DNA from: Sphingomonas sp. HMP9
Lineage (GTDB): Bacteria; Pseudomonadota; Alphaproteobacteria; Sphingomonadales; Sphingomonadaceae
Assembly: GCF_013374115.1 (NCBI RefSeq)
Contig: NZ_AP022673.1
Coordinates: 648,501 to 712,500, forward strand
Direction: 5' to 3'
Length of the DNA stretch: 64,000 nt
Position 1 is the stretch's first letter, and the number at the start of each line of letters is the position of its first letter. The notes beneath the pieces are model-generated. The model saw only the letters and a program-made list of their open reading frames with translations, made no database searches and was not told the origin of the DNA. Made by a program: the position numbers and the translations under genes. Of this stretch, positions 1 to 64,000 are shown one piece after another.

Positions 1-416
1 GCGATCTCGCCGGGATAGCCCAGCACGATCATCAATGCGGCCGCCGTACCGAGCCGCACGGTCTTCGACGAGGTCTGCTCGGGCGACAGGCGCATCACGA
101 GCACCAGCTCGATCAGCAGCAGGGGGACGGTCAGCAACCAGTCGACGTAGCGATAGGCGTCGTTGAATGCGAAGCCGGTAGCGGCGATGACACCGTCCTT
201 GAGCACATAGGCTGCGTTCCAACTCTCGAAGATGCGCAGGTAGTGATAGGCGGCGATCGCGGTCACCAGTCCGGATATCGTGACCGCGGTACGATAGGCA
301 GGCGACACTTGCGATCGACACAGCCAGAGGAACGCGGTTGCCGCGGCCATCGTCGCGAAGGTGAACGAGAACGCGTTGTAGACCAGCGAGAACTGGAACG
401 GGGTCAAGATATCCAT
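1..416 (-). CDS. proton-pumping rhodopsin (proteorhodopsin/xanthorhodopsin type), 3' part outside window
   Basis: Retinal-binding light-driven proton pump of the inner membrane, running off the left edge; 138 codons (helices A to D) are visible. Helix B carries His58 in AYHYLRIF, the conserved counterion-partner His. Helix C reads YRYVDWLLTVPLLLIE: Asp92 is the proton acceptor, Thr96 the middle residue and Glu103 the proton donor, giving the DTE outward-pump motif. The residue at the spectral-tuning position is Leu100, which in proteorhodopsins means green absorption. LGYPGE in helix D is typical of the xanthorhodopsin branch. ATG at 416 is chosen because GGAG sits 6 nt before it; an in-frame ATG at 428 is the alternative. 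The gene follows the LOV-HTH regulator on the same strand after about 280 bp. The retinal Lys (helix G) and any carotenoid-site Gly are outside the window. Confidence 0.93.
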   Translation of the reverse strand, partial: MDILTPFQFSLVYNAFSFTFATMAAATAFLWLCRSQVSPAYRTAVTISGLVTAIAAYHYLRIFESWNAAYVLKDGVIAATGFAFNDAYRYVDWLLTVPLLLIELVLVMRLSPEQTSSKTVRLGTAAALMIVLGYPGEI

Positions 417-654
417 AAACGTCTCCATCGCCTTGCTGCGCACTGGCCCGCTACGGTGGCTGGCCGGCATTGTTGCGGGGGGCGAGGCCGATGGACGGAT
501 CGGTTCGGGCCTCCCGAGGATGGCGCCACAGCGACTCCAAAGGGTATCGGAGGGAGTTCCACCCACGCCGCGAGCCGTTGGCTATTACCGCTCGTGACCT
601 AGCCGCTGTGACGGCCGGTCCCTGCATACGACCGGGCCGGATGCGTCACGATAC

Positions 655-666
655 GGTCCTTGGCCC
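655..666. promoter_or_regulatory. candidate EL222-type operator upstream of the rhodopsin gene
   Basis: GGTCCTTGGCCC matches every position of the palindromic consensus RGNCYWWRGNCY reported for the LOV-HTH factor EL222. It lies 35 bp beyond the stop of the local EL222-like gene and about 240 bp upstream of the rhodopsin start. A hand estimate gives roughly one chance match per 12 kb at this base composition, so a hit in this 280-bp gap is suggestive but not proof. No confident -35/-10 pair was found downstream of it. Confidence 0.45.
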
Positions 667-675
667 ATACCCGCT

Positions 676-700
676 CCGGCTAGCACTGCTGCTACGCCGG
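676..700 (-). terminator. hairpin after the LOV-HTH gene
   Basis: CCGGC TAGCA ctgc TGCTA c GCCGG forms a 10-bp stem with one bulge, directly after the LOV-HTH stop codon. There is no T-run on the minus strand after it, so it may be a weak or factor-assisted terminator, or an mRNA-stabilising hairpin. It separates the regulator transcript from the rhodopsin promoter region. Confidence 0.4.
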
Positions 701-1345
701 TCAGAGCCCGGCTTCGACCGCCAGCCGGATCAGGTTCGCGGTCGTCGTCAGGCCGAGGCGATCCATCAGGATGGCGCGGTGCATCTTGACGGTTTTCTCC
801 GCCAAACCGAGCTCCGCGGCGATCTGTTTGTTGAGCAGGCCCTGTGCGACGAACTTGAGCACCTGTCCTTGACGTGGCGACAGAGCTTTGACCATTTCTG
901 CGGCACGGATCCGGCGCATGCTGGTCGGCGGTGCCGCGTTGGTATCGATCTCGATCTGCGAGCCGAGAAAATACAGCAGCCTGTCCTCGTCGTCGTAGAG
1001 CGGCGCCACCAGCACGGCGTTGCGGAACGGTTGCCCATTTCGCTTATAGTTGAGGATCTCGACCAGCACCGGCTTGTGCTCGCGAACGCCGCGGCGGATT
1101 TCCTCGGACAGCCAGGGCTCGGTCCCGGGCCCCGACAAGAAGCGGCAATTGCGGCCGACGACCTCGTCCGCGGGGTAGCCGGTGAGATCGCAGAATGGTT
1201 GGTTGCAGGCGACGATGGGATTGTCGGGCAGCCGTGGATCGCTGATCACCCCCGGGATCGGGCTGTCGGTAACCAGCCGCATGAATCGCGTATTGACGCT
1301 CGCCAACGCGGAGCCAGTCGACAGACTATCAATGGTCATGCGCAC
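701..1345 (-). CDS. blue-light receptor LOV-HTH transcription factor (EL222-like)
   Basis: One-component photoreceptor. Residues about 22-135 form a LOV (PAS) domain with the flavin-adduct motif GRNCRFLSG, photoactive Cys67, and [17 protein letters not shown] and FLGSQIEID as in EL222 of Erythrobacter. Residues about 152-212 are a LuxR-type HTH (LSPRQ...[19 protein letters not shown]). At 214 aa it is close in length and alignable almost end to end with EL222 from memory. In that family, blue light forms a Cys-flavin adduct, releases the HTH and lets the dimer activate transcription. The start is GTG at 1345; an ATG two codons later (1339) is also possible behind a purine-rich stretch. It lies upstream of and in the same orientation as the rhodopsin gene, the obvious candidate target. 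Confidence 0.93.
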
Positions 1346-2184
1346 CGATCTTCCCCCCTCCGGCGCAAAGTATATGCGTCCACCTTTTATGATCGAATAG
1401 CATGGTTTCTATCGCCGTACGAAAACCGAAGTTCGCGCCGGAATCGCAATGCCGAAAGGCGGAATTTGTTTATCGATTCGATTAACACCCGGCATGATTT
1501 CGCGTTCGCGGTGAAGATGAACCGCCAAAATATTATAGTCTACCACGCTCGATCTCAATATGTCCCGGTTGCGTCAGGTAAAGACTTTATGGTTGGTGGC
1601 TGACTTTCAACGCCTTACGCTCACGAAAACCGACGCGTTCGAACGCTACGGGACTGTCAGAAATTCTATGAATAAACATGATATCAGTGCACAACGGATA
1701 TACTACCGAAAGTGTATCCATATTAGTTTAGAATAGAACTAGCATTCCTAAATAAACGCATGTCTCTCCGAGGGGCGTATTCGCAAATGTGAAGAATGAT
1801 TCGGTTTACTGGTGAACTGAGGGGGCCGGTATTGCCGATTTGCTCGAAAAAATTAACCGACGGTATTTAGCAGAGCCGGCATGACGGTCGGATGACGCCG
1901 GGAAGCAGTCCTCGATCGAATGGCATATGCGAACCGTTCGTTTGCACTTTCTGGGTGGATCATGTTCGCGTAATCCAGAACCGATGCGCAGAGCGTTATC
2001 GGCCAACTGTCCGGCTAGATCGCCCCTTTACAACGATATGCATCTGCACCGCGCGTCGCGCTATCCATACCCACGCGCGTTCATCGCACAAACGTGCGAG
2101 GCTCTGTCGGGCCGCTAAGGCGCTACAGTAGCAAATGACCACGGCCGGTTGCTTGCCTGGTCGCTGCTATCCTACAGCACGTCG
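1346..2184. other. long AT-rich intergenic region with one dyad
   Basis: No convincing gene on either strand; open frames here have poor codon usage and no recognisable product. The stretch from about 1480 to 1860 is clearly richer in A and T than its surroundings. It contains a dyad at 1696-1719, GGATATAC-N8-GTGTATCC, that could be an operator. The region must hold the promoters of the divergent LOV-HTH gene and MFS gene, but I could not assign -35/-10 boxes. Confidence 0.5.
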
Positions 2185-3408
2185 ATGGCTCGCCGACCTG
2201 AATCTCTCGATACGGCGTCCACCACCGATCGCCGTTCGACTGGCTTCCTGCTGACCTTGGCATTGGCCTATATCGGCGGTGTCGTGGGTTACCTGCCGCT
2301 GCTGACGCTGTTGCTGCCCATGGAGGTCGACGCCGTCGCGGGGGCCGGGCGGCTCGGCGTCCTTACGGCGATCGTTGTCGCGGGCGGGTTGGCGGCCAGC
2401 CTCTCGAACATCGCGTTCGGCTGGCTCAGCGACCGATCGGTGAGACGCGGCGGCGGGCGTAGGGCGTGGCTCGGCACGGGGGGTGCCGCCACGGCGCTGT
2501 CCTACGTGGCAATCGCCGTGGCGACGTCCCCCGTTCGCCTGATCCTGGCCGTCGCGGTGTTCCAAGTCGCGGTGAACGCGCTGCTCGCGCCTTTGCTGGC
2601 GATCATGGCGGACGAAGTGCCCGATGCGCAGAAGGGCGTGGCGGGAGGGTTGCTGGCGATGGCGAACCCGGTTGCGTCGGCGCTGGCGGCGGCGCTCATG
2701 GCGACTGCCGCACTCGGCGCTGCGGCGCGTCTGGCGGTCGTACCGATCGTGACGGTAGCCTGTATGATCCCTCTGCTCCGCACCCGCGCGCAGCCGGTCG
2801 AGCCGCGTGGCCATCCGACCGTACCGATGAAGGCGGTCCTACGCTGCGATCTGGCCCTTGCCTGGAGCGCGCGGCTGCTCGTCCAGATCGCCGGTAGTGC
2901 GCTGTTCGTCTATCTCTTCTACTATCTCGAAAGCGTTTCGCCGTCCGTCGCACCGGTCACGATCGCGGCGTGGATGGGGACGTTGATGATCGTCGCGTAC
3001 ACCGTACCGCTGCCGATCGCGGTATTGGTCGGGCGGTTCGCGGATCGCTCGGGGCGAACCAAGCCGTTTCTGTTCGCCGCGGCGATTGTCGCTGCGGCGG
3101 GATTGGTCGGGATGGCAGTCGCCTACGACTTCACCAGCGGCGCGGTCGCGTTCTGTGTCTATACCGCGGGTGCGTCGGTCTTCCTCGCGCTCCACGCGTC
3201 GTTCGCCATGCAGTTGCTGCCGGACCCTCGTCACCGCGGGCGTGACCTGGGTGTGTTGAACCTGACCAACACGCTGCCGGGGTTGCTCGGGCCAGCGCTC
3301 ACCTGGACGCTCGCGACGCCGACTGACTTCCATGCGGTCATGCTGGTCCTGGCCGCGCTGACGCTTTGCGGCGGGCTCATCATGCTCGCGGCGCGCGGTC
3401 GACGTTAG
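2185..3408 (+). CDS. MFS transporter
   Basis: Inner-membrane major facilitator of 407 residues with about 12 hydrophobic segments. The loop between segments 2 and 3 reads GWLSDRSVRRGGGRR and the equivalent loop of the second half GRFADRSGRTK, the two copies of the MFS signature. ATG at 2185 is preferred to an in-frame TTG at 2149 because the first transmembrane segment then starts soon after a short polar N-terminus; neither has a strong ribosome-binding site. Its stop codon overlaps the stop of the convergent GH16 gene (TTAG). The substrate is not readable from sequence; position beside glucan hydrolases suggests an oligosaccharide or sugar, as inference only. Confidence 0.82.
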   Translation: MARRPESLDTASTTDRRSTGFLLTLALAYIGGVVGYLPLLTLLLPMEVDAVAGAGRLGVLTAIVVAGGLAASLSNIAFGWLSDRSVRRGGGRRAWLGTGGAATALSYVAIAVATSPVRLILAVAVFQVAVNALLAPLLAIMADEVPDAQKGVAGGLLAMANPVASALAAALMATAALGAAARLAVVPIVTVACMIPLLRTRAQPVEPRGHPTVPMKAVLRCDLALAWSARLLVQIAGSALFVYLFYYLESVSPSVAPVTIAAWMGTLMIVAYTVPLPIAVLVGRFADRSGRTKPFLFAAAIVAAAGLVGMAVAYDFTSGAVAFCVYTAGASVFLALHASFAMQLLPDPRHRGRDLGVLNLTNTLPGLLGPALTWTLATPTDFHAVMLVLAALTLCGGLIMLAARGRR

Positions 3409-4223
3409 CGCGGGCGCCAGTAGCGGAAATAGTCGATCGTCATGCGCTGCGGAAAGGCACCATCGTCGATGCCCTTCTGGCCACCCCAGTCGCCGCCGAC
3501 CGCGAGGTTGAGTATCAGGTCGTATGGACGCGTGAACGGCCACGCCGCCTTGCCGCCGGGCGGGTCATTGGCAACGCGCATGATGGCGCGGCCATCCACG
3601 CCGATCGTGATCCTGTCCGGACGCCAGTCGAGTTGATAGCGGTGATAGGCGGTGCATGTCGTTGCGATCACCGTCTGGGCGCCGCGCTGCGTTCCCTTCG
3701 CGTGATTGAAGGCGGCGGTGTGCAGCGTCGCGTGGACGATGCCGGCATCCCAGCCGACCATCTCCATCACGTCGATCTCGCCTTCGTCGGGCCATGTGCC
3801 GCTGGACGGGAGCAGCCAGATCGCCGGCCAGCTTCCACGACCGCAGGGCAGTTTGGCGCGGACTTCGTAAAAGCCATAGCCTCGCGGTGTACGGGAGACG
3901 AGCTTGGCGGACGTATAGGCCTGACCACCCCAATCGGCGAACCTCGCCTTGTCGAGCAGCTCGCGGCGGGCCTTGATGACCAGCACGCCGTGCTCCAGCC
4001 GGGCGTTCTCGGGTCGGTCCTTCGCATAATATTGACGTTCGTGATTGGGCCAGCCCTGAATGTTGCGCGACAGGTCGAAGCGCCATTTGGTCTGGTTGAT
4101 AGCCGTGCCGTCGAACTCGTCGGCAAAGTTCGGTTTACCCTTTGGCACGCGCATTGGCGCGCTGACGCTGTAGTTGGTCGCGCCCAGAGTGGCTGCTTGC
4201 GCGGCGAGTATCAGCAGGATCAT
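3405..4223 (-). CDS. GH16 family endo-beta-1,3-glucanase (laminarinase-like)
   Basis: Secreted or periplasmic 272-residue glycoside hydrolase. A short hydrophobic N-terminus (ends near residue 15) looks like a signal peptide without the usual positive n-region. The GH16 domain runs from DEFDGT (35-40) to the C-terminus, with the catalytic signature EIDVME at 149-154 (Glu149 nucleophile, Asp151, Glu154 acid/base; the extra residue marks the beta-bulge of laminarinases). WPAIWLLP and GFYEVRAKLP are other family blocks. AAGGGG precedes the ATG by 7 nt. It ends the operon that begins with the GH55-like gene (16-bp gap), so the two enzymes probably act together on beta-1,3-glucans. Confidence 0.9.
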   Translation of the reverse strand: MILLILAAQAATLGATNYSVSAPMRVPKGKPNFADEFDGTAINQTKWRFDLSRNIQGWPNHERQYYAKDRPENARLEHGVLVIKARRELLDKARFADWGGQAYTSAKLVSRTPRGYGFYEVRAKLPCGRGSWPAIWLLPSSGTWPDEGEIDVMEMVGWDAGIVHATLHTAAFNHAKGTQRGAQTVIATTCTAYHRYQLDWRPDRITIGVDGRAIMRVANDPPGGKAAWPFTRPYDLILNLAVGGDWGGQKGIDDGAFPQRMTIDYFRYWRPR

Positions 4224-4239
4224 CGGATACCCCTTGCGC

Positions 4240-5994
4240 TTAGGGATAGCGGACCAGCGTCTGGCGGAGGGCGCCTGGTTGTGCTGGGGGGCCTACGTCA
4301 TTGACTAGATGCGCGATCGTGCCCTGGCCGGTGCCGAGCGAGATTGTCGTGATGCTGGCGAAGCGGACTCCCGGTCGGCGTGGTGCCTCGATCGCGCTTT
4401 CCAGCACGATCGAGGGGTCGGCGGTGAAGTTGGCGTAGATGCCGAGCCCGGTCGCTTCATGCGAGGTGACGGTATCGCCGACCTTGTACGCAGCCCAGCC
4501 CCGCGTGGTGCGCGCCATATACGCGCCCTGGTTTGGCGGATCGTAGGGGAGTTCGCACTGGAAGAAATTGGTCCGGCCGCGCTCGCCGTTCCACGTCACC
4601 TGGTATTTCTGGAAATGCTCGACGAACAGGCCGTGGACGGTCACGTCGTCGCCGTTGACGACCAATCCCTGGTCGGCGGTGCTCTCGGTCCAGCCGACAT
4701 GAACGCGGCCGGTCTCGCGGTCGCCATGGTCGGCGCGCCAGATCCAGAGGTGATCGCCGATCACGTGGTGGCTGTTGATCTCCAGGCAGGTCCCCGCCTT
4801 GCCGACGGTCGCGCCGCCGACCCGGAAGAACAGGTCGGCGAGGAGGGTAGGGTTGCGGCTGTGGTCGCGCCTGGCGCCGCGGGGACCGACCTGGACGAGT
4901 ACCGGTGTCTCAACCGGCCCGGCGTCGATCAACAGTCCGGCGATCACGACACCCGGCACGTCCGCGACGACGATTGCCGCGGCGCCGTTTTCGGCAAACA
5001 GAGTCGCGAGCCCGAGGCCTAGTACGACCGTGTCGGCATGCGTGATCCGCAGGGGTTCGTGGTTGCGGTAGATGCCGGGGGTGAGCAGAAGGTGCCTCCC
5101 CGCGGCCAACGCCGCGTTGATCGTGGCGATGGGTGTATCGGGGTGGGCGATGAGGAACCGCGACAGGGGAATGGCCGACCCTGCGGGAGCATCCTTGGCC
5201 CAGCTCGTGCCGCGGGCATCGCGGCGGACGGCGGGGACGAAGACCGCCCAGTCGCCCGCCCGGGTGACGTGCAGGAAGGGTTTCTCGCGGACCACAGATA
5301 TGGTGGGCAGGCTGGTGTAGGGTGGTTCTGGGAAGCGCGTCGGCGGCGCGCCTTCGACGCCGGCGAACATCATGTTCCAGTTCGATCCGCGCCATCCGCC
5401 GATATGGCTGTTGCGCGTGAACCATTGCTGCTGCGTGCCGGACCGCACCGTCCCGTCGATCCGGCAATCCGCCATGAACCCGCCGCTGGACCAACCGCCG
5501 TCGTCGAGCGCCAGATCGCCATGCAGGTGCACGCGGCGATAGGGTGCGGCCTGCGACACCGCCCAGCGATCCGCGCCATCGGCCGGCCGTACCGCCAGAT
5601 TCTCGACGCCGCGCCAGAAATTGACCAGCGCCATGCCCTTTGCCCAGTCCGCCTCGGCATGGACATGCCCGTCGATCGCGACGTCGCCCGGCATACGCCC
5701 GAGCCCGGCGACCTGGGTGAAGAAACCGACGTTCACGTCGAGCGCGTAGCGTCCCGGCTTGAACAGGATCGCGTGGCGCGTGTCGGTAAAGTGGGCGCGC
5801 TCCTGCGCGGCGAAGACCGCGTCGATCCGCGCCTGGACCCGTTCGCGGGGCATCGCGGGGTCTACGACGAAGACGTTGGGACCGAAATCGGGCGGGGCGA
5901 CCGCTTTCGCTGCGGCAGCGTCAGGCAACGCTGCGGCAAGGCCCGTTCCTGCCAGTCCTCCGAGAACGGACCGACGCGTCGGTGCATGCGTCAC
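4240..5994 (-). CDS. GH55-like exo-beta-1,3-glucanase, Tat-exported
   Basis: 584-residue exported protein. The N-terminus TRRSVLGGLAGTGLAAALPDAAAA is a Tat signal. The body has the repeat texture of a right-handed parallel beta-helix in two halves, with blocks FGPNVFVVDP, LFKPGRY, LDDGGWSSGGFMAD, WIWRADHGD and QCELPYDPPNQG. As I recall them, these match the bacterial family often mislabelled adenylyl cyclase that includes GH55 laminarinases; Glu481 in QCELPYDPP would be the acid candidate. GTG at 5994 is chosen: GGGAGG lies 6 nt before it and the Tat motif then starts at residue 6. It heads a two-gene operon with the GH16 enzyme. The alternative is another beta-helix lyase or hydrolase. Confidence 0.7.
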   Translation of the reverse strand: MTHAPTRRSVLGGLAGTGLAAALPDAAAAKAVAPPDFGPNVFVVDPAMPRERVQARIDAVFAAQERAHFTDTRHAILFKPGRYALDVNVGFFTQVAGLGRMPGDVAIDGHVHAEADWAKGMALVNFWRGVENLAVRPADGADRWAVSQAAPYRRVHLHGDLALDDGGWSSGGFMADCRIDGTVRSGTQQQWFTRNSHIGGWRGSNWNMMFAGVEGAPPTRFPEPPYTSLPTISVVREKPFLHVTRAGDWAVFVPAVRRDARGTSWAKDAPAGSAIPLSRFLIAHPDTPIATINAALAAGRHLLLTPGIYRNHEPLRITHADTVVLGLGLATLFAENGAAAIVVADVPGVVIAGLLIDAGPVETPVLVQVGPRGARRDHSRNPTLLADLFFRVGGATVGKAGTCLEINSHHVIGDHLWIWRADHGDRETGRVHVGWTESTADQGLVVNGDDVTVHGLFVEHFQKYQVTWNGERGRTNFFQCELPYDPPNQGAYMARTTRGWAAYKVGDTVTSHEATGLGIYANFTADPSIVLESAIEAPRRPGVRFASITTISLGTGQGTIAHLVNDVGPPAQPGALRQTLVRYP

Positions 5995-6193
5995 GCTAGG
6001 CCTCCCTTCATCCGTCCCGACCCTGTCGCCGCGTCGCGCGGCCCGTTTCGGTAACGACATGCGGACTAGGCCAACCATCGGCGCACCTCAATGCCCGCAT
6101 TGTCCCGGCGCTGTGCGGTGCGCATCGGCTTGGTGATGAACGGCCCTGCGCGCTACACGGTCGGTGTACGAGAGTTTCGCTGGCAGGACGGAC

Positions 6194-6880
6194 ATGATGA
6201 ACGAACCGGTATTCACATTGCACCGGGTTGGACGCGAGGCACAGCCGGTGGTCGTGATCGACGGTTTTGCCAGCGACCCCGATGCGTTGCGTGCCGCTGC
6301 GCGTCGGTCGACGTTCGAGCCTGCCGCCCATCATTATCCGGGACTTCGGGGCGTTCTCCCCGAACCCTATGTCGTGCAGCAATCTGCCGTGCTGGCGGCG
6401 ATACTCGGGCCGATGTTCGGACGGGCGGGGGCGGTCGACGTGATCGACGCGAGCTTCTCGATCGTGACGACGCCACCCGGTGACCTCAATGTCCGCCAGC
6501 GACTCCCGCACTGCGACGCGTTCGGGGCGGACCGGATCGCCTTGGTCCATTACCTGTCGCTGGGCGACGGCGATGGCACCGCGTTCTTCCGCCACCGGTC
6601 GACCGGGTTCGAAACCGTGGACGAGAACCGCGCGCCCATCTTCTTCGGCCAGCTCGAAGCCGAGATGCGCTTGGGCGGCGTGCCGCCCGCATCCTATGTC
6701 GTCGACGACACGCCGTTGTTCGAGCGCACCCTGAGCGTGGAGGCGCTCTACAACCGCGCGCTCGTCTATCCGAGCTATCTGCTGCACAGCGGCGCGATCG
6801 GGCCCGATGCCGTACTCTCGCCCGATCCTGCCAAGGGTCGACTGACGGTCACCGCGTTCCTGTCCGTGGGCGGGGCGTAG
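6194..6880 (+). CDS. DUF6445 family, 2OG-Fe(II)-oxygenase-like protein
   Basis: Cytoplasmic 228-residue protein of the family found beside SapC, halogenase-like and TonB receptor genes in sphingomonads and caulobacters. RLPHCDAFGADRIALVHYL holds an HxD pair (H-C-D), followed after about 100 residues by LLHSG and KGRLTV, the His and Arg expected of a 2-oxoglutarate/Fe(II) double-stranded beta-helix. ATG at 6194 follows GGACGG; a second ATG comes one codon later. It is divergent from the GH55/GH16 operon and convergent with GH3. Its substrate is unknown. Context suggests it belongs to the same modification set as the genes at 12.5-17.3 kb. Confidence 0.75.
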   Translation: MMNEPVFTLHRVGREAQPVVVIDGFASDPDALRAAARRSTFEPAAHHYPGLRGVLPEPYVVQQSAVLAAILGPMFGRAGAVDVIDASFSIVTTPPGDLNVRQRLPHCDAFGADRIALVHYLSLGDGDGTAFFRHRSTGFETVDENRAPIFFGQLEAEMRLGGVPPASYVVDDTPLFERTLSVEALYNRALVYPSYLLHSGAIGPDAVLSPDPAKGRLTVTAFLSVGGA

Positions 6881-6911
6881 CGGTCACCCCGCGTCACGGG
6901 GGAAGCGATCG

Positions 6912-9158
6912 TCAAGGCTTGATCGTCGCGGCCGTGACCATCGCGGTGGACACGACGCTACGGTCGCTCGCGTCGCGGGCGAGGGCTACACGGTACCGCC
7001 CACCGGCAACGCGCCAGCCGGGCAGCCTGGTGTCGTAATCCGCCAGGATGCGCGGTTCGGCAACGAGCGTGATGCGAGTCGATTCGCCGGGTTTGAGAGT
7101 CACCCGCCGGAACCCGGCAAGCCGCATCGGCGTCTTCGAACCTTCGCGCGTCACGTACATCTGCGGCACGTCGGCGCCCGCCATGCGCCCCGTGTTGACG
7201 ATGTCGAAACTGACGCGGAGCGTAGCGCCCCCGGTGACGACCGGGTTGCGATAGGCGAAGCCGGTGTAGCTGAGGCCGTGGCCGAACGGGAACAGCGGCT
7301 TGGCGCGGGTCTTCTCATACCAGCGATAGCCGACATCGGCGCCCTCGACATAGTCCACCGGAAAGCTCGGCAGTTGACGCTCGCTGACATGGCCGGGATC
7401 GGCGGCGGCCTGTGCCTCGGCAGTGCTCAGCCTGTCCAACCCGACCGGCGCGGGTCGGGGTGCCTGCGACGCGGCGGCCGGGAAGGTGATCGGCAATCGG
7501 CCCGAGGGGTTTACGCGTCCGGTAAGGATGTTGGCGATCGCTGGCCCGCCGCGTTGACCGGGATACCAGGCCTGCACGACGGCAGGTACTGCCGACAGCC
7601 ACGGCATCAGCACGGGGCCACCGGTTTCCATCACCGCCACGGTCTTGGGTTGTGCAGCGGCGACCGCCGCGATCAGCGCGTCCTGATGGTCGGGCAGCGA
7701 GAGGTCGGTGACGTCCTGTGCCTCGGTGGTCCACTGCGTTGCGAATATGATCGCGACGTCCGCGGCCTTGGCCGCCGCCGCCGCCGCCGCCGGATCGCGA
7801 CCGTCGATCCAGGTGACCCTGGCTTGCGGCATCGCGGCGCGGATCGCCTGAAGGGGCGAGGATGCGTGCCATGTGACGCGGGCGAACGACATAGCGGCGC
7901 CATGCGTCAGCGGAATCTCGACTGGGGCGCCACCGACCGACCGCACCTGGCTCGAACCGCCACCCGACAGCACGCCGACATCGGCGCGACCGCCGATCAA
8001 CACGACTCGTTTTGCGGTGCGGGCGAGCGGCAGTACGTTGCCTTCGTTCTTCAGCAGCACGATGCCAGCTTCCGCCGCACGCTGCGCGACGTCGGCATGC
8101 GCCGCGTACGGGATCGACTGTGGCACGCTGGCCGGCGCGTCGTAGGCACCCGTTTCGATCAGCCCGGTCAGATAGCGCGTCACCATGTCGTCCAGGCGTG
8201 CCACGGGTACGCGACCGGCCTGGACGTCGGCCTTGAGGTCATCGGCAAAGTAGATCTTGCGGTCCAGTTCCTGGCCCGATTCCTGGTCCAGCCCGGCGTT
8301 AACGGCCTTCGCGGTCGAATGCACTGCCCCCCAATCGCTCATCACCCAGCCGCGATAGCCCCAGTCGCGCTTCAGCACGTCGTTCAGCAGGTGCGCATTC
8401 TCGCACGCCCAGTCGCCGTTCACCTTGTTGTAGGCGCACATGACCGAGCCCGGCTTGCCGGTCTCGATCGCGATCTCGAACGCCAGCAGGTCGCTCATCC
8501 GCAGCGCCGCTTCGCCGATCCGCGCATCGACGACGGTGCGTCCGGTTTCCTGCGCGTTCAGCGCGAAGTGCTTGACCGTCGAGACGATCCGGTTCGACTG
8601 GACACCGGCGATGTGCGCGCCCGCCATCGTGCCGGACAGCAGCGGATCCTCGCCGAGATATTCGAAGTTGCGTCCGTTCCAGGGATCGCGCGTCAGGTTG
8701 ACGCCGCCCGCGAGCAGCACGTCGAAGCGCTTGGCCCGGGCCTCAGCGCCGATCATCGCGCCGCCCGAGCGGGCGATCGACGGATCGAACGTCGCCGCCG
8801 TGGCGAGGCCGGAGGGCAGGGCCGTCGCCACGTCGCCCTTGCGCTGCTCGACCTGGTTGGCAACGCCGAGTGATGCATCGCTCTCGCGGATCAGCGGAAT
8901 GCCGAGACGGGGGATGCCATCGACATGACCCGCCGACGGGATCAGTTCGTTCGTCGTCTTGCCCTTGGCAAAGGGCGGGAAGAGGCCGTGGACGAGCGCG
9001 ATCTTTTCATCGAGCGTCATTTTGCCCACGATCGCAACTGCGCGCAGGCGCGCATCCTGGACCGCGGCCTGTGGGCTCGCATCACGCGCGAACGTGACCC
9101 CGCTCAGGCCGAATAGAAGTGTTGCACCCAGCAACACACTGCGCATCGTCTTTGCCAT
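6912..9158 (-). CDS. bglX: GH3 beta-glucosidase (periplasmic)
   Basis: 748-residue exported beta-glucosidase that would cut laminari-oligosaccharides or other beta-glucosides to glucose. Signal peptide at 1-25. The GH3 N-terminal barrel carries GVNLTRDPWNGRNFEY, KHFALN (196-201) and GWVMSDWGAVHS, with nucleophile Asp275. The C-terminal alpha/beta sandwich (about 370-600) is followed by a fibronectin-III-like domain with the usual GFRRVTLKPGES. ATG at 9158 is chosen because it leaves a clean signal peptide and follows GGAGGATCGGG; the longer frame adds 26 Arg-rich residues. It is divergent from the TonB receptor across a region with two operators, so both are probably controlled by the LacI protein at 17.3 kb. 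The symbol follows the family name only. Confidence 0.92.
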   Translation of the reverse strand: MAKTMRSVLLGATLLFGLSGVTFARDASPQAAVQDARLRAVAIVGKMTLDEKIALVHGLFPPFAKGKTTNELIPSAGHVDGIPRLGIPLIRESDASLGVANQVEQRKGDVATALPSGLATAATFDPSIARSGGAMIGAEARAKRFDVLLAGGVNLTRDPWNGRNFEYLGEDPLLSGTMAGAHIAGVQSNRIVSTVKHFALNAQETGRTVVDARIGEAALRMSDLLAFEIAIETGKPGSVMCAYNKVNGDWACENAHLLNDVLKRDWGYRGWVMSDWGAVHSTAKAVNAGLDQESGQELDRKIYFADDLKADVQAGRVPVARLDDMVTRYLTGLIETGAYDAPASVPQSIPYAAHADVAQRAAEAGIVLLKNEGNVLPLARTAKRVVLIGGRADVGVLSGGGSSQVRSVGGAPVEIPLTHGAAMSFARVTWHASSPLQAIRAAMPQARVTWIDGRDPAAAAAAAKAADVAIIFATQWTTEAQDVTDLSLPDHQDALIAAVAAAQPKTVAVMETGGPVLMPWLSAVPAVVQAWYPGQRGGPAIANILTGRVNPSGRLPITFPAAASQAPRPAPVGLDRLSTAEAQAAADPGHVSERQLPSFPVDYVEGADVGYRWYEKTRAKPLFPFGHGLSYTGFAYRNPVVTGGATLRVSFDIVNTGRMAGADVPQMYVTREGSKTPMRLAGFRRVTLKPGESTRITLVAEPRILADYDTRLPGWRVAGGRYRVALARDASDRSVVSTAMVTAATIKP

Positions 9159-9241
9159 TTTCCCGATCCTCCCCCGTGTTCGGCGGTCGCGGCCGGTACG
9201 CCCGGCACTTCGCCTGTTCTGTCCCATAGACAGCATAATTG

Positions 9242-9253
9242 GAGAACGTTCAC
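9242..9253. promoter_or_regulatory. operator 1 (LacI-type palindrome)
   Basis: GAGAACGTTCAC is one base away from the perfect palindrome GAGAACGTTCTC. It lies 84 bp before the GH3 start and 66 bp (centre to centre) from a second copy near the receptor start, about six helical turns, which would suit looping by a LacI-family tetramer or dimer pair. Confidence 0.6.
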
Positions 9254-9281
9254 AACCTAACGATTGCCGCGTGTTGCAGGC

Positions 9282-9287
9282 TTGACA
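9282..9287 (+). promoter_or_regulatory. -35 box of the TonB receptor promoter
   Basis: A perfect TTGACA sits between the two operators and faces the receptor gene. No good -10 is visible at 16-18 bp; operator 2 begins about 20 bp downstream and would cover the -10/start region, as expected for repression. Confidence 0.45.
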
Positions 9288-9307
9288 AAATTTGGACTTT
9301 GGCAGAG

Positions 9308-9319
9308 GGGAACGTTCTC
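9308..9319. promoter_or_regulatory. operator 2 (LacI-type palindrome)
   Basis: GGGAACGTTCTC shares the GAACGTTC core with operator 1, and its imperfect half is the opposite one. It lies 48 bp before the receptor ATG. I found no further copy of the GAACGTTC core in the window, so the pair looks specific to this divergent promoter. Confidence 0.6.
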
Positions 9320-9366
9320 AAACAAGACGGCGCGGGGGTAACTGCGCCGACACAGGGAGGATGATG

Positions 9367-12300
9367 ATGAGGGGCTGCAGCACCCGTTTGGCTACGCGAC
9401 TCGCGCTTGGCGCGTCGATGCTCGCACTAGCGGGCTATCCGATGATCGCGGCGGCGCAGGACACGTCCTCGACCATGGGCAACCCTGGTCCGTCGACGAT
9501 CCAGGACAGTCCCTCAACCACCGATGCGACGACGACGCAGAGCACGGGTGTAGCCGATGGTACCGATGCGAGCGGCGACGATATCGTCGTTACCGGCATC
9601 CGCGCGAGCCTTCGCAAGTCGATCGATCTGAAGCGCGATGCCCAGGGTATCGTCGATGCGATCTCGGCCGAGGATATCGGCAAGTTCCCCGATACCAACC
9701 TGGCGGAATCGCTGCAGCGTATCACCGGCGTGTCGATCGACCGCTCCAACGGCGAAGGGCAGTTCGTCACCGTCCGCGGTTTCGGCCCCGAATATAACCT
9801 CGTCACGCTGAACGGTCGCCAGCTCGCGACCTCGATCATCGGCGACGGCAACAGTGCGCCGGTGTCGCGCTCGTTCGACTTCGCCAATCTCGCGTCCGAA
9901 GGCGTCGCGGCACTCGAAGTCTACAAATCGGGCCGCGCGAGCGTGCCATCGGGCGGCATCGGTTCGACCATCAACATCCGCACGCCGCGGCCGTTCGACA
10001 AGATGGGCCTGCGCGGCTCGCTGTCGGCGCGTGGCGTGATGGACACGTCGCAGAACGGCAAGAACGACATAACGCCGGAAGTGTCGGGGATCATCTCGAA
10101 CACGTTCGCCGATGACCGGATCGGTGTCCTGCTGCTCGGGTCGTTCCAGGAGCGTCACTTCAGCGCGAACCAGGCGAACATCGGCTTCCGCGACGGCTAT
10201 CTCGGGTCTGAGAACAACTGGGGTTCGCTGGCCCCGGCTGGCGATCCCCGCGCGGCCAACATCACGAACCGGCCGGATGCAACCGACGTCTACCAGGTGC
10301 CGCAGAATGGCGGCTATGACGTCGTCAACGGCAAGCGTCAGCGTATCAACGGGCAGGCCGTGCTGCAGTTCAAGCCGACGGACTCGCTGACGGCGACCGT
10401 CGACTATACGTACTCGCGCAACACGATCGATATCCGCGATAACAGCGTGGGTATCTGGTACAATCACGGCGATACGTCGAGCGCCTGGACCGATGGTCCC
10501 GTAGCCGGCCCTGTCTTCTATACCGAGCGCTTCGGCGCGGGCGAGACCAAGGATCTTGCCTATTCGGCATCGCAGACCTCGGCGCGCAGCGAGAACAAGG
10601 CGCTCGGCGGCAACCTCACCTGGAAGGCGCCGGGCGGCGTCACCATGGTGCTCGACGTCAATCACTCCACGGCGGAGTCGAAGCCGAACAGCCCCTACGG
10701 CAACAGCAATTCGGTCGGCACCGCGGTCTTTGGTATTCAAAACCAGACGATCAATTTCGAGAACACGCTGCCGGTCATCTCGTTCAATACATATGCCGGC
10801 ATCGATCCGCGCAATGCCGCGAACATCGTCCCTACCGGCAGTGCGTTCCGCAATTCGTATTTCCGTGACGAGATCAACCAGGTCCAGGTCAAGGGTCATT
10901 ACGACCATGACGGGGGTTTCCTCGACAGCCTGGATTGGGGCGTACAGTACACCGACAACAAGGTGCGCTCGGCGTACAGCGTGCTGCAGAACGACACGTG
11001 GGGCGGCACTGGCGGCGACAGTGCCGCGCAACGTGCAGCAGCGGCCGCGCTGCTGCCGGACAGTCTCTTCAATCTGACCAGCATTCCGGACAAGTTCTCG
11101 GGCCTCAGCGGCTCGAACGATCCGAACATCGTCCAGTCATTCTACTCGTTCGACCTCCCGAGCGTCGTCAAGTTGCTTGATCCGGCCTACAAGATCTGTG
11201 GCGGCAACGGTCAGTGCCTGATCCCGTACACGACCGATTCACGGGTGCGGGAAAAGACGATTGCGCCGTATTTCCAGTTCAACGGCAAGTTCGAGGTGGC
11301 GTCGGTACCCGGGCACATCATCGGCGGCGTGCGGTACGAGACGACCAACGTCACCGCGTCCGCGCTGGTGCCGACCCCGTCCGGCGCACGCCAGAATTCG
11401 CAGAACGAGTTCAATATCCTGTTCGCGGGTACCGGCTTCACGTCGTTCCGGGGCAGCTACCAGAACTGGTTGCCGTCGGTCGACTTCGACATCGAACCGG
11501 TCGACAGCGTCAAGCTGCGCGCGTCGTACAGCCACACGATCACGCGTGCGGACTATGGCAGCCTGCAGGGTGGCCAGCGGCTCGACACGCTGTTCCGCGT
11601 GGGCGGTGGCACCGGATCGGTCGGCAATCCGAACCTGATCCCGTACAAGTCGAAGAACATCGATCTGTCGGCGGAATGGTATTACGGCAACGAGAGCTAC
11701 ATCTCGGTCGGCTATTTCCACAAGAACGTGGCGAACTATATCGGCAACACGGTGGTCAACACCAACATCGCCGGCATCACCTCGCCGACCACGACGTTCA
11801 ACGGTGTGACGCGGAACGGCCCGCGCTATCAGGCGGCACTCAACGCGTTGGGGGCGAACGCCACCTTCGCGCAGATCCGCGACTATATCGGCACCAACTA
11901 TCCGGGCGGCGTCGTCAACGGCACGATCATCGCGCAGCCCAACGACCCGCAGGTGAATTTCGTCATCCAGACGCCGTTCAACAGCGACCAGACCGCCAAT
12001 GTCGACGGCTTCGAATTCGCGATCCAGCATAATTTCTGGCAGACGGGCTTCGGGACGATCCTCAACTACACGATCGTCAACGGCAACCGGAACTACGACA
12101 ACCGGCTGCCGTCGAGCGTGTCGCAGTTCGCGGTCACGGGGCTTTCGGACAGCGCCAACGCGGTGCTGTTCTACGACAAGAACGGCCTTCAGGCGCGCGT
12201 CGCGTACAATTACCGCAAGGGGTATCTTGCGGGCGCCGGCGTGAACCCGACCTACATCAACACCTACGGGCAGTTCGATGTCAGCGCGAGCTACGCGATC

Positions 12301-12441
12301 ACGAAGAATATCGGGATCTTCGTAGAGGGCATCAACGTCAACAGCGAGGATCGTGGCGGTCACCTGCGATCGAACAACAATATCACGTTCGCCACGAAGC
12401 AGGATCCGCGCTACTCGGCGGGCGCGCGGATCACCTTCTAG
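9367..12441 (+). CDS. TonB-dependent receptor, sugar-uptake type
   Basis: 1024-residue outer-membrane receptor. Signal peptide to about residue 30 (AGYPMIAAAQ), then a Thr/Ser-rich linker, then the TonB-box-like DDIVVTGIR. The plug is SLRKSIDLKRDAQGIVDAISAEDIGKFPD...ESLQRITGVSIDR, the hallmark of the large proteobacterial subfamily (TIGR01782) linked to polysaccharide loci. The beta-barrel ends in ARITF with the terminal Phe needed for outer-membrane insertion. Three ATGs occur in a row; the third (9367) is picked because GGGAGG ends 6 nt before it. Flanking beta-1,3-glucanase genes and shared operators suggest import of laminari-oligosaccharides. Confidence 0.93.
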   Translation: MRGCSTRLATRLALGASMLALAGYPMIAAAQDTSSTMGNPGPSTIQDSPSTTDATTTQSTGVADGTDASGDDIVVTGIRASLRKSIDLKRDAQGIVDAISAEDIGKFPDTNLAESLQRITGVSIDRSNGEGQFVTVRGFGPEYNLVTLNGRQLATSIIGDGNSAPVSRSFDFANLASEGVAALEVYKSGRASVPSGGIGSTINIRTPRPFDKMGLRGSLSARGVMDTSQNGKNDITPEVSGIISNTFADDRIGVLLLGSFQERHFSANQANIGFRDGYLGSENNWGSLAPAGDPRAANITNRPDATDVYQVPQNGGYDVVNGKRQRINGQAVLQFKPTDSLTATVDYTYSRNTIDIRDNSVGIWYNHGDTSSAWTDGPVAGPVFYTERFGAGETKDLAYSASQTSARSENKALGGNLTWKAPGGVTMVLDVNHSTAESKPNSPYGNSNSVGTAVFGIQNQTINFENTLPVISFNTYAGIDPRNAANIVPTGSAFRNSYFRDEINQVQVKGHYDHDGGFLDSLDWGVQYTDNKVRSAYSVLQNDTWGGTGGDSAAQRAAAAALLPDSLFNLTSIPDKFSGLSGSNDPNIVQSFYSFDLPSVVKLLDPAYKICGGNGQCLIPYTTDSRVREKTIAPYFQFNGKFEVASVPGHIIGGVRYETTNVTASALVPTPSGARQNSQNEFNILFAGTGFTSFRGSYQNWLPSVDFDIEPVDSVKLRASYSHTITRADYGSLQGGQRLDTLFRVGGGTGSVGNPNLIPYKSKNIDLSAEWYYGNESYISVGYFHKNVANYIGNTVVNTNIAGITSPTTTFNGVTRNGPRYQAALNALGANATFAQIRDYIGTNYPGGVVNGTIIAQPNDPQVNFVIQTPFNSDQTANVDGFEFAIQHNFWQTGFGTILNYTIVNGNRNYDNRLPSSVSQFAVTGLSDSANAVLFYDKNGLQARVAYNYRKGYLAGAGVNPTYINTYGQFDVSASYAITKNIGIFVEGINVNSEDRGGHLRSNNNITFATKQDPRYSAGARITF

Positions 12442-12451
12442 GATCCGTGAC

Positions 12452-12485
12452 GAAAGGCCATTCTCGCGTTCGAGGATGGCCTTTC
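12452..12485 (+). terminator. intrinsic terminator after the TonB receptor
   Basis: GAAAGGCCAT and ATGGCCTTTC form a perfect 10-bp stem around a 14-nt loop starting 11 bp after the receptor stop. The T-run is only three bases and lies inside the stem, so partial read-through into the downstream cassette is likely. Confidence 0.65.
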
Positions 12486-12552
12486 CTGTCATCGACCGGC
12501 AAAGAGAGGTCGAACAAAGCCCGTGCTCGGGTCATTAGATAGGACGGGCCAA

Positions 12553-14112
12553 GTGGATACGGCCATTTCCAGCGTCGTCATCGTCGGCGGCGGCACGGCA
12601 GGCTGGCTTGCCGCCTGCCGGATCGCCGCCGCCGCTCGGCCGACGGCGGCACACCCGATCACGGTGACGGTGGTGGAGTCGCCCGATGTTGCGACGATCG
12701 GTGTCGGCGAAGGCACATGGCCGACGATGCGCGCCACGCTGGAGCGTATCGGGATAGGCGAGGCCGAGTTCCTGCTCGCCTGCGACGCATCGTTCAAGCA
12801 TGGGTCGCGCTTCGTCGGCTGGGCCAGCGACGGGGCCAGTAGAACGGCCAGCAAAACGGCCAGCGACACGGCCAATGACGCCTATTTCCATCCGTTCACC
12901 CCGCCGGTCGACGCCGACGCGCGTACGCTCGTCGCCGGCTGGCAAGCCGACGCGCCCGGCTGCGCGTTCGCCGAAATGGTCACGTCGCAACCCCAGGTGG
13001 CGCGACAGGGGCTCGCCCCCCGCCAGCGATCGATGCCCGACTTCGCGGGCGCGTTGAACTATGGCTATCATCTCGACGCCGGCAAGCTGGCCGCGTTGCT
13101 CACGCGCCATGCCACCACGCGACTGGGTGTCCGGCATCTGCGCGACCATGTGATCGACGTGGAACGGACAGCCGACGGCGTCGTGACCGCGGTCCGGACC
13201 CGGGAGAATGGCGCCGTGTCCGGCGACCTGTTCCTCGATTGCACGGGGCATGCCGCGTTGCTGGTCGGTGATGTGCCGTTCATCGATCGCGGCGACGTGC
13301 TGTTCAACGATCGCGCGCTCGCAGTGCAGGTTCCGGTCGCGGCCGACAGTCCGATCGCCGCGCAGACCGATGCGACCGCGCATGCCGCGGGATGGATCTG
13401 GGACATCGGCCTGCCGACGCGACGCGGCGTCGGCTGCGTCTATTCCTCCGCGCACATCAGCGACGACGAAGCGGCGGCGACGCTGAGCCGGTATCTCGGG
13501 ACGTCGGAGCCGATCGCACCGCGGCGCCTGACCTTCCGCTCCGGCCACCGTGCGCGGTTCTGGAACGGCAACTGTCTTGCAATAGGGCTGTCCGCGGGAT
13601 TCCTCGAACCGCTCGAAGCGTCGGCGATCGTCACGATCGAACTGTCGCTCGACGCGTTGCTCGACGACTGGCCGACGCGCGAGACGATGGCGCTGACCGC
13701 CGCACGCTTCAACACGCTGTTCCGCTATCGCTGGGACCGGATCGTCGAGTTCCTCAAGCTGCACTACATCCTCAGCCGGCGGGAGGGGACGTATTGGCGC
13801 GACCACCGCGATCCAGCATCGGTGCCGCCGCGGCTCGCCGAATTCCTCGCGCTCTGGAAGTATCGACCGCCGACCCGTGCCGACTTCCCGATGGTGGACG
13901 AGGTGTTTCCGGCCGCAAGCTATCAGTATGTGCTGTACGGCATGGGCGGGCACCTTCCCGAGACGGGTCCACTCAAGACCGGAGCGTCGCCGGCGTTCGC
14001 GCCGATCGCGCAGCGCACGCGCGGCCTCTCTGCCGCACTTCCCACGATCCGCGCCTATCTCGACGCCTGTCGGATGGCATACAGACCGACCGCTATGGAG
14101 CAGCTTTCCTGA
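12553..14112 (+). CDS. flavin-dependent tryptophan-halogenase-like protein (copy 1, altered motif)
   Basis: 519-residue FAD enzyme of the PrnA-like superfamily. The dinucleotide fold GGGTAGW is at residues 12-18, and Lys82 (SFKHGS) corresponds to the halogenase catalytic Lys. The WxWxIP halogenase motif is changed to WIWDIGLP (281-288), and the glutamate in [10 protein letters not shown] is kept. GTG at 12553 behind AGGAC is favoured over a GTG 10 codons earlier. The stop overlaps the next start (TGATG), so it is coupled to sapC. Such genes recur beside TonB receptors without any known halogenated product; true halogenation is unproven. It carries a short tandem repeat at residues about 94-109. 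Confidence 0.8.
12844..12879 (+). repeat. 12-nt tandem repeat inside halogenase-like gene 1
   Basis: Three consecutive 12-nt units, ACGGCCAGCAAA, ACGGCCAGCGAC and ACGGCCAATGAC, encode [12 protein letters not shown], and a degenerate fourth unit lies just before. This adds a surface loop between Lys82 and the rest of the fold that copy 2 lacks. Confidence 0.75.
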
Positions 14113-14834
14113 TGGCCAATCACGTTATCCTCACCGGCGAGGAGCACCGTGCGCTGCGCATTGCTACCGCGCGCGGCGCAGACCTCGGCGATGCCGTGAT
14201 GTCGTCGTTGGTGGTACCGAACGAATTTCGCCGCGTGCAGAACGACTACCCGATCCTGTTCCGGCTCACACCCCAGCGCGATCGGTTCCAGGCGCTGGCG
14301 ATGTTCGGGTTCGAACCCGGCGAGAACCTGTTCCTCGCCGGCGACCGTTGGGACGCGCCCTATCGCCCGCTCGCGATGCAGATCCAGCCCTTCCTGATCG
14401 GCCACCCCGCGGCCGAGGGCGGCGACAAGCAGATCCATCTCGACCTCGACAGCCCGCGGATCGCGACCGACGGTGAAGGCGTGCGCGTGTTCGACGATCT
14501 CGGCCGTCCGACGCCGTATCTGGAGGGGGTCGCCGAGCAACTGGGCGAGCTCGACGCGGGTTGGCAGCAGACCGACGGCTTCTTCGCGGCACTGACCCGC
14601 CATGAACTGCTCGAGCCGTTGACGCTCGAGATCACGCTGGATGACGGCTCGACCAACCGGCTGGTCGGCTATCACGGTATTGCCGAGGAACGCCTTCATC
14701 AACTCGACGCGAGCGCGCTGGGCGCCTTGCATGCGGACGGCCATTTGTTGCCGGTGTTCATGGCACTGGCCTCGCTCGCCAACGTTACCAAGCTGATCGC
14801 GCGCAAGAACCGGCAGGCCCGAGCGCATGGCTGA
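14112..14834 (+). CDS. SapC family protein
   Basis: 240-residue SapC-like protein: LVVPNEFRRVQNDYPILF, LAMFGFEPGENLFL, YRPLAMQIQPFLIG and the C-terminal LPVFMALASLANVTKLI are the family blocks. The name comes from Campylobacter S-layer work, but the molecular role is unknown. In sphingomonads and caulobacters the family clusters with TonB receptors, halogenase-like and cupin-like proteins. The start overlaps the preceding stop, and its own stop overlaps the next start by 8 bp, so it lies within a tight operon. No signal peptide. Confidence 0.88.
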   Translation: MANHVILTGEEHRALRIATARGADLGDAVMSSLVVPNEFRRVQNDYPILFRLTPQRDRFQALAMFGFEPGENLFLAGDRWDAPYRPLAMQIQPFLIGHPAAEGGDKQIHLDLDSPRIATDGEGVRVFDDLGRPTPYLEGVAEQLGELDAGWQQTDGFFAALTRHELLEPLTLEITLDDGSTNRLVGYHGIAEERLHQLDASALGALHADGHLLPVFMALASLANVTKLIARKNRQARAHG

Positions 14835-15858
14835 AGCCGATCCCGGCATCTTTGCAGGGCTCGCGACTGTGCCCGAGATACGCGTCGCCGATGCGTCCGA
14901 TCTCGACGCCCGGCTGCGGGATGCGACGACGCCGTTCATCGTGCGCGGGCTGGTTAAGGACTGGCCGCTGGTCGAAGCGGGCCGTCGCTCGTCGCGCGAC
15001 GCCCGCGCGTATCTGTTGCGGCATAACCGCGATCTGGCCTTCACCGTCTCGGTCGGGGAGCAGGGCAGCGACGGACGGTTGTTCTATGATGCCGGCATGG
15101 CGATGAACTTTCGCACGCTGCGCGCGTCGTTGCCCGACATCTTCCAGCGGATCGACTCGATCGAGGGGCAGGCCGGGGCACCGCCGGTCTATCTCGCGTC
15201 GATCGACATGCACCAGTTCTTCGCTGGGCTGTACGAGGCGAACCACGTCGATCTTGGCGACCGGACCTGCCTGTCGAGCATCTGGATCGGCACCAAGACG
15301 CGGATCGCCGCGCATAACGACCTGCCCAACAATCTCGCTTGCGTGGCGGCGGGGCGACGCCGCTTCACGCTGTTCCCGCGCGAACAGTTCCGCAACCTGC
15401 ATCTGGGGCCGATCGACAACACGCCCGCCGGACGCGCGATCAGCATGGTCGACTTCCACGCCCCCGATCTTGATCGCCATCCACGCTTTCCCGACGCGCT
15501 GGCGCATGCGCAGGTCGCCGAGCTCGAAGCGGGCGACGCGCTCTACATCCCCGCACTGTGGTGGCACCATGTCGAGGGGCTCGCCGACTTCAACATCCTG
15601 GTGAACTATTGGTGGCGCGAGACGCCGCGCTGGCTGGGGTCGCCGCAGGATGCGCTCAACCATGCGATGCTGGCGATCCGCGACCTGCCCGAGGACCAGA
15701 AGGCGCATTGGCGCGACCTGTTCGACTATTACGTGTTCGCGAATACCGACGACGTGACCGCCCATATCCCCGAGGAGGGCCGCAGCGTGCTGGCCCCGCT
15801 CGATCCGGAAAGCGCCGGACGCATCCGCGCTTTCCTGCTCAGGAATCTCAGCCAATGA
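14827..15858 (+). CDS. cupin-like / JmjC-type 2OG-Fe(II) hydroxylase
   Basis: 343-residue cytosolic protein resembling FIH/JmjC protein hydroxylases (cupin_8). It begins with PEIRVAD...TPFIVRGLVKDWPLV, typical of this family. Iron ligands are His163 and Asp165 in AAHNDLPNN and the distal His247 or His248 in PALWWHHVEG; RRRFTLFPREQF matches the family. It would use 2-oxoglutarate and O2 to hydroxylate a protein or small substrate that is not identifiable here. It overlaps the genes on both sides (8 bp and 4 bp), showing co-translation with SapC and halogenase-like copy 2. Confidence 0.85.
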   Translation: MAEADPGIFAGLATVPEIRVADASDLDARLRDATTPFIVRGLVKDWPLVEAGRRSSRDARAYLLRHNRDLAFTVSVGEQGSDGRLFYDAGMAMNFRTLRASLPDIFQRIDSIEGQAGAPPVYLASIDMHQFFAGLYEANHVDLGDRTCLSSIWIGTKTRIAAHNDLPNNLACVAAGRRRFTLFPREQFRNLHLGPIDNTPAGRAISMVDFHAPDLDRHPRFPDALAHAQVAELEAGDALYIPALWWHHVEGLADFNILVNYWWRETPRWLGSPQDALNHAMLAIRDLPEDQKAHWRDLFDYYVFANTDDVTAHIPEEGRSVLAPLDPESAGRIRAFLLRNLSQ

Positions 15859-17333
15859 CCGTGACACCACGCAGGATCGTCGTCGCGGGGGGCGGCACGG
15901 CGGGCTGGATGGCCGCCGCCGCGATCGCGCGGACGATGGGCAGCACCGCGAAAGTGACGCTCGTCGAGTCGGACGCGATCGGCACCGTCGGGGTCGGCGA
16001 GTCGACCATTCCGCCGCTCGTCACCTATAACCGGCTGCTCGGGATCGGCGAGGCGGACTTCGTGCGCGCCACCCAGGCGACGTTCAAGCTCGGCATCCTG
16101 TTCGACGGGTGGAAGGACGGCAGCGATCGGTATTTCCACTCGTTCGGGATCACCGGCAAGGACCATTGGTCCGCCGGCTTCCAGCATTTCTGGCTGAACG
16201 GACGCACGCGCGGGCATGACGAGTCCTACGACGCCTATTGCCTCGAACTGGCCGCCGCGATGGAGGGCAAGTTCGCGCACCTTCCCGACGAGGGCATGAA
16301 CTATGCGTATCAGCTCGATTCCACGCTCTACGCGAAGTTCCTGCGCGGCATGGCGGAGGCGGATGGCACGACCCGCATCGAGGGCCGCATCGCGCGTGTC
16401 GCGCTCGACGGCGAAACTGGCGACGTAGCCGCGCTCCATCTTGAGTCCGGCGCCGTAGTCGAGGGCGACCTGTTCCTCGACTGCACCGGGTTCCGTGCGT
16501 TGCTGATTGAGCAGGCGCTGCATGCCGGGTTCGATGACTGGACGCACTGGCTGCCCTGTGATTCCGCCATTGCGGTGCAGACCGAGAATGTCCGCCCGCC
16601 GGTGCCTTATACGCGCGCGATGGCGCATGATGCGGGGTGGCAATGGCGTATCCCGCTCCAGCACCGCACCGGCAACGGCATCGTCTGGTGCAGCCGCTAT
16701 CTGGGTCGTGACGCCGCTCTAGAACGGCTGCTCGGCAACCTCGAGGGTGAGGTGCTGACCGAGCCCAATCACATCCGCTTCGTGACCGGCGCACGGCGTC
16801 GCCAATGGCATCGCAACGTGATCGCGATCGGCCTTTCGGGCGGCTTCATGGAGCCGCTCGAATCGACGAGCATCCACCTGATCCAGCGCGCGATCCTGCG
16901 GCTGATCCGGATGATGCCGCAGGGTGCGATCTCGCCGCGCGACGTCGCCGAGTTCAACGACCAGCAGTTCGCCGACATGGAGCAGATCCGCGACTTCCTG
17001 ATCCTGCACTATAAGGCGACCGACCGGCGCGACTCCGCGTTCTGGCGTCAGTGTGCGGCGATGCCGATTCCCGACAGCCTGGCGCAGAAGATCGAGCTGT
17101 TCCGCGAGACCGGCCGCGTGTTCCGCCGCAACGAGGAATTGTTCGCGGAAAATAGCTGGGTTCAGGTGATGATGGGGCAGGGGATCGTCCCGCGGGCATA
17201 TCACCCGATCGCCGACAAGTTGGGCGACGAGGAACTGACGCGCTTCCTCTCGACGTTGCGGGAGAACGTCACGCGCACCGTCGCGGGGCTGCCCGCCCAT
17301 GCCGACTATGTCGCGCATTACTGCGGCGGCTGA
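15855..17333 (+). CDS. flavin-dependent tryptophan-halogenase-like protein (copy 2, complete motifs)
   Basis: 492-residue PrnA-type FAD enzyme with every family signature: GGGTAGW at 12-18, GVGESTIPP, Lys78 in TFKLGI, WQWRIP at 262-267 and EPLEST with Glu334. Unlike copy 1 it therefore looks catalytically intact for hypohalous-acid chemistry. No dedicated flavin reductase is nearby. The ATG overlaps the stop of the JmjC-like gene (ATGA). It is the last enzyme before the LacI gene, which starts 5 bp after its stop, so the regulator may be co-transcribed with the cassette. Confidence 0.88.
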   Translation: MTVTPRRIVVAGGGTAGWMAAAAIARTMGSTAKVTLVESDAIGTVGVGESTIPPLVTYNRLLGIGEADFVRATQATFKLGILFDGWKDGSDRYFHSFGITGKDHWSAGFQHFWLNGRTRGHDESYDAYCLELAAAMEGKFAHLPDEGMNYAYQLDSTLYAKFLRGMAEADGTTRIEGRIARVALDGETGDVAALHLESGAVVEGDLFLDCTGFRALLIEQALHAGFDDWTHWLPCDSAIAVQTENVRPPVPYTRAMAHDAGWQWRIPLQHRTGNGIVWCSRYLGRDAALERLLGNLEGEVLTEPNHIRFVTGARRRQWHRNVIAIGLSGGFMEPLESTSIHLIQRAILRLIRMMPQGAISPRDVAEFNDQQFADMEQIRDFLILHYKATDRRDSAFWRQCAAMPIPDSLAQKIELFRETGRVFRRNEELFAENSWVQVMMGQGIVPRAYHPIADKLGDEELTRFLSTLRENVTRTVAGLPAHADYVAHYCGG

Positions 17334-17337
17334 CGGC

Positions 17338-18423
17338 ATGGCGCGGCGAAGGCAGGCAGTGACGATACGGCACGTCGCGGCGGACGCAGGCGTTTCGCTG
17401 CAGACCGTCAGCCGCGTGATCAACCGGGAGACGGGCGTGCGGCCCGAGATGATCGCGCGCGTGCAGGAGGCGATCGATCGCCTCGGCTACGTGCCGTCGA
17501 TCGCGGCACAGCGGATGCGGGGGTCACGTTCGTATCTGATCGTCGCACTCAACGATCGCGAGCGGACGATCGCGGACTGGCAGGCGCGCCAGGGCACCGA
17601 CTGGATCGACCAGATGCTGCTCGGCAGTATGCTGACCTGCGCCGAACACGGGTATCGGATGATCGTCGAGCTGGTCGACACGCATAACGACCATGTCGTC
17701 CGCGAGCTCAAGGCGGCGATTGCAGCGCTCCAGCCCGACGGCGTGATCCTGACCCCGCCGCATTCGGAGAACCCGCTGATCATCCGGCTGCTGGAAGCGC
17801 AGGGGATCAGCTTCGCGCGGATCGGCTCGCTGCATGAGGGCGCGGGCTTTGCGCTGACGATGGACGACGAGCGCGCTGCGCGGCTTGCGACCGAACATCT
17901 GTTGGCGTTCGGTCACCGGCGGATCGGCTTTATCGCCGGGTCGTCCGACTATGCGTTGAGCGACTGGCGCGTGACCGGCTGGCAGGCGGCGATGGCGACC
18001 GCTGGGCAGGGGGTCGACGGGCTAATGGCGCGTGGCGATTTCGGCTATGCGTCGGGGCGTGCGGCGGCGATCGCGCTGCTCGACACCGCGGATCCACCGA
18101 CCGCGATCATCGCCAGCAACGACCAGATGGCGCTGGCCACGCTTGAGGCGTGCCGCGAGCGCGGGCTTGCGATTCCGCAGGACGTGTCGCTGATCAGTTT
18201 CGACAACACGCCGATCGTGCGCTTCACGCACCCGCCGCTGACCGCCATCGACCAGCCGATCGCCGAAGTCGCGGCGCGCGCGGTGGAACTCATCATCGCC
18301 GATCTGGCCGGTGAGGAAGCGTCCGAGCAACCGATCGTCGTTCCGGCCAAACTGGTGCTGCGCCAGTCGACGGCGCCATGCCGGCCGGCGTCGCAAGCGA
18401 TCGGGCGAACAAGCGAAGAGTGA
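17338..18423 (+). CDS. LacI-family transcriptional regulator
   Basis: 361-residue repressor. The HTH VTIRHVAADAGVSLQTVSRVIN is near residues 8-29, with the hinge helix IAAQRM next. The periplasmic-binding-protein-like sensor domain follows (DGVILTPPH, HRRIGFIAG, PTAIIASNDQMALA, VSLISFDNTP). ATG at 17338 is chosen because only 7 residues precede the HTH; upstream in-frame codons lie inside the previous gene. It is the natural candidate for the paired GAACGTTC operators upstream of the TonB receptor and GH3 gene; the inducer is probably a glucan-derived sugar. It is convergent with the next gene. Confidence 0.92.
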   Translation: MARRRQAVTIRHVAADAGVSLQTVSRVINRETGVRPEMIARVQEAIDRLGYVPSIAAQRMRGSRSYLIVALNDRERTIADWQARQGTDWIDQMLLGSMLTCAEHGYRMIVELVDTHNDHVVRELKAAIAALQPDGVILTPPHSENPLIIRLLEAQGISFARIGSLHEGAGFALTMDDERAARLATEHLLAFGHRRIGFIAGSSDYALSDWRVTGWQAAMATAGQGVDGLMARGDFGYASGRAAAIALLDTADPPTAIIASNDQMALATLEACRERGLAIPQDVSLISFDNTPIVRFTHPPLTAIDQPIAEVAARAVELIIADLAGEEASEQPIVVPAKLVLRQSTAPCRPASQAIGRTSEE

Positions 18424-18468
18424 CGGGTTTCGGGATGCGCGCCGGTGGCTTGCGCGACGGCAATCGGA

Positions 18469-19308
18469 TTATACGGTGCAGGTCCGGACTGCCTCGGCGA
18501 GGGCTTTCAACGGATCGCCGACAGGCACGAATTCGTGCGCGAAAAAGCCCTGGAAGCCGAGATCGGCAACGCTGCGCGCAACCGCGTGCCAATTCACTTC
18601 CTGCGTGTCGTCGAGGTTATGGCGCCCAGGAACCCCGCCGGTATGGAAATGACCGATCCACGGGATATTCTGCCGGATCGTATCGATCAGGTCGCCTTCC
18701 ATGATCTGCATATGGTAGATGTCGTACAGCAGCTTGACGCGGGGCGAGGCGACCTCCTTGGCGACGCGCACGCCCCAGGCGGTATGATCGGCCATATAGT
18801 CGGGATGGTCGACCTTGCTGTTGAGCAACTCGACGCAGATCGTCACACCATAATCCTCGGCAATTGCCTTGACGCGGTTCAGGCCTGCGACGGCGTTGTC
18901 GGCACCCTCCGCGTCCGACATGCCGCGGCGATTGCCCGAGAAGGCGATCACGTTGGGCACGCCGGCCTTGGCCGCTTGCGGGATGCCGATGCGGAACGCC
19001 CGTTCGATCGCCGCGTGGTTGTCACGCCGGTTCAACCCATTGGGGATCGTCATGATGTCGGCGGCATACCCCATCGTGCAGCGCAATCCATGCCGGCGCG
19101 GCACGTCGTACTCGGATGGCTGCAGCAGATCGATGCCTTCCAGCCCGATCCGCGCCGCGGCGGCGCACAATTGATCGAGCGGCATATTCTGGTAGCACCA
19201 CCGGCTCACCGACTGCTTCAGGCGGCCACGCCGCAACGGTGCGGCAGCCAACCCCGCGGTCGCGCCCATGATGAGGGAAGAAGCGATGACGTTGCGCCGT
19301 GTGATCAT
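18469..19308 (-). CDS. exported hydroxypyruvate-isomerase-like TIM barrel
   Basis: 279-residue sugar-phosphate isomerase/epimerase family protein. The N-terminus MITRRNVIASSLIMGATAGLAAA is a Tat signal. The barrel has the Hyi-type pattern: SVSRWCYQNMPLDQL, GIDLLQPSEYD, GVTICVELLNSKVDHPDYM, VKLLYDIYHMQIMEGDLI and FAHEFVP; the Glu, Asp, His and Glu of these segments bind the metal. Hyi converts hydroxypyruvate to tartronate semialdehyde, but the exported form probably acts on another sugar acid or keto-sugar. The ATG at 19308 lacks a clear ribosome-binding site; a longer frame adds an implausible leader. Confidence 0.82.
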   Translation of the reverse strand: MITRRNVIASSLIMGATAGLAAAPLRRGRLKQSVSRWCYQNMPLDQLCAAAARIGLEGIDLLQPSEYDVPRRHGLRCTMGYAADIMTIPNGLNRRDNHAAIERAFRIGIPQAAKAGVPNVIAFSGNRRGMSDAEGADNAVAGLNRVKAIAEDYGVTICVELLNSKVDHPDYMADHTAWGVRVAKEVASPRVKLLYDIYHMQIMEGDLIDTIRQNIPWIGHFHTGGVPGRHNLDDTQEVNWHAVARSVADLGFQGFFAHEFVPVGDPLKALAEAVRTCTV

Positions 19309-19381
19309 GGCTGCACAGTAATCCAGAAGGCGATACCGGCAAGGCGTATTGCTACCTCCAGCGGCTGGTGGGCACGCGGGG

Positions 19382-19870
19382 TCAGCGGGATCCGAGCAGG
19401 GCGTCCAGCGAGATTGGCGAATAACCGTTAGCATCGACGCCGACGTCGAACTGGCGAGGCATCGGTTTCAGTCTACCGTGACTGTGGCCGTGCAGATTGA
19501 GCGCGCCGCGATGCTGCCCGTTCCAGCTTCGGAACGGATAATGACACAGGACGAGCGACCGGCCGTCCAACGCGATCTCCGCATAGTCAGCGACGCTGGT
19601 CCACCCCTCGGCCGCGAGCGTCGCGTCCGGATCGTTGTTCCCGCGAAGCAGGTGCTTGGTGCCGTTTAGCCTGGCGAGCAGTTTGGCGACGTCCGCCGGT
19701 CGCCGCGCGACGTCGCCCAGGTGCCACACCACGTCATCCGCGCCGACGACGGCGTTCCACCGCGCGACCAGCGCCTCGTCCATGTCGGCTGCGTTGGCGA
19801 ACGGCCGGCGGGAGATGTTGATCGTGCGGTGGTCGCCGAAATGCGTGTCCGCGGTGAAGAAGACGTGCAT
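19382..19870 (-). CDS. metallophosphoesterase
   Basis: 162-residue calcineurin-like phosphoesterase, cytoplasmic. All metal motifs are present in order: TADTHFGD (Asp8, His10), HLGDVARR, LRGNNDPD, LCHYPFRSW and LHGHSHG. The compact size and HYP/GHSH pattern fit the small YfcE-like class annotated as phosphoesterase or phosphohydrolase. The substrate is unknown. ATG at 19870 gives a normal N-terminus MHVFFTADTH; the frame extends to a TTG at 19912 without added homology. Confidence 0.85.
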   Translation of the reverse strand: MHVFFTADTHFGDHRTINISRRPFANAADMDEALVARWNAVVGADDVVWHLGDVARRPADVAKLLARLNGTKHLLRGNNDPDATLAAEGWTSVADYAEIALDGRSLVLCHYPFRSWNGQHRGALNLHGHSHGRLKPMPRQFDVGVDANGYSPISLDALLGSR

Positions 19871-19960
19871 CAGCGGTGGAGTTTCGACGGGCCGGCCATG
19901 GCGTCCCAACACTCTCCGGCGTCAAAGGTTCGGCGCAATCGGGTGGCTTGCGTAGTCGGC

Positions 19961-20464
19961 TCAACGACCTGCCATATCGGGCAGTATGATGTCGGCGAAA
20001 TTCTGCCGGATATAGTCCAGCTTGGGATCGATGTAGCGGCGGCAAAAGGGCCTGTCCGGGTCGGTCCGGTAGTAATTGTGGTAGCGCGCGTCGGATGGTT
20101 TGAAGTCCCGGAACGCAAGCACCAGCGTTCGGGCTGCGGCGTTGGTTTCCTGCGCGAACGCGGCGACCGTCCGTGCGACCTCGCCACGCTGGTCCGCGTC
20201 GAATATGTAGATCGCGCTTCGATACCGTCCTTCGGGCGAATAGCTCCCGTTCACCGAATGCGTCCGCAAATGAACCTCTGCCAACGTCCCCAGGTCGATG
20301 ATCGCAGGGTCGAACGCGACGACGACGCCTTCCGCCCATGTGTCGGATGGCGCGTCCGATCGTAGAAAGCCCTGATCGACCTGGATGACGCCGCGCAACG
20401 CCTGGAAGACCCCCTCGGTGCACCAATGGCACCCACCGCCAAAACCGATCTTTTCCACCTTCAT
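19961..20464 (-). CDS. msrA: peptide-methionine (S)-S-oxide reductase MsrA
   Basis: 167-residue MsrA. The catalytic segment GFGGGCHWCTEGVF has the nucleophilic Cys in the GCHWC variant of the usual GCFWG. GVIQVDQGFL, YSPEGRYRSAIY and DPKLDYIRQNF follow the family. It reduces methionine-S-sulfoxide in proteins using thioredoxin. The ATG at 20464 places the catalytic motif near the N-terminus as in the family; ATG at 20488 has a better-spaced AAGG and is an alternative adding 8 residues. Loss of the downstream GxGxxG-type spacing was not checked. Confidence 0.85.
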   Translation of the reverse strand: MKVEKIGFGGGCHWCTEGVFQALRGVIQVDQGFLRSDAPSDTWAEGVVVAFDPAIIDLGTLAEVHLRTHSVNGSYSPEGRYRSAIYIFDADQRGEVARTVAAFAQETNAAARTLVLAFRDFKPSDARYHNYYRTDPDRPFCRRYIDPKLDYIRQNFADIILPDMAGR

Positions 20465-20608
20465 GCTCCTGCGCCTACCATAGGGCATGTCATCCTTCGG
20501 AGAGATAGATGTGCCAACCGCGTCTTTCAAAGCCAGCCGCCGAGGTCCGCCCGTCTGAGGTGAGCAAGATACGTTCCCTATTCGTTCGGGTTGCGCTATC
20601 GCATCGCC

Positions 20609-20752
20609 ATGGTCGCTAAGCTCAGTCGCAACAACAGGCTTCCCGCTGCGAAAGGCACCGGGATCGTTAGCGCGACAGTGTCGAACTTTGCCGATCTCGT
20701 AGAGGCGAAGAGCGAACGGCTGCCGATCTTTGCAGAGGCCGTAGCGGCATAA
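20609..20752 (+). CDS. small ORF coupled to alkB-like gene
   Basis: 47-codon ORF whose TAA overlaps the ATG of the AlkB-like gene (TAATG), an arrangement typical of translational coupling. The product begins MVAKLSRNNRL and ends LPIFAEAVAA. I do not recognise it; it could be a true small protein, a leader ORF, or the tail of a decayed gene. No strong ribosome-binding site precedes its ATG. Confidence 0.35.
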   Translation: MVAKLSRNNRLPAAKGTGIVSATVSNFADLVEAKSERLPIFAEAVAA

Positions 20753-21333
20753 TGCTCGACCTGTTCGATACGCCGATCCTGCCAGGACTGCGCACGCGTC
20801 CCGACATCATCGATCGGGAGGAAGAGAGCATGCTGATCGCGCAGATCAATGCCACCGATCCGACCCCGTTCAAGTTTCAAGGCTGGACAGGCAAGCGCCT
20901 CACCACGTCGTTCGGCTGGGCCTATGATTTCGAGGCGGGACGTCCGGTGGCGGCCGAACCACTTCCCGGCTGGCTTCTGCCGATCAGAGACCGGGCGGCG
21001 TGTTTCGCCCAGCTCGACCTGATCCTGCTCATTCAGGCGCTGCTGATCCGCTATGATCCCGGCGCAGGTATCGGCTGGCACCGCGACCGGCCAGTCTATG
21101 AGGATGTCATCGGTATCTCGCTCGGAGAGCCTGCAACCATGCGATTCCGGCGCCGGCGCGAGGGCGGATTCGAACGGGCGGCGATCCCGCTCGATCCCCG
21201 CGCCGCATACCATCTGGGCGGAGCCGCTCGCCATGACTGGGAACACAGTATCGTCGAAATGGATCGTCCCCGTTGGTCGATCACCTTCCGCAGCCTATCC
21301 ATGATCGGGCAAAGGACGATCGTCAGGCACTAG
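20752..21333 (+). CDS. AlkB-like 2OG-Fe(II) oxygenase
   Basis: 193-residue dioxygenase of the AlkB superfamily, which oxidatively removes alkyl groups from nucleic acids. The iron ligands are His110 and Asp112 in IGWHRDRP and His165 in HDWEHSI; Arg174 and Arg180 in DRPRWSITFRSL bind 2-oxoglutarate. The nucleotide-recognition lid region around KFQGWTGKRLTTSFGW resembles the short proteobacterial AlkB-like group rather than classical E. coli AlkB. The start overlaps the stop of a 47-codon ORF. There is no ada or other alkylation gene next to it. Confidence 0.85.
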   Translation: MLDLFDTPILPGLRTRPDIIDREEESMLIAQINATDPTPFKFQGWTGKRLTTSFGWAYDFEAGRPVAAEPLPGWLLPIRDRAACFAQLDLILLIQALLIRYDPGAGIGWHRDRPVYEDVIGISLGEPATMRFRRRREGGFERAAIPLDPRAAYHLGGAARHDWEHSIVEMDRPRWSITFRSLSMIGQRTIVRH

Positions 21334-21384
21334 GTCGGCAAGACGCGACGCGATGCGGTGTCGCTTTCCCGCCCTGCCGATCCG

Positions 21385-22653
21385 TCAACCAGCGCGATTG
21401 GAGGACAGCCGTAGCAACCGGCCGCCGGGTGCGTCTTCCAGGAGCCAGAGCGCGCCGTCCGGGCCAGCCATGACCGCGCGGATCCGCGCACCCATGGCCC
21501 ACCGCTCCGCTTCGCTGGGAACCGTACCTTCGAATGTGATCCGGATGAGCGCTTCCGACGCCAGCCCGCCGACAAAGGCCGACCCGCGCCATTGTGGAAA
21601 CATCGTACCGTCATAGAATGTGAGCCCAGCCGGCGCGATGATCGGGGTCCAATACAGCGCCGGCTGCTGGAACTTCGCCTTGCCGATCGGTGAAGCGATA
21701 GGCGTGTCGTCGTAGTTCTTGCCGTACGAGACGACGGGCCACCCGTAATTCTTGCCCTGTTCGATCAGGTTCAACTCGTCACCGCCTTGCGGGCCCATCT
21801 CGGTCGACCACAGGCGACCTTTGGCATCGAACGCAAGGCCGTAGGGATTTCGATGACCCGTCGTCCAGGTTTCCGCCTGGGTCAGGTTCGGGCCGGGTAT
21901 TGTCTCCTTGCGTACCGGCGCGCTAGCGGCCGAGCCGGTATTTTCTGGCGGGTCGATCACGCCGATGGTCGTCGCGCCGACCTTACCCGCTTCGGGGTTG
22001 CCGGGCGCAGGCTTGCCGTCCAGCGTCAGCCGCAGGATCTTGCCGAGCGCCTGGTCGGGGTCCTGCGCCGGGGTAAAACGCTGCCGCTCACCGGAGGTAA
22101 GGAAAAGATAGCGGCCGTCCGGCGAGAACGCGATGTAGCCGCCGAACTGACCGCCATGGCCGCGGGGCAGCTGCCGCCATAGGACTTGAAGGTCTTTCAA
22201 CGTCGGTCGAGCCGCGCCGAGATCGAGCGTTGCCCGAGCAAGCGCCAGGCCATCGCCGCCCTCGCCGGGTTCGGAATAGGTGAGGTAGATTTGCCCGCTC
22301 TGCGCGAAGTCGGGGGCCGTGGCGACGAACAACAGGCCTCCCTGTCCCTCGAAGTGGACACGCGGCACGCCGCTGACGGGCGTCTTTGCGCCCGCCGCGG
22401 TGACCAGCCACAGCCGGCCCGGTTTCTCGGTCACCAGCATCCTCTGGTCCGGAAGAAAGGCCAGTGCCCAAGGTGCATCGAACGCGGCGACGGGATTGAC
22501 CTTGAACGGCTTGGACGACGCGGGTTTCGCCGCCCCGTAATTTACCGGTGGCGCGGGAGCCTGCGACCCGGACGGTGGCGTGGCGCGGTCCGTCGGTCCG
22601 CACCCGATCAGGAGCGACAGCGCAGCCATGGACAGTCTATGATAGGCAGGCAC
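21385..22653 (-). CDS. PQQ-dependent aldose sugar dehydrogenase-like lipoprotein
   Basis: 422-residue periplasmic beta-propeller of the soluble glucose/sorbosone dehydrogenase family (YliI/Asd type). The lipobox LSLLIGC anchors it to the membrane after cleavage. Family segments: APWALAFLPD, EGQGGLLFVA, GHGGQFGGYIAFSPDG, TTGHRNPYGLAFD, STEMGPQGGDELNLIEQGKNYGWP and APAGLTFYDG. The His in the GHGG/GHRNP blocks is the expected base. It would oxidise aldoses with PQQ and feed the respiratory chain. GTG at 22653 is supported by GAGAGG 8 nt upstream; the internal ATG at 22629 would shorten the lipoprotein signal too far. Confidence 0.87.
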   Translation of the reverse strand: MPAYHRLSMAALSLLIGCGPTDRATPPSGSQAPAPPVNYGAAKPASSKPFKVNPVAAFDAPWALAFLPDQRMLVTEKPGRLWLVTAAGAKTPVSGVPRVHFEGQGGLLFVATAPDFAQSGQIYLTYSEPGEGGDGLALARATLDLGAARPTLKDLQVLWRQLPRGHGGQFGGYIAFSPDGRYLFLTSGERQRFTPAQDPDQALGKILRLTLDGKPAPGNPEAGKVGATTIGVIDPPENTGSAASAPVRKETIPGPNLTQAETWTTGHRNPYGLAFDAKGRLWSTEMGPQGGDELNLIEQGKNYGWPVVSYGKNYDDTPIASPIGKAKFQQPALYWTPIIAPAGLTFYDGTMFPQWRGSAFVGGLASEALIRITFEGTVPSEAERWAMGARIRAVMAGPDGALWLLEDAPGGRLLRLSSNRAG

Positions 22654-22797
22654 AGGTGATCCTCTCGATACAGGTGACGGGTGTGTCGCAAATGCGATCG
22701 AGCAACCAGCCGATTATTGCGCCAAAAGCAGATTTCATCGGTGCAGATTGGTGTCTGCCCAAATCGCCGCGCCTGCGGATAGCGCCGGCGTGGCTCC

Positions 22798-24519
22798 TCA
22801 TTGGCGGCCGTTGGCGCCCTTCCGACGCCCTGCCGTGCGCGACGCCGGGCTGATGACCAGTAGCGACACGCCCTGGCGCGGCAGGGCGAACGCCAGCCTG
22901 GCGTCACCGCCGTGCGCTGTAAGCTGCCTGGGTTCAGCGTCCATCGTCGCGAGTTCGGCGGCCTTGAGCAACGTGACGCGCTGCTCGTTCGTCGGGGCTA
23001 GCGGCGATCCCATCGCTCGCCATGCGGCAAAGCTGTTCGAATGATCAGCATCGACCCGGTAGTGGGTCAGTACCGCGCCCTTCGCGAAGGCGCGAGGCAG
23101 TCGGTGGAGCCGCAATCGGACCGCCGCTTTCGGTCCCGGGAGATCATCGTCATGATAGTGCCAGACGAGCACCGTCAGCGTGTTGCCGTCGAGGCTTGCA
23201 ATGCTGCCGACATCGGCGGCGCCGCGCACGCCGTTGGTCATCACCGTGTCCAGCGCGACCTGATGATCGGACACCGCAGGCACGTACCGACCGTTCATTC
23301 GCGCGAACATCTTGAACATGTTCATGACTGGCAGGTCGATGCCGTTCGACGTTAGCTGGCGAAAGCCCGCAAACGGGGCCTGATCCTCGAACTCGAACGC
23401 CCAGGACAGGATACCTGTGAGATTGAGGCGATGGCGGTCGGCAAGCGCGAGCAGCCGCGGAAACGATGCCGCGGTGTAGCTCGAATACATCGTGCCGTTG
23501 CGGTACGCATTGGCCGGTCCCTGGCACGCCGCGCAGCCTTCCGGATCGGACTCGCCGATGACGATGGGTTTGTCCCGGAATGCCGGGTTGGCGCTGATCG
23601 CGGTGAATTCGTGATCGGCGGCCTTGAGGTGGGTGTTCAACCCCATGCGGACATGACCGCCCGTCGCATCCTCGACAAGCAGGGGCTGGCCCTTTGCGTG
23701 GAAGGACAGGAAGTCGGTCGGTGTGCCCGCCGCCTGTACGTGCGCCATGAATGCGCTGAGGAAATCGTCGCCGGCGCCGGCATTGTCCGGTCCTCCGACG
23801 CGCGCGCCGGGTAGCGCCCGTCGGACGCCGCGGACCGCGGCATCGTGCAGCCGGAAGAATGGCTCACGCGTGCCGCCCCAGTAATATTGCGGCAGATTGG
23901 CTTCGTTCCAGGTCTGGAAATACCAGCTCGCGACGTCTTCGCGACCATAGCGGTCGACGCAATGACGGACCCATTGGTAGATCAATTCCTCCCAACGGCC
24001 GTAGTCGCGCGGGGGATAGGCCCAGCCGGTGCGCAATGCGCCGCTGCCCGGTCGCCAATCATGCTGATAGGGAACAGGCTTGGTCGACATCGCCTCGGGC
24101 ATGAAGCCCAGCTCGACATAGGGTTTGACGCCGCGCGCGCGGTACGTGTCGAAGATCCTGTCGATCACGGTCCAGTTGTAGACCGGGCGACCGCTGGCAT
24201 CCTCTGCATAGATCCCCGTGGACCCCCATTTCAGCGCAGGCGTGCCGTCGCCCGACGTGAAAAGGTTGTGGGTGCGGAAATACACGTGGTCGGGCGCGAG
24301 TTTGCCAAGGGTCGCCAGCGTGGTTCGCCCGTCCTTCATCGTCGCATAGTTCGGCTCGTCTGCGCCGAAGAAACGCCACACCGGTTCCACGGGCCGTTCT
24401 GGACGACCGGCATCGACCTCCACGACGACAGGAAACGCGTCGGCAGCATGTGTCGGGTCGGCTCTTGCGGGAGCGAGAATGGCGACCGCCGCAGCACCGA
24501 TCATCACCAACCGCATCAT
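22798..24519 (-). CDS. GH39 beta-xylosidase
   Basis: 573-residue exported glycoside hydrolase with a signal peptide to residue 20. The GH39 barrel has the acid/base in ASWYFQTWNEANLPQYYWGG (Glu206) and the nucleophile in KPIVIGESDPEG (Glu323); EPNYATM, VKPYVELGFMPE and GILSWAFEFED are other family segments. A C-terminal beta-sandwich runs from about 440. It would release xylose from xylo-oligosaccharides. AGGTGA lies 8 nt before ATG 24519 (a second ATG follows directly). It is the last gene of a minus-strand operon with two esterases, 123 bp behind the second; this supports a xylan role over the iduronidase activity also known in GH39. Confidence 0.88.
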   Translation of the reverse strand: MMRLVMIGAAAVAILAPARADPTHAADAFPVVVEVDAGRPERPVEPVWRFFGADEPNYATMKDGRTTLATLGKLAPDHVYFRTHNLFTSGDGTPALKWGSTGIYAEDASGRPVYNWTVIDRIFDTYRARGVKPYVELGFMPEAMSTKPVPYQHDWRPGSGALRTGWAYPPRDYGRWEELIYQWVRHCVDRYGREDVASWYFQTWNEANLPQYYWGGTREPFFRLHDAAVRGVRRALPGARVGGPDNAGAGDDFLSAFMAHVQAAGTPTDFLSFHAKGQPLLVEDATGGHVRMGLNTHLKAADHEFTAISANPAFRDKPIVIGESDPEGCAACQGPANAYRNGTMYSSYTAASFPRLLALADRHRLNLTGILSWAFEFEDQAPFAGFRQLTSNGIDLPVMNMFKMFARMNGRYVPAVSDHQVALDTVMTNGVRGAADVGSIASLDGNTLTVLVWHYHDDDLPGPKAAVRLRLHRLPRAFAKGAVLTHYRVDADHSNSFAAWRAMGSPLAPTNEQRVTLLKAAELATMDAEPRQLTAHGGDARLAFALPRQGVSLLVISPASRTAGRRKGANGRQ

Positions 24520-24642
24520 GCTGTCGTCACCTGCTCCTGCGGCGGCGAACACGATGCGAACGATGTCGTCTCCGACCATGCGAGCGGCGCGATGGCGGAC
24601 AGTCCAGAATGCTCGGTCCGATCGAACGCTATCATCTGGGCC

Positions 24643-25524
24643 TCACTTCGTCGTTCGGGGAGCAAGCCATCCGCCGTCGGCCAGCCAGTCCTGCAAGCGA
24701 TCCGGCCAATGCAGGATCGAAATCCGGTCCGACTCGTCGAGGTTGAACGCGTGGCCGCTGTCCGCATACATATGGAGTTCGGCTGACACGCCGCTCTTGC
24801 GCAGCTGTTCATAAAGCGCGACCGTGGGCGCCGCACAGCAGGGATCGCGGCTGCCGGCCACCAGGAAGGCCGGCGGCGCGTTCTTGACGGCGGTGGCTGG
24901 GATGCCGCGCGGTCCGGGGAAGACGAGGACCTGGAAATCGGGGCGCGCGGATTGCTTGTCGACGGCATCGCCGGCGCCGCTTCGTGCTGGCTCGGGATTG
25001 TCTGCGATCAGCGAAACGAGTTCGCCGCCGGCTGAAAAGCCCATCGCACCGACGCGCGACGAGTCGATACCATAATCGGCGGCATGCGCGCGGACCCAGC
25101 GGAGCGCGCGTCGTGCATCGTCCGCGGCATCGCCCTCGACCGAGTATTTCGAACCAGGCTCGTTCGCGAGCCGGTATTTGAGCACGAAGGCGGTGACGCC
25201 CATGCGGTTGAGCGCCGTCGCGACCTTGGTGCCTTCATTGGTCCACACCAGCAGTTTGTGACCACCGCCGGGCATGATCACCACCGCGGCCCCGTTGCGG
25301 TGCGCAGGCGCGGCGGGGAAGGCGATCAGCGACGGATCGTGGATGTTGCGAACCCAATAGTCGCGCGCAACTTCGGCCTCGCCGCGACGGGCAGCCGATC
25401 CCGGCGCGCCGTTCGGCCACAGCTTGATCATGGTGTAGTGCGGCGGCTGTTCGGGTGCGGGATCCTGCGCGCCGAGCGGAGCGGCCACGAGCAGTGCGAC
25501 GGCCGTGAGCAGGACACGCTTCAT
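24643..25524 (-). CDS. exported alpha/beta hydrolase, xylan esterase-like (second)
   Basis: 293-residue secreted esterase. Signal peptide MKRVLLTAVALLVAAPLGAQ. The fold shows the oxyanion segment VVIMPGGGH, the nucleophile elbow GFSAGG (Ser), an Asp in FLVAGSRDP and the His in YADSGHAFN. This is the group annotated as acetyl-xylan esterase or BD-FAE-like feruloyl/acetyl esterase. GGAGAGG precedes the ATG by 5 nt, and the ATG overlaps the stop of a 63-codon ORF (ATGA). It probably removes acetyl or aryl groups from xylan side chains. Confidence 0.85.
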   Translation of the reverse strand: MKRVLLTAVALLVAAPLGAQDPAPEQPPHYTMIKLWPNGAPGSAARRGEAEVARDYWVRNIHDPSLIAFPAAPAHRNGAAVVIMPGGGHKLLVWTNEGTKVATALNRMGVTAFVLKYRLANEPGSKYSVEGDAADDARRALRWVRAHAADYGIDSSRVGAMGFSAGGELVSLIADNPEPARSGAGDAVDKQSARPDFQVLVFPGPRGIPATAVKNAPPAFLVAGSRDPCCAAPTVALYEQLRKSGVSAELHMYADSGHAFNLDESDRISILHWPDRLQDWLADGGWLAPRTTK

Positions 25525-25712
25525 TTGGCCTCTCCAGCCGCGGCCACTGCCGCACGCGCGGTGAGGATCAAGGTCGACGTCGTGCTGACGGTATAGTCGT
25601 TTTGGAACCACAGGAACGACCATTCGGTCTTGGCGATACCCTTGTGTGACACACATCTCTCCTGTCGAATGGCGGGGCCCATGGCGCGCTTGGTCGCGCG
25701 GCGGATCGTCAC
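25521..25712 (-). CDS. 63-codon ORF overlapping both neighbouring esterase genes
   Basis: GTG at 25712 overlaps the TGA of the upstream esterase (GTGA), and its own TGA overlaps the ATG of the downstream esterase (ATGA). Four-base overlaps on both sides are what an authentic operon member shows. The product has a basic N-terminal half and a C-terminal half TEWSFLWFQNDYTVSTTSTL that ends in an Ala-rich stretch. I do not recognise it. It may be the truncated tail of a lost operon gene kept for translational coupling, or a small uncharacterised protein. No signal peptide. Confidence 0.5.
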   Translation of the reverse strand: MTIRRATKRAMGPAIRQERCVSHKGIAKTEWSFLWFQNDYTVSTTSTLILTARAAVAAAGEAK

Positions 25713-26653
25713 TGCGCCGGTTTCAGCCAGCCATGCATCGCCATCCAGCGGGTGAACTCATCGAACCAGCCCGTGCTCGTCGTCGTCTTGGGGTACATGC
25801 CGAAGCCGTGTCCGCCCTGTTCGAACAGGTGGAATTCGACCGGGCGCTTGGCCGCACGCCAGCTCTCGATCAGTCCGAAGCCGCTATTGCCGAAGAAGGG
25901 ATCGTCCGCCGCGAGCGCAACGAACATCGGCGGTGCGTCGGCGGGAACCGTCATGGCGGCGAGCGGGCCGTAGATGTTGCCGATGAACGCCGGTTTCGCA
26001 TCCTGTCCCGCGACGGTCGTCGCCATCGTCAGCATCGCACCTGCCGAAAACCCGACCATCCCGATGCGGGCGGGATCGACATGCCATTCGCCGGCGCGCG
26101 TGCGGACCAGCGCAAACGCCGCCCGTGCGTCGGCGATCTGCGGCGCAAGGCCCGCCATCATCGCCGCAGCGCTCGGACGTGGCGGCTGCGTGCCTCGTGG
26201 CGCCGGCTGCGCGAACGTAGCGAGATCCTGCGGTGTCGGGTTCAGGCGATATTTCAGGACGAACGCAGCGACGCCCCGGGCGGCAAGCGCACGCGCCACG
26301 TCCCAGCCCTCATTCTGCATCGACAGTGTCTGGAACCCACCGCCTGGCGCGACGATCACTGCGGTACCGGTGGCCTTGCCAGGATCCGGCAGGAAGGGGG
26401 TCAGCGTCGCGACAGTGACGTTGCGTGCGAACACGCTGCCATATTGGCGGTGCCACGCCTCCGGTGCGGTCGCGCCAGCGAGTTTACCGGTACCAAGGAC
26501 AATCGCGCTTGGCTGCGTGGGGATGGCGATCGGGGCCATGACGTCGGTTTGCGCCAGTGCTGGCGTGGTCATGACGATCGTCAGCGCGGACAGATACACA
26601 AAAGGCTGGCCGATCCATCGATGGACGGCACGCACGTGGATCCCGAATCCCAT
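25709..26653 (-). CDS. exported alpha/beta hydrolase, acetyl-xylan esterase-like (first)
   Basis: 314-residue secreted esterase, first gene of the xylan operon. A signal anchor/peptide covers residues 10-35 (ending ALAQ). Blocks: AVIVAPGGGFQTLSMQNEGWDVA, the nucleophile elbow GMVGFSAGAM, VALAADDPFFG with the Asp, and FEQGGHGFGMY with the His. It is homologous to the second esterase but diverged, so the two probably differ in acyl or position preference. ATG at 26653 with GGGAG 7 nt upstream is preferred to the GTG at 26659. A xyl-box-like palindrome lies about 42 bp upstream. Confidence 0.87.
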   Translation of the reverse strand: MGFGIHVRAVHRWIGQPFVYLSALTIVMTTPALAQTDVMAPIAIPTQPSAIVLGTGKLAGATAPEAWHRQYGSVFARNVTVATLTPFLPDPGKATGTAVIVAPGGGFQTLSMQNEGWDVARALAARGVAAFVLKYRLNPTPQDLATFAQPAPRGTQPPRPSAAAMMAGLAPQIADARAAFALVRTRAGEWHVDPARIGMVGFSAGAMLTMATTVAGQDAKPAFIGNIYGPLAAMTVPADAPPMFVALAADDPFFGNSGFGLIESWRAAKRPVEFHLFEQGGHGFGMYPKTTTSTGWFDEFTRWMAMHGWLKPAQ

Positions 26654-26694
26654 AGTCACTCTCCCGATTTTATCGTTCTTTTCCCGACGATATC

Positions 26695-26708
26695 GATAGC
26701 GCTACCAC
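26695..26708 (-). promoter_or_regulatory. xyl-box-like LacI-family operator
   Basis: On the minus strand the site reads GTGGTAGCGCTATC, with the palindromic core TAGCGCTA. From memory, the Xanthomonas XylR box is TGGTAGCGCTAACA; the match is 12 of 14 when aligned on TGG. Position upstream of the first esterase fits control of the whole xylan operon. No XylR-like gene is in the window, and the local LacI protein is associated with a different palindrome. Confidence 0.6.
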
Positions 26709-26949
26709 AGTACAATGATTCGAGTTCGTTCTCAGCGGCTAGGTTGGCCCTGATCCTGACAACAACCAACGCCGTTTTTTAGAAGGCATGGGGCCCGTGC
26801 AGCGCGATGACGAGGAGAAGCAATGGGCGAGCCTGGTCGCTGCCTTCTCGGAGGAGGCCTACTGATAGTACCCCCTGATAGAAGGACCGTAAGTACAGTT
26901 GAACCGGTCCGCCGTCTGTGGTTTCATGACGGTTTAGGGGGCTAGCCGC

Positions 26950-28521
26950 ATGAAAATTAGACAGGCCCTATGCGGCGTTGTTTTTGCCGCGACTGCGGCA
27001 GCGGCCGTTGCGCAGCATTCCGAACCCATGCCGCTGCCGTCGGAGGAGCCGGCGCTTGCTGTCCTGACTCGGTCGTCGACGGCTGCTTCTGATACCGAGC
27101 GTCTCGAGCTGATCGATCGGGCGCTGGCGCTGCTGCTTCAGCCCACCGCCTTTCGCGGTTCGATCCTGTGCTACAAAGGCGCGGTTCTCGACCATATGGG
27201 GCGCCGCCAGGAGGCCCGGGCTGCGTTCGACCAATGCCGCCAGCTTCGACCCGACGATCCCCGTGTGTTGATAACCATCGCGTTCGATAATGCTCAGGAC
27301 CAGAAGCCAGTAGAGGCCGCCGAGCTCATCATGCGCGCGGTGGCGGTCGATCCGCATGCCGCGGATTATGTCGACCCGTCTTCGATGGACACCGTCCTGC
27401 GTCAGCTGCGTTATGCGCGGCAAGACAGGCTGGCGAACGACCTGCTCGCCGGGTTGGCGACGACCGGCTATGCCCGCCTCAATCCCAGCGCGTTTTCGGA
27501 CGCGGCCTTCGCGGCAGTGCTGAGCCGTGTGCAGGACAGAAACGTGAGAGGCGCGGTGCAGATGCTGCCGTCGGTCATCGCGCCCGAGCCTGGCGTGAAG
27601 ATGCTGATCGATCGGCAATTCGAGGCGATCTGGCCCAGCGTCGAGCAATGGGCGGGCGGCGATCTCTCGGTTCAGCGCAAGGTGCTGCTCGATGGCGCGC
27701 GATCCGCCTACGAGGCGGCGGCAACGCCGGCGAACAGAGTCGCCTATGCCGTCGCGCTGGTCCAGACCGGACACCGACAAGATGGCATCGCCCTCCTCGA
27801 TACATGGGTCTCCGATCCGACCTCTTCGAACGTCGACGCCTGGTATCAGAACATCGCGGCTGTGAAGCTCGGTCGGTGGCTGAGTAGGGAGGGCAAGCGC
27901 GCCGAAGGCATTCGACGGATGCAACAGGCGATGTCCGCACCGGCAGCGCGCGACCCGAGCGTCGGCAATATTGCACCCAATCTCGTCGTCGAACAGCTGA
28001 TCGCGCAGGATTATCAGGGGGCAGTCAAGACGCTGGATCAATATACACCGTCGCCCGAGAAGCTCGAGACACCGGCCGCTGCCGGGTTCTTCATCGCCCT
28101 CCATGCCTGTGCCGATGAGGGTATCGGGAAACATAGCGTGGCCTTGGCGGAAGCCCAGCGCGTTCGAGCCGTCTATGCCAGCGTCGATGGCGCGGTCACG
28201 CTTGCCGTGGCGTGTCTCGCGACGCCAGACGACCAAGCGCGCCTGTGGCACGACCGCGTCAAGGATCCGATGAAGCGTAGTATCGCGCTGCTCGACATCG
28301 CTCAGGCCCGTTACAGGACGCAGCATGGTTTGCCCCTGCAAGCCCTGGATGACGCGATGATGCGCCGACTTGCCGTCCGTCCCGACGTGAAGGAGGCGTA
28401 TGCCCGGTTCGGCCGCGACCTGCCGATCACGTACCTGCCGGCGCTCGACGACTTCAGCGAGATCGAAGCCAAGGCTGCCTCGGCGACGAAAGGCCCCCGC
28501 AGAACGAGTAGCCTCCAGTAA
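26950..28521 (+). CDS. exported TPR-like repeat protein, unknown function
   Basis: 523-residue protein with a signal peptide to about residue 21 (AAAAVAQ). It is largely alpha-helical; the segment about 70-110 (YKGAVLDHMGRRQEARAAFDQCRQLRPDDPR) is a clear tetratricopeptide-like pair, and further degenerate repeats run through 250-460. No catalytic motif seen. It is probably a periplasmic protein-interaction scaffold. It lies 220 bp upstream of the Oar-like TonB receptor on the same strand, so it may be functionally linked, but the gap is large enough for an independent promoter. The ATG follows a weak purine run. Confidence 0.75.
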   Translation: MKIRQALCGVVFAATAAAAVAQHSEPMPLPSEEPALAVLTRSSTAASDTERLELIDRALALLLQPTAFRGSILCYKGAVLDHMGRRQEARAAFDQCRQLRPDDPRVLITIAFDNAQDQKPVEAAELIMRAVAVDPHAADYVDPSSMDTVLRQLRYARQDRLANDLLAGLATTGYARLNPSAFSDAAFAAVLSRVQDRNVRGAVQMLPSVIAPEPGVKMLIDRQFEAIWPSVEQWAGGDLSVQRKVLLDGARSAYEAAATPANRVAYAVALVQTGHRQDGIALLDTWVSDPTSSNVDAWYQNIAAVKLGRWLSREGKRAEGIRRMQQAMSAPAARDPSVGNIAPNLVVEQLIAQDYQGAVKTLDQYTPSPEKLETPAAAGFFIALHACADEGIGKHSVALAEAQRVRAVYASVDGAVTLAVACLATPDDQARLWHDRVKDPMKRSIALLDIAQARYRTQHGLPLQALDDAMMRRLAVRPDVKEAYARFGRDLPITYLPALDDFSEIEAKAASATKGPRRTSSLQ

Positions 28522-28741
28522 GGCGTTCAATACGGCTGCCGAACCGGATCGCCGTGCGTTCGCAAGGGCTGCAAACCCGAACGGAGGGATGAAATCAATC
28601 ACGCCACCTTCATTTGGGCATCTCGCGCAGTCCCAAATTCTTGATACGCGGCGAACGGCAGGATTCGTAACAGCACTGACATGAACACTGCCCATAGGGG
28701 CCTTCGCTAGGCCGAAACGGCAAGCACCCCAGGGAGATTTC

Positions 28742-31700
28742 ATGAGACTAACCGCCATAGGCGCCAGTGTTCTGGCGCTTACCGTCGCTTGCGTGCAGCC
28801 CGCGTTCGCGCAGGAAACCACCTCCGCCGTCCGCGGTCGCGTCACCGATGCGGGCGGACAGCCCGTTGCGAACGCGTCGGTCACGATCGTTCACATGCCG
28901 TCGGGCACGCAGATCAGCCAATCGACCGACACGACGGGCAATTTCAACGCGTCCGGTCTGCGCGCAGGTGGTCCGTTCCGCGTGACCGTCGATGCACCGT
29001 CGTACGACAGCAAGGCCATCGAAGGCGTGCAGACCGCCGCTGGCAGCACCGTCACGCTGAACGTCGTGCTCGATCCGCAAACCGGCAACGATATCGTCGT
29101 TACCGCCAAGGCCAAGCGCAACGGTCTCGCCATCGCCGGGCAGACGAGCCTGAACGCCGATGCGATTCAGGGCATCGCGTCGGTCAATCGCGACCTGCGC
29201 GATCTGCTGCGCCGCGATCCGCTCACCAGCCTCGATCCGAACCCGCGAGGTCGGGCGATCTCGATCGGCGGCGCCAGCCCGCGCGGCAATCGCTTCACGA
29301 TCGACGGCGTCGCGATCGGCGACGATTTCGGCCTCAACGCAGGCGGCCTGCCGTCGGCGCGCGGCATCGTCTCGCTCGACGCGATCGACCAGCTCAACGT
29401 GAAGGCGGTCCCGATCGACATTGCCGAGGGCGATCTCCAGGGCGGATCGGTCAACATCATCCTGAAATCGGGCAGCAACCGGTTCCATGGCAGCACCTTC
29501 GGAATCTTCGGCGACGATTCGCTTCAGGGCACGAAGACCTACGACAATGTCCGCTCGGACGGGACGGTCGTCCCGGCGGCGGCGGGACGGCTGACCCCGG
29601 TGCCGAGCTTCCGCGATTACGGCGGCAACCTGTCTGGCCCGATCATCAAGGATAAACTGTTCTTCGCCATATCCTATGAGCAACTCAAGGAAAGCCAGGT
29701 CAGCGCGCGCGGCTTGACGGGCGAGGGCGCGAGCACCGAGATCCCGTTCGTCACCCGCGCCACCGTCGACCGCGTCCGCAGCATCCTGAACAGCCGCTAC
29801 GGCTTCGACCCACTCGACATCGCCAAGACGCTGCCGGAAAAGGACAGGAAGGCGTCGGCAAAGCTCGACTGGAACATCAGCGACCGGCACCGGCTCGCGC
29901 TGACGTACATCTATCACAAGAACGAGGTGCCGCGCGATGTCGGCTTCAGCGAGACCGGGTCGAACCCGTCGGTTGGGCTGCAATCCAACTTCTATCTGCT
30001 CGGCGAGACGACCAATGCCTATGCCGCCCAGCTGAATTCCAACTGGAGCGACAATTTCTCGACCGAGCTGCGCGTCACGCGCCGCGACTATGAGCGGACG
30101 CAGAACCCCTATGGCGGCAGCGATTTCCCCGAGTTCGAGGTCTGCCTCGACACCGTGTCGCGCGGCAGCGGGCTGAACTGCCTTGCCCCGACCGGCGCCA
30201 ACCCCAATGGCCGCGTCCTGCTCGGCCCCGATCAGTTCCGCCAATCCAACTATCTCAGCATCCGGAACAGCGGCGTGTCGTGGTCGGGCCAATATTCGGG
30301 CGGCGGCCACGTCATCAAGCTTCTCGCCGAGGGGCAGCAGGTCAAGATCAACAACCTGTTCGTCGCCGCGACCAAGGGCAAATATTACTTCGATTCGATC
30401 GCCGATCTGGAGGCGGGGCGCGCGAACCAGCTGACCTATGCCAATGCATTGTCGGGCGATCCCGCGGACGCGGCCGCACGCTTCAACTACATGTCCTATA
30501 CGTTCGGTGTGCAGGACAGCTGGTCGGTATCGCCCGATATCACGGTGACCGGCGGCCTGCGCTACGACTGGGTCGATGCCGACCGACCGCAGCTCAACGC
30601 CCGCTTCCTCGCGGCGTACGGCTTCACCAATGCCGCGATGCCGACCGGCGGCGTGCTGCAGCCGCGGTTGGGCGTGACCTGGGATGCGAAGCCTAATCTG
30701 CGGCTGTCTGCCGGCGGCGGTCTGTTCGGTGGCGGTACGCCGGACGTCTGGTTCTCGAACTCCTTCTCGAACGACGGCGTGCGCCAGAACAGCCTGTTGT
30801 TCCAGCGCAACGGCGCCAGCTTCGTCGATGCCACGCAGACCGGGGCCGCGGCGAACATCGCCCCGTCGCTGGGATCGGCGGCGCTCGACAATGTCACCGG
30901 CCAGAGCATTCCAAGCGTCGTGGACCAGTATCTGGCAGGGGCCGGCGCCCCCGCGGCGGCGTCGGTCGGGGCGCTCGACCCCGATCTGAAGCTGGCGTCC
31001 ACCTGGAAGGCCAATGTCGCGCTCAACTGGTCGGGCAGCCTGCCGTTCGGCCCCGGCTGGATCGCGGACAATTGGGAATTCAACCTCAGCGCGCTCGCCA
31101 GTGAAGTGAATAACGGCTTCGTCGCGAGCGACGTCCGGACCACCCAGATCGGCGTGCTTCCCGATGGCCGCCCGCGCTACAATCCCGCGGTCGGCGCCAA
31201 TTGGGACATCGTGCTGCGCAACACCGGCCAGGGCAGTTCGCGCGTCCTCGGCGTCGGGCTGGGCAAGCGGATCGGCGGGCTGTCGCTGGGGGCGAACTAC
31301 ATCTATTCGGACGTGAAGGATGTCGGCTCGTTCACCGGCTATACGCCGACCGAGTTGCTGAGCGTCACCACCGCCGATCCGAACCGCGGCACGCTGGGCC
31401 GGTCGAGCTTCGAGACCCGGCACAACGGCAAGGTGCAGATCGGCTATCGCGCGGACCTGTTCGGCGACAACGAGTTCCGGATCGACCTGTTCGGCGAATT
31501 CCGCAGCGGCCGCCCGTACAGCTACACCTTCACCGATGCCAGCAACGGCCGGTCGCAGGTGTTCGGCACGGTCGGCGGTAACGGGCGGCATCTGTTCTAC
31601 GTCCCCGATTTCGACCAGGCGGCGATCATCAACGCGGCGGGCCGTCCGCAGGTCGGTATGGTGGAGTTCGCCGACCAGGCGACGCTCAACGCGCTGCGTG

Positions 31701-32056
31701 CCAGCGTCGACGGCAGCAAGTTGCGCAAATATTACGGTGCGATCGCGCCGCGCAATCTGGGCACGTCTCCGGGGTTCTCGAAACTGGATCTTCACGTGTC
31801 GCAGGAGATCCCGTTCTTCTTCGGCAAGGCGAAGGTCTTCACCGATGTCGAAAACGTGCTGAACCTGCTCAACCGCAACTGGAACACCTACAAGGTCTTC
31901 TCGGACTCGGTCAGCATCGCCAACGTGTCGTGCGTCGCGGCGGCGGGCAATCCGTGCGCCCGCTACCTCTACTCCAATGCGAGCAGACAGACCGCCACGA
32001 CCTATCAGAGCGCCTCGCTCTGGCAGATGCGGGTCGGCCTGCGCTTCGACTTCTGA
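28742..32056 (+). CDS. Oar-like TonB-dependent receptor with carboxypeptidase-regulatory domain
   Basis: 1104-residue outer-membrane protein. Signal peptide to about 23. Residues about 28-110 form a CarboxypepD_reg beta-sandwich (VRGRVTDAGGQPVANASVTI). The TonB-box-like GNDIVVTAK comes next, then a plug (DLRDLLRRDPLTSLDP, GNRFTIDGVAIGDDFGLN, GGSVNIILKSGSNRFHG) and a barrel ending LRFDF. This layout is that of Oar/SusC-like receptors. GGGAG is 6 nt before the ATG. A secreted S1/P1 nuclease gene follows 52 bp downstream, hinting that the cargo is nucleotides, nucleosides or oligonucleotides (inference). Confidence 0.92.
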   Translation: MRLTAIGASVLALTVACVQPAFAQETTSAVRGRVTDAGGQPVANASVTIVHMPSGTQISQSTDTTGNFNASGLRAGGPFRVTVDAPSYDSKAIEGVQTAAGSTVTLNVVLDPQTGNDIVVTAKAKRNGLAIAGQTSLNADAIQGIASVNRDLRDLLRRDPLTSLDPNPRGRAISIGGASPRGNRFTIDGVAIGDDFGLNAGGLPSARGIVSLDAIDQLNVKAVPIDIAEGDLQGGSVNIILKSGSNRFHGSTFGIFGDDSLQGTKTYDNVRSDGTVVPAAAGRLTPVPSFRDYGGNLSGPIIKDKLFFAISYEQLKESQVSARGLTGEGASTEIPFVTRATVDRVRSILNSRYGFDPLDIAKTLPEKDRKASAKLDWNISDRHRLALTYIYHKNEVPRDVGFSETGSNPSVGLQSNFYLLGETTNAYAAQLNSNWSDNFSTELRVTRRDYERTQNPYGGSDFPEFEVCLDTVSRGSGLNCLAPTGANPNGRVLLGPDQFRQSNYLSIRNSGVSWSGQYSGGGHVIKLLAEGQQVKINNLFVAATKGKYYFDSIADLEAGRANQLTYANALSGDPADAAARFNYMSYTFGVQDSWSVSPDITVTGGLRYDWVDADRPQLNARFLAAYGFTNAAMPTGGVLQPRLGVTWDAKPNLRLSAGGGLFGGGTPDVWFSNSFSNDGVRQNSLLFQRNGASFVDATQTGAAANIAPSLGSAALDNVTGQSIPSVVDQYLAGAGAPAAASVGALDPDLKLASTWKANVALNWSGSLPFGPGWIADNWEFNLSALASEVNNGFVASDVRTTQIGVLPDGRPRYNPAVGANWDIVLRNTGQGSSRVLGVGLGKRIGGLSLGANYIYSDVKDVGSFTGYTPTELLSVTTADPNRGTLGRSSFETRHNGKVQIGYRADLFGDNEFRIDLFGEFRSGRPYSYTFTDASNGRSQVFGTVGGNGRHLFYVPDFDQAAIINAAGRPQVGMVEFADQATLNALRASVDGSKLRKYYGAIAPRNLGTSPGFSKLDLHVSQEIPFFFGKAKVFTDVENVLNLLNRNWNTYKVFSDSVSIANVSCVAAAGNPCARYLYSNASRQTATTYQSASLWQMRVGLRFDF

Positions 32057-32108
32057 TCGACGGACGGGGAGGCCAGGACGCCTCCTCGTCGCGCACAAGG
32101 ATTACAGC

Positions 32109-32897
32109 ATGCGATTCATCAGGGCCTTTCTCGCCGGTGCGCTGGCGCTGGCATCGACACCGGCGATGGCGTGGGGACCGACCGGGCACCGCGTCAGTGG
32201 CGCGATCGCGGACCGCTTCATCTGCGGCACGACCCGGCTGGAGATCCGCGATCTCCTCGGCGTCGAAACGCTCGCCGATGCCGCCAACTGGGCGGACTAT
32301 ATGCGGATGCAGTCCGATCCCTATTGGAGCAAGACGACCTTCAACTGGCATTTCGTCACGATACCCGACGGCAAGACCTATACGCAGGCCGGCGTCCCCC
32401 CGCAGGGCGATGCGGTGTCGGCGCTGGCCAAGTTCCGCGCGGTCGTGCGCGACCGTACGGCACCGCTCACCGCGCGGCGCGACGCACTGCGGATGATAAT
32501 CCATATCGCCGGCGATCTCGGTCAGCCGCTGCATTCGGGCAATGCCCGCGACCGCGGCGGCAATGACGAGATCGTGACGCTGCGCGGCGAACAGACCAAC
32601 CTGCATACGATCTGGGATTCGACGCTGATCGACAGCGAGCAGATGTCGTACACCGAATGGACCGACTATCTGCTCGCCCGGATCACCAGCAAGCAGGCCA
32701 TCGCCTGGTCGACCCCCGATCCCGTGGCATGGGTCGACGAGGCGCGGGCGCTTCATCCGCGGGTCTATCCCAAATCGAAAACGATCGACGGCGACTATCT
32801 CTACAATGCCCGGCCGCTGTTGCATCAGCAGATGACGAAATCGGGACTGCATCTGGCGGCGTATCTGAACGATCTTTTCGGGCATTGCAGCGGGTAA
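32109..32897 (+). CDS. secreted S1/P1 nuclease
   Basis: 262-residue zinc-dependent single-strand nuclease. The signal peptide ends at AMA, so the mature protein begins WGPTGHRV; in this family the N-terminal Trp itself ligates zinc. Further metal ligands appear in DAANWADYM, the IHIAGDLGQPLHSGN block and the NLHTIWDSTLID block. It cleaves single-stranded DNA and RNA to 5'-mononucleotides outside the cytoplasm. AAGGA lies 7 nt before the ATG. Close spacing to the Oar-like receptor suggests a scavenging operon. Confidence 0.93.
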   Translation: MRFIRAFLAGALALASTPAMAWGPTGHRVSGAIADRFICGTTRLEIRDLLGVETLADAANWADYMRMQSDPYWSKTTFNWHFVTIPDGKTYTQAGVPPQGDAVSALAKFRAVVRDRTAPLTARRDALRMIIHIAGDLGQPLHSGNARDRGGNDEIVTLRGEQTNLHTIWDSTLIDSEQMSYTEWTDYLLARITSKQAIAWSTPDPVAWVDEARALHPRVYPKSKTIDGDYLYNARPLLHQQMTKSGLHLAAYLNDLFGHCSG

Positions 32898-32902
32898 GGA
32901 GA

Positions 32903-32934
32903 CGGGGCCTGGCATAAGAGGTCGACCGGCCCCG
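32903..32934 (+). terminator. possible terminator hairpin after the nuclease gene
   Basis: CGGGGCC and GGCCCCG form a 7-bp GC stem with an 18-nt loop just after the nuclease stop. No T-run follows, so this is tentative. Confidence 0.3.
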
Positions 32935-33005
32935 CCACCCGATCCGGATCATGCACCGCCATGAGCCGGAATGATGGCAGTTACAGCCGCGTCGGGTTCT
33001 TGGGC

Positions 33006-33881
33006 TCAGGAAATCGGGACGCCGCCGGTCACGGCTACGACGTTGCCCGACATATAGCTGCCTTCCGCCGAGGCGAGCAGTACATAGGCGGGGGCGAGTT
33101 CACCCGGCTGTCCGGCGCGGCCGATCGGCGTGTCCTGACCCAGTGTCTCGAGTTCCTCCGGCGACTTGGCGATCGGCTGGATCGGCGTCCAGATTGGGCC
33201 GGGCGCCACCGCGTTCACGCGAATGCCGTCGCTGGATAGGAGGTTCGACAGGCCCACAGTCAGGCTCGAGATAGCGCCCTTGGTCGCCGCATAGACGATC
33301 ATGGACTTACCGGCGACCTTGGCCTGTTCGCTGGTCGTGTTGATGATCGCCGAGCCCGGCTTCATGTGCGGTACCGCTGCCTTGGCCAAACGGATCATGG
33401 CAAAGACGTTGGCAGAGAAAGCGGCCTGCATCTCGTCGTCGTCGATGCTGTCCAGCCCCTCGTTCATGGTCTGCGCGGCGGCATTGTTGACAAGGACGTC
33501 GATGCCGCCGAGGTCCGCGACGGTACGCTCGACAAGGGCTGCGCAGTGATCCCGGTCGCGCAGATCGCCCGGCAGCAAGATGCATCGCTGTCCTGCCTTC
33601 TCGACCCAGGTCCGCGTCTCCTCGGCGTCGGCCTGCTCGTCCGCGAGGTAGGAGATAGCAACGTCTGCCCCCTCACGGGCATAGGCGATCGCCACTGCCC
33701 GACCGATACCGGAATCTCCGCCGGTTATGAGCGCGACCTTGCCCTTGAGCAGGCCCTTGCCGACATAGCTCTCCTCGCCATGATCGGGCTTGGTTCGCAT
33801 CTTGGTCGTTAAGCCGGGGCTTGGCTGCTGCGGCTCGTCAGGGAAACGGGTCGGCTGGCTGGTGCGCGGATCGTCCGTCAT
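33006..33881 (-). CDS. SDR family oxidoreductase, general-stress-protein-39 type
   Basis: 291-residue NAD(P)-dependent short-chain dehydrogenase. The N-terminal extension with MRTKPDHGEESYVGKGLLKGK is typical of the YdaD/GSP39 group. The Rossmann motif is TGGDSGIGRA, and NNAA is followed by NTTSEQ and the catalytic YAATK. The C-terminus AYVLLASAEGSYMSGNVV is standard. AGGAA sits 6 nt before ATG 33881; an upstream in-frame extension is not supported. The physiological substrate is unknown. A paralogue with an export signal lies at 54.3-55.3 kb. Confidence 0.9.
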   Translation of the reverse strand: MTDDPRTSQPTRFPDEPQQPSPGLTTKMRTKPDHGEESYVGKGLLKGKVALITGGDSGIGRAVAIAYAREGADVAISYLADEQADAEETRTWVEKAGQRCILLPGDLRDRDHCAALVERTVADLGGIDVLVNNAAAQTMNEGLDSIDDDEMQAAFSANVFAMIRLAKAAVPHMKPGSAIINTTSEQAKVAGKSMIVYAATKGAISSLTVGLSNLLSSDGIRVNAVAPGPIWTPIQPIAKSPEELETLGQDTPIGRAGQPGELAPAYVLLASAEGSYMSGNVVAVTGGVPIS

Positions 33882-34023
33882 ATCGGTTCCTGCTGGTGGG
33901 ATCAGCAGCAAACGGTTCAGAAGGAATAACGTGCCGGGCAGACGCCATCATGAACGGGAAACAGGCCGCCTAAGTGCGACGGCGACGGAGTGTCGGATGG
34001 TGGAAGGCGGGGAAGGGCGACGT

Positions 34024-34055
34024 AAAAAGGGCATCCGGGTCGCCCCGAATGCCCT
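34024..34055 (-). terminator. intrinsic terminator of the small lipoprotein gene
   Basis: Read on the minus strand, AGGGCAT and ATGCCCT flank a GC-rich inner stem (GGGG/CCC) and are followed by TTTTT. It lies 55 bp after the lipoprotein stop codon. Confidence 0.8.
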
Positions 34056-34109
34056 CGTTATACAAGCCGCTTGGGAGCAACCTGCGTGCGGTTTTACGCG
34101 CTCAGTATC

Positions 34110-34379
34110 TTAGATGCCGTTCGAAAGATTGGTATCCGGGTCATTGGTGCGCATGTCGTCGGCCTGGTTCTGGCCGGTCGCGCGCACTGCATCGGCCTTG
34201 TTCTCAAGGCTTGCTTCCGCTGCAGCATTGTCAGTGGTGTCGGCAGCATCCTCGAGGTTGTCGGCAACCGCTTCGGTGTTCGACTCGATGGTATCAGCGG
34301 CGTTCTCACGCGGGCTGGTGTTGCAGGCTGCGAGCGAGAGCAGGCCGGTAACGACGGCGACAGCAAAAATCTTCTTCAT
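34110..34379 (-). CDS. small entericidin-like lipoprotein
   Basis: 89-residue lipoprotein precursor. The N-terminus MKKIFAVAVVTGLLSLAAC ends in a lipobox with Cys19. The mature part is acidic, Ala/Asn/Asp-rich and helical (AADTIESNTEAVADNLEDAADTTDNAA), with heptad-like spacing that could form a coiled coil. Such proteins are common in sphingomonads and often stress-induced; the role is unknown. The ribosome-binding site AGGGT lies 7 nt before the ATG. It has its own terminator and a 270-bp upstream gap with no other gene, so it is monocistronic. Confidence 0.85.
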   Translation of the reverse strand: MKKIFAVAVVTGLLSLAACNTSPRENAADTIESNTEAVADNLEDAADTTDNAAAEASLENKADAVRATGQNQADDMRTNDPDTNLSNGI

Positions 34380-34650
34380 GATCTACCCTTTTTGTGGTGC
34401 CATACGGATACACAAGGCGCGTCCGAAATCAACGCCGATCTGACTAGTGGGGTATGGCTGCCTGCCGCCGCGCATGTCGGTCCGGGTCACCGCACCCACC
34501 CGCGGGGTGCGCATGGTCTAAGATGCTGCGGTGGCTCATCTGCAAATACCTTGGCCCGTGATGAGCATCACCGTACATCGCTGCGACGCCACGCGGCCAT
34601 TAAATTGAAGCTACCAATACGGGGCAAGCTAGCGGCGACAGGAGCGATGA

Positions 34651-35418
34651 ATGATCGGCGATCCCAAAGCATTGGCCGTTATCGCCGTTGCGCTTTTGAT
34701 GGCGACGCTCGTCACGTGGGTCGCAGCTCGCCTTGTCGGGCGGCGGCTGGCGAAGCGGAACCTGTTCCTGGCGCGCTCCGTCACGGTCCTAGCCGCGCCC
34801 GCGATTGCGCTCGCGTACGGGATCGTCGTGTTCCGGGTCGACTCCGCTGCGCATCCGGAGTCGGACTGGCCACCGATGGCGCTCACGGGTGCAATCATGA
34901 TCGCGATGACGATGCTGCTCGCGACTGTTCCCACGGCTCGGCTTTTACTGAAAAGCCGGACGGTGGCGGTTGGCGGCGACACCGCTGGCCGCTTGGCGTT
35001 GCCGGGTGAAGCGGCAGGGGGACGCAGCACGACGGCGATGCCGCTGAACATCAGCATGACGCGGGACAGCGTCTGTCTGGCGGACGATGTCGATGCGCCG
35101 CACGAGAAGACACTCGTCATGACGGCCGTCGATGCGCTCGCCGACGTCGCCGCCAAGGTTGCGGCGTCAAGCTATCTGCCGATGCCGAGCGACGCCTGGG
35201 GCTGGACGATAGAGGCGGGTGATGCCGTGGTGGTAATCCGTCCGGGTTTTTTGCGCCGTCGCGTAGCCACACTGCAAGGGGATCCTGCAGCCGTCCTGGC
35301 AAGCGACCATCCGGCGTTGGAAGCGCTCTACGTCCGTCCGGGCTCGCGGTGGCGAGACGCAGCGGCGACCCCGTTACAACCCGGACCAGTCAGGGGCGGT
35401 CAGCGCGAGGCTGAGTAG
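34651..35418 (+). CDS. membrane protein of unknown function with soluble C-terminal domain
   Basis: 255-residue protein. The first 105 residues hold three hydrophobic segments (about 7-25, 42-62, 75-97). After a Gly/Ala linker, residues about 130-235 form a soluble domain (LNISMTRDSVCLADDVDAPH, SSYLPMPSDAWGWTIEAGDAVVVI). AGGAG lies 6 nt before the ATG. I do not recognise either part; the C-terminal region has the look of a small independent domain fused to a membrane anchor. No operon partner on the same strand. Confidence 0.65.
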   Translation: MIGDPKALAVIAVALLMATLVTWVAARLVGRRLAKRNLFLARSVTVLAAPAIALAYGIVVFRVDSAAHPESDWPPMALTGAIMIAMTMLLATVPTARLLLKSRTVAVGGDTAGRLALPGEAAGGRSTTAMPLNISMTRDSVCLADDVDAPHEKTLVMTAVDALADVAAKVAASSYLPMPSDAWGWTIEAGDAVVVIRPGFLRRRVATLQGDPAAVLASDHPALEALYVRPGSRWRDAAATPLQPGPVRGGQREAE

Positions 35419-35538
35419 AGCGGTTTTCTCGCTCCTCGTCGGCATAGTGGCGTTCACCACTGCCTTCCAGCCGAGCAAACCCAAACGGCATTTTCAGTCG
35501 GCTTGCATTACCTGAGGTATTAAAGACCGCTACACGCT

Positions 35539-35853
35539 TCAATCCCGCCGAGACCACCGGCCGCAGCATGCGCCGATCGCCAGCAACAGCGCGCTTGCGG
35601 GCATGATCACTAGCAGGGCGAGCGTAAGCCCGAAGCCGTACCAGTAGCAATGCTCGCCACCCGACCCGGCCGCGCAGCCTGTGGCGAGGCCTTCAAGCAC
35701 CAGCAGGAGCGGAGCGAGAAGAACCAGCAGCAGCATGGCCGCGTGTCGCCGCCATGATCGCTCGCGCCGTTCGAGCCACCACGAGATCGTGACGAGCAGC
35801 ATCGCCGAAACCGGCCACCACGTCACTAGCAACGTGAAGATCGCGACAAACAT
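35539..35853 (-). CDS. small hydrophobic membrane protein
   Basis: 104-residue protein with three predicted membrane segments (about 3-25, 39-57, 70-92), an Arg-rich loop between the first two (ERRERSWRRH) and a short loop with two Cys. No family recognised and no strong ribosome-binding site. Hydrophobic segment placement and positive-inside pattern support a real inner-membrane protein. It stands alone between convergent and unrelated genes. Confidence 0.55.
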   Translation of the reverse strand: MFVAIFTLLVTWWPVSAMLLVTISWWLERRERSWRRHAAMLLLVLLAPLLLVLEGLATGCAAGSGGEHCYWYGFGLTLALLVIMPASALLLAIGACCGRWSRRD

Positions 35854-36167
35854 GGCCCGTCGGTTAGCCCATCAAAATACCGCGGACAACCTTGCCGCGG
35901 AGGGGCCGAGGTCGGCGCTGGACCGGGTCGCCGATACCCCAAGATCCGCCGTCCGAGCGGATACCAGGCTGTGCGACCTTGCCGCGCGCGGCGGCGGCGT
36001 GCGGACATTCGGTTATGATGTGCGGGATAGCTCGAGCCTTCTCCTGGCGGAGCCGATCGCTTGCTGCTGATCTCGTCGCGCGCCGGCCTTCCGACACCGA
36101 TCGCCGACATACTCGCGGACGACGCTCGCCGATGGGGTGAAGGGCAGGCGAGGCTCACGCTCGTGCT
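35854..36167. other. intergenic, nothing recognised
   Basis: Open frames cross this stretch on both strands but none has a start signal or recognisable product; I see no hairpin with a T-run and no repeat. Confidence 0.5.
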
Positions 36168-36740
36168 TCAAGCGCGGGAGTCGGGATTGCCCTTGGTCGA
36201 CACGCGTGCGGGATTGCCGACGACCGTCGTTCCTGCCGCGACATCGCGGGTGACGACGCTGCCTGCGCCGATGATGGCATCGTCGCCGATCGTCACGCCG
36301 GGCAGGATCAGCGCGCCGGCGCCGATCCAGACGTTGCCGCCGATCCCGACCGGGCGACCGAACTCCAACGCCTTCGCTCTGACGGCTGGATCGCGAGGGT
36401 GATCCGCCGTCAAGATCTGGACACCCGGTCCGATCTGCGTCCCCGCGCCGATCCGGACCGATACGACATCCAGCACGATGCATCCGAAATTGAGAAAGAC
36501 GCCGTCTTCCAGGTGGATGTTGTAGCCGTAATCGCAGTGGAACGGCGATCGCACAGTGGCGCCGTTGCCGACATGACCCAGCGCGTCGCCCAGCATGGCA
36601 TGCCGCTCTGACGCAGGCGCAGCGGACGCGGCGTTGTAGCGGGCGAGCCAGGCAGAGGCCACGGCGGCGTCGGCCGCGAGTTGAGGATCGTCCGCGGTGT
36701 ACAGGTCGCCGCGCAACATCTTCTGCTTCTCGGTCGCCAT
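36168..36740 (-). CDS. maa: maltose/galactoside O-acetyltransferase family protein
   Basis: 190-residue left-handed beta-helix acetyltransferase. The N-terminal Mac domain EKQKMLRGDLYTADDPQL is followed by hexapeptide repeats (IGAGTQIGPGVQI, GIGGNVWIGAGALILPGVTIGDDAIIGAGSVVTRDV). The catalytic His is in LTADHPRDP. It transfers acetyl from acetyl-CoA to a sugar hydroxyl. It begins 2 bp after the stop of the DUF1349 gene on the same strand, so the two are co-transcribed. Confidence 0.92.
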   Translation of the reverse strand: MATEKQKMLRGDLYTADDPQLAADAAVASAWLARYNAASAAPASERHAMLGDALGHVGNGATVRSPFHCDYGYNIHLEDGVFLNFGCIVLDVVSVRIGAGTQIGPGVQILTADHPRDPAVRAKALEFGRPVGIGGNVWIGAGALILPGVTIGDDAIIGAGSVVTRDVAAGTTVVGNPARVSTKGNPDSRA

Positions 36741-36742
36741 GC

Positions 36743-37432
36743 TCAGCTCAGATCGTGAAGGTCTTTGCCGAGCGGGGCGGTGATCTGGAAATCGGAGAAC
36801 CGGATCTTCAGGCCGCTGCGCTCGGGCGTACAGGCCATCGGACCCACCTGATACGAAGTGGCAATGGGGAACGGCGCGAGGCGAACCAGCGGCCAGGTCT
36901 TTCCGTCAGCCGAGACCTGAAGTCGCAGCACGCCCTTGGCGACCGTGGCGCGCATCCAGAAATCCTGCGCCGGATGTTCATAAGGCCCGGTTGCCCAATC
37001 GGACTTGTCATCGGTCAGTACGCTGCTCAGCATCGCGCGTCCGTCGGACAATTCGATCCCCGCCTTGACCCAATGGCGTTCGTCGACCCGCACCATGATT
37101 CCTGCCTGGTCGTAGAGCTTTTCATATTGGCCGCGGATGCGGACCTGCGCGGTGAAGGCGTCGGGCGCGGTGAAGCCGAGGAAATGACCGCTGTCTCGGG
37201 TGAAGCCATAATGCGTTTCCCGCCAGAAGTCGGTTCCCTGGTCAGTGACGATCGACAGGTCGCCGCTCGGATCGACCGTCCAGGTCTTCGGCGCGTTCAG
37301 CCATCGCCCGTCGCGGCGGCCCAATATCCGCGTGCCGGTGGCCGCTTCGAGCGGCGTGGCCGTCACTGCCGGGATGGCCAATGCGGCAGCGCCGCCCAGA
37401 ACCGTACGACGCGACATATCCAGGGTCTTCAC
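36743..37432 (-). CDS. Tat-exported DUF1349 (concanavalin-like) protein
   Basis: 229-residue protein. The signal MSRRTVLGGAAALAIPAVTATPLEA is Tat-type. The body has the DUF1349 beta-sandwich: DFWRETHYGFTRDSGHFLG, KLYDQAGIMVRVDERHWVKAGIE, DFWMRATVAKGVLRLQVSADGKTW, the fold of laminin-G/concanavalin lectins, so glycan binding is possible. GTG at 37432 has AAAGG 8 nt upstream; ATG at 37417 would start directly at the Tat motif and is an alternative. It is divergent from a TetR gene with a palindrome between them, and heads an operon with the acetyltransferase. Confidence 0.82.
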   Translation of the reverse strand: MKTLDMSRRTVLGGAAALAIPAVTATPLEAATGTRILGRRDGRWLNAPKTWTVDPSGDLSIVTDQGTDFWRETHYGFTRDSGHFLGFTAPDAFTAQVRIRGQYEKLYDQAGIMVRVDERHWVKAGIELSDGRAMLSSVLTDDKSDWATGPYEHPAQDFWMRATVAKGVLRLQVSADGKTWPLVRLAPFPIATSYQVGPMACTPERSGLKIRFSDFQITAPLGKDLHDLS

Positions 37433-37459
37433 AAGCAATGCCTTTCGCTACGATCGCAA

Positions 37460-37479
37460 TATGTGTACATCTGTACATA
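37460..37479. promoter_or_regulatory. candidate TetR operator
   Basis: TATGTGTACATCTGTACATA contains two TGTACA palindromes 8 bp apart and outer TATGT/ACATA arms. It lies in the short gap between the divergent DUF1349 and TetR genes, the usual place for an autoregulated TetR site. Confidence 0.55.
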
Positions 37480-37498
37480 AGTGCTGGAAAGGCAAAAA

Positions 37499-38053
37499 TT
37501 GACTGTAGAACCCCGTCGGCGGAATGATCCGGCGCGCCGACAGCGGATCGTCGACGCGACGTTGATCGTCATCGAACGTCACGGCGTGGCCGGGACCACG
37601 CATCGTCGGATCGCCGAGGCAGCCGCGGTGCCGCTGGGATCCGTCACCTATTATTTCGTAACGCTCGAGGACCTGCTGACGACCGCGTTCCTGCAACTGG
37701 CGACGACCTCGTCCGGCGCGTTCGCGGCAAGACTGGATGCCGCGACCACGCGCTGCGAAGCAATCGAAGGCGTCATCGATATCATCGCCGGGTCGGTCTG
37801 GGCGGATCCGCGCACGCTGTTGCTGAGCTATGAGCTATACGCCTACGCGGCGCGCCATCCCGACGTCACGACGGTCATGCAGCACTGGATGGACAATAGC
37901 CGTGCGGCGCTCGGCCGGTTCTTCGATCCGGTCACGGCGCGGGCGCTGGATGCGCTCGTCGAGGGGATCGGCATCCACAATTCGATCGACACCGCACCGC
38001 TCGACCGGGATGCGATCCGTGTGATCATCGACCGGATTACCGGGGACGCGTGA
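37499..38053 (+). CDS. TetR-family regulator
   Basis: 184-residue repressor. HTH: RQRIVDATLIVIERHGVAGTTHRRIAEAAAVPLGSVTYYF, with recognition helix around PLGSVTYYF. The C-terminal ligand domain is helical, with no recognised subgroup. The TTG at 37499 is chosen because GGAAAGG ends 6 nt before it; a GTG 6 codons upstream lacks a site and would overlap the presumed operator. It probably represses the divergent DUF1349-acetyltransferase operon and itself. Confidence 0.85.
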   Translation: MTVEPRRRNDPARRQRIVDATLIVIERHGVAGTTHRRIAEAAAVPLGSVTYYFVTLEDLLTTAFLQLATTSSGAFAARLDAATTRCEAIEGVIDIIAGSVWADPRTLLLSYELYAYAARHPDVTTVMQHWMDNSRAALGRFFDPVTARALDALVEGIGIHNSIDTAPLDRDAIRVIIDRITGDA

Positions 38054-38202
38054 CGGAACGGGTTTTGCCGCTGAGTATAGCTGCGGACAAAGCTTGTGGC
38101 AGCCAGCGCTTGATACGCGACGCGAGGCGCAGACCGCGGCTCCCGGTTTAGTACTGCAGCGCCAGTCATAGGTATCTGACAGGCGCCACGGCGTTCCATG
38201 CG

Positions 38203-38568
38203 TCAGGCTTCGACGGTGGCGGTCAACGGTGGTGTCTGCTGGTGTTGGACGACCAGCCAATCGTCGTGTCCTCGCATCCGCAAGGTCGAGGTGCAGTGCG
38301 CCTCGTACTTTTCTTCTCCCTTCGCACACCGGGCTGTGTACGCGACGACGATCAGGCCCTCTTGCGGGCGTGACACTCGGCGGTCCGACAACTCGACCTT
38401 ATCCCAATCGGGCGTAACCTTGACCGCATCCTTCGCGTCCTGGCCTTGGAAGACATAGGGCGGACGGGGCAGGACCATGACGATCTCCTCGTCGATCCGG
38501 TCCTGGTAATGCTCGTCGCTGGCATCCCATAGGCTGCTCTCGAATTCCCACACGCGCTGGTCGTCCAT
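38203..38568 (-). CDS. SnoaL/DUF4440-like protein of NTF2 fold
   Basis: 121-residue protein. VWEFESSLWDASDEHYQDRIDEEIVMVLPRPPYVFQG is the helical opening and cone entrance of an NTF2-like fold, followed by strands DKVELSDRRVSR, LIVVAYTARC and CTSTLRMR..WLVVQHQQTP. Members are small enzymes or ligand binders; no catalytic pair is evident. AAGGAGAG lies 7 nt before the ATG. Monocistronic as far as visible. Confidence 0.75.
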   Translation of the reverse strand: MDDQRVWEFESSLWDASDEHYQDRIDEEIVMVLPRPPYVFQGQDAKDAVKVTPDWDKVELSDRRVSRPQEGLIVVAYTARCAKGEEKYEAHCTSTLRMRGHDDWLVVQHQQTPPLTATVEA

Positions 38569-39019
38569 GCCGTCTCTCCTTCGTCGCTACAGCGCGAGAG
38601 GACAGGATAGGGTTCCGATATCTCGGCACCATCGTGTTGATATTCGTCGGCGTTTAAAGTCGCAGCGGATGAGAGACCGCATGGGCCACCGACATCTGCG
38701 TGGGCCTGCCGGTCGACTACGGACCGACCCTCGTAGCCTCGAAGTCGCGGTTCGTTGGAATGAGGGAACGGGTAGCGACAAAATGCTCTTACATCCAAAC
38801 GGATCGTTACTGATAAAAGCGCTGCATGCCGGCGGCGAAGGAATGGCCGCGCGCTTTCAGCAGAGTGCGCCGTCCGCCGGCGCGAGAATAGACCAGCGCC
38901 AAGGCTCCGACCTTGGAACGAAAGGCAGGTCTGGTTGACATCGAACGACGGGATGCGGCTTTTGTCCAGTCCGAGTTCGCGCTGTACCAGAACCCCGTTC
39001 CGGGCCGCCGGCGGCATGG
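38569..39019. other. intergenic, nothing recognised
   Basis: About 450 bp between the NTF2-like gene and the 3' end of the acyltransferase fusion. Frames on both strands lack start signals and plausible composition. No repeat or terminator was found. Confidence 0.5.
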
Positions 39020-42000
39020 TCATTCCGCAATTTCCATTCCTGCGGCAGGGATGGGGGCGGGGGCGGTCGCGGTCGCACCGAGTGTCACATAGTCGATCTT
39101 GCCCGTGCCCAGCACCGGTAGCGCATCGACGATCCGCAGGTCGCGCGGGACCGAGAGTTCCGCGATCCCGTTGGCGCGCGCCCAGGCCTGCAAGACGGCG
39201 GCGGTAGCGGCGCGTTCGGTCGTGAACAGCACCAGCTGCTCGCCCTTGCGCATGTCGGGGCGCGTGACGACGGCATGCTCGGCGGCCGGCCAGACCTTGG
39301 CTGCATATCCCTCGACCGCGGGCAGGGAGACCATCTCGCCGCCGATCTTGGCAAAGCGCTTGGCACGACCGCGAATGACCACGAAGCCGCCCGCGTCGAT
39401 CGTCACGATATCGCCGGTGTCGTGCCAGCCATCTGCCGGCGGCTGAAGCAGGCTGGGTGCGTCGGCCTTGAGATAGCCGGCCATGATGTTGGGCCCGCGC
39501 ACCGACAGCCGTCCGCCCTCCTCGATCCCCGGAACGGCGTCGAGCCGTGCCTCGATCCCCGGCATCAGCCGGCCAACGCTGCCCGCCTGGAAATGCATCG
39601 GCGTGTTGACCGCGATGACCGGAGCGGCCTCTGTGGCGCCATAGCCTTCCAGGATGCGCAGGCCGAACTTGTCGGCATAGGTCCGGCGCGTCTCGTCGCG
39701 CACCCGTTCGGCGCCGGCGAAGATGTAGCGCAGCGAGTAGAAGTCATAGCCATGCGCCATCCGCGCATAGCCCGACAGGAAGGTATCCGTGCCGAACAGG
39801 ATCGTGGCGTTCGCGTCGTAGGCGAGCGCGGGAACGATCCGGTAGTGCAAAGGACTTGGGTAGAGCAGCGTGCGTACGCCCGACAGGATCGGCAACAGCG
39901 TGCCGCCGGTCAGCCCGAAACTGTGGAACACGGGAAGCGCGTTCAGCACGACGTCGCTCGAGTTGAAGTCGATGCGGGCCGACAATTGGCGGCAATTCGC
40001 GAGAAGGTTGCGGTGCGTCAGCACGACTCCCTTGGGCAGACCTTCCGAGCCGCTGGTGAACAGGATGACGGCGGGCGCATCGGGCGCGATGCGGAGTCGG
40101 CGATGGCTGTGGCGTGCCCAGCGCGTCGCTATCAGCGCGCGCACCTTGTCGATGGCGCCGATGGTCGCACCGATATCCTCCAGGTAGCGGACGCCGATCC
40201 CGGCGGCTTCCAGGCCGGTGACGATATCGCCGAGCTTCGCCTGGTCCACGAACGCGCGCGCGGTCAAAATCGTGCGGATTTGCGCGGCGGTGCATGCGGC
40301 CTGCAGATTGGCGAGCCCTGCGGTGTAGTTGAGCATCGCCGGCACGCGGCCGTTCGCCTGCAGCGCGAAGACGGTGACGACGACCGCGCCGACGTTGGGC
40401 AACAGCACGCCGATTGCTTCGCCCGGCCGGGTGATCGTGGCGATCGGCCTGGCCAACGCGAGACTTCCGGTGACGAGGCGACCATAGGTCATCGGCGTGC
40501 GCTTCACATCCTCGACGATCGGGGTATTCGCGCCGTGGATGTCCTTCGCCTCGAGCAACGCCTCGAAGAGCGTCATGTCGATGTGCGACGTCGCGAAGAT
40601 CATCTCGCTCATCACGTCGTACAGCTTGCGGCCGGCCATCGCCCGGCGCTCGCGCGCGCTGCCCGACGCCGGCAGCGCGAAGCGGCGCGGCGGTAGGATC
40701 GTCAGGCTGACCTTTGGGAACATGCGGAGCCGGACCTTGCCCCTCAGCCGCGAGAAGGGCGTGAATTGCGCGCCGTCGATACGCACCGGCACGATCGGTG
40801 CATCGGCCTTGTCGGCGACCATGCCTGGCCCGTCGAACACCTTCATCAGCGCGCCCGTGACGGTGATGCGACCTTCGGGAAAGATCACCAGCGTGCGCCC
40901 CTCGCGCACGGCTTTCACCATCGCCTTGGCCGCCATCGGATTCATCGGATCGACCGGGAAGGCATCGAACATGCCCAGGAACGGTCGTACCCACCATGCC
41001 TTCGCGATCCGGCTGTGGATGGCGAATGTCGGCTTACCGGGAAGGAAGGCGGCAAGCAGCAGCCCGTCGAGGAAGGACACATGGTTGACGACGATCACTG
41101 CACTGTCGCCCGGTCGGGGCATGTTTTCGCGGCCGTCGACCTCGACGCGGTACAGCAGGACGAGCAACCCGCGGATCAGCGCTTTGAACACCGTCTCGGG
41201 CAGCAGCCAGCACGAGATCAGCGCCACCGCCAGCGTCGCGAAACCCAGTGCACCGATGACGCCGGGGACGCTGGCGCCCGTCGCGAGCAGCAGGGTGACG
41301 ACGAGGACGAGCACGACCGTGACGGTCGCGTTGACGATATTGTTGGCGGCAATGATCTGCGATCGCTGCTCGGGCGCGCTGTGCGTTTGCAGGATCGCGT
41401 AGAGGGGCACGATGAAGATGCCGCCGGCAAACGCTATCCCGGCCAGCGCGAACAGGATGTGCCAGCTTCCGGGCATGCCGACGAACGCACCGACATCGGA
41501 AACGGCTGGGCCCGGTGCGTACGCGCGCGTCGCGATCCACAGGTCGATGAGGAACGCCGCCAGCCCGAGGGCGGAGGCGGGAACATAGCGCGCGGAGACC
41601 TCGCCGCGCAGCAGTTTGTTGACGAGCACCGAACCGATCGAGACGCTGATCGAGAACACGAGCAGGAACAGCGTGACCACGCTGGCGTCGCCGTGCAGCG
41701 TGCCGCTGACCAACGGCGCGAACTCCGACAACAGGATCGCGCCGACCGAGAAGAACCAGCTGATGCCGAGGATCGAAAGCCACACGCCGCGACCGCCTTG
41801 CGCGGCCGCAAGGATACGCCACGTGCCCTTGAACACGTTGCGTTCGATGCGGAGGCCGGGCGATGCCGCGGGAGCCGAGGGTACCGCCATGCTGATGACG
41901 AGGCCTATGATCGCCGCACCGGTCGCGAACAGCCCCGCTTCCCAGGGCGGGACGAGCCCGCCGAGCAACTGACCCGATAGGATCGCCAGGAAGGTGCCGG

Positions 42001-42454
42001 CCTCGATCAGCCCGGTGCCGCCCATCAGTTCGCGCGGCGCCAGATGCTGTGGCAGGATCGAGTATTTGACGGGTCCGAAGATCGTGGAATGTACGCCCAT
42101 CAGGAAGAGGCAGGCGAGCAGCACCGGGATCGACTGGATCCAGAAACCACCCAGCGCGAGCAACATGATGGCGACTTCGGCGGCCTTGATCGCGCGGATC
42201 AGCACCGCCTTGTCGAACTTGTCGGCCAGCTGGCCCGCGAGCGCCGACAGCAGGAAATAGGGGAGGATGAAAAGCCCGGTCGCGATGGTCGCCAGCAACT
42301 CCGCCTTTGCGGGCGCAGCGGCGTAGATGCAGAAATTCGCGAGGAACAGCAGGCCGAACTTGAGGACGTTGTCGTTGAAGGCGCCGAGGAATTGGACCGC
42401 AAACAGCGGCGCAAAGCGGCGCTTGGCAAGCAGCGACAGATCAGGTGCGGACAT
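39020..42454 (-). CDS. lysophospholipid transporter / 1-acyl-glycerophosphate acyltransferase / acyl-ACP synthetase fusion
   Basis: 1144-residue membrane enzyme in three parts. Residues 1-430: 12-segment MFS domain like LplT (AVQFLGAFNDNVLKFGLLF). Residues about 435-640: PlsC acyltransferase with NHVSFLDG (457-464) and the FPEGR motif. Residues about 650-1140: AMP-binding ligase with FTSGSEGLPKGV, LEGYGATEA and WHDTGDI. This is LplT plus Aas in one chain: flip lysophospholipid inward, activate fatty acid on ACP, and re-acylate. ATG 42454 follows GGGGAG; the longer frame adds a non-homologous leader. It is divergent from a TetR gene with paired operators. Confidence 0.92.
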   Translation of the reverse strand: MSAPDLSLLAKRRFAPLFAVQFLGAFNDNVLKFGLLFLANFCIYAAAPAKAELLATIATGLFILPYFLLSALAGQLADKFDKAVLIRAIKAAEVAIMLLALGGFWIQSIPVLLACLFLMGVHSTIFGPVKYSILPQHLAPRELMGGTGLIEAGTFLAILSGQLLGGLVPPWEAGLFATGAAIIGLVISMAVPSAPAASPGLRIERNVFKGTWRILAAAQGGRGVWLSILGISWFFSVGAILLSEFAPLVSGTLHGDASVVTLFLLVFSISVSIGSVLVNKLLRGEVSARYVPASALGLAAFLIDLWIATRAYAPGPAVSDVGAFVGMPGSWHILFALAGIAFAGGIFIVPLYAILQTHSAPEQRSQIIAANNIVNATVTVVLVLVVTLLLATGASVPGVIGALGFATLAVALISCWLLPETVFKALIRGLLVLLYRVEVDGRENMPRPGDSAVIVVNHVSFLDGLLLAAFLPGKPTFAIHSRIAKAWWVRPFLGMFDAFPVDPMNPMAAKAMVKAVREGRTLVIFPEGRITVTGALMKVFDGPGMVADKADAPIVPVRIDGAQFTPFSRLRGKVRLRMFPKVSLTILPPRRFALPASGSARERRAMAGRKLYDVMSEMIFATSHIDMTLFEALLEAKDIHGANTPIVEDVKRTPMTYGRLVTGSLALARPIATITRPGEAIGVLLPNVGAVVVTVFALQANGRVPAMLNYTAGLANLQAACTAAQIRTILTARAFVDQAKLGDIVTGLEAAGIGVRYLEDIGATIGAIDKVRALIATRWARHSHRRLRIAPDAPAVILFTSGSEGLPKGVVLTHRNLLANCRQLSARIDFNSSDVVLNALPVFHSFGLTGGTLLPILSGVRTLLYPSPLHYRIVPALAYDANATILFGTDTFLSGYARMAHGYDFYSLRYIFAGAERVRDETRRTYADKFGLRILEGYGATEAAPVIAVNTPMHFQAGSVGRLMPGIEARLDAVPGIEEGGRLSVRGPNIMAGYLKADAPSLLQPPADGWHDTGDIVTIDAGGFVVIRGRAKRFAKIGGEMVSLPAVEGYAAKVWPAAEHAVVTRPDMRKGEQLVLFTTERAATAAVLQAWARANGIAELSVPRDLRIVDALPVLGTGKIDYVTLGATATAPAPIPAAGMEIAE

Positions 42455-42549
42455 GGACGTAACTCCCCGTGCGCCGGTGTACCGACGAAATGCCAAACCG
42501 ATAGTAATTTTTGGGCGGTACTACGCCCTCGAACGGACCTATGCCTAAA

Positions 42550-42564
42550 TTGAGCGCTGTACAA
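42550..42564 (+). promoter_or_regulatory. TetR operator copy A
   Basis: TTGAGCGCTGTACAA has TTG/CAA ends of dyad type and matches copy B (opposite strand) at 12 of 15 positions. Together with flanking bases the two form an 11-bp perfect inverted repeat AAATTGAGCGC/GCGCTCAATTT spanning 42547-42590. Confidence 0.6.
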
Positions 42565-42572
42565 TTAAATAA

Positions 42573-42587
42573 TTAGACGGCGCTCAA
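42573..42587 (-). promoter_or_regulatory. TetR operator copy B
   Basis: Reads TTGAGCGCCGTCTAA on the minus strand, inverted relative to copy A and 25 bp from the TetR ATG. A position this close to both divergent starts fits joint repression of the acyltransferase fusion and autoregulation. Confidence 0.6.
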
Positions 42588-42611
42588 TTTTATCAGTACC
42601 GACGCGTACAG

Positions 42612-43220
42612 ATGGGACGCCGGTCGGATCATACTCGCGAGGAGCTTCATGCGTTGATCCTGAGCGCCGGGCACGCGGTGATGGCGGAGGACGGCTTTGC
42701 GCGGTTTTCAGCGAGAGCGGTCGCCAAACGGATCGGCTATTCGGTCGGCACGGTCTACAATGTGTTCGGCAGCAACGACGCGCTGGTGCTGGCGATCAAT
42801 ACCCGGACGTTCGCGCTATGGGCGCAGCATCTTCGGAGCGTTCTGGAGGATGCCGGCAGCGATCGCATCGGCGCGCTGGTGACGGGGTATTTCGTGTTCG
42901 CGCAGCGCAATCCGAACCTCTGGATGGCGATCTACGATCATCGCCTGCCTGCATCGATGCCGGTGCCCGAGGACGATGCGCGAGTCCGGGGCGCGCTGAC
43001 CGGCATCGTCCGGGCCGAGATCCTTGCCGCTTTGGGGTGTGAGGACGACGATGCGATGGCGGCGCTGACCCGGTCGCTGATCGCCGTGGTGCACGGCCAT
43101 TGTGCGTTTGCGCTTACCGGAAGCTTCGCGCTGATGGGCGAACATGACCCGATTCCGGCGGCTATCGCGCGCGTCCGCGAGAGCCTGAACGCGGCACGGC
43201 TGACCAGGCTTCCGGACTGA
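42612..43220 (+). CDS. TetR-family regulator of the acyltransferase fusion
   Basis: 202-residue regulator. HTH: FARFSARAVAKRIGYSVGTVYNVFGSNDALV. The C-terminal domain contains FAQRNPNLWMAIYDHRLP, a segment of the WHG-type TetR C-terminal group. The ATG has no clear ribosome-binding site in the AT-rich leader. It is divergent from the LplT-PlsC-AasC fusion, with two operator-like copies between; it probably senses an acyl-CoA, acyl-ACP or fatty acid (inference). Confidence 0.88.
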   Translation: MGRRSDHTREELHALILSAGHAVMAEDGFARFSARAVAKRIGYSVGTVYNVFGSNDALVLAINTRTFALWAQHLRSVLEDAGSDRIGALVTGYFVFAQRNPNLWMAIYDHRLPASMPVPEDDARVRGALTGIVRAEILAALGCEDDDAMAALTRSLIAVVHGHCAFALTGSFALMGEHDPIPAAIARVRESLNAARLTRLPD

Positions 43221-43263
43221 AGGCGCTCGGCCCGGCCGCGCGGACGACCGCACGCTCCCGTGC

Positions 43264-43680
43264 CTATTGCATCCACGGTGCCCTGCGGCAGCCACGGCAG
43301 TACAGGATCATGCGCGGGCGGCCAGGGCGATCCAGCCATCCCAGCGCGTAGCGATCGATCTGCCAGCGGCCATTCGTGCCGTCGGCGAAGCCTACGTGCC
43401 CCTGGACCACGCAGGGTGACTCCGGAAGGGTGTAATGCACGGCACGCGCGTCCGCCTCGCGGGCATCGCGGAAGAAACGGCGCGCATCGGTTTCGGTCAG
43501 GACAAAGCCGTGACAGGGTGGGTCGAGCGCGTCCTCCGGCCAGATCGCAAAGCCCTGCACCTCGCTGCGAAGCGCGACGACGCGCGCGAGCCCTGTCGGG
43601 CAAAGCGGCGGTTCGAACTCTCTGCCCGCGCTGCACGGGCCGACCGATGCGGCCAGCACCGAAAGCAAAAGGGTTAGCAT
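43264..43680 (-). CDS. secreted Cys-containing protein, unknown
   Basis: 138-residue protein with a signal peptide ending near CSAG (residue 19). The mature part has Cys pairs (PLCPTG, DPPCHGF, SPCVVQGHVGF, YCRGCRR) suggesting disulfides in the periplasm, and a possible metal or redox site in the C-terminal YCRGC. Family not recognised. The ribosome-binding site is weak. It is convergent with the TetR gene and followed by the SUFU-domain gene upstream on the same strand. Confidence 0.65.
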   Translation of the reverse strand: MLTLLLSVLAASVGPCSAGREFEPPLCPTGLARVVALRSEVQGFAIWPEDALDPPCHGFVLTETDARRFFRDAREADARAVHYTLPESPCVVQGHVGFADGTNGRWQIDRYALGWLDRPGRPRMILYCRGCRRAPWMQ

Positions 43681-43818
43681 CGCTTTGCGCTCATTGGCTC
43701 GGGACTACCCCCGTAGTTGACTGCCCGCATCTTGCCCTAGGCCGACTGTACCGCCTCGTCCGTCGCGTCACGATCAAGCTCGACGAAACTCTGCCGCGCG
43801 GCAACCCCGTTCTCGCGG

Positions 43819-44874
43819 TCAGGCGGCGATCGCGGCCAGCTCGATGGTGAAGCTGATCGGCAAGCCGGGGACGGCGTAGTCGCCAGCATGCGGCTTGAGG
43901 GTTTCACCAAGCGCGCGGGCGGTCGCGGGGGTCAGTCGCACGACCAGTTTATCGTCCGCTTCGACAACCGCGTCGCGCTCGCCCGGCTCGAACAGCACTC
44001 GTGACTGACCGTCGCCGCCTTCGCCGACGAGCAGCAATGGCCGATCGAACGGCAGGCGCAACGGCAGCAACCGCGTGAACTCGTCGACCTGCCGCGGCCC
44101 CAGTATGATGTGGTAGTCCGGTGCCCGCAAAAGCCGCTTGCGACCTGTCCACCTGAGTATGTCGGTGAGGAGATAGCCAGTCGATGAGCCATCGCGGATC
44201 GTACCGTCCTCGACCTGCTGCGACATTACCGGATCGGCCAGCAACGAGGTGCGCCCGAGATCGGTCACCAGCAGCGGCAGCTTGGGCCGGAACGCATCGA
44301 GCAGCCGCGACGTCTTCCACTGCTTGGCGGCGCGTTCCTCGTCCTCGGTCAGCCCGACGACCTGCAGGAATGCGACAGCGCCGGACGGTGTCTCCAGCGC
44401 GGGTAGTTCCGGGTCGGCCGTGAACGCGATGGAGCGCAGCGCGGTATCGCTCTCCTGCGACAGCGGGCCGTTGATCGGCATCCAGTCACCGTCGCGGAAC
44501 ACGTTGCCGGTCTGGAACACGTAGCGGGCAAGGTTCTGCAGGAAGTTCAACGCCCAGACCGGCGGCTCCTCCTCAGCCGGGTCGCAGGTCGGGCGGAACG
44601 TCAGTTCGAAACCATAGCCGCTGACCTCCGGGTCGTCGCTTTCCTTGGCGTAGAGTTCCGACAGGCCATAGGTCACGATATGCCAGTGCGGCACCGGCTC
44701 GAGCCGCTTCCAGGCACTCAATCCATCCAGCGGGTCCGGCCCGCCCAGGCTGTAGCGGATCAGCGGACCGAAGTGGCGCGGCTCCCGACCCGGGTAGAGG
44801 TGATCGAACGCTTCGGTAATCGCATCCCAGCCCGGCGACAGGTTGTCGGCGGCATTCTCTGCGGCATCGTCCAA
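43819..44874 (-). CDS. suppressor-of-fused (SUFU) domain protein
   Basis: 351-residue cytosolic protein. Residues about 12-210 match the SUFU domain: GWDAITEAFDHLYPGREPRHFG, HWHIVTYGLSELYAKESDDPEVSGYGFELTFR and WALNFLQNLARYVFQTGNVF. The C-terminal 140 residues form a second domain in which LGRTSLLADP and RPDYHIILGP-type strands resemble bacterial DUF homologues. In animals SUFU restrains Gli factors; in bacteria the domain is often found as an immunity or adaptor protein of polymorphic toxin systems. No toxin gene is adjacent here. Confidence 0.88.
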   Translation of the reverse strand: MDDAAENAADNLSPGWDAITEAFDHLYPGREPRHFGPLIRYSLGGPDPLDGLSAWKRLEPVPHWHIVTYGLSELYAKESDDPEVSGYGFELTFRPTCDPAEEEPPVWALNFLQNLARYVFQTGNVFRDGDWMPINGPLSQESDTALRSIAFTADPELPALETPSGAVAFLQVVGLTEDEERAAKQWKTSRLLDAFRPKLPLLVTDLGRTSLLADPVMSQQVEDGTIRDGSSTGYLLTDILRWTGRKRLLRAPDYHIILGPRQVDEFTRLLPLRLPFDRPLLLVGEGGDGQSRVLFEPGERDAVVEADDKLVVRLTPATARALGETLKPHAGDYAVPGLPISFTIELAAIAA

Positions 44875-44932
44875 GGCAGGGCTCCCAGCAACAAACGGAT
44901 ATCGCTGGCCTAGCTGCCGGATCGTCGGCTTG

Positions 44933-45115
44933 CTAGACGTTCAGGCCAGAGACTTTCCACCCCGGCGGCGCAAAGCCGGCGGCAGACGCGGAGATGCGTC
45001 CCAGCGTCGGCAGCGTAGATGGGGTCATCGCCGGAATGTCCATCGGGTCGGACGAGTCGGACGCTTCGGCGGCAGCGATGCAGATTCCCGGGGCCGCAAG
45101 AAGGAGGATCGTCAC
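44933..45115 (-). CDS. small secreted protein, unknown
   Basis: 60-residue ORF from GTG at 45115, with AAAGGA 5 nt upstream. The first 17 residues (VTILLLAAPGICIAAA) form a signal peptide with weak n-region. The mature part is 43 residues, Pro/Ser/Thr-rich (DPMDIPAMTPSTLPTLG). The frame continues upstream but that part has no start signal. No family recognised. It lies between the SUFU gene and another small secreted protein gene on the same strand. Confidence 0.45.
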   Translation of the reverse strand: MTILLLAAPGICIAAAEASDSSDPMDIPAMTPSTLPTLGRISASAAGFAPPGWKVSGLNV

Positions 45116-45206
45116 GTGGTCCTTTGGACCGAAGATTGCCTGCGACCGAACGTGCGGGCGCGGGACGGCCTCCGATCTGGCGTCCTCACGCGCGCCGCCC
45201 CGCCGT

Positions 45207-45629
45207 TCAGAAGCGCTGGCTCGGGAAGTCGGTGAAGAATTCGCGGCGGCAATCGCCCTCGGCAAGGCTCGCGCCGGAACCAGACCAGCCCATCATGACG
45301 GATTCGCTGACCTTGCCAGTGGTGCGCGACAGGCGGAGCTCGGTGTCGGAAGGCCCGCCGATCGAAGCGCGGCTGTCGTTGATGACGATCTCGTCCGCGG
45401 TCACCGTGCTGATCGCGGCGGGCACTTTGCATGCGCCGCGGCACCAGCGCTTGGCGTCGAGATCGATGCGGAAGCGTTCGGTCCAGGCGGTAGCGGGCAC
45501 GCCGGTACGCTTCTGTTCCTTGCCCTTGCAGACCAGATCGAACTGGTTGGACGAAGCCGCGATCGCCGGCGCCGTGACGCCGATGGCGGTAAGCAAAGCG
45601 ATGGCAACGAGGACTGGCCGCTTGAACAT
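45207..45629 (-). CDS. secreted protein, unknown, with Cys pairs
   Basis: 140-residue protein. Signal peptide MFKRPVLVAIALLTAIGVTAPAIA. The mature domain begins SSNQFDLVCKGKEQKR and has beta-rich composition with four Cys (VCKG, RWCRGACK, GDCRRE). I recognise it only as a recurrent sphingomonad-type exported protein of unknown role. Monocistronic or together with the 60-residue ORF downstream. Confidence 0.7.
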   Translation of the reverse strand: MFKRPVLVAIALLTAIGVTAPAIAASSNQFDLVCKGKEQKRTGVPATAWTERFRIDLDAKRWCRGACKVPAAISTVTADEIVINDSRASIGGPSDTELRLSRTTGKVSESVMMGWSGSGASLAEGDCRREFFTDFPSQRF

Positions 45630-46017
45630 GATGCTTCCCGGTTGGTTTACGACGGCTCAAAAGTGGCATGCCGGTTGGTTGGCAGCAAGGCGTTTTAAAA
45701 ACGCACGGTGCCTTGTCGTGGCGCGCCCCGTCCGACGTCGAGAACATGTCGCCCGCATACCGGAAGGACTGTGCCGGGTCTTGGCCTGGCAGAAACAGCT
45801 CACGCAATACGCCTGAAAACGAGGGGTAGCAAGCAAGGGCGCTGACGGCCTTGCGCCCGCCGAAGCTGGTCATGGCGGTCAACAATGTCTCGGTGGGCGC
45901 CGCGCGTGCGGCGGACGATTGGCTTGTAGCGCGCTGACTGTAATAGTCTCATTCTCGCGGTCCGGAATTTGATATTTCGGAAGAGGTTTCAGTCCCACGA
46001 ACACGACGGAGAGTTGA
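45630..46017. other. intergenic, nothing recognised
   Basis: About 390 bp between divergent small secreted protein genes. It holds their promoters, but I could not place -35/-10 boxes, and no other gene or repeat is evident. Confidence 0.5.
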
Positions 46018-46389
46018 ATGATCGCGTTGGTTTTGATGCTGGCTGCCGGTAATTGTGGCGACAAGCCTAATCAGACGGCCATGACGATGTGTCAGAGGGC
46101 AGTCGCGAGTGCGGCAGATGTCGAGATGAACCAGGTGTGGAGACGGGTACGCGCTGTCATGCAGGCCGCCGACCGCAGCGCCAGTTCCAAGCCGGCAAAG
46201 GCAGGCAACGTCGCAGCGCTGCTCGCGTCTCAACGCACTTGGCTCACGTTTCGCGACGCGGAGTGTCGGATCGAGAGTTACGAATGGCGCGGCGGGTCGA
46301 TGCAGCCGTTCACCGAGAACCAGTGCCTGACCCAAGTGACCCGGTCGCGCACGCAGCAATTGCGAGAGATGTTGAGCTGGCAACGATGA
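46018..46389 (+). CDS. LprI-like (DUF1311) secreted protein
   Basis: 123-residue protein; the N-terminal hydrophobic stretch MIALVLMLAAG is a short signal. The DUF1311/LprI pattern follows: CGDKPNQTAMTMCQRAVASAADVEMNQVW, then LLASQRTWLTFRDAECRIESYEWRGGSMQP and NQCLTQVTRSRTQQLREML, with four conserved Cys forming two disulfides. The mycobacterial member LprI inhibits lysozyme. GGAGAG is 5 nt before the ATG. Confidence 0.88.
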   Translation: MIALVLMLAAGNCGDKPNQTAMTMCQRAVASAADVEMNQVWRRVRAVMQAADRSASSKPAKAGNVAALLASQRTWLTFRDAECRIESYEWRGGSMQPFTENQCLTQVTRSRTQQLREMLSWQR

Positions 46390-46907
46390 GGTAGCGGGGG
46401 CCGACACCCGCTGAACCGCTGCTCATGCCCGCAGCCTTGGCGATGGTACCGGCCGGTTCGCTCAGACGTACTGCATCGGCGGCGGGGCGGGGTAGACCGT
46501 GCCTCGTCTCCGCAAAGCAGCCAGTGCGTTCCGGTATTCCAAAGCGTCGCCGAAGGTGGCTGGACTGCTGTCGAACGGCGCTCGACGGCATGTACGGTAA
46601 GCGGAACGGCGAGACGGTCTGCCTGTGGCGCGGCGGCGATCACGACAATGAGATCCTGGAGAGAGACGGGTCCCCCGGTCTCTTGTCGTTCCCGATCGAT
46701 CATCCTGGTGGGACAGCGTCAGCCTGCGTGGTCGCGGTTTATCTGCCGGACTGCCGCTTGGACCGTAGCATAGGCAGAGATTGATGATGCGCTCCCCATC
46801 ACCTTGGCCGTCAGCAACGTCGAGTGCTCGCCGACTTTCGCACGACGGGAACTTAAGCTGACCTCTCTAGTTTGGACAGCATGTTGTCATAGCGACAGGA
46901 TGCTGAT
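46390..46907. other. intergenic, no gene recognised apart from the MarR operator
   Basis: About 520 bp. Long frames exist on both strands (for example 46425-46784 and its opposite), but neither has a plausible product. The right end holds the promoter and operator of the MarR gene. Confidence 0.45.
46875..46888. promoter_or_regulatory. candidate MarR operator
   Basis: GACAGCATGTTGTC is palindromic at 12 of 14 positions and is centred about 27 bp before the MarR start, where it would overlap the promoter and allow autoregulation of the MarR-hydroxylase operon. Confidence 0.5.
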
Positions 46908-47405
46908 TTGAGTGACCAAACATCGTCTGCCCCTGTCAGGGATCTTGCGCTCGCGGTGTTCGAGACGAACGGCCGCTTGGTCGATGCAGGCAATGCGCTG
47001 GTCCGTCCGATCGGCCTGACGACGGCGTGGTGGCAGGTCCTGGGGGCTTTGGGCTTTTCACCCCATCCGCTCCCGGTCGCGCATATTGCCCGCAACATGG
47101 GGCTGACCCGGCAGGCCGTGCAGCGTGTCGTCGATCTCCTCATCGCAAATGGGCTGGTTAGCCAGCAGCCTAATCCGCACCACCAGCGCGCCAAGCTGAT
47201 CGTCCTTACCGCCGTCGGCTGGGCTGCACTTGCCGGGGCCGAGACAGCCGTCGCCCCGCTCGATCAGGCTATCCTCGATCGGATCGGCACCGATCGGATC
47301 GTCGCAGCCATTGCCGTGCTTCGCGAAATGAACGCAGCGATCGCCGACAGCCTTTCACCGATGACGGACGCTGCCGCACCCTCAACGCCCAAGGATATCG
47401 CATGA
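46908..47405 (+). CDS. MarR-family regulator
   Basis: 165-residue winged-helix repressor: PLPVAHIARNMGLTRQAVQRVVDLLIANGLVSQQPNPHHQRAKLIVLTAVGWAAL holds the recognition helix (TRQAVQRVVDLL) and the wing (NPHHQRAKLI). The start is TTG at 46908 behind AGGA. Its stop overlaps the start of the flavin hydroxylase gene (ATGA), so it very likely controls that enzyme in response to an aromatic or drug-like ligand. Confidence 0.9.
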   Translation: MSDQTSSAPVRDLALAVFETNGRLVDAGNALVRPIGLTTAWWQVLGALGFSPHPLPVAHIARNMGLTRQAVQRVVDLLIANGLVSQQPNPHHQRAKLIVLTAVGWAALAGAETAVAPLDQAILDRIGTDRIVAAIAVLREMNAAIADSLSPMTDAAAPSTPKDIA

Positions 47406-49096
47406 CCAGCACATCGCTCCGTGACGGCTTCGACGCCGACGTCATCATCGTCGGCGGGGGACCGATCGGTCTGACGACCGCCTGCGCGCTCGCGCATCAC
47501 GGCGTCGATTGCTTGCTGATCGAACAACGCAGCAAACCCAAAGAGTGGTCGCGGGCTAATAACCTGTGGGCCCGGCCGCAGGAGCTGCTTGCCAGCATCG
47601 GTGTACGCGATGCTATCGCTGCGCAAGCGTACAGCATCACTCAGGTCAACACGCTGCTGAACGGCCGCACGGTCGATCCGGTCGAGATCGCGGACGTACC
47701 AAGCCCCTACGGCCCCGTCCTCTACAGCGGGCAGGACGTCATCGAAAAGACGCTTGCCGATCAGGTGGACGCCAAGGGTGGCAGGATCGAGCGCGGGCGC
47801 AAGGTGACGGGGTTCGTCCAGGACGAGGACGGCGTGACCGTGACGCTCGCAACGGTCAGCGAGGACGACGAGACCGTGACGGTCGGCCCCGAGGAAACGC
47901 TGCGCTGCCGCTACATGATCGGCGCGGACGGGCCCAAGGGCTTTGTGCGCGAGGCGCTTGGTCTCGGCTTCGAGCCGAAGAAGCTGCCCAACTGCATGAA
48001 CCGTCAGGTCGATGCCAAGCTGAGCTGGCGCCGCTCGACCGATTTCGACCATCTCTGGTTCTTTTACTATCCGCGCGGTTTCTGCGGCGTGCTGCCGGTC
48101 TGGGGCGGCTACCACCGCCTGTTCTTCCTTGCCGACGACACCGGCATCCCCGATCGCGATCCGACGCTCGAGGAAATGCAGGCGATCGCGCGCGAGGTCA
48201 CCGAGGACGAGACGTTGACGCTCACCGATCCGATCTGGCTGACGCACAGTCGCTTCCAGCACGGCGCCGCGGCGCATTACGCGAAGGATCGCGTGCTGCT
48301 CGTTGGCGATGCCGGGCATTTGTCGCTGCCTGCCGGCGGCCAGGGTATGAACTCCGGCTTTCACGATGCGATCGGCGTCGCATGGCGGCTCGCGATGGTG
48401 CTGGCAGGCAAGGGCGCGCCGATATTGCTCGACTCGTACGACGAGGAACGCGGCGGTGAGCATCGCCGGCTGGATGACCAGCAGGTCCGCGGCTTCCAGA
48501 ACAGCGTGTATCGCGGGAAGGTGAAGGACGCCGCGATGGATGTCGCCGCGCGCTTCATTCCCAACATCGGCACTCTCATTCAGGGCAGCGCCGATCTTCA
48601 GCAATTGACCGTAGGTTATCCCGATAGCCCGCTTAGCGAAGACCACCTTGGCGGCTTGCGTGATTTGCTGAGCCGCCATGCGCCGAAGGCGGGGGAGCGG
48701 GCGCCGGATGCAAAGGTGATCGTCGCGGATGGTGGTTCATCCACGCTGTTTGCGCACCTCTACAATCCCGATGGATGGAGCTGGGGCTGGTCGTTGCTCG
48801 CCTTTGACGGCCGGCGGGCCGACTCCCTGCCCGAGTTGCGGAAGGCCTTCGCCGAGGTCGCGCGTTGGGCGTGGGTCCGGCCACGGCTCGTGCTGGGCGC
48901 CGCTGTTGCTGCGAAGGATGATGCGAAGGTGCTCTACGATCTCGATGGCGAAGTCCACGCTGCCTATGGCGTCGGTGACACGGCCGCGCTGATCCTGGTT
49001 CGGCCGGACGGTCATATCGCCTTCCGTGGCAGAGCTGACCGGCCAGACATGCTCCGCGCCTATTGCCTGAAGGTGGCCGGTCACGAGGAGGAATAG
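47402..49096 (+). CDS. FAD-dependent aromatic hydroxylase (PheA/TfdB/MhpA family)
   Basis: 564-residue group A flavoprotein monooxygenase. Rossmann GxGxxG in VIIVGGGPIGL (about 12-22), the NAD(P)H/FAD DG motif in YMIGADGPKGFVR, and the second FAD motif in VLLVGDAGHLSLPAGGQGMNSGFHDA. The C-terminal thioredoxin-like domain (LLAFDGRRADSLPEL, ALILVRPDGHIAFRG) is that of phenol and hydroxyphenylpropionate hydroxylases and of tetracycline/rifampicin-type oxygenases. It would hydroxylate an aromatic ring using NAD(P)H and O2. It is translationally coupled to the MarR gene and convergent with the AraC gene, 9 bp apart. Confidence 0.9.
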   Translation: MTSTSLRDGFDADVIIVGGGPIGLTTACALAHHGVDCLLIEQRSKPKEWSRANNLWARPQELLASIGVRDAIAAQAYSITQVNTLLNGRTVDPVEIADVPSPYGPVLYSGQDVIEKTLADQVDAKGGRIERGRKVTGFVQDEDGVTVTLATVSEDDETVTVGPEETLRCRYMIGADGPKGFVREALGLGFEPKKLPNCMNRQVDAKLSWRRSTDFDHLWFFYYPRGFCGVLPVWGGYHRLFFLADDTGIPDRDPTLEEMQAIAREVTEDETLTLTDPIWLTHSRFQHGAAAHYAKDRVLLVGDAGHLSLPAGGQGMNSGFHDAIGVAWRLAMVLAGKGAPILLDSYDEERGGEHRRLDDQQVRGFQNSVYRGKVKDAAMDVAARFIPNIGTLIQGSADLQQLTVGYPDSPLSEDHLGGLRDLLSRHAPKAGERAPDAKVIVADGGSSTLFAHLYNPDGWSWGWSLLAFDGRRADSLPELRKAFAEVARWAWVRPRLVLGAAVAAKDDAKVLYDLDGEVHAAYGVGDTAALILVRPDGHIAFRGRADRPDMLRAYCLKVAGHEEE

Positions 49097-49105
49097 TGCG
49101 GAAAG

Positions 49106-50002
49106 CTAAACTGGAGTCAGCAGATTGCCGCTGCGCTGCAGCTGTTCGATGTCACGACGGGGTGGCGCGCCGAACAGACGTGCATATTCGCGGTTGAACT
49201 GCGACGGGCTTTCATACCCAACGGCAAAACCCACGGCACTCGCAGTCGCGCCGCTCGACAGCATCAGGCGTCGCGCCTCCTGCAATCGCAACTGTTTTTG
49301 ATACTCCAATGGCGTCATTTTCGTCACCGCCTTGAAGTGTTCATGGAGCGACGACGCGCTCATACCCGCAGCGGTGGCGATGTCTCCGATACGGAGCGGT
49401 CGGTCGAACCCGGTGCGGATCGTCGCAATAGCCCGGCTAACCTGGTTGAGGTGGCTGTCCGCGACCGCCATGTAGCGAAGGGCAGGGCCGTGGGGACCGG
49501 TGAGCAAACGATACAGGATCTCCCGTTCGATCAGCGGCGCAAGCGCGGCGATGCTGTCGGGCTGGTCCAGCAACCGCACCAGCCGGCACGCTGCGTCGAC
49601 CAGATCATCGTCGCTGCGATATACCGCGAGCGCCGGTAGATCGGCCTTGGGCGCCCGGCCACCTTCCGCCAGGATGAGGTCCGCCAAAACGGCTTGGTCG
49701 ATGTCGATCTTGCAGCAGAGATACGGGGCGTCACGCTCCGCCTGGGTGACGTGTCCGACGAGCGGCAGGTCGACCGAGACCAGCAGGTAATGCGCGGCAT
49801 CGTAGAGAAGGCTTCGTCCACCGAGCGAGACTCGCTTGGCGCCTTGGGCAATTATGCAAAGCGATGCATCATATACGGCGGGCAGGGGCACGGTCGGCTC
49901 ATCGGCGCGGAACAGCGACAACCGATCGATCGCCGTGCGTACCATGCCGGTTCTCGTGACTTGGCGTGCAACCAGTGCGGCGAGGTCTGCGATCGTGCTC
50001 AT
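49106..50002 (-). CDS. AraC-family regulator
   Basis: 298-residue activator. The N-terminal AraC_N cupin-type domain (PAVYDASLCIIAQGAKRVSLGG, HYLLVSVDLPLVGHVTQA) is followed by a two-HTH domain: PLRIGDIATAAGMSASSLHEHFKAVTKMTPLEYQKQLRLQEARRLM and GYESPSQFNREYARLFG. ATG at 50002 is chosen over an upstream in-frame start; it lacks a strong ribosome-binding site. It is divergent from the SDR at 50155, its likely target. Confidence 0.9.
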   Translation of the reverse strand: MSTIADLAALVARQVTRTGMVRTAIDRLSLFRADEPTVPLPAVYDASLCIIAQGAKRVSLGGRSLLYDAAHYLLVSVDLPLVGHVTQAERDAPYLCCKIDIDQAVLADLILAEGGRAPKADLPALAVYRSDDDLVDAACRLVRLLDQPDSIAALAPLIEREILYRLLTGPHGPALRYMAVADSHLNQVSRAIATIRTGFDRPLRIGDIATAAGMSASSLHEHFKAVTKMTPLEYQKQLRLQEARRLMLSSGATASAVGFAVGYESPSQFNREYARLFGAPPRRDIEQLQRSGNLLTPV

Positions 50003-50154
50003 CTGGGCAGTGTGTCCGCTGTCACCCACCATCGCAAGCGTAAGCGACATCCTTTCGGAGGATCGTGCAAGGATCGCGGGCGATCGGTCTCACGCCTGCC
50101 GATCGTTCGGTTCCATCTGTGCTCAGCCGTCATGGCACCAGGACAGGAACCATC

Positions 50155-50880
50155 ATGAACGACATCATCGACAAGACAGTGCTGATCAGCGGCGCTTCCA
50201 GCGGTATCGGCGAGGCGACCGTGCGCGAACTCGCGAGCAGAGGCGCGCGCCTTTTCATCGGTGCGCGCCGGACCGATCGTCTCGAAGCGCTCGCGGCTGA
50301 GCTCGGCGCGCATGTCGCTTGGCAGGCGCTGGACGTGACCGACGCGGCGAGCTTTGCCGCCTTCGCCGACGCGGCGGAAGCGCGGTTCGGGCGCGTGGAC
50401 GTGCTGATCAACAATGCCGGCGTGATGCCCTTGTCGCCTCTTGCCGCGCTGAAGCAGGAGGAATGGACGCGGATGATCGACGTCAACGTTCATGGCGTGC
50501 TGAACGGGATCGCGGCCGTGCTGCCGCGATTCATCGCGCAGAAGGAAGGCCATGTCGTGAATGTGGCATCGATCGCCGCGCATTTGGTAATGCCGAGCGC
50601 CGCCGTCTACTGCGCGACCAAATACGCGGTCTGGGCGATTACCGAAGGGTTGCGCCAGGAGCATGACGACATTCGCACGACGATCATTTCACCCGGGGTC
50701 GTGGCAACCGAGTTGGGCAACGACATCACCGACCCGGATATTGCCTCCGCGCTGACCACGTGGCGGCAGAAGTCGCTCACGCCCGACGCGATCGCCCGCG
50801 CGATCCGGTACGCGCTGGAGCAGCCCGAGGGCGTGGACATCAACGAGGTCATCGTACGCCCTACCGCAGCCGGCATGTAG
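50155..50880 (+). CDS. SDR family oxidoreductase
   Basis: 241-residue classical short-chain dehydrogenase: TGxxxGIG in LISGASSGIGEA, NNAG in LINNAGVMPLSP, and catalytic YCATKYAV. The ARR segment after strand 2 suggests NADP(H). The C-terminus DINEVIVRPTAAGM matches the YdfG-like group often controlled by a divergent AraC regulator. AGGA lies 6 nt before the ATG. A strong hairpin terminator follows 28 bp after the stop. Confidence 0.9.
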   Translation: MNDIIDKTVLISGASSGIGEATVRELASRGARLFIGARRTDRLEALAAELGAHVAWQALDVTDAASFAAFADAAEARFGRVDVLINNAGVMPLSPLAALKQEEWTRMIDVNVHGVLNGIAAVLPRFIAQKEGHVVNVASIAAHLVMPSAAVYCATKYAVWAITEGLRQEHDDIRTTIISPGVVATELGNDITDPDIASALTTWRQKSLTPDAIARAIRYALEQPEGVDINEVIVRPTAAGM

Positions 50881-50907
50881 GCGGCACGAAGACGGCAGGG
50901 CGAAACT

Positions 50908-50943
50908 CAGTCCGGGCACACCTTCCGTCTGCCCGGACTGTTT
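50908..50943. terminator. bidirectional terminator
   Basis: CAGTCCGGGCA and TGCCCGGACTG form a perfect 11-bp stem with an 11-nt loop between the convergent SDR and epimerase genes; TTT follows on the plus strand. Confidence 0.75.
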
Positions 50944-50958
50944 CGAGACGACTTGCGG

Positions 50959-51849
50959 TCAGGCCGCCGGCGGCGCGTAGGAGCGTAGTTCATCGAGGAT
51001 CGAATGCCGCGACGGGCGCCAACCCAGCTCCCGTTCGGCGCGTTCGCCCGAGACTAGTTGATCGCACGCAATCGCGTCCGCAAAGCCCCCGAGCGATTGC
51101 CGTGCCTCCTCCAACGGCCATGCCGCCACCCGACCCTCCGCGCCGGCGCTCTCGCTGGCGGCCCGCGCAATATCGATCAGCGGGACAGCGGCGCCGTGCG
51201 CGCCGTTGTAGATCGAGCCTGCCGGCGCCTTTTCGAGCGCGAGCAGATACAGGTCGGCGAGGTCATCGGCATGCACGCACGTCCAGCGGTTCTGCCCGTT
51301 GCCGACATAACGCGCAGCACCGTGCTCCTTGGCCGAGCCGTACATCATCATCGTGGTCCACGCGTGATGGCCGTAGACCCAGGCGGGACGGAGTATGATC
51401 CCGTGAACGCCATCGTCTGCAGCGCCAAGGATTTCCGCCTCGAGCGGCTGGCGAAAACGCACCAGCTCCAGCGGATTCAGCGGGCTATCCTCGGTGGCGG
51501 GCGTGGCGCCGGTGGCGCCGTACAGGAAGCAGCCACTGGTATAGAGAAAGCGCTTGGACGCGCCGCGCAAGGCATCGATGATCGCTCGTGTCGCGACTTC
51601 GTCATACGCCGCGCTGTTCTGGTCATTCGGCGACGCGGCGTGGACGACCGCGTCGACGTCCCGGACGGCGTTGGCGATGCTGGCCGCATCGTCCAGATCG
51701 CCGTGGGCCGCCTGATAGCCCATGCCGGTCAGCTTGGCCGCGCTCGCCTCCGAACGCGCAAGCCCCACCACGTCATGTCCCGCCGCCGCCACTCGACGGG
51801 CGACCGCGCCGCCGATCAATCCCGTTGCACCCGTTATCAATATACGCAT
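50959..51849 (-). CDS. NAD(P)-dependent epimerase/dehydratase (atypical SDR)
   Basis: 296-residue extended SDR: N-terminal ILITGATGLIGGAVARR, DAVVHAASPNDQ, the YxxxK region around FLYTSGCFLYGATG (altered, so a reductase rather than a classical epimerase is possible), ILRPAWVYGHHAW and VHADDLADLYLLALE. AGAGG lies 8 nt before ATG 51849; the frame extends 60 codons upstream without homology. It lies 101 bp downstream of a LysR gene on the same strand. Confidence 0.85.
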   Translation of the reverse strand: MRILITGATGLIGGAVARRVAAAGHDVVGLARSEASAAKLTGMGYQAAHGDLDDAASIANAVRDVDAVVHAASPNDQNSAAYDEVATRAIIDALRGASKRFLYTSGCFLYGATGATPATEDSPLNPLELVRFRQPLEAEILGAADDGVHGIILRPAWVYGHHAWTTMMMYGSAKEHGAARYVGNGQNRWTCVHADDLADLYLLALEKAPAGSIYNGAHGAAVPLIDIARAASESAGAEGRVAAWPLEEARQSLGGFADAIACDQLVSGERAERELGWRPSRHSILDELRSYAPPAA

Positions 51850-51950
51850 GTCAGCACCTCTATTGCCCGTGTGCCACGACGTAGAGCGCAACGACGGTTC
51901 CGCGGGAAATCGCGAGACATGATACGGCGTCATCGGCGCGGCCGATGGCG

Positions 51951-52859
51951 TCAGGCCGATGCGGCGATCCCGGCAATGCAGTCGCGCAGCCAGACGGTGG
52001 CGGGATGATCGTCCACCCGGCGATGCCACATCATCGCCAGCGGCCAGTCGGACAATGCGATCGGCGGTTCATGCACCTCTATGCCCAGATTGGCCGCGGC
52101 GAACCGTCGGGCGACGCGCGCGGCAAGCGTCGCGATCAGGTCGGTTTCGGCCACGACGAACGGCGCCACCAGGAACTGCGGCAGGCTCAGCACAACGCGG
52201 CGTGACAGCCCCAGCGCTGCGAGCTTGCGGTCGACCAGCCCCGCGCGATCCCCCTCGGGCGATACCAGCAGATGCGGCGCTGCCGCGAACGCCGCGATGT
52301 CGGCATCGCGTGCAAAAGCGGGATGCCCCGGCCGCGCGATGCAGGCGAAACCCTCCCGAAACAGCGGGCGCGAAAGGATGCGTGCCGAGGCGTCGACCGA
52401 GACGCTGAGTGCAAGGCTCGCTTCGCCACTGTCGAGAAGATCTACGACTTCGTCCTTGCCGAAAATACCGCGGACCCGCACCTCGAGCCGAGGCGCGTCC
52501 ACCGCGAGCCGCGCCAAGAGTGGCGGCAGCAGCACGAACGCCGCATAGTCGGTCATCGCGATCGTGACGACGTGATCGGCAGCCGCTGGATCGAAGCCAT
52601 CGTCTTGCAGGACTGATCGCATAAGGCGAAGCGAAGACGAGATCGGGCCGGCGAGATCTTCGGCGCGCGGCGTCGGTTGCATCCCTGTCGGTGACCGCAC
52701 GAACAATTCGTCGTCGAACACTTCGCGCAGCCGCGTGAGTGCACCGCTCATGGCCGGCTGGCTCAGACCGATGCGCTGTCCAGCACGGGTGACGTGGCGC
52801 TCCGCATACAATGCGTCGAAGGCCTTCAACAAGTTCAGGTCGAAGCCAGCGACATCCAT
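51951..52859 (-). CDS. LysR-family regulator
   Basis: 302-residue regulator. N-terminal winged HTH: LNLLKAFDALYAERHVTRAGQRIGLSQPAMSGALTRLREVFDDELFVRS, the NodD/NahR-like subgroup pattern. The PBP-like effector domain follows with ILSRPLFREGFACIARPGHP. Probably responds to an aromatic or other small molecule. It precedes the epimerase gene on the same strand, an arrangement unlike the usual divergent LysR target. Confidence 0.92.
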   Translation of the reverse strand: MDVAGFDLNLLKAFDALYAERHVTRAGQRIGLSQPAMSGALTRLREVFDDELFVRSPTGMQPTPRAEDLAGPISSSLRLMRSVLQDDGFDPAAADHVVTIAMTDYAAFVLLPPLLARLAVDAPRLEVRVRGIFGKDEVVDLLDSGEASLALSVSVDASARILSRPLFREGFACIARPGHPAFARDADIAAFAAAPHLLVSPEGDRAGLVDRKLAALGLSRRVVLSLPQFLVAPFVVAETDLIATLAARVARRFAAANLGIEVHEPPIALSDWPLAMMWHRRVDDHPATVWLRDCIAGIAASA

Positions 52860-52927
52860 CGGATGGTCATAGAGTGAAGAGATCGGCCGGGAAAGCAGGG
52901 GCGGTAAAGTCCGTCCCTATCGGGAGG

Positions 52928-53332
52928 TCAGGTTGGCGGCTGTCGAACCGAGCTTTCGCGATCGGCGAATATCGCCTGCATCTCCGCCATATTCTCGGTT
53001 CCCCAAACGCATAATGGTTCAAGCGCCTGAGCAAGGCTCTGGCCAAGCTGCGTCAGCGTGTAGTCGACGCGTGGCGGCACTTCCCGATAATCGTTCCTGC
53101 GCAACACGCCGTCCGCTTCCAGCTCTTTCAAATGCTGGATCAGCATCTTGTCGCTGACGTCGCGCACGGCGCGTTTGAGTTCACCGTAGCGCGTGGGGCC
53201 ACGCAACAGGAAATACAGGATGAGCGGCTTCCACTTACCGGAAATGACCTTGAGCGTCGCGTCGAGACCGCAGGTGAAGGCAGGCGCAACGGACGCGGAA
53301 ACCATACTGACAGGGCGGACCTCAACGGACAT
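52928..53332 (-). CDS. HxlR-family regulator
   Basis: 134-residue winged-helix regulator: CGLDATLKVISGKWKPLILYFLLRGPTRYGELKRAVRDVSDKMLIQHLKELEADGVLRRNDYREVPPRVDYTLTQLG. Cys21, just ahead of the HTH, is at the place of the redox/electrophile-sensing Cys of YodB/HypR-like members. Divergent from an SDR gene with short dyads in between, so it probably represses that gene until quinone or aldehyde stress. Confidence 0.92.
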   Translation of the reverse strand: MSVEVRPVSMVSASVAPAFTCGLDATLKVISGKWKPLILYFLLRGPTRYGELKRAVRDVSDKMLIQHLKELEADGVLRRNDYREVPPRVDYTLTQLGQSLAQALEPLCVWGTENMAEMQAIFADRESSVRQPPT

Positions 53333-53342
53333 AATTGCTACT

Positions 53343-53375
53343 TACCAAAAGGTGCATACTTGCCGATAGGTATGC
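53343..53375. promoter_or_regulatory. candidate HxlR operators
   Basis: TACC-aaaa-GGT at 53343-53353 and GCATAC-N10-GTATGC at 53354-53375 lie side by side in the gap between the divergent HxlR and SDR genes. Confidence 0.45.
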
Positions 53376-53414
53376 CGGGAGCCAGCTCCCTGCAACCAAG
53401 AACTGGAGGCATGT

Positions 53415-54149
53415 ATGAACCGACTAGAAGGCAAGACCGCGATCATCACCGGAGGCGGCACGGGCATCGGTCTGGCTTCGGCGAAGCGCTTCATCGAGGA
53501 AGGGGCGTTCGTCTACATCTTTGGCCGGAGACAGGAGAAACTGGACGCGGCAGTGGCCACCCTCGGCGTGAATGCGCGTGCGGTAGCGGGATCGGTCACG
53601 GACGGCGACGATCTCGACCGGCTGTTCGAAACGGTGCGCCAACAGCGCGGCGCGCTCGATATCCTGTTCGCCAATGCCGGAACCGGTGCGCTGGTACCTC
53701 TTACCGAGATCACGTCCGAGCATTATGACGAGACCTTCGACATCAATGTGAAGGGTACGATCTTCACGGTGCAGAAGGGCCTGACGCTGATGGGCCAGGG
53801 TGGTTCGATCATCCTCACCGGCTCGACCACCGGCGTGATGGGGACGCCTGCGTTCAGCATCTACAGCGCTTCGAAGGCCGCTGTCCGCAACCTCGCGCGC
53901 AGCTGGGCGCAGGATCTGCGTGGTACGGGTATTCGCGTCAACGTCCTGTCGCCTGGACCAACGCTCACCGAACTGGCGGCGGAAGTCGTCGGTCGCGATG
54001 CGATGATCGAGATGGGGTCTACCACACCGATAGGGCACGTCGGCGACCCTGCCGAAGTTGCAGCGGCCGCTGCGTTCCTTGCTTCGTCGGATAGCAGCTT
54101 CATGACGGGCAGCGAGCTGTTCACCGATGGAGGCTTGGCGCAAATTTGA
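53415..54149 (+). CDS. SDR family oxidoreductase
   Basis: 244-residue classical SDR: ITGGGTGIGLA, ILFANAGTG (NAG), STTG and catalytic YSASKAAV. The GRR after strand 2 suggests NADP(H). GGAGG lies 5 nt before the ATG, an optimal site. HxlR-SDR pairs of this type respond to electrophiles; the substrate is probably a quinone or aldehyde (inference). A 12-bp hairpin follows the stop. Confidence 0.92.
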   Translation: MNRLEGKTAIITGGGTGIGLASAKRFIEEGAFVYIFGRRQEKLDAAVATLGVNARAVAGSVTDGDDLDRLFETVRQQRGALDILFANAGTGALVPLTEITSEHYDETFDINVKGTIFTVQKGLTLMGQGGSIILTGSTTGVMGTPAFSIYSASKAAVRNLARSWAQDLRGTGIRVNVLSPGPTLTELAAEVVGRDAMIEMGSTTPIGHVGDPAEVAAAAAFLASSDSSFMTGSELFTDGGLAQI

Positions 54150-54154
54150 GGATC

Positions 54155-54187
54155 GAGGCCAGCGGGCGGAAAGTCCGCTGGCCTCGA
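54155..54187 (+). terminator. hairpin after the HxlR-linked SDR gene
   Basis: CGAGGCCAGCGG and CCGCTGGCCTCG form a perfect 12-bp stem starting 5 bp after the stop codon. There is no T-run, so termination may need Rho or be partial. Confidence 0.55.
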
Positions 54188-54303
54188 ACACGGTACCGGT
54201 CAAAGGCACAAACTTAGACGCGAGATGTGTCCGTTTCCGTCAGGCCTTAAAGGACCCTAGCGTGCGATGTTCACAGGAGTGCGGATTGGGATCTTGGTGA
54301 GCA

Positions 54304-55293
54304 TTATGCCGGCTGCCCATTCCCGCCGGTCGATCCGAAAATCTGGCCCGTAGAATAACTCAATGATGGATCGGCTGCGGCAACGTAGAGTGCGGCAATC
54401 TCCGCCGGCTGGCCTGCTCGCGCCATCGGCGAATCTCCACCGAAGCTTCGCAACTTCTCGGGCGTTGCCCCGCCGCTGACCTGCAGGGGAGTCCAGAACG
54501 GACCCGGCGCAACGGCGTTCACGCGGATACCGCGGCTCGCGAGCTGCTTGGCCATGCTCTTGGTGAAGTTCAGCACCGCGGCACGCGTCAGCGCATAGTC
54601 GACGATGTCGGGCGAAGGGTTGCCAGCCTGTTCGGAGGACGTGTTGACGATTACCGCGCCCGCGCTCATCCGTTCGAGTGCCGCCTTCGTCAGCCAGAAC
54701 GGCGCGTAGACATTGGTCTTCATCGTATCGTCGAAATCTTGGCTCGAGATATCGGCGATACCTGGACGCGTCTGCTGACGCGCCGCGTTGTTGATCAGGA
54801 TATCGAGCCCGCCAAGCTGTTCGCTCGCCTGCTGCACCAGCCGCCGGCAAAAGCGTTCATCGCGCAGATCGCCGGGAATGGCGACTGCCTTGCGTCCCTC
54901 GGCCCGGATCAGCGCGACGACTTCGCGAGCGTCGGGTTCTTCGGCGGGCAAATAGTTGATCGCGACGTCTGCTCCCTCACGCGCATACGCGATGGCCGCA
55001 GCGCGCCCAATGCCACTGTCTCCACCGGTTATCAGCGCCTTCTTGCCCGCCAGCTTGCCCGAGCCCTTGTAGCTTGTCTCGCCGTGGTCCGGACGTGGTG
55101 TCATCTTCGACGCAAGACCGGGCCATGGCTGGCGCTGTACGGGGTAGGGGGGCTTGGGATAGGCTGTAGCGGCCGGTGTCGTCGCGGCGGTATTCCCACC
55201 GCTTTGCGTCGCGGCGTTTGCAGCGGTCGCGGCGATGGCACCCGCGGTAATGGCTGCCCCCGTCACGAATGTGCGGCGTGTGGTATCGGTCAT
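54304..55293 (-). CDS. Tat-exported SDR with altered catalytic motif (GSP39-like)
   Basis: 329-residue protein. The N-terminus TTRRTFVTGAAITAGAIAATAANA is a Tat signal, so the enzyme folds with cofactor before export. A Pro/Ala/Thr-rich linker follows, then the GSP39-type domain: MTPRPDHGETSYKGSGKL, TGGDSGIGRA, NNAARQQ and NTSSEQ. The YxxxK motif reads YALTR, with Arg in place of the catalytic Lys; the cytosolic paralogue at 33 kb has YAATK. GGGAG is 8 nt before ATG 55293. Periplasmic supply of NAD(P) is not obvious, so it may bind rather than turn over. Confidence 0.87.
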   Translation of the reverse strand: MTDTTRRTFVTGAAITAGAIAATAANAATQSGGNTAATTPAATAYPKPPYPVQRQPWPGLASKMTPRPDHGETSYKGSGKLAGKKALITGGDSGIGRAAAIAYAREGADVAINYLPAEEPDAREVVALIRAEGRKAVAIPGDLRDERFCRRLVQQASEQLGGLDILINNAARQQTRPGIADISSQDFDDTMKTNVYAPFWLTKAALERMSAGAVIVNTSSEQAGNPSPDIVDYALTRAAVLNFTKSMAKQLASRGIRVNAVAPGPFWTPLQVSGGATPEKLRSFGGDSPMARAGQPAEIAALYVAAADPSLSYSTGQIFGSTGGNGQPA

Positions 55294-55412
55294 CGTCATA
55301 GCTCCCGGAATGATCACGTCTCCAAGCGCCAAACGATTGCTTCTGTTCCGGATTCGCTAGCCTCTGCTCGGCCTAATGATAGAACGCCATCACCAGTCGC
55401 ATACGCCTTGTC

Positions 55413-56075
55413 TCAATCTTCGGCCCAACGCCTGAGAAGATTGGACTGCGTTTTCGCCAGGAGGTCCAACTCTGGCGTTTTGCCGAGGCGGTCGAACAAG
55501 GCGTGCCGTGCCGTTTCGAGATCGAACAGCAATTCGCGGGCATCGGCATCGCGGACCAGGCTGCGAACCCAGGTGACGGCGGCTAGTCTTTCGCCGGATG
55601 TGACGGGTGCGACGCGGTGAAGCGCGGTCGTCGGGTAGACCACGGCATCGCCCGCCGCCAGTTTCACATCCTGTTCGCCTGCGGCGGACTCGATCACCAG
55701 CTCGCCGCCTTCGTACGTGTCGGGCTCTGACAGGAAAATCGTGACCGACACGTCGGTCCGCATGCCACCCATGATCGCGTCATCGACATGGCTCCCATAC
55801 GCCATGCCGGGTTCGTAGCGGCTGAACAATGGAGGACGAACCACGTGCGGCCGGGTCGCCATCCGGAACAGCGGGTTCGCGAGCAGCCGATCGATCACGA
55901 GGTCCTGCATGTCGGCGAGTAGCGGGTCTGTACGGTCGACCTGCTCGTTGCGCTTGACCGGTCGGGCTTCGCGACCGGCGGTTCGCCGTCCGTCTACATA
56001 GCGCGTCCTGCCAAGATTATCTCGCAACGACCGGAGATTGTCGGCGTCCAGAACGTTGGCAATCATGATCAACAT
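55413..56075 (-). CDS. PKHD-type Fe(II)/2OG dioxygenase (PiuC/YbiX family)
   Basis: 220-residue hydroxylase. VVRPPLFSRYEPGMAYGSHVDDAIMG holds iron ligands His96 and Asp98; ALHRVAPVTSGERLAAVTW holds the distal His153 and Arg163. TDVSVTIFLSEPDTYEGGELVI is the family core. PiuC-type genes are usually iron-regulated and sit next to TonB siderophore receptors, but none is adjacent here. ATG at 56075 gives the usual short N-terminus; the longer frame runs into the upstream region. It is divergent from the Gly/Glu-rich exported protein. Confidence 0.9.
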   Translation of the reverse strand: MLIMIANVLDADNLRSLRDNLGRTRYVDGRRTAGREARPVKRNEQVDRTDPLLADMQDLVIDRLLANPLFRMATRPHVVRPPLFSRYEPGMAYGSHVDDAIMGGMRTDVSVTIFLSEPDTYEGGELVIESAAGEQDVKLAAGDAVVYPTTALHRVAPVTSGERLAAVTWVRSLVRDADARELLFDLETARHALFDRLGKTPELDLLAKTQSNLLRRWAED

Positions 56076-56166
56076 CAGGGTTCTCGCGGCATCGGCATAG
56101 CGTCGGGCGGGTTCCCTAACAGTCCAAGCCCATGCGGCCAACGCGTCGGCGAGTAAGGAATTTGAT

Positions 56167-56475
56167 ATGCGTACGAAATTATGGATGGGCGTTGGTGCGT
56201 TCGTGGTCGCGCAATCGGGCCAAGCGATCCTTACCGAAGCAGCAGCCAAGCCGCTGGCACCGTCGGTCGATCAGGTCGGCGAAGGCGGCGAGAGCGAGCG
56301 CGGCGAGGGCGAGGGTGAAGGCGAGGGTCGCCATGTCGTCCGCTCGACCAAGTCGCGCCACGTCGTCCGCAGTCCGCGTCGCGCACGTGCAGCGCAGCAA
56401 CATGCCGGCCAGCGTGGCGAAGGTGAATATGAAGGCGGCGAAAACGAGGGTGGCGAAGGCGAGGGCGAACGCTGA
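56167..56475 (+). CDS. exported Gly/Glu-rich low-complexity protein
   Basis: 102-residue protein. Signal peptide MRTKLWMGVGAFVVAQSGQAILTEAAA. The mature part alternates an acidic Gly/Glu stretch (GEGGESERGEGEGEGEG), a basic His/Arg middle (RHVVRSTKSRHVVRSPRR) and a second acidic stretch (GEYEGGENEGGEGEGER). AAGGA lies 6 nt before the ATG, which supports it over an overlapping Arg-rich frame. The charge-block pattern could bind cations or metal. The neighbouring dioxygenase is typically iron-linked, so a metal role is a guess. Confidence 0.65.
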   Translation: MRTKLWMGVGAFVVAQSGQAILTEAAAKPLAPSVDQVGEGGESERGEGEGEGEGRHVVRSTKSRHVVRSPRRARAAQQHAGQRGEGEYEGGENEGGEGEGER

Positions 56476-56501
56476 TCAAAACCGCGGATGACGAGGCGAA
56501 A

Positions 56502-57119
56502 TCAACTGGCGGTATCTTGGCGGTCATCTCCCCAGGCCGCCATCGCGTGCTTGATCCCTGCTCGAATTGAGTCTGCGGGCACTCCATCCCGGGCTTGGAT
56601 CGAAATTCCCAGCACCAAGCCATCGTACAGAGCGACCAGCCCTGCGACGTCGATGGTCGGGGCGAGATTCCCTGCACTGACGCCAGCCGTGATACACCGT
56701 TTCAGCGCCTGCCGCGTGGCGTCGCGCTCGGTTCGCGTTAGCAATCGGGTCGATGCGCATGCTTCGGACGAGATGGTTGCGGACAGCGTGACCATGCAGC
56801 CCTTGGGATGCGCAAGATCTGTCTGCATGGCGACCGACCCCATCAACGCCTGTTCGAGCCGCGCGCGGGGCGGCAGCCGTTCGTCGTCGAGCGCATCGAT
56901 AATGCTGCCATGCCGGCCCAGATACCGCATCAGCGTCTCGCGATAGAGCGCTTCCTTCGAGCCGAACGCCGCGTAGAAACTCGCCGACGATATGCCGCCC
57001 ATCGCGTGGCGAAGAGTCAGTAGCGACGCGCCTTCATACCCGTGTTCCCAGAACAGGTGCATCGCACTGTCCAGCGCTACATCCCGGTCGAAACCACGCG
57101 GTCGTCCGCTCCGTGCCAT
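56502..57119 (-). CDS. TetR-family regulator
   Basis: 205-residue repressor: ALDSAMHLFWEHGYEGASLLTLRHAMGGISSASFYAAFGSKEALYRETL is the HTH, and the C-terminal domain has the pattern of the AcuR/TetR_C group (HPKGCMVTLSATI). GGAG precedes the ATG by 4 nt. It is divergent from an MFS gene with two copies of a 16-bp palindrome-like site between them, so it should repress the efflux pump and itself. Confidence 0.9.
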   Translation of the reverse strand: MARSGRPRGFDRDVALDSAMHLFWEHGYEGASLLTLRHAMGGISSASFYAAFGSKEALYRETLMRYLGRHGSIIDALDDERLPPRARLEQALMGSVAMQTDLAHPKGCMVTLSATISSEACASTRLLTRTERDATRQALKRCITAGVSAGNLAPTIDVAGLVALYDGLVLGISIQARDGVPADSIRAGIKHAMAAWGDDRQDTAS

Positions 57120-57140
57120 ACGTCTCCGCTCCTGTCGTTG

Positions 57141-57156
57141 TGGATTAATCGATCCA
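57141..57156. promoter_or_regulatory. TetR operator copy 1
   Basis: TGGATTAATCGATCCA is a 16-bp site with TGGA/TCCA arms. Copy 2 lies 54 bp away and matches at 14 of 16 positions. A TTGACA -35 box facing the MFS gene lies between them at 57164-57169. Confidence 0.65.
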
Positions 57157-57194
57157 TTAATCGTTGACAAGCCGGCTGTGGTCGTCGAGTGCAT

Positions 57195-57210
57195 TGGACC
57201 AATCGATCCA
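57195..57210. promoter_or_regulatory. TetR operator copy 2
   Basis: TGGACCAATCGATCCA repeats copy 1 with two changes and ends 14 bp before the MFS start codon, overlapping its transcription start region. Confidence 0.65.
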
Positions 57211-57224
57211 GAAGTGAGTGTTCC

Positions 57225-58427
57225 GTGCGTTCAAAAGCCATCCCGACCGACGCCGGCGCGAGCGAGACGCTGCCGCTCTCCGCCCTCCTGGCACTGGCGA
57301 TGACTGGCTTCACCGCGATCCTGACCGAGACATTGCCCGCCGGGCTGTTGCCGCATATGGCCGCCGGGTTGGACGTGTCGGAGTCACTCGCCGGGCAGAC
57401 GGTGACGGTTTACGCGGTAGGGTCGCTGCTCGCGGCGATCCCGCTGACGCTGTACACGCAAGGCTGGCGTCGCAAGCCGACGCTGCTGTTGGCGATTTGT
57501 GGCTTCCTGATCTTCAATTGCGTGACCGCGGTGTCGTCCTCCTACGCGCTGACGCTGGTCGCGCGGTTCATGGGCGGGGTTGCGGCCGGGCTCGGCTGGG
57601 GGATCATTGCAGGCTATGCGCGGCGCATGGTCGTCGCGCCGTTGCGCGGCAAGGCGCTGGCGATCGCAATGGTCGGCACCCCGCTGGCGCTGTCGATCGG
57701 CGTGCCCTTGGGGGCGATGCTAGGCAGCACGCTCGGCTGGCGCATGGCGTTCGGGCTGATGTCGATCACCACGCTGGCCTTGATCGGCTGGGTGTTGTGG
57801 CGGGTGCCCGATTTTCCAGGCCAGCCGGCCGAACAGCGGCTCTCGATCGCGCGTGTGTTCCGGACGCCCGGTGTTCGGACCGTGCTCGTCACGCTGTTCG
57901 CTTGGATCACGGCGCACAACATCCTCTATACCTATATCGCGCCGGTCGCCGCGCTGTCGGGTCTGCAAGCTCGGCTCGACCTGGTGCTGCTGGGGTTCGG
58001 CGCTGCCGCGCTGGTCGGGATCTGGGTTACGGGGGTGTTGATCGACCGGGCGTTGCGGCCACTCGTGCTCGTCAGCCTGACGGCGTTCGCGGTGGTGTCG
58101 CTCGCGTTCGGGCTGTTTGCGGCCAGCCCCGGCGTGATGATCGTCGCGACGATCCTGTGGGGGCTTTCGTTCGGCGGCGCCGCGACGCAGCTTCAGACGG
58201 CGCTGGCCGACGCGGCGGGCGATGGCGTCGATCTGGCGAACGCGATGCTGACGACAACGTGGAACGGCGCGATCGCCGCGGGCGGGATCGTCGGCGGCGT
58301 GATGCTCGAGCATCTGGGTGCAGGCTCGCTCGCCTGGGCGGTACTGGTCCCGACGGTAGTGGCGCTCGTGATCGCGTCGCGCGCGCACCGCCACGCCTTC
58401 AAGCCCGGTCCACGGGCATTCGATTGA
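57225..58427 (+). CDS. MFS efflux transporter (DHA1, AraJ-like)
   Basis: 400-residue inner-membrane transporter with 12 segments. TETLPAGLLPHMAAGLDVSESLAGQTVTVYA is the signature opening of the AraJ/YdhP arabinose-polymer/drug efflux group; GWRRKPTLL is the motif A loop; LVARFMGGVAAGLGWGIIAGYARRMV is motif C-like. GTG at 57225 is chosen over a GTG 12 codons earlier that lies within the operator. The dehydrogenase gene follows 34 bp downstream, so pump and enzyme form one TetR-controlled operon. Confidence 0.87.
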   Translation: MRSKAIPTDAGASETLPLSALLALAMTGFTAILTETLPAGLLPHMAAGLDVSESLAGQTVTVYAVGSLLAAIPLTLYTQGWRRKPTLLLAICGFLIFNCVTAVSSSYALTLVARFMGGVAAGLGWGIIAGYARRMVVAPLRGKALAIAMVGTPLALSIGVPLGAMLGSTLGWRMAFGLMSITTLALIGWVLWRVPDFPGQPAEQRLSIARVFRTPGVRTVLVTLFAWITAHNILYTYIAPVAALSGLQARLDLVLLGFGAAALVGIWVTGVLIDRALRPLVLVSLTAFAVVSLAFGLFAASPGVMIVATILWGLSFGGAATQLQTALADAAGDGVDLANAMLTTTWNGAIAAGGIVGGVMLEHLGAGSLAWAVLVPTVVALVIASRAHRHAFKPGPRAFD

Positions 58428-58461
58428 TGCGCCGGTCGTGCGCTGAATACAGGAGATCTCG

Positions 58462-59475
58462 ATGAAAGCCTATCAAATCGGCGCGCAGGACGGCATCCAT
58501 GCCCTCGTCTCGACGGCCCGGCCCGACCCTGTCGCGGGCCCGGGCGAAGCGCTGGTCGCACCGCGTCTCGTCGGTCTTATCAGCCGTGATGTGCAATTGT
58601 TGCGCGGCACCTACGGTCCTCGCCAGCCCGAGACGCGCATCCCGATGTCCGAAGGCGTCGGCGAGGTCGTCGCGATCGGGGAGGGTGTGACGGACATCGC
58701 GGTCGGCGACCGGGTCGTCTGCGGCCATTTCGCGAGCTGGCTGGACGGCGCGTTCCGGGCGGACGTCTTCGCGCACGATATCGGCATCACGCATGACGGC
58801 TGGCTGGCCGAGCGCGTTGTCCTACCCGCGGCGGCGCTGATCCGGGTGCCGGATGCGCTGGCCGACGTGGATGTCGCCGGACTCGCCTCCGCCGCGCTGA
58901 CGGCCTGGAACGCGCTCATCGAAATCTGTCACGTCGAGGCTGGCGACACCGTGCTGTGCCTGGGCACCGGGAGTGTCTCGCTGGCCGCGCTGAAGATCGC
59001 CAAGGCGCGCGGCGCGCGGGTTGCCATTACCTCGTCCCACGATGCGAAACTCGAGATGGCGCGGGCGATGGGTGCGGATATCATGGTCAACTACCGGACT
59101 TCGCCCGATTGGCCGGGCGAGGTCATGGCGAAGACGGACGGGAAGGGGGCTGATATCGTGATCGAAACCGGCGGGGTCGATACGCTGGGCCAGTCGATCG
59201 CGGCCGCCGCGAGCAACGCGCGGATCATCGTCGTCGGCGTGTCGCCGGGCGAGGGGCCGGCGATCCCCGACTATCTGTCGCTCATCATCAAGAACGTGAC
59301 GATCCGCGGCATCGCCAATGGCAGCCGCGCGATGTTCGCAGACCTGCTCGACGCAATGGTTTCGAACGGCATCACGACGGTCGTCGACCGGACGTTTGCC
59401 TTTGACGATGCACCGGAGGCCGTTCGCTACTTCGCGGCGGCTGGACATCTCGGCAAGGTGCTGATCGCGCTCTGA
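58462..59475 (+). CDS. zinc-independent medium-chain dehydrogenase/reductase
   Basis: 337-residue MDR-superfamily NAD(P)-dependent enzyme. GroES-like N-domain (SEGVGEVVAIGEGVTDIAVGDRVV) and Rossmann domain (LCLGTGSVSLAALKIAKARGARVAITSS). The catalytic-zinc Cys of alcohol dehydrogenases is absent (VGLISRDVQ where GICxxD is usual), and there is no four-Cys structural lobe, so it is a zinc-free reductase, possibly for quinones or enones. AGGAG is 6 nt before the ATG. Co-transcribed with the MFS gene. Confidence 0.9.
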   Translation: MKAYQIGAQDGIHALVSTARPDPVAGPGEALVAPRLVGLISRDVQLLRGTYGPRQPETRIPMSEGVGEVVAIGEGVTDIAVGDRVVCGHFASWLDGAFRADVFAHDIGITHDGWLAERVVLPAAALIRVPDALADVDVAGLASAALTAWNALIEICHVEAGDTVLCLGTGSVSLAALKIAKARGARVAITSSHDAKLEMARAMGADIMVNYRTSPDWPGEVMAKTDGKGADIVIETGGVDTLGQSIAAAASNARIIVVGVSPGEGPAIPDYLSLIIKNVTIRGIANGSRAMFADLLDAMVSNGITTVVDRTFAFDDAPEAVRYFAAAGHLGKVLIAL

Positions 59476-59550
59476 CCGCGCGCGACCGATGTGGCGGCGC
59501 AGGCGTTGTACGCACGTCCGTAACCATAGATCGCTCGCGCCGCTTAAAAC

Positions 59551-59817
59551 CTAGTTGTGCCCGGCACTGTTACGGGAGTTCGACATGCGCTCGGCATTAG
59601 CTGCGTTGGCGACGTCGATCGCTGCCCATTCTTCTTTCGAGTGGCAGGTTCGAGTGGGAAATAGGGAACCCGTCGTGTCCTCCCTCCGGCAAACAGGCTT
59701 GGGTGGTTTGGCCTTGGCGGTTGGCACAGCAGCATCTGTGGTCTTCGAAGGCGGAGGTGTTTGAGCAAGGCTCGCACTCGACGCCATCAGCAACGCAACT
59801 GCTATCGAAGCTTTCAT
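59551..59817 (-). CDS. small secreted protein with conserved two-Cys motif
   Basis: 88-residue protein. Signal peptide MKASIAVALLMASSASLAQ, a Pro/Lys/Ala linker, then CRREDTTGSLFPTRTCHSKEEWAAID, a motif I recall from many small sphingomonad and caulobacter exported proteins of unknown role. The two Cys probably form a disulfide. ATG at 59817 gives the clean signal peptide; in-frame ATGs lie 3 and 5 codons upstream. Confidence 0.75.
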   Translation of the reverse strand: MKASIAVALLMASSASLAQTPPPSKTTDAAVPTAKAKPPKPVCRREDTTGSLFPTRTCHSKEEWAAIDVANAANAERMSNSRNSAGHN

Positions 59818-59957
59818 TGTAAGCATTCCCATATCATTTTCGACAATGATACTGACCTTATAGGCATGCGCAAGCACGGTAATCGAGCAGCGAAATCTAG
59901 TCCGCTTTGCCTGCACGGACGGCGTGGACGTGCTGACATCCCCCCTGCCTATTACCG

Positions 59958-60196
59958 TTAGGGAGATACTCCCGGCTTCAGCTCGTCGATCAGCTGGGTA
60001 GCGAGTAGCAGAAGGGGGGCGTCGAGGCTGCGGACTGGATAACCCGTTCAGCGCCGGTTCGATCATATCGTTGCCAATGCCGAACACCCAGCCGGCTTGG
60101 TCAAGATCCCCAGTCGGACCTTCAGAGGCTTGCGTTAGGCCGTCGAACGATACGGACGCGGCACCGATCAGCGTTCCTCCGGGGCCCCGTCGGACC
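59958..60196 (-). pseudogene. remnant of a gene C-terminus with a +1 frameshift
   Basis: On the minus strand the frame reading DLDQAGWVFGIGNDMIEPALN has protein-like composition, then degenerates into Pro/Arg-rich residues. One base out of register, GYPVRSLDAPLLLLATQLIDE continues to a stop at 59958. A single-base change near 60045 would join them. No start is visible because the TonB receptor terminator abuts it. Family not recognised; it could be chance, so confidence is low. Confidence 0.3.
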
Positions 60197-60230
60197 AAAA
60201 AAAGGGCGGCAGATCGATGACCTGCCGCCC
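60197..60230 (-). terminator. intrinsic terminator of the third TonB receptor
   Basis: On the minus strand GGGCGGCAG and CTGCCGCCC form a 9-bp GC stem with a 9-nt loop followed by seven T. It lies 24 bp after the receptor stop. Confidence 0.9.
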
Positions 60231-60254
60231 CGGATATCGGTCCCGAAGGATCGA

Positions 60255-63200
60255 TTACATGTCGATGGTCAGACCGACGAACAGGTACCGGCCGCTGGCC
60301 TCGTAGATGCCCGGATAGGTGTTGCCATTGCCGAGCGAGCCGATCGGCGATGCCGTCGCACTCAGGATCGGCGGCGTCTTGTCGAGGATGTTGTTCACGC
60401 CCATGCGGTAGGTGAACTTGTCTGCGACCCGCACCGTTGCGGCCAGATCGAAGTAGTTCTGCGCCTTGACGCGAGCATCGTTGACGAAGAACGAACCGGC
60501 GAGATCGCTATCGCCGCTGGTGCGCTCGAACTTGGTCGCCGACAGATACCGCCAGTTACCCGACAGGCCGATGCCGTTCGGCGTGGTCAGCGAGATGCGT
60601 GCCTGGTGACGCCACTTGGACATCGGATAGCCGCACTGCGCGCCGTACAGGCCCGCGCAATCGAACTTCGCGCCAACCTTGTCCGACGTGAACTTGTCCA
60701 CATAGGTGCCGTTGAACGAAAGCCCGATCGTGCCGATGCTGTCCGACCGATAGGTGTAACCCGCCGACGTTTCGATGCCCTGCGTCGTCAGTGAACCCGC
60801 GTTGACGTTGGTATTGATGATGTAGCCGGCATTGCCCTGCCACAGCGAGCCGGTGGCATCACGTTTGATCGCGCCGCAGAATTGCTGGTCGGCAGTCTGG
60901 AGACACTGCGCGATGATCGTGTCGGAACCAATGGTACCGATCCGATCCTTCAGCTTGATGCGGAAGCCGTCGACCGACAGGTTGAAGCCCGGCAGGAACG
61001 ACGGACGCAGGATCACGCCAGCGGTGAACGTGTCGGCCTTTTCGGGACGCAGGTTCGTGTTGCCGCCCAGCAGGCCGTTATACTGCTCGGATGGGTTGGG
61101 CGCGATCAGGCCGAAACGGCTCGCTGGCACGCCGGTGAGCGCACACTGCGCCGCGGTGTTGCCGTTGACCAGACCGTTGACCGCGCCGCCGGCACAGGGA
61201 TCCGTCGCACCGTCCAGCTGGACCGACTGCTGGGCGAACAATTCCTGCGTGTTCGGTGCGCGAACCGCACGGTTGTAGCCGCCACGGAAGCGGATGTCCG
61301 AGATCGGTGCCCAGACCAGTTCGCCCTTGTACGAGCTTGCCGACCCGGCCGTGCTGTAGCTCGAATAGCGGTAGCCGCCGTTGACGGTCAGTTCGTTGAA
61401 GAACGGACGATCGCTGACGAGCGGCACCTGGATTTCGCCGAATGCTTCCTTCACGTTGTAGCTGCCGCGGATCGGCAACGTCGCGCCGCCCTGGCCGGCC
61501 AGATCGCCGCTCAGGAACGCGTTGTCGACTTCGAGGCTGAGCGATTCCTTACGATACTCACCACCGACGTTCAGTGCGATGCCTTCGTTCGCAAACGGCG
61601 ACTGGACGCCGTATTCGGCTCCCTTGAAGGTGAACGACGCGTTGACGACCGTCTCCTTGTTCTCGCCCGACTGGAAGCCTGGCGTCTGGACATAATTGAG
61701 TGCCGCTGGCGTGATGCCAGCCGAACCGAAGATGTTCAGCGGAACGCAGTTCGGATCGGTACCGTCGACCACCGACCGGCAGACCGCTTGGCCGTTCGTC
61801 GCCGAACCGGGGCGGGTATCGGTAATGGCATCGAGCGCGCGCGTGGTACGCGAAACCGAGAACTCGTTGCGGTACACCTGGTTGAACACGGTGCTGCCGA
61901 ACTGGCCGTACGCCTCGTACGAAATTCCCTTGTCGAGGTTACCGCTCGCACCAGCAACGAAGCGGTACTGGGTGTGGCGAAGATCGGCCTGACGACCGCC
62001 GCCCTCGACGTTGCGGCGGCCGATGCGGACGTTCGCCTGCTGATATTGCGAACCATCGGGATTGGTCAGGTTGATGACGTTGCCGTTCGCGTCCCGCACA
62101 AGGTTGGTGTCGCGAAAGAAGGTGGCTTTCTGTGCAGCCGACAGGAACGGGTTGTTGCTGTTCAGGACCGACGTGTTGTTGAAGTCGCCCGACGGTGCGA
62201 TCTGCGCCACCGAGCGGTCATCCATGAACATGAAATCGGCGTAGGGCTTGAACGCGTCGCTGACTTCATATTTTGCGAGGAAGCCGGCCGTGTAGCGCTT
62301 GTCCGGACGCTGGTAATAGTTCAGCGGGTTGGCGTTGTAGAGCGTCGTACCTGGGACGAGTTGGCCGGCGGAATTCAGCGTGTAGCCGGTTGGCGGCCCC
62401 CCCTCGACTGCGTCGCCGAGCGAGAAGTTTGCCGGGAACGCAGTTGCGGATCCGCCGCAGACATAATCGTTGCCGACATTGCCCGAGGGTGCGTTCAGGC
62501 CGCACGCGCTGTAGTCCCGCGAACCCTGCAGGATCGCGCCGATCTTGCGATAGCCACCGTAACCGACGATGTGGCCGCGGCCGTCGCTGGTGCCCACGCC
62601 AACCTTGAAGTTGATGTCGAACTGCGTTCCGTCGAACGACTGACCGGTCGGCGACGGATAGCCGGCTGCGGTATTCAACGCCTTGAAGCGGTCGCTGCGA
62701 TTGTTGTGATTGTAGATGCCACCTGACGTGTCGACGCTGAAGCCCTCGTAGTCGGTATCGAGCACGAAGTTGACGACGCCGCCGATCGCATCCGATCCAT
62801 AGACCGAGCCTGCGCCGCCGGTCAGCACGTCGACGCGCTTGATCAGCGACGCCGGGATCATGTTGACGTCGGCAGCCGCGCTCGCCGTGCTGCTCGACGA
62901 CGGGTTGCCCGGCATCAGGCGGCGGCCGTTGATCAGCACGAGCGTCCGCGATTCACCGAGGTTGCGAAGGTTGATCGTCGCGGTCCCGGTCGAACCGTTG
63001 GACACCGACGAGGTCTGCGTGGCGAAGGACGATGGGAGGCTGTTCAGCACGTCCTCGATACGCGTCGCGCCACGCAGCTTGATGTCCGCTGCGTTGACGA
63101 CGGTCACGGGGCTTGCCGACGTGAGGTTGGGGTTCGAGATACGCGAACCGGTAACGACGATGTCACCACCCCCGGCCGTACCCGCAGCGGCAGGATCCTG

Positions 63201-63392
63201 GCTCGGCGTGTTGGAGATCGCAGGCGTCGTCGCGGCTGCGCCGTCATCGCTCGTCGTGCCTTGCGGCGCTGGTGCCGGCGCGGTCTGCGGCGCTGGTGCC
63301 GGCGCGGTCTGCGCCATGGCCGGCAGTGCAACAACCGCACCCGCGATCATCGTCGATGCTAGCAGGCAATCTCGAAACATGTGGCTTCGCAT
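60255..63392 (-). CDS. TonB-dependent receptor (third)
   Basis: 1045-residue outer-membrane receptor. Signal peptide to about 27 (ALPAMAQ), then a Pro/Ala linker, the TonB-box-like GGDIVVTGSRI, the plug domain (TRIEDVLNSLPSSFATQTSSVSNGSTGTATINLRNLGESRTLVLINGRRLMPG, GGAGSVYGSDAIGGVVNFVLDTD) and the barrel to the C-terminal FVGLTIDM. The plug with NLRNLGESRTLVLINGRR belongs to the group annotated for peptides, vitamins or unknown ligands in sphingomonads. ATG 63392 is used; ATG 63380 is an alternative. Monocistronic with a strong terminator. No substrate gene nearby. Confidence 0.93.
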   Translation of the reverse strand: MRSHMFRDCLLASTMIAGAVVALPAMAQTAPAPAPQTAPAPAPQGTTSDDGAAATTPAISNTPSQDPAAAGTAGGGDIVVTGSRISNPNLTSASPVTVVNAADIKLRGATRIEDVLNSLPSSFATQTSSVSNGSTGTATINLRNLGESRTLVLINGRRLMPGNPSSSSTASAAADVNMIPASLIKRVDVLTGGAGSVYGSDAIGGVVNFVLDTDYEGFSVDTSGGIYNHNNRSDRFKALNTAAGYPSPTGQSFDGTQFDINFKVGVGTSDGRGHIVGYGGYRKIGAILQGSRDYSACGLNAPSGNVGNDYVCGGSATAFPANFSLGDAVEGGPPTGYTLNSAGQLVPGTTLYNANPLNYYQRPDKRYTAGFLAKYEVSDAFKPYADFMFMDDRSVAQIAPSGDFNNTSVLNSNNPFLSAAQKATFFRDTNLVRDANGNVINLTNPDGSQYQQANVRIGRRNVEGGGRQADLRHTQYRFVAGASGNLDKGISYEAYGQFGSTVFNQVYRNEFSVSRTTRALDAITDTRPGSATNGQAVCRSVVDGTDPNCVPLNIFGSAGITPAALNYVQTPGFQSGENKETVVNASFTFKGAEYGVQSPFANEGIALNVGGEYRKESLSLEVDNAFLSGDLAGQGGATLPIRGSYNVKEAFGEIQVPLVSDRPFFNELTVNGGYRYSSYSTAGSASSYKGELVWAPISDIRFRGGYNRAVRAPNTQELFAQQSVQLDGATDPCAGGAVNGLVNGNTAAQCALTGVPASRFGLIAPNPSEQYNGLLGGNTNLRPEKADTFTAGVILRPSFLPGFNLSVDGFRIKLKDRIGTIGSDTIIAQCLQTADQQFCGAIKRDATGSLWQGNAGYIINTNVNAGSLTTQGIETSAGYTYRSDSIGTIGLSFNGTYVDKFTSDKVGAKFDCAGLYGAQCGYPMSKWRHQARISLTTPNGIGLSGNWRYLSATKFERTSGDSDLAGSFFVNDARVKAQNYFDLAATVRVADKFTYRMGVNNILDKTPPILSATASPIGSLGNGNTYPGIYEASGRYLFVGLTIDM
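63262..63309. repeat. two 24-bp tandem repeats in the receptor's Pro/Ala linker
   Basis: TGCGGCGCTGGTGCCGGCGC plus GGTC is present twice in a row (63262-63285, 63286-63309). On the coding strand each unit gives an eight-residue TAPAPAPQ-type block, directly after the signal peptide. Copy number could vary between strains and change linker length. Confidence 0.85.
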
Positions 63393-63667
63393 AGTTTAAT
63401 CTGGTCCCTTTTCGGTATCGGTGGAATTTGGCCCAACACGATCTTTTGTAGGCCGCATGATCCCATCGCCGCGTTTTTTTTACAAAATGAACGCGCCTTG
63501 TCCAAAATAAAGTTACAGATTGGTTGCAGTTCATCGCATTGCGTCAGCGTTGTTGCCCAATGGCCACATCTTGGGTGCGCTGCGGTATCGTGCGGCGATA
63601 CGCTGCGGTTGCGGGGTGTCGTATGCCGGCCTATCGCCTGGCCGGGTTGAAGATGGAGAGGGGCGAT

Positions 63668-64000
63668 ATGCGGGTCGCGATGATTTCGACAATGACCGGC
63701 GTGATCGGCATTGCGGTGATTGCAACGGCGGCAAACGCTGCCAAACCGCGCGATACGGAGCGTGCGCCTCTACTGACGGCGGTAACGCAGTGCCGCGCTG
63801 TAGCCGACCCTGCGGCCCGGCTCGCCTGTTTCGACAGATCGGTCGCTGCGCTTGATACGGCAGCGACCAACAAGGCCGTGGTCGTTATCGATCAACAGCA
63901 GGTGCGCGACGTACGTCGCAGCCTGTTCGGCGTCAGTCTTCCGGACACTGGACTGTTCGGCAACGGCAACGATCTGCCGCGTATCGAGACGACGCTGGCG
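63668..64000 (+). CDS. conserved secreted protein, 3' part outside window
   Basis: 111 codons visible, running off the right edge. Signal peptide MRVAMISTMTGVIGIAVIATAANA. The segment VTQCRAVADPAARLACFDRSVAAL is a motif I recall from many sphingomonad and rhizobial periplasmic proteins (CRAIADDAARLACFD-type, two Cys). The function is unknown. GAGAGG lies about 6 nt before the ATG. It is divergent from the TonB receptor, sharing a 275-bp upstream region. Confidence 0.75.
   Translation, partial: MRVAMISTMTGVIGIAVIATAANAAKPRDTERAPLLTAVTQCRAVADPAARLACFDRSVAALDTAATNKAVVVIDQQQVRDVRRSLFGVSLPDTGLFGNGNDLPRIETTLA

Follow-up and report, generated by a model that had tools for sequence, protein, structure and literature searches.

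An EL222-type LOV-HTH regulator, encoded directly upstream of the xanthorhodopsin (XR) gene in the Sphingomonas DNA analysed here, is likely, judging from its sequence context, to activate the xanthorhodopsin operon locally in response to blue light. The stretch, hereafter the window, covers 64,000 nucleotides (G000:C1:648501-712500). A candidate operator with the EL222 consensus stands between the two genes at a conserved distance from a -10-like element, and is followed by a conserved structured RNA, found at 519-617, which the first-pass annotation had left out of its account of positions 429-1345. The features are listed in Table 1. If transcription proceeds as proposed, they provide a testable mechanism for the timing of rhodopsin pump synthesis and supply candidates for its sensor, operator, start site and leader.

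Table 1. Features at the left end of the window (positions of the window; all on the minus strand)
Feature	Position	Strand	Basis
Xanthorhodopsin (XR) gene, 5' part	1..416 (255 aa in full; L013:9653-10417)	-	3ddl, PF01036
Conserved structured RNA (predicted leader at the 5' end of the XR operon)	519..617	-	Alignment, covariation
-10-like element TATGCA	623..628	-	T at base 33 counted from the operator centre; start predicted near 616
Operator palindrome GTATGGGCCAAGGACCGTAT (candidate)	651..670; core 655-666	-	Core is an exact RGNCYWWRGNCY
EL222-type LOV-HTH gene (PAS/LOV and LuxR-type HTH)	704..1345; stop codon 701-703	-	Pfam, PDB, identity

The regulator and the operon

The minus-strand ORF at 701-1345 yields a LOV-HTH protein of 214 aa, for which ORF prediction gives either GTG (1345) or ATG (1339) as the start codon. 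Pfam places PAS_9 at residues 40-132 and GerE, the LuxR HTH, at 154-209. The top relatives in the PDB were both EL222 sequences (3p7n, E = 3.6e-84; 8a5r, E = 1.5e-83), aligned over residues 22-214, and identity to the EL222 core is 66% over 191 aa. The photoactive Cys motif GRNCRFLSG is present, and the motif is retained in the 49 tandem and divergent homologues examined, as GRNCRFL in 36, GRNCKFL in 12 and GRNCWFL in one. A Cys-bearing LOV/PAS domain, a C-terminal LuxR/GerE HTH and similarity over the whole core (residues 22-214) thus mark the protein as EL222-type, in agreement with the first-pass annotation, which had recognised the motif and the whole-length likeness; an exact RGNCYWWRGNCY lies at the presumed target (655-666). 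The protein shares with EL222 of Erythrobacter litoralis HTCC2594 its domain order, the photoactive Cys, an identical HTH segment (EKTVKMHR) and the operator consensus, and in both cases a consensus site stands just 3' of the regulator gene. The EL222 genome (G519) differs in that the next gene is convergent and no XR was found at E <= 1e-40.

XR starts with an ATG at 416, with GGAG 10 nt before it, and exits the left end of the window. The full gene is xanthorhodopsin-like (3ddl, E = 1.6e-77; PF01036, 135 bits) and gives the only Bac_rhodopsin match in the genome. Its translation shows VDWLLTVPLLLIE (D..T..E), which we take to be the pump residues, and ADIIAKAG, presumably the retinal-Lys region; together with whole-length similarity to the Salinibacter XR, these residues would class the protein as a xanthorhodopsin pump. 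With respect to a possible carotenoid antenna, LWGTLSSIPF is aligned through its Gly to LWGFLSTIPF of 3ddl. In the whole genome, LOV-HTH and XR are followed on the minus strand by blh (130 bits with TIGR03753, whose cut-off is 95) and by a desaturase of the crtI family (532 bits with TIGR02734, cut-off 238); 284 bp separate the LOV stop from the XR start codon. The LOV gene does lie upstream of the rhodopsin gene and in the same direction, as previously annotated, and the range 429-1345 was correctly drawn, comprising the intergenic region and the LOV gene.

A second LOV-HTH copy, 86% identical, is present in the same genome (L014:8546-9184, minus strand; about G000:C1:3038545-3039183). The operator is kept after its stop codon and a Mutator-family transposase gene starts about 160 bp further on; the leader RNA (R1) was not found at this locus. 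This paralogue, located near BLUF and GGDEF/EAL genes, is an orphaned switch.

Pairing of LOV-HTH and xanthorhodopsin genes across genomes

The genus survey covered 295 genomes, 38 of which carried a rhodopsin at E <= 1e-20. The XR clade (at least 70% identity) accounted for 36 genomes, and two distant rhodopsins (29%) were set aside. LOV-HTH was detected at E <= 1e-60 in 69 of the 295 genomes, namely in 35 of the 36 XR-clade genomes compared with 34 of the 259 others (Fisher p = 5e-25 with genomes treated as independent; p-values here are optimistic, as the counts take in close relatives). The exception, G014, has XR and no LOV at that threshold. LOV was immediately upstream of XR on the same strand in 25 of the 36, so that conservation of the adjacency in relatives, the check proposed with the first-pass annotation, was borne out for these and not for the other 11 (G014, G119, G264, G099, G274, G223, G144, G098, G226, G107 and G122). 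The gap measures 241-318 bp in 24 of the 25 adjacent pairs. The 25th is that of G178, with a LOV 62% identical; neither operator nor RNA was recognised at the XR of this genome.

A named collection gave a similar survey on a wider scale. The best 80 of its 386 XR loci, several of which come from the same genomes as the genus survey, comprise 37 tandem, 12 head-to-head and 2 near arrangements and 29 loci without LOV nearby, with the reservation that L192 begins at the XR gene, so that its orientation is not judgeable, and that a LOV gene may go unseen on other short contigs. Among the tandem and head-to-head loci are Sphingomonas, Polymorphobacter, Sphingorhabdus, Brevundimonas and Erythrobacter, in addition to metagenome-assembled genomes (MAGs) labelled Novosphingobium, Caulobacter and others, labels that may be wrong. 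For 20 of the 31 loci with non-adjacent XR the genome was searched, and 17 of the 20 carry a LOV gene elsewhere, 2 kb away in the case of L225; none was detected at E <= 1e-45 in L171, L209 and L221. Among 397 genomes from other genera of the family, 103 bear LOV; XR was found in 7 of the 47 LOV-bearing genomes that were searched, and is adjacent in six of the seven. The LOV-XR pairing is not due to chance. A plasmid-borne mobile module was considered and rejected, as plasmid records yielded LOV homologues below 60% identity (seven records) and XR on two Polymorphobacter records.

Candidate operator and promoter

The EL222 consensus is given as RGNCYWWRGNCY in PMC10521638. Exact matches occur three times in the 64-kb window (655-666, 47044 and 47931), the first being the core of the palindrome. 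The 300 bp upstream of XR were surveyed at 79 loci, with 2827 tiles from elsewhere in those loci and shuffled sequences as controls. The exact consensus was found in 16 of the 79 regions, against 1.06% of tiles and 1.1% of shuffles; allowing one mismatch raises this to 46 regions, compared with 21.5% and 23%, respectively. At the latter setting the classes differ: a match is present in 33 of 37 tandem loci, in 2 of 12 divergent ones, which is below the tile rate, in neither of the 2 near loci and in 11 of the 28 that have no LOV nearby. The support for the operator therefore comes mainly from the tandem group.

The conserved form of the operator is ATACGGNCYWWRGNCCGTAT, matched at 14 or more of 18 positions in 45 of the 79 loci. 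Among these 45, the 34th base from the operator centre is A in 43 and positions 33-34 are TA in 33 (29 of 35 tandem loci, 4 of 10 others). If this TA is taken as -12/-11, the operator centre would be near -44 and transcription would start near 616.

A position weight matrix (PWM) was built from the boxes of 24 genomes of the genus. Its best score in the divergent loci is about 4 bits, and no strong site was found at the XR loci of the S. pituitosa group. Autoregulation of LOV through an operator upstream of its own gene was rejected, since the window has no PWM site of at least 8 bits there. An exact extended half-site, as defined here, occurs at XR without nearby LOV in L164, L166, L209, L210 and L211, compared with 0.42% of tiles; L209 has the half-site although no LOV was found at E <= 1e-45. 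A search of the window's own genome with a pattern taken from the window site and at most two mismatches gave seven matches at five places, against nine for the control; with none or one mismatch, the only matches were the XR operator itself, which is circular, and the site after the LOV paralogue. Head-to-head loci (L182, L183, L187, L194 and others) have a common block, AAAACATGGTATAAAGG.TAGGTTG, about 106 bp upstream of XR, which is perhaps a diverged operator or core promoter.

A structured RNA in the predicted leader

Alignment of 24 intergenic regions revealed a second conserved block, between the operator and XR. Its consensus fold consists of a 13-bp closing helix, P1, with arms at about 601-613 and 524-536 in the window, and an inner hairpin, P2; CUCCCUCC is found at 549-556. 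For the 22 pairs in the 24 sequences, pairing holds in 92.6% of cells, and in 60 cells both sides have changed. The covariation score is 0.42, compared with 0.10 at most when one strand is slid, and none of 500 shuffles reaches any of five measures. The predicted start falls at the foot of P1, hence the leader RNA would be a 5'-terminal stem-loop. A reason for the inverted repeat at the DNA level is disfavoured by the scores of the window strands (77 bits for sense, 16 for antisense), by the covarying pairs and by the many G-U pairs.

Searching with a covariance model gave 29 matches that are strong (E <= 1.2e-7), spread over 28 of the 295 genomes; 24 of the matches are the training set and five lie outside it. 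The next match below the strong set is at 4.4e-4, and 40 genomes in all have a match at E <= 0.1. In G178, G108 and G230, LOV and the RNA precede a crtI-family gene with no XR between them, the gene of G230 being cut by the contig end. A second RNA copy in G049 (L116:6648-7043) adjoins an ORF that resembles the C-terminal end of LOV-HTH (62% over 45 aa) and is probably a decayed copy of it. The fifth strong match outside the training set is in G014, which yielded no LOV and in which the RNA is stranded 13 kb upstream of XR (L115). Rfam 15 holds no family for the leader RNA (best E = 5.2 in the window and no match at E <= 1 in nine other loci), and a new light-controlled riboregulator may therefore await in well-studied genomes.

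Strong matches were also obtained in 20 of the best 80 named XR loci, 19 labelled Sphingomonas and one, L168, a record labelled Actinobacteria whose XR is 91% identical. No match was found at E <= 0.01 at the XR loci of Brevundimonas and Sphingorhabdus. Close tandem loci gave weak scores (22.8 bits for L203; 19.3 and 16.3 for L165) or no match at E <= 1 (L174 and L227). The RNA is thus not needed for the LOV-XR pairing everywhere.

C-rich loops of the CCUCC type in a stem-loop RNA define the CcsR/cuckoo or GsrN-like sRNAs. The window RNA shows CUCCCUCC, and CCUCC is found in the RNAs of genera g3, g90 and most of g15, but in many Sphingomonas copies CCCUCG takes its place. GsrN, which has a stress role, carries an exposed C-rich 5' loop (PMC5869019). 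The described drivers differ, however: GsrN is driven by the sigma factor EcfG (PMC5869019) and CcsR by RpoHI/HII (PMC10253847), and a LOV regulator drives neither in these accounts. E. litoralis is described as having no apparent gsrN-like gene (PMC5869019).

The RNA as a possible target in its own right

The primary target of LOV-HTH may instead be the structured RNA, as a light-induced riboregulator with a C-rich loop, with control of XR secondary and exerted through its position downstream of the RNA. We regard this explanation as possible but doubtful. The native role of EL222 is, to our knowledge, unsettled. EL222 was found at 100% identity in G519, which we take to be E. litoralis HTCC2594. 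Two consensus sites, GGGCCAAGGTCC and AGGCCTAGGCCC, stand in gene direction 48-92 bp past its stop codon (L283:8683-8735), the next gene is convergent, and the 18 kb around EL222 holds one further consensus site, 3 kb off. In the four genomes of the genus (L253-L256), a consensus site after the LOV stop precedes a hairpin whose UUUCCUCCUGUCCCUCCCGAAGCG stretch is invariant and then a terminator-like one, which ends 162-172 nt from P1 and has TTTT behind it in two genomes; in all three that were annotated (L283, L284 and L286) the next gene is convergent. The terminator-like hairpin and the convergent gene suggest a light-induced sRNA after EL222. Another good EL222-type site in G519 lies just before a DUF2383 gene (L336; G519:C1:821966).

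In genera g15 and g90, too, the operator is followed by structured RNAs that have C-rich stretches and a closing helix. For g15, 10 of 11 loci could be aligned, with double changes at 6 of 14 pairs; L317, which has neither operator nor RNA, was left out. All nine g90 loci were aligned, with double changes at 12 of 23 pairs. In an automatic search the closing helix came out 37-48 bp from the centre of the operator in 8 of the 10 g15 loci and 7 of the 9 g90 loci. Among 49 LOV loci of the family, which are high-scoring or hand-picked rather than a random sample, 25 have an operator matching at least 14 of 18 positions within 110 bp after LOV, against 1 of 777 tiles (0.13%) and 0.41% of shuffles. 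The precedence of the RNA to a crtI-family gene rather than XR in G178, G108 and G230 points in the same direction.

Several observations argue against RNA as the primary target. At E <= 0.01, R1 is not matched in the Brevundimonas XR loci, which do have operator and XR, and a strong RNA match is likewise lacking at the close tandem loci L165, L174, L203 and L227; it follows that XR can be a direct target. L120 has LOV and crtI and no R1 match. The other 24 of the 49 LOV loci, including all three of g55, have no operator that strong within 110 bp downstream, and L317 departs from the rest of g15. Moreover, the RNAs of different genera are alike in position and style but are not alignable in sequence.

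Beyond activation of the XR operon by LOV-HTH, our preferred reading, we put forward a broader scheme tentatively, with rather less than even confidence. In several Sphingomonadaceae genera, an EL222-type LOV-HTH would form a two-part light module with a neighbouring structured RNA that is driven by the operator and has C-rich loops resembling an anti-Shine-Dalgarno sequence; the RNA would be a free-standing light-induced sRNA in the genus of EL222, where it would probably be the native target of EL222, and the leader of the XR or crtI operon in Sphingomonas. In Sphingomonas, a single blue-light signal would then drive a riboregulator as well as the proton pump. EL222 is a widely used optogenetic tool, and the operator and RNA offer a candidate native output for it.

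Proposed mechanism and other explanations

Light-driven dimerisation and DNA binding are described for EL222, as is activation with the operator upstream of -35 (PMC9614035, PMC10521638). By analogy, blue light would form a Cys-flavin adduct in the window protein and free its HTH, so that LOV-HTH dimerises. The dimer would bind the palindrome at 651-670 and, judging from the position of this site just upstream of the -10-like element, recruit RNA polymerase; transcription from near 616 would yield the 5'-terminal structured RNA, followed by XR, blh (retinal synthesis) and the crtI-family gene (carotenoid). A blue-light sensor would in this way switch on a green-light proton pump and, with it, the supply of pigment, and P1 may stabilise the transcript or serve as a riboregulator. 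The opposite sign, repression of XR in blue light, is improbable: EL222 can repress from an operator between -35 and -10, but the operator centre here, about 44 bp upstream of the predicted start, is closer to the activating layout of pBLind, with its operator upstream of -35 (both PMC9614035).

The pairing could also be a matter of mere inheritance, with no regulatory meaning. Many of the loci are close relatives, and pairwise identities of LOV and XR are correlated (r = 0.80 over 49 loci, 0 of 999 permutations), which shared descent alone would also yield. The occurrence of two orientations, the spread over several genera, and the conservation of operator and spacing in the tandem group, nevertheless make this explanation unlikely.

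The blue-light circuit first suggested for the rhodopsin gene is strengthened by the adjacency in many relatives and by an EL222-consensus operator at a fixed spacing from a -10-like element, and is qualified by strain AAP5, whose XR was silent in all conditions reported in PMC7762795 (among them liquid cultures at 22°C, a 12-h light/dark regime and samples from the light phase), so that light alone is insufficient. A temperature input is conceivable, and a fungal LOV receptor has been reported as a sensor of light and temperature (PMC11061223). Speculatively, slower dark reversion of the LOV adduct in the cold could underlie the cold dependence of S. glacialis XR, longer-lived adducts being one way of joining light and temperature inputs. 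Kopejtka and co-workers (PNAS, 2022) reportedly found that AAP5 XR appears only in light and below 16°C. An RNA thermometer at the ribosome-binding site was modelled and rejected: mean predicted Shine-Dalgarno accessibility over the 24 leaders goes from 0.18 to 0.19 between 4 and 37°C, a nearly flat course by which melting of this site would not explain the cold dependence.

Relation to earlier work

The XR cluster of AAP5 (Kopejtka 2020, PMC7762795) resembles that of the window in bringing together blh, XR and a blue-light gene, with synteny in some Sphingomonas. It differs in that the light gene is named a histidine kinase and XR is proposed as a sensor, and neither operator nor RNA is described in the portions available to us. 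The AAP5 gene is very probably a misnamed LOV-HTH, as judged from S. glacialis CGMCC 1.8957. NF052306, the NCBIfam blue-light histidine kinase family, matches the S. glacialis and window proteins over the LOV part only, which would explain the label. The published label would thereby be corrected; it had led to the idea of a kinase-coupled rhodopsin. That XR works in a light-sensing pathway with a partner histidine kinase (proposed in PMC7762795) is very unlikely, given that the XR neighbour in S. glacialis (L156) matches PAS, GerE and a sub-cut-off sigma-70 region 4 and no Pfam kinase, that NF052306 scores 127 and 129 bits, far short of its cut-off of 450, and that light is reported in a review to have raised ATP production and yield in an XR-bearing strain without BChl (PMC12306673).

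The first-pass annotation had taken the pairing to be undescribed. The neighbours are already in print, very probably under the wrong name (PMC7762795); among the matches listed in open-licence PMC, no paper was found that connects a rhodopsin operon with a regulator of the LOV-HTH type, with its operator or with an RNA beside it. LdaP of Dinoroseobacter shibae is a LOV protein controlling phototrophy genes, as proposed here for the window protein, but is described as an antirepressor of PpsR acting on the photosynthesis gene cluster (PMC10890935).

Operator-like sites downstream of xanthorhodopsin

A scan of 1.82 million positions with the PWM gave 10 sites of at least 15 bits away from the regions upstream of XR, all of them on the opposite strand and 2.9-4.9 kb downstream of XR. 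Operator-like sites 2.9-5.1 kb downstream of XR, on the minus strand, were noted in L149, L150, L151, L152, L155, L156, L161, L163, L165, L208 and L227. Six of these loci were annotated (L156, L150, L163, L227, L152 and L149). In five of them a fasciclin gene and then an FAD amine-oxidase-like gene come after the site, which in L149 scores 11, and in L150 the site precedes the FAD gene alone; Pfam supports Fasciclin in L149 (129 bits) and Amino_oxidase in L149 and L150, and the other four loci were judged by eye. Sites so placed suggest a second nearby target, and the convergent fasciclin and/or FAD amine-oxidase-like gene is a probable second unit of the light regulon.
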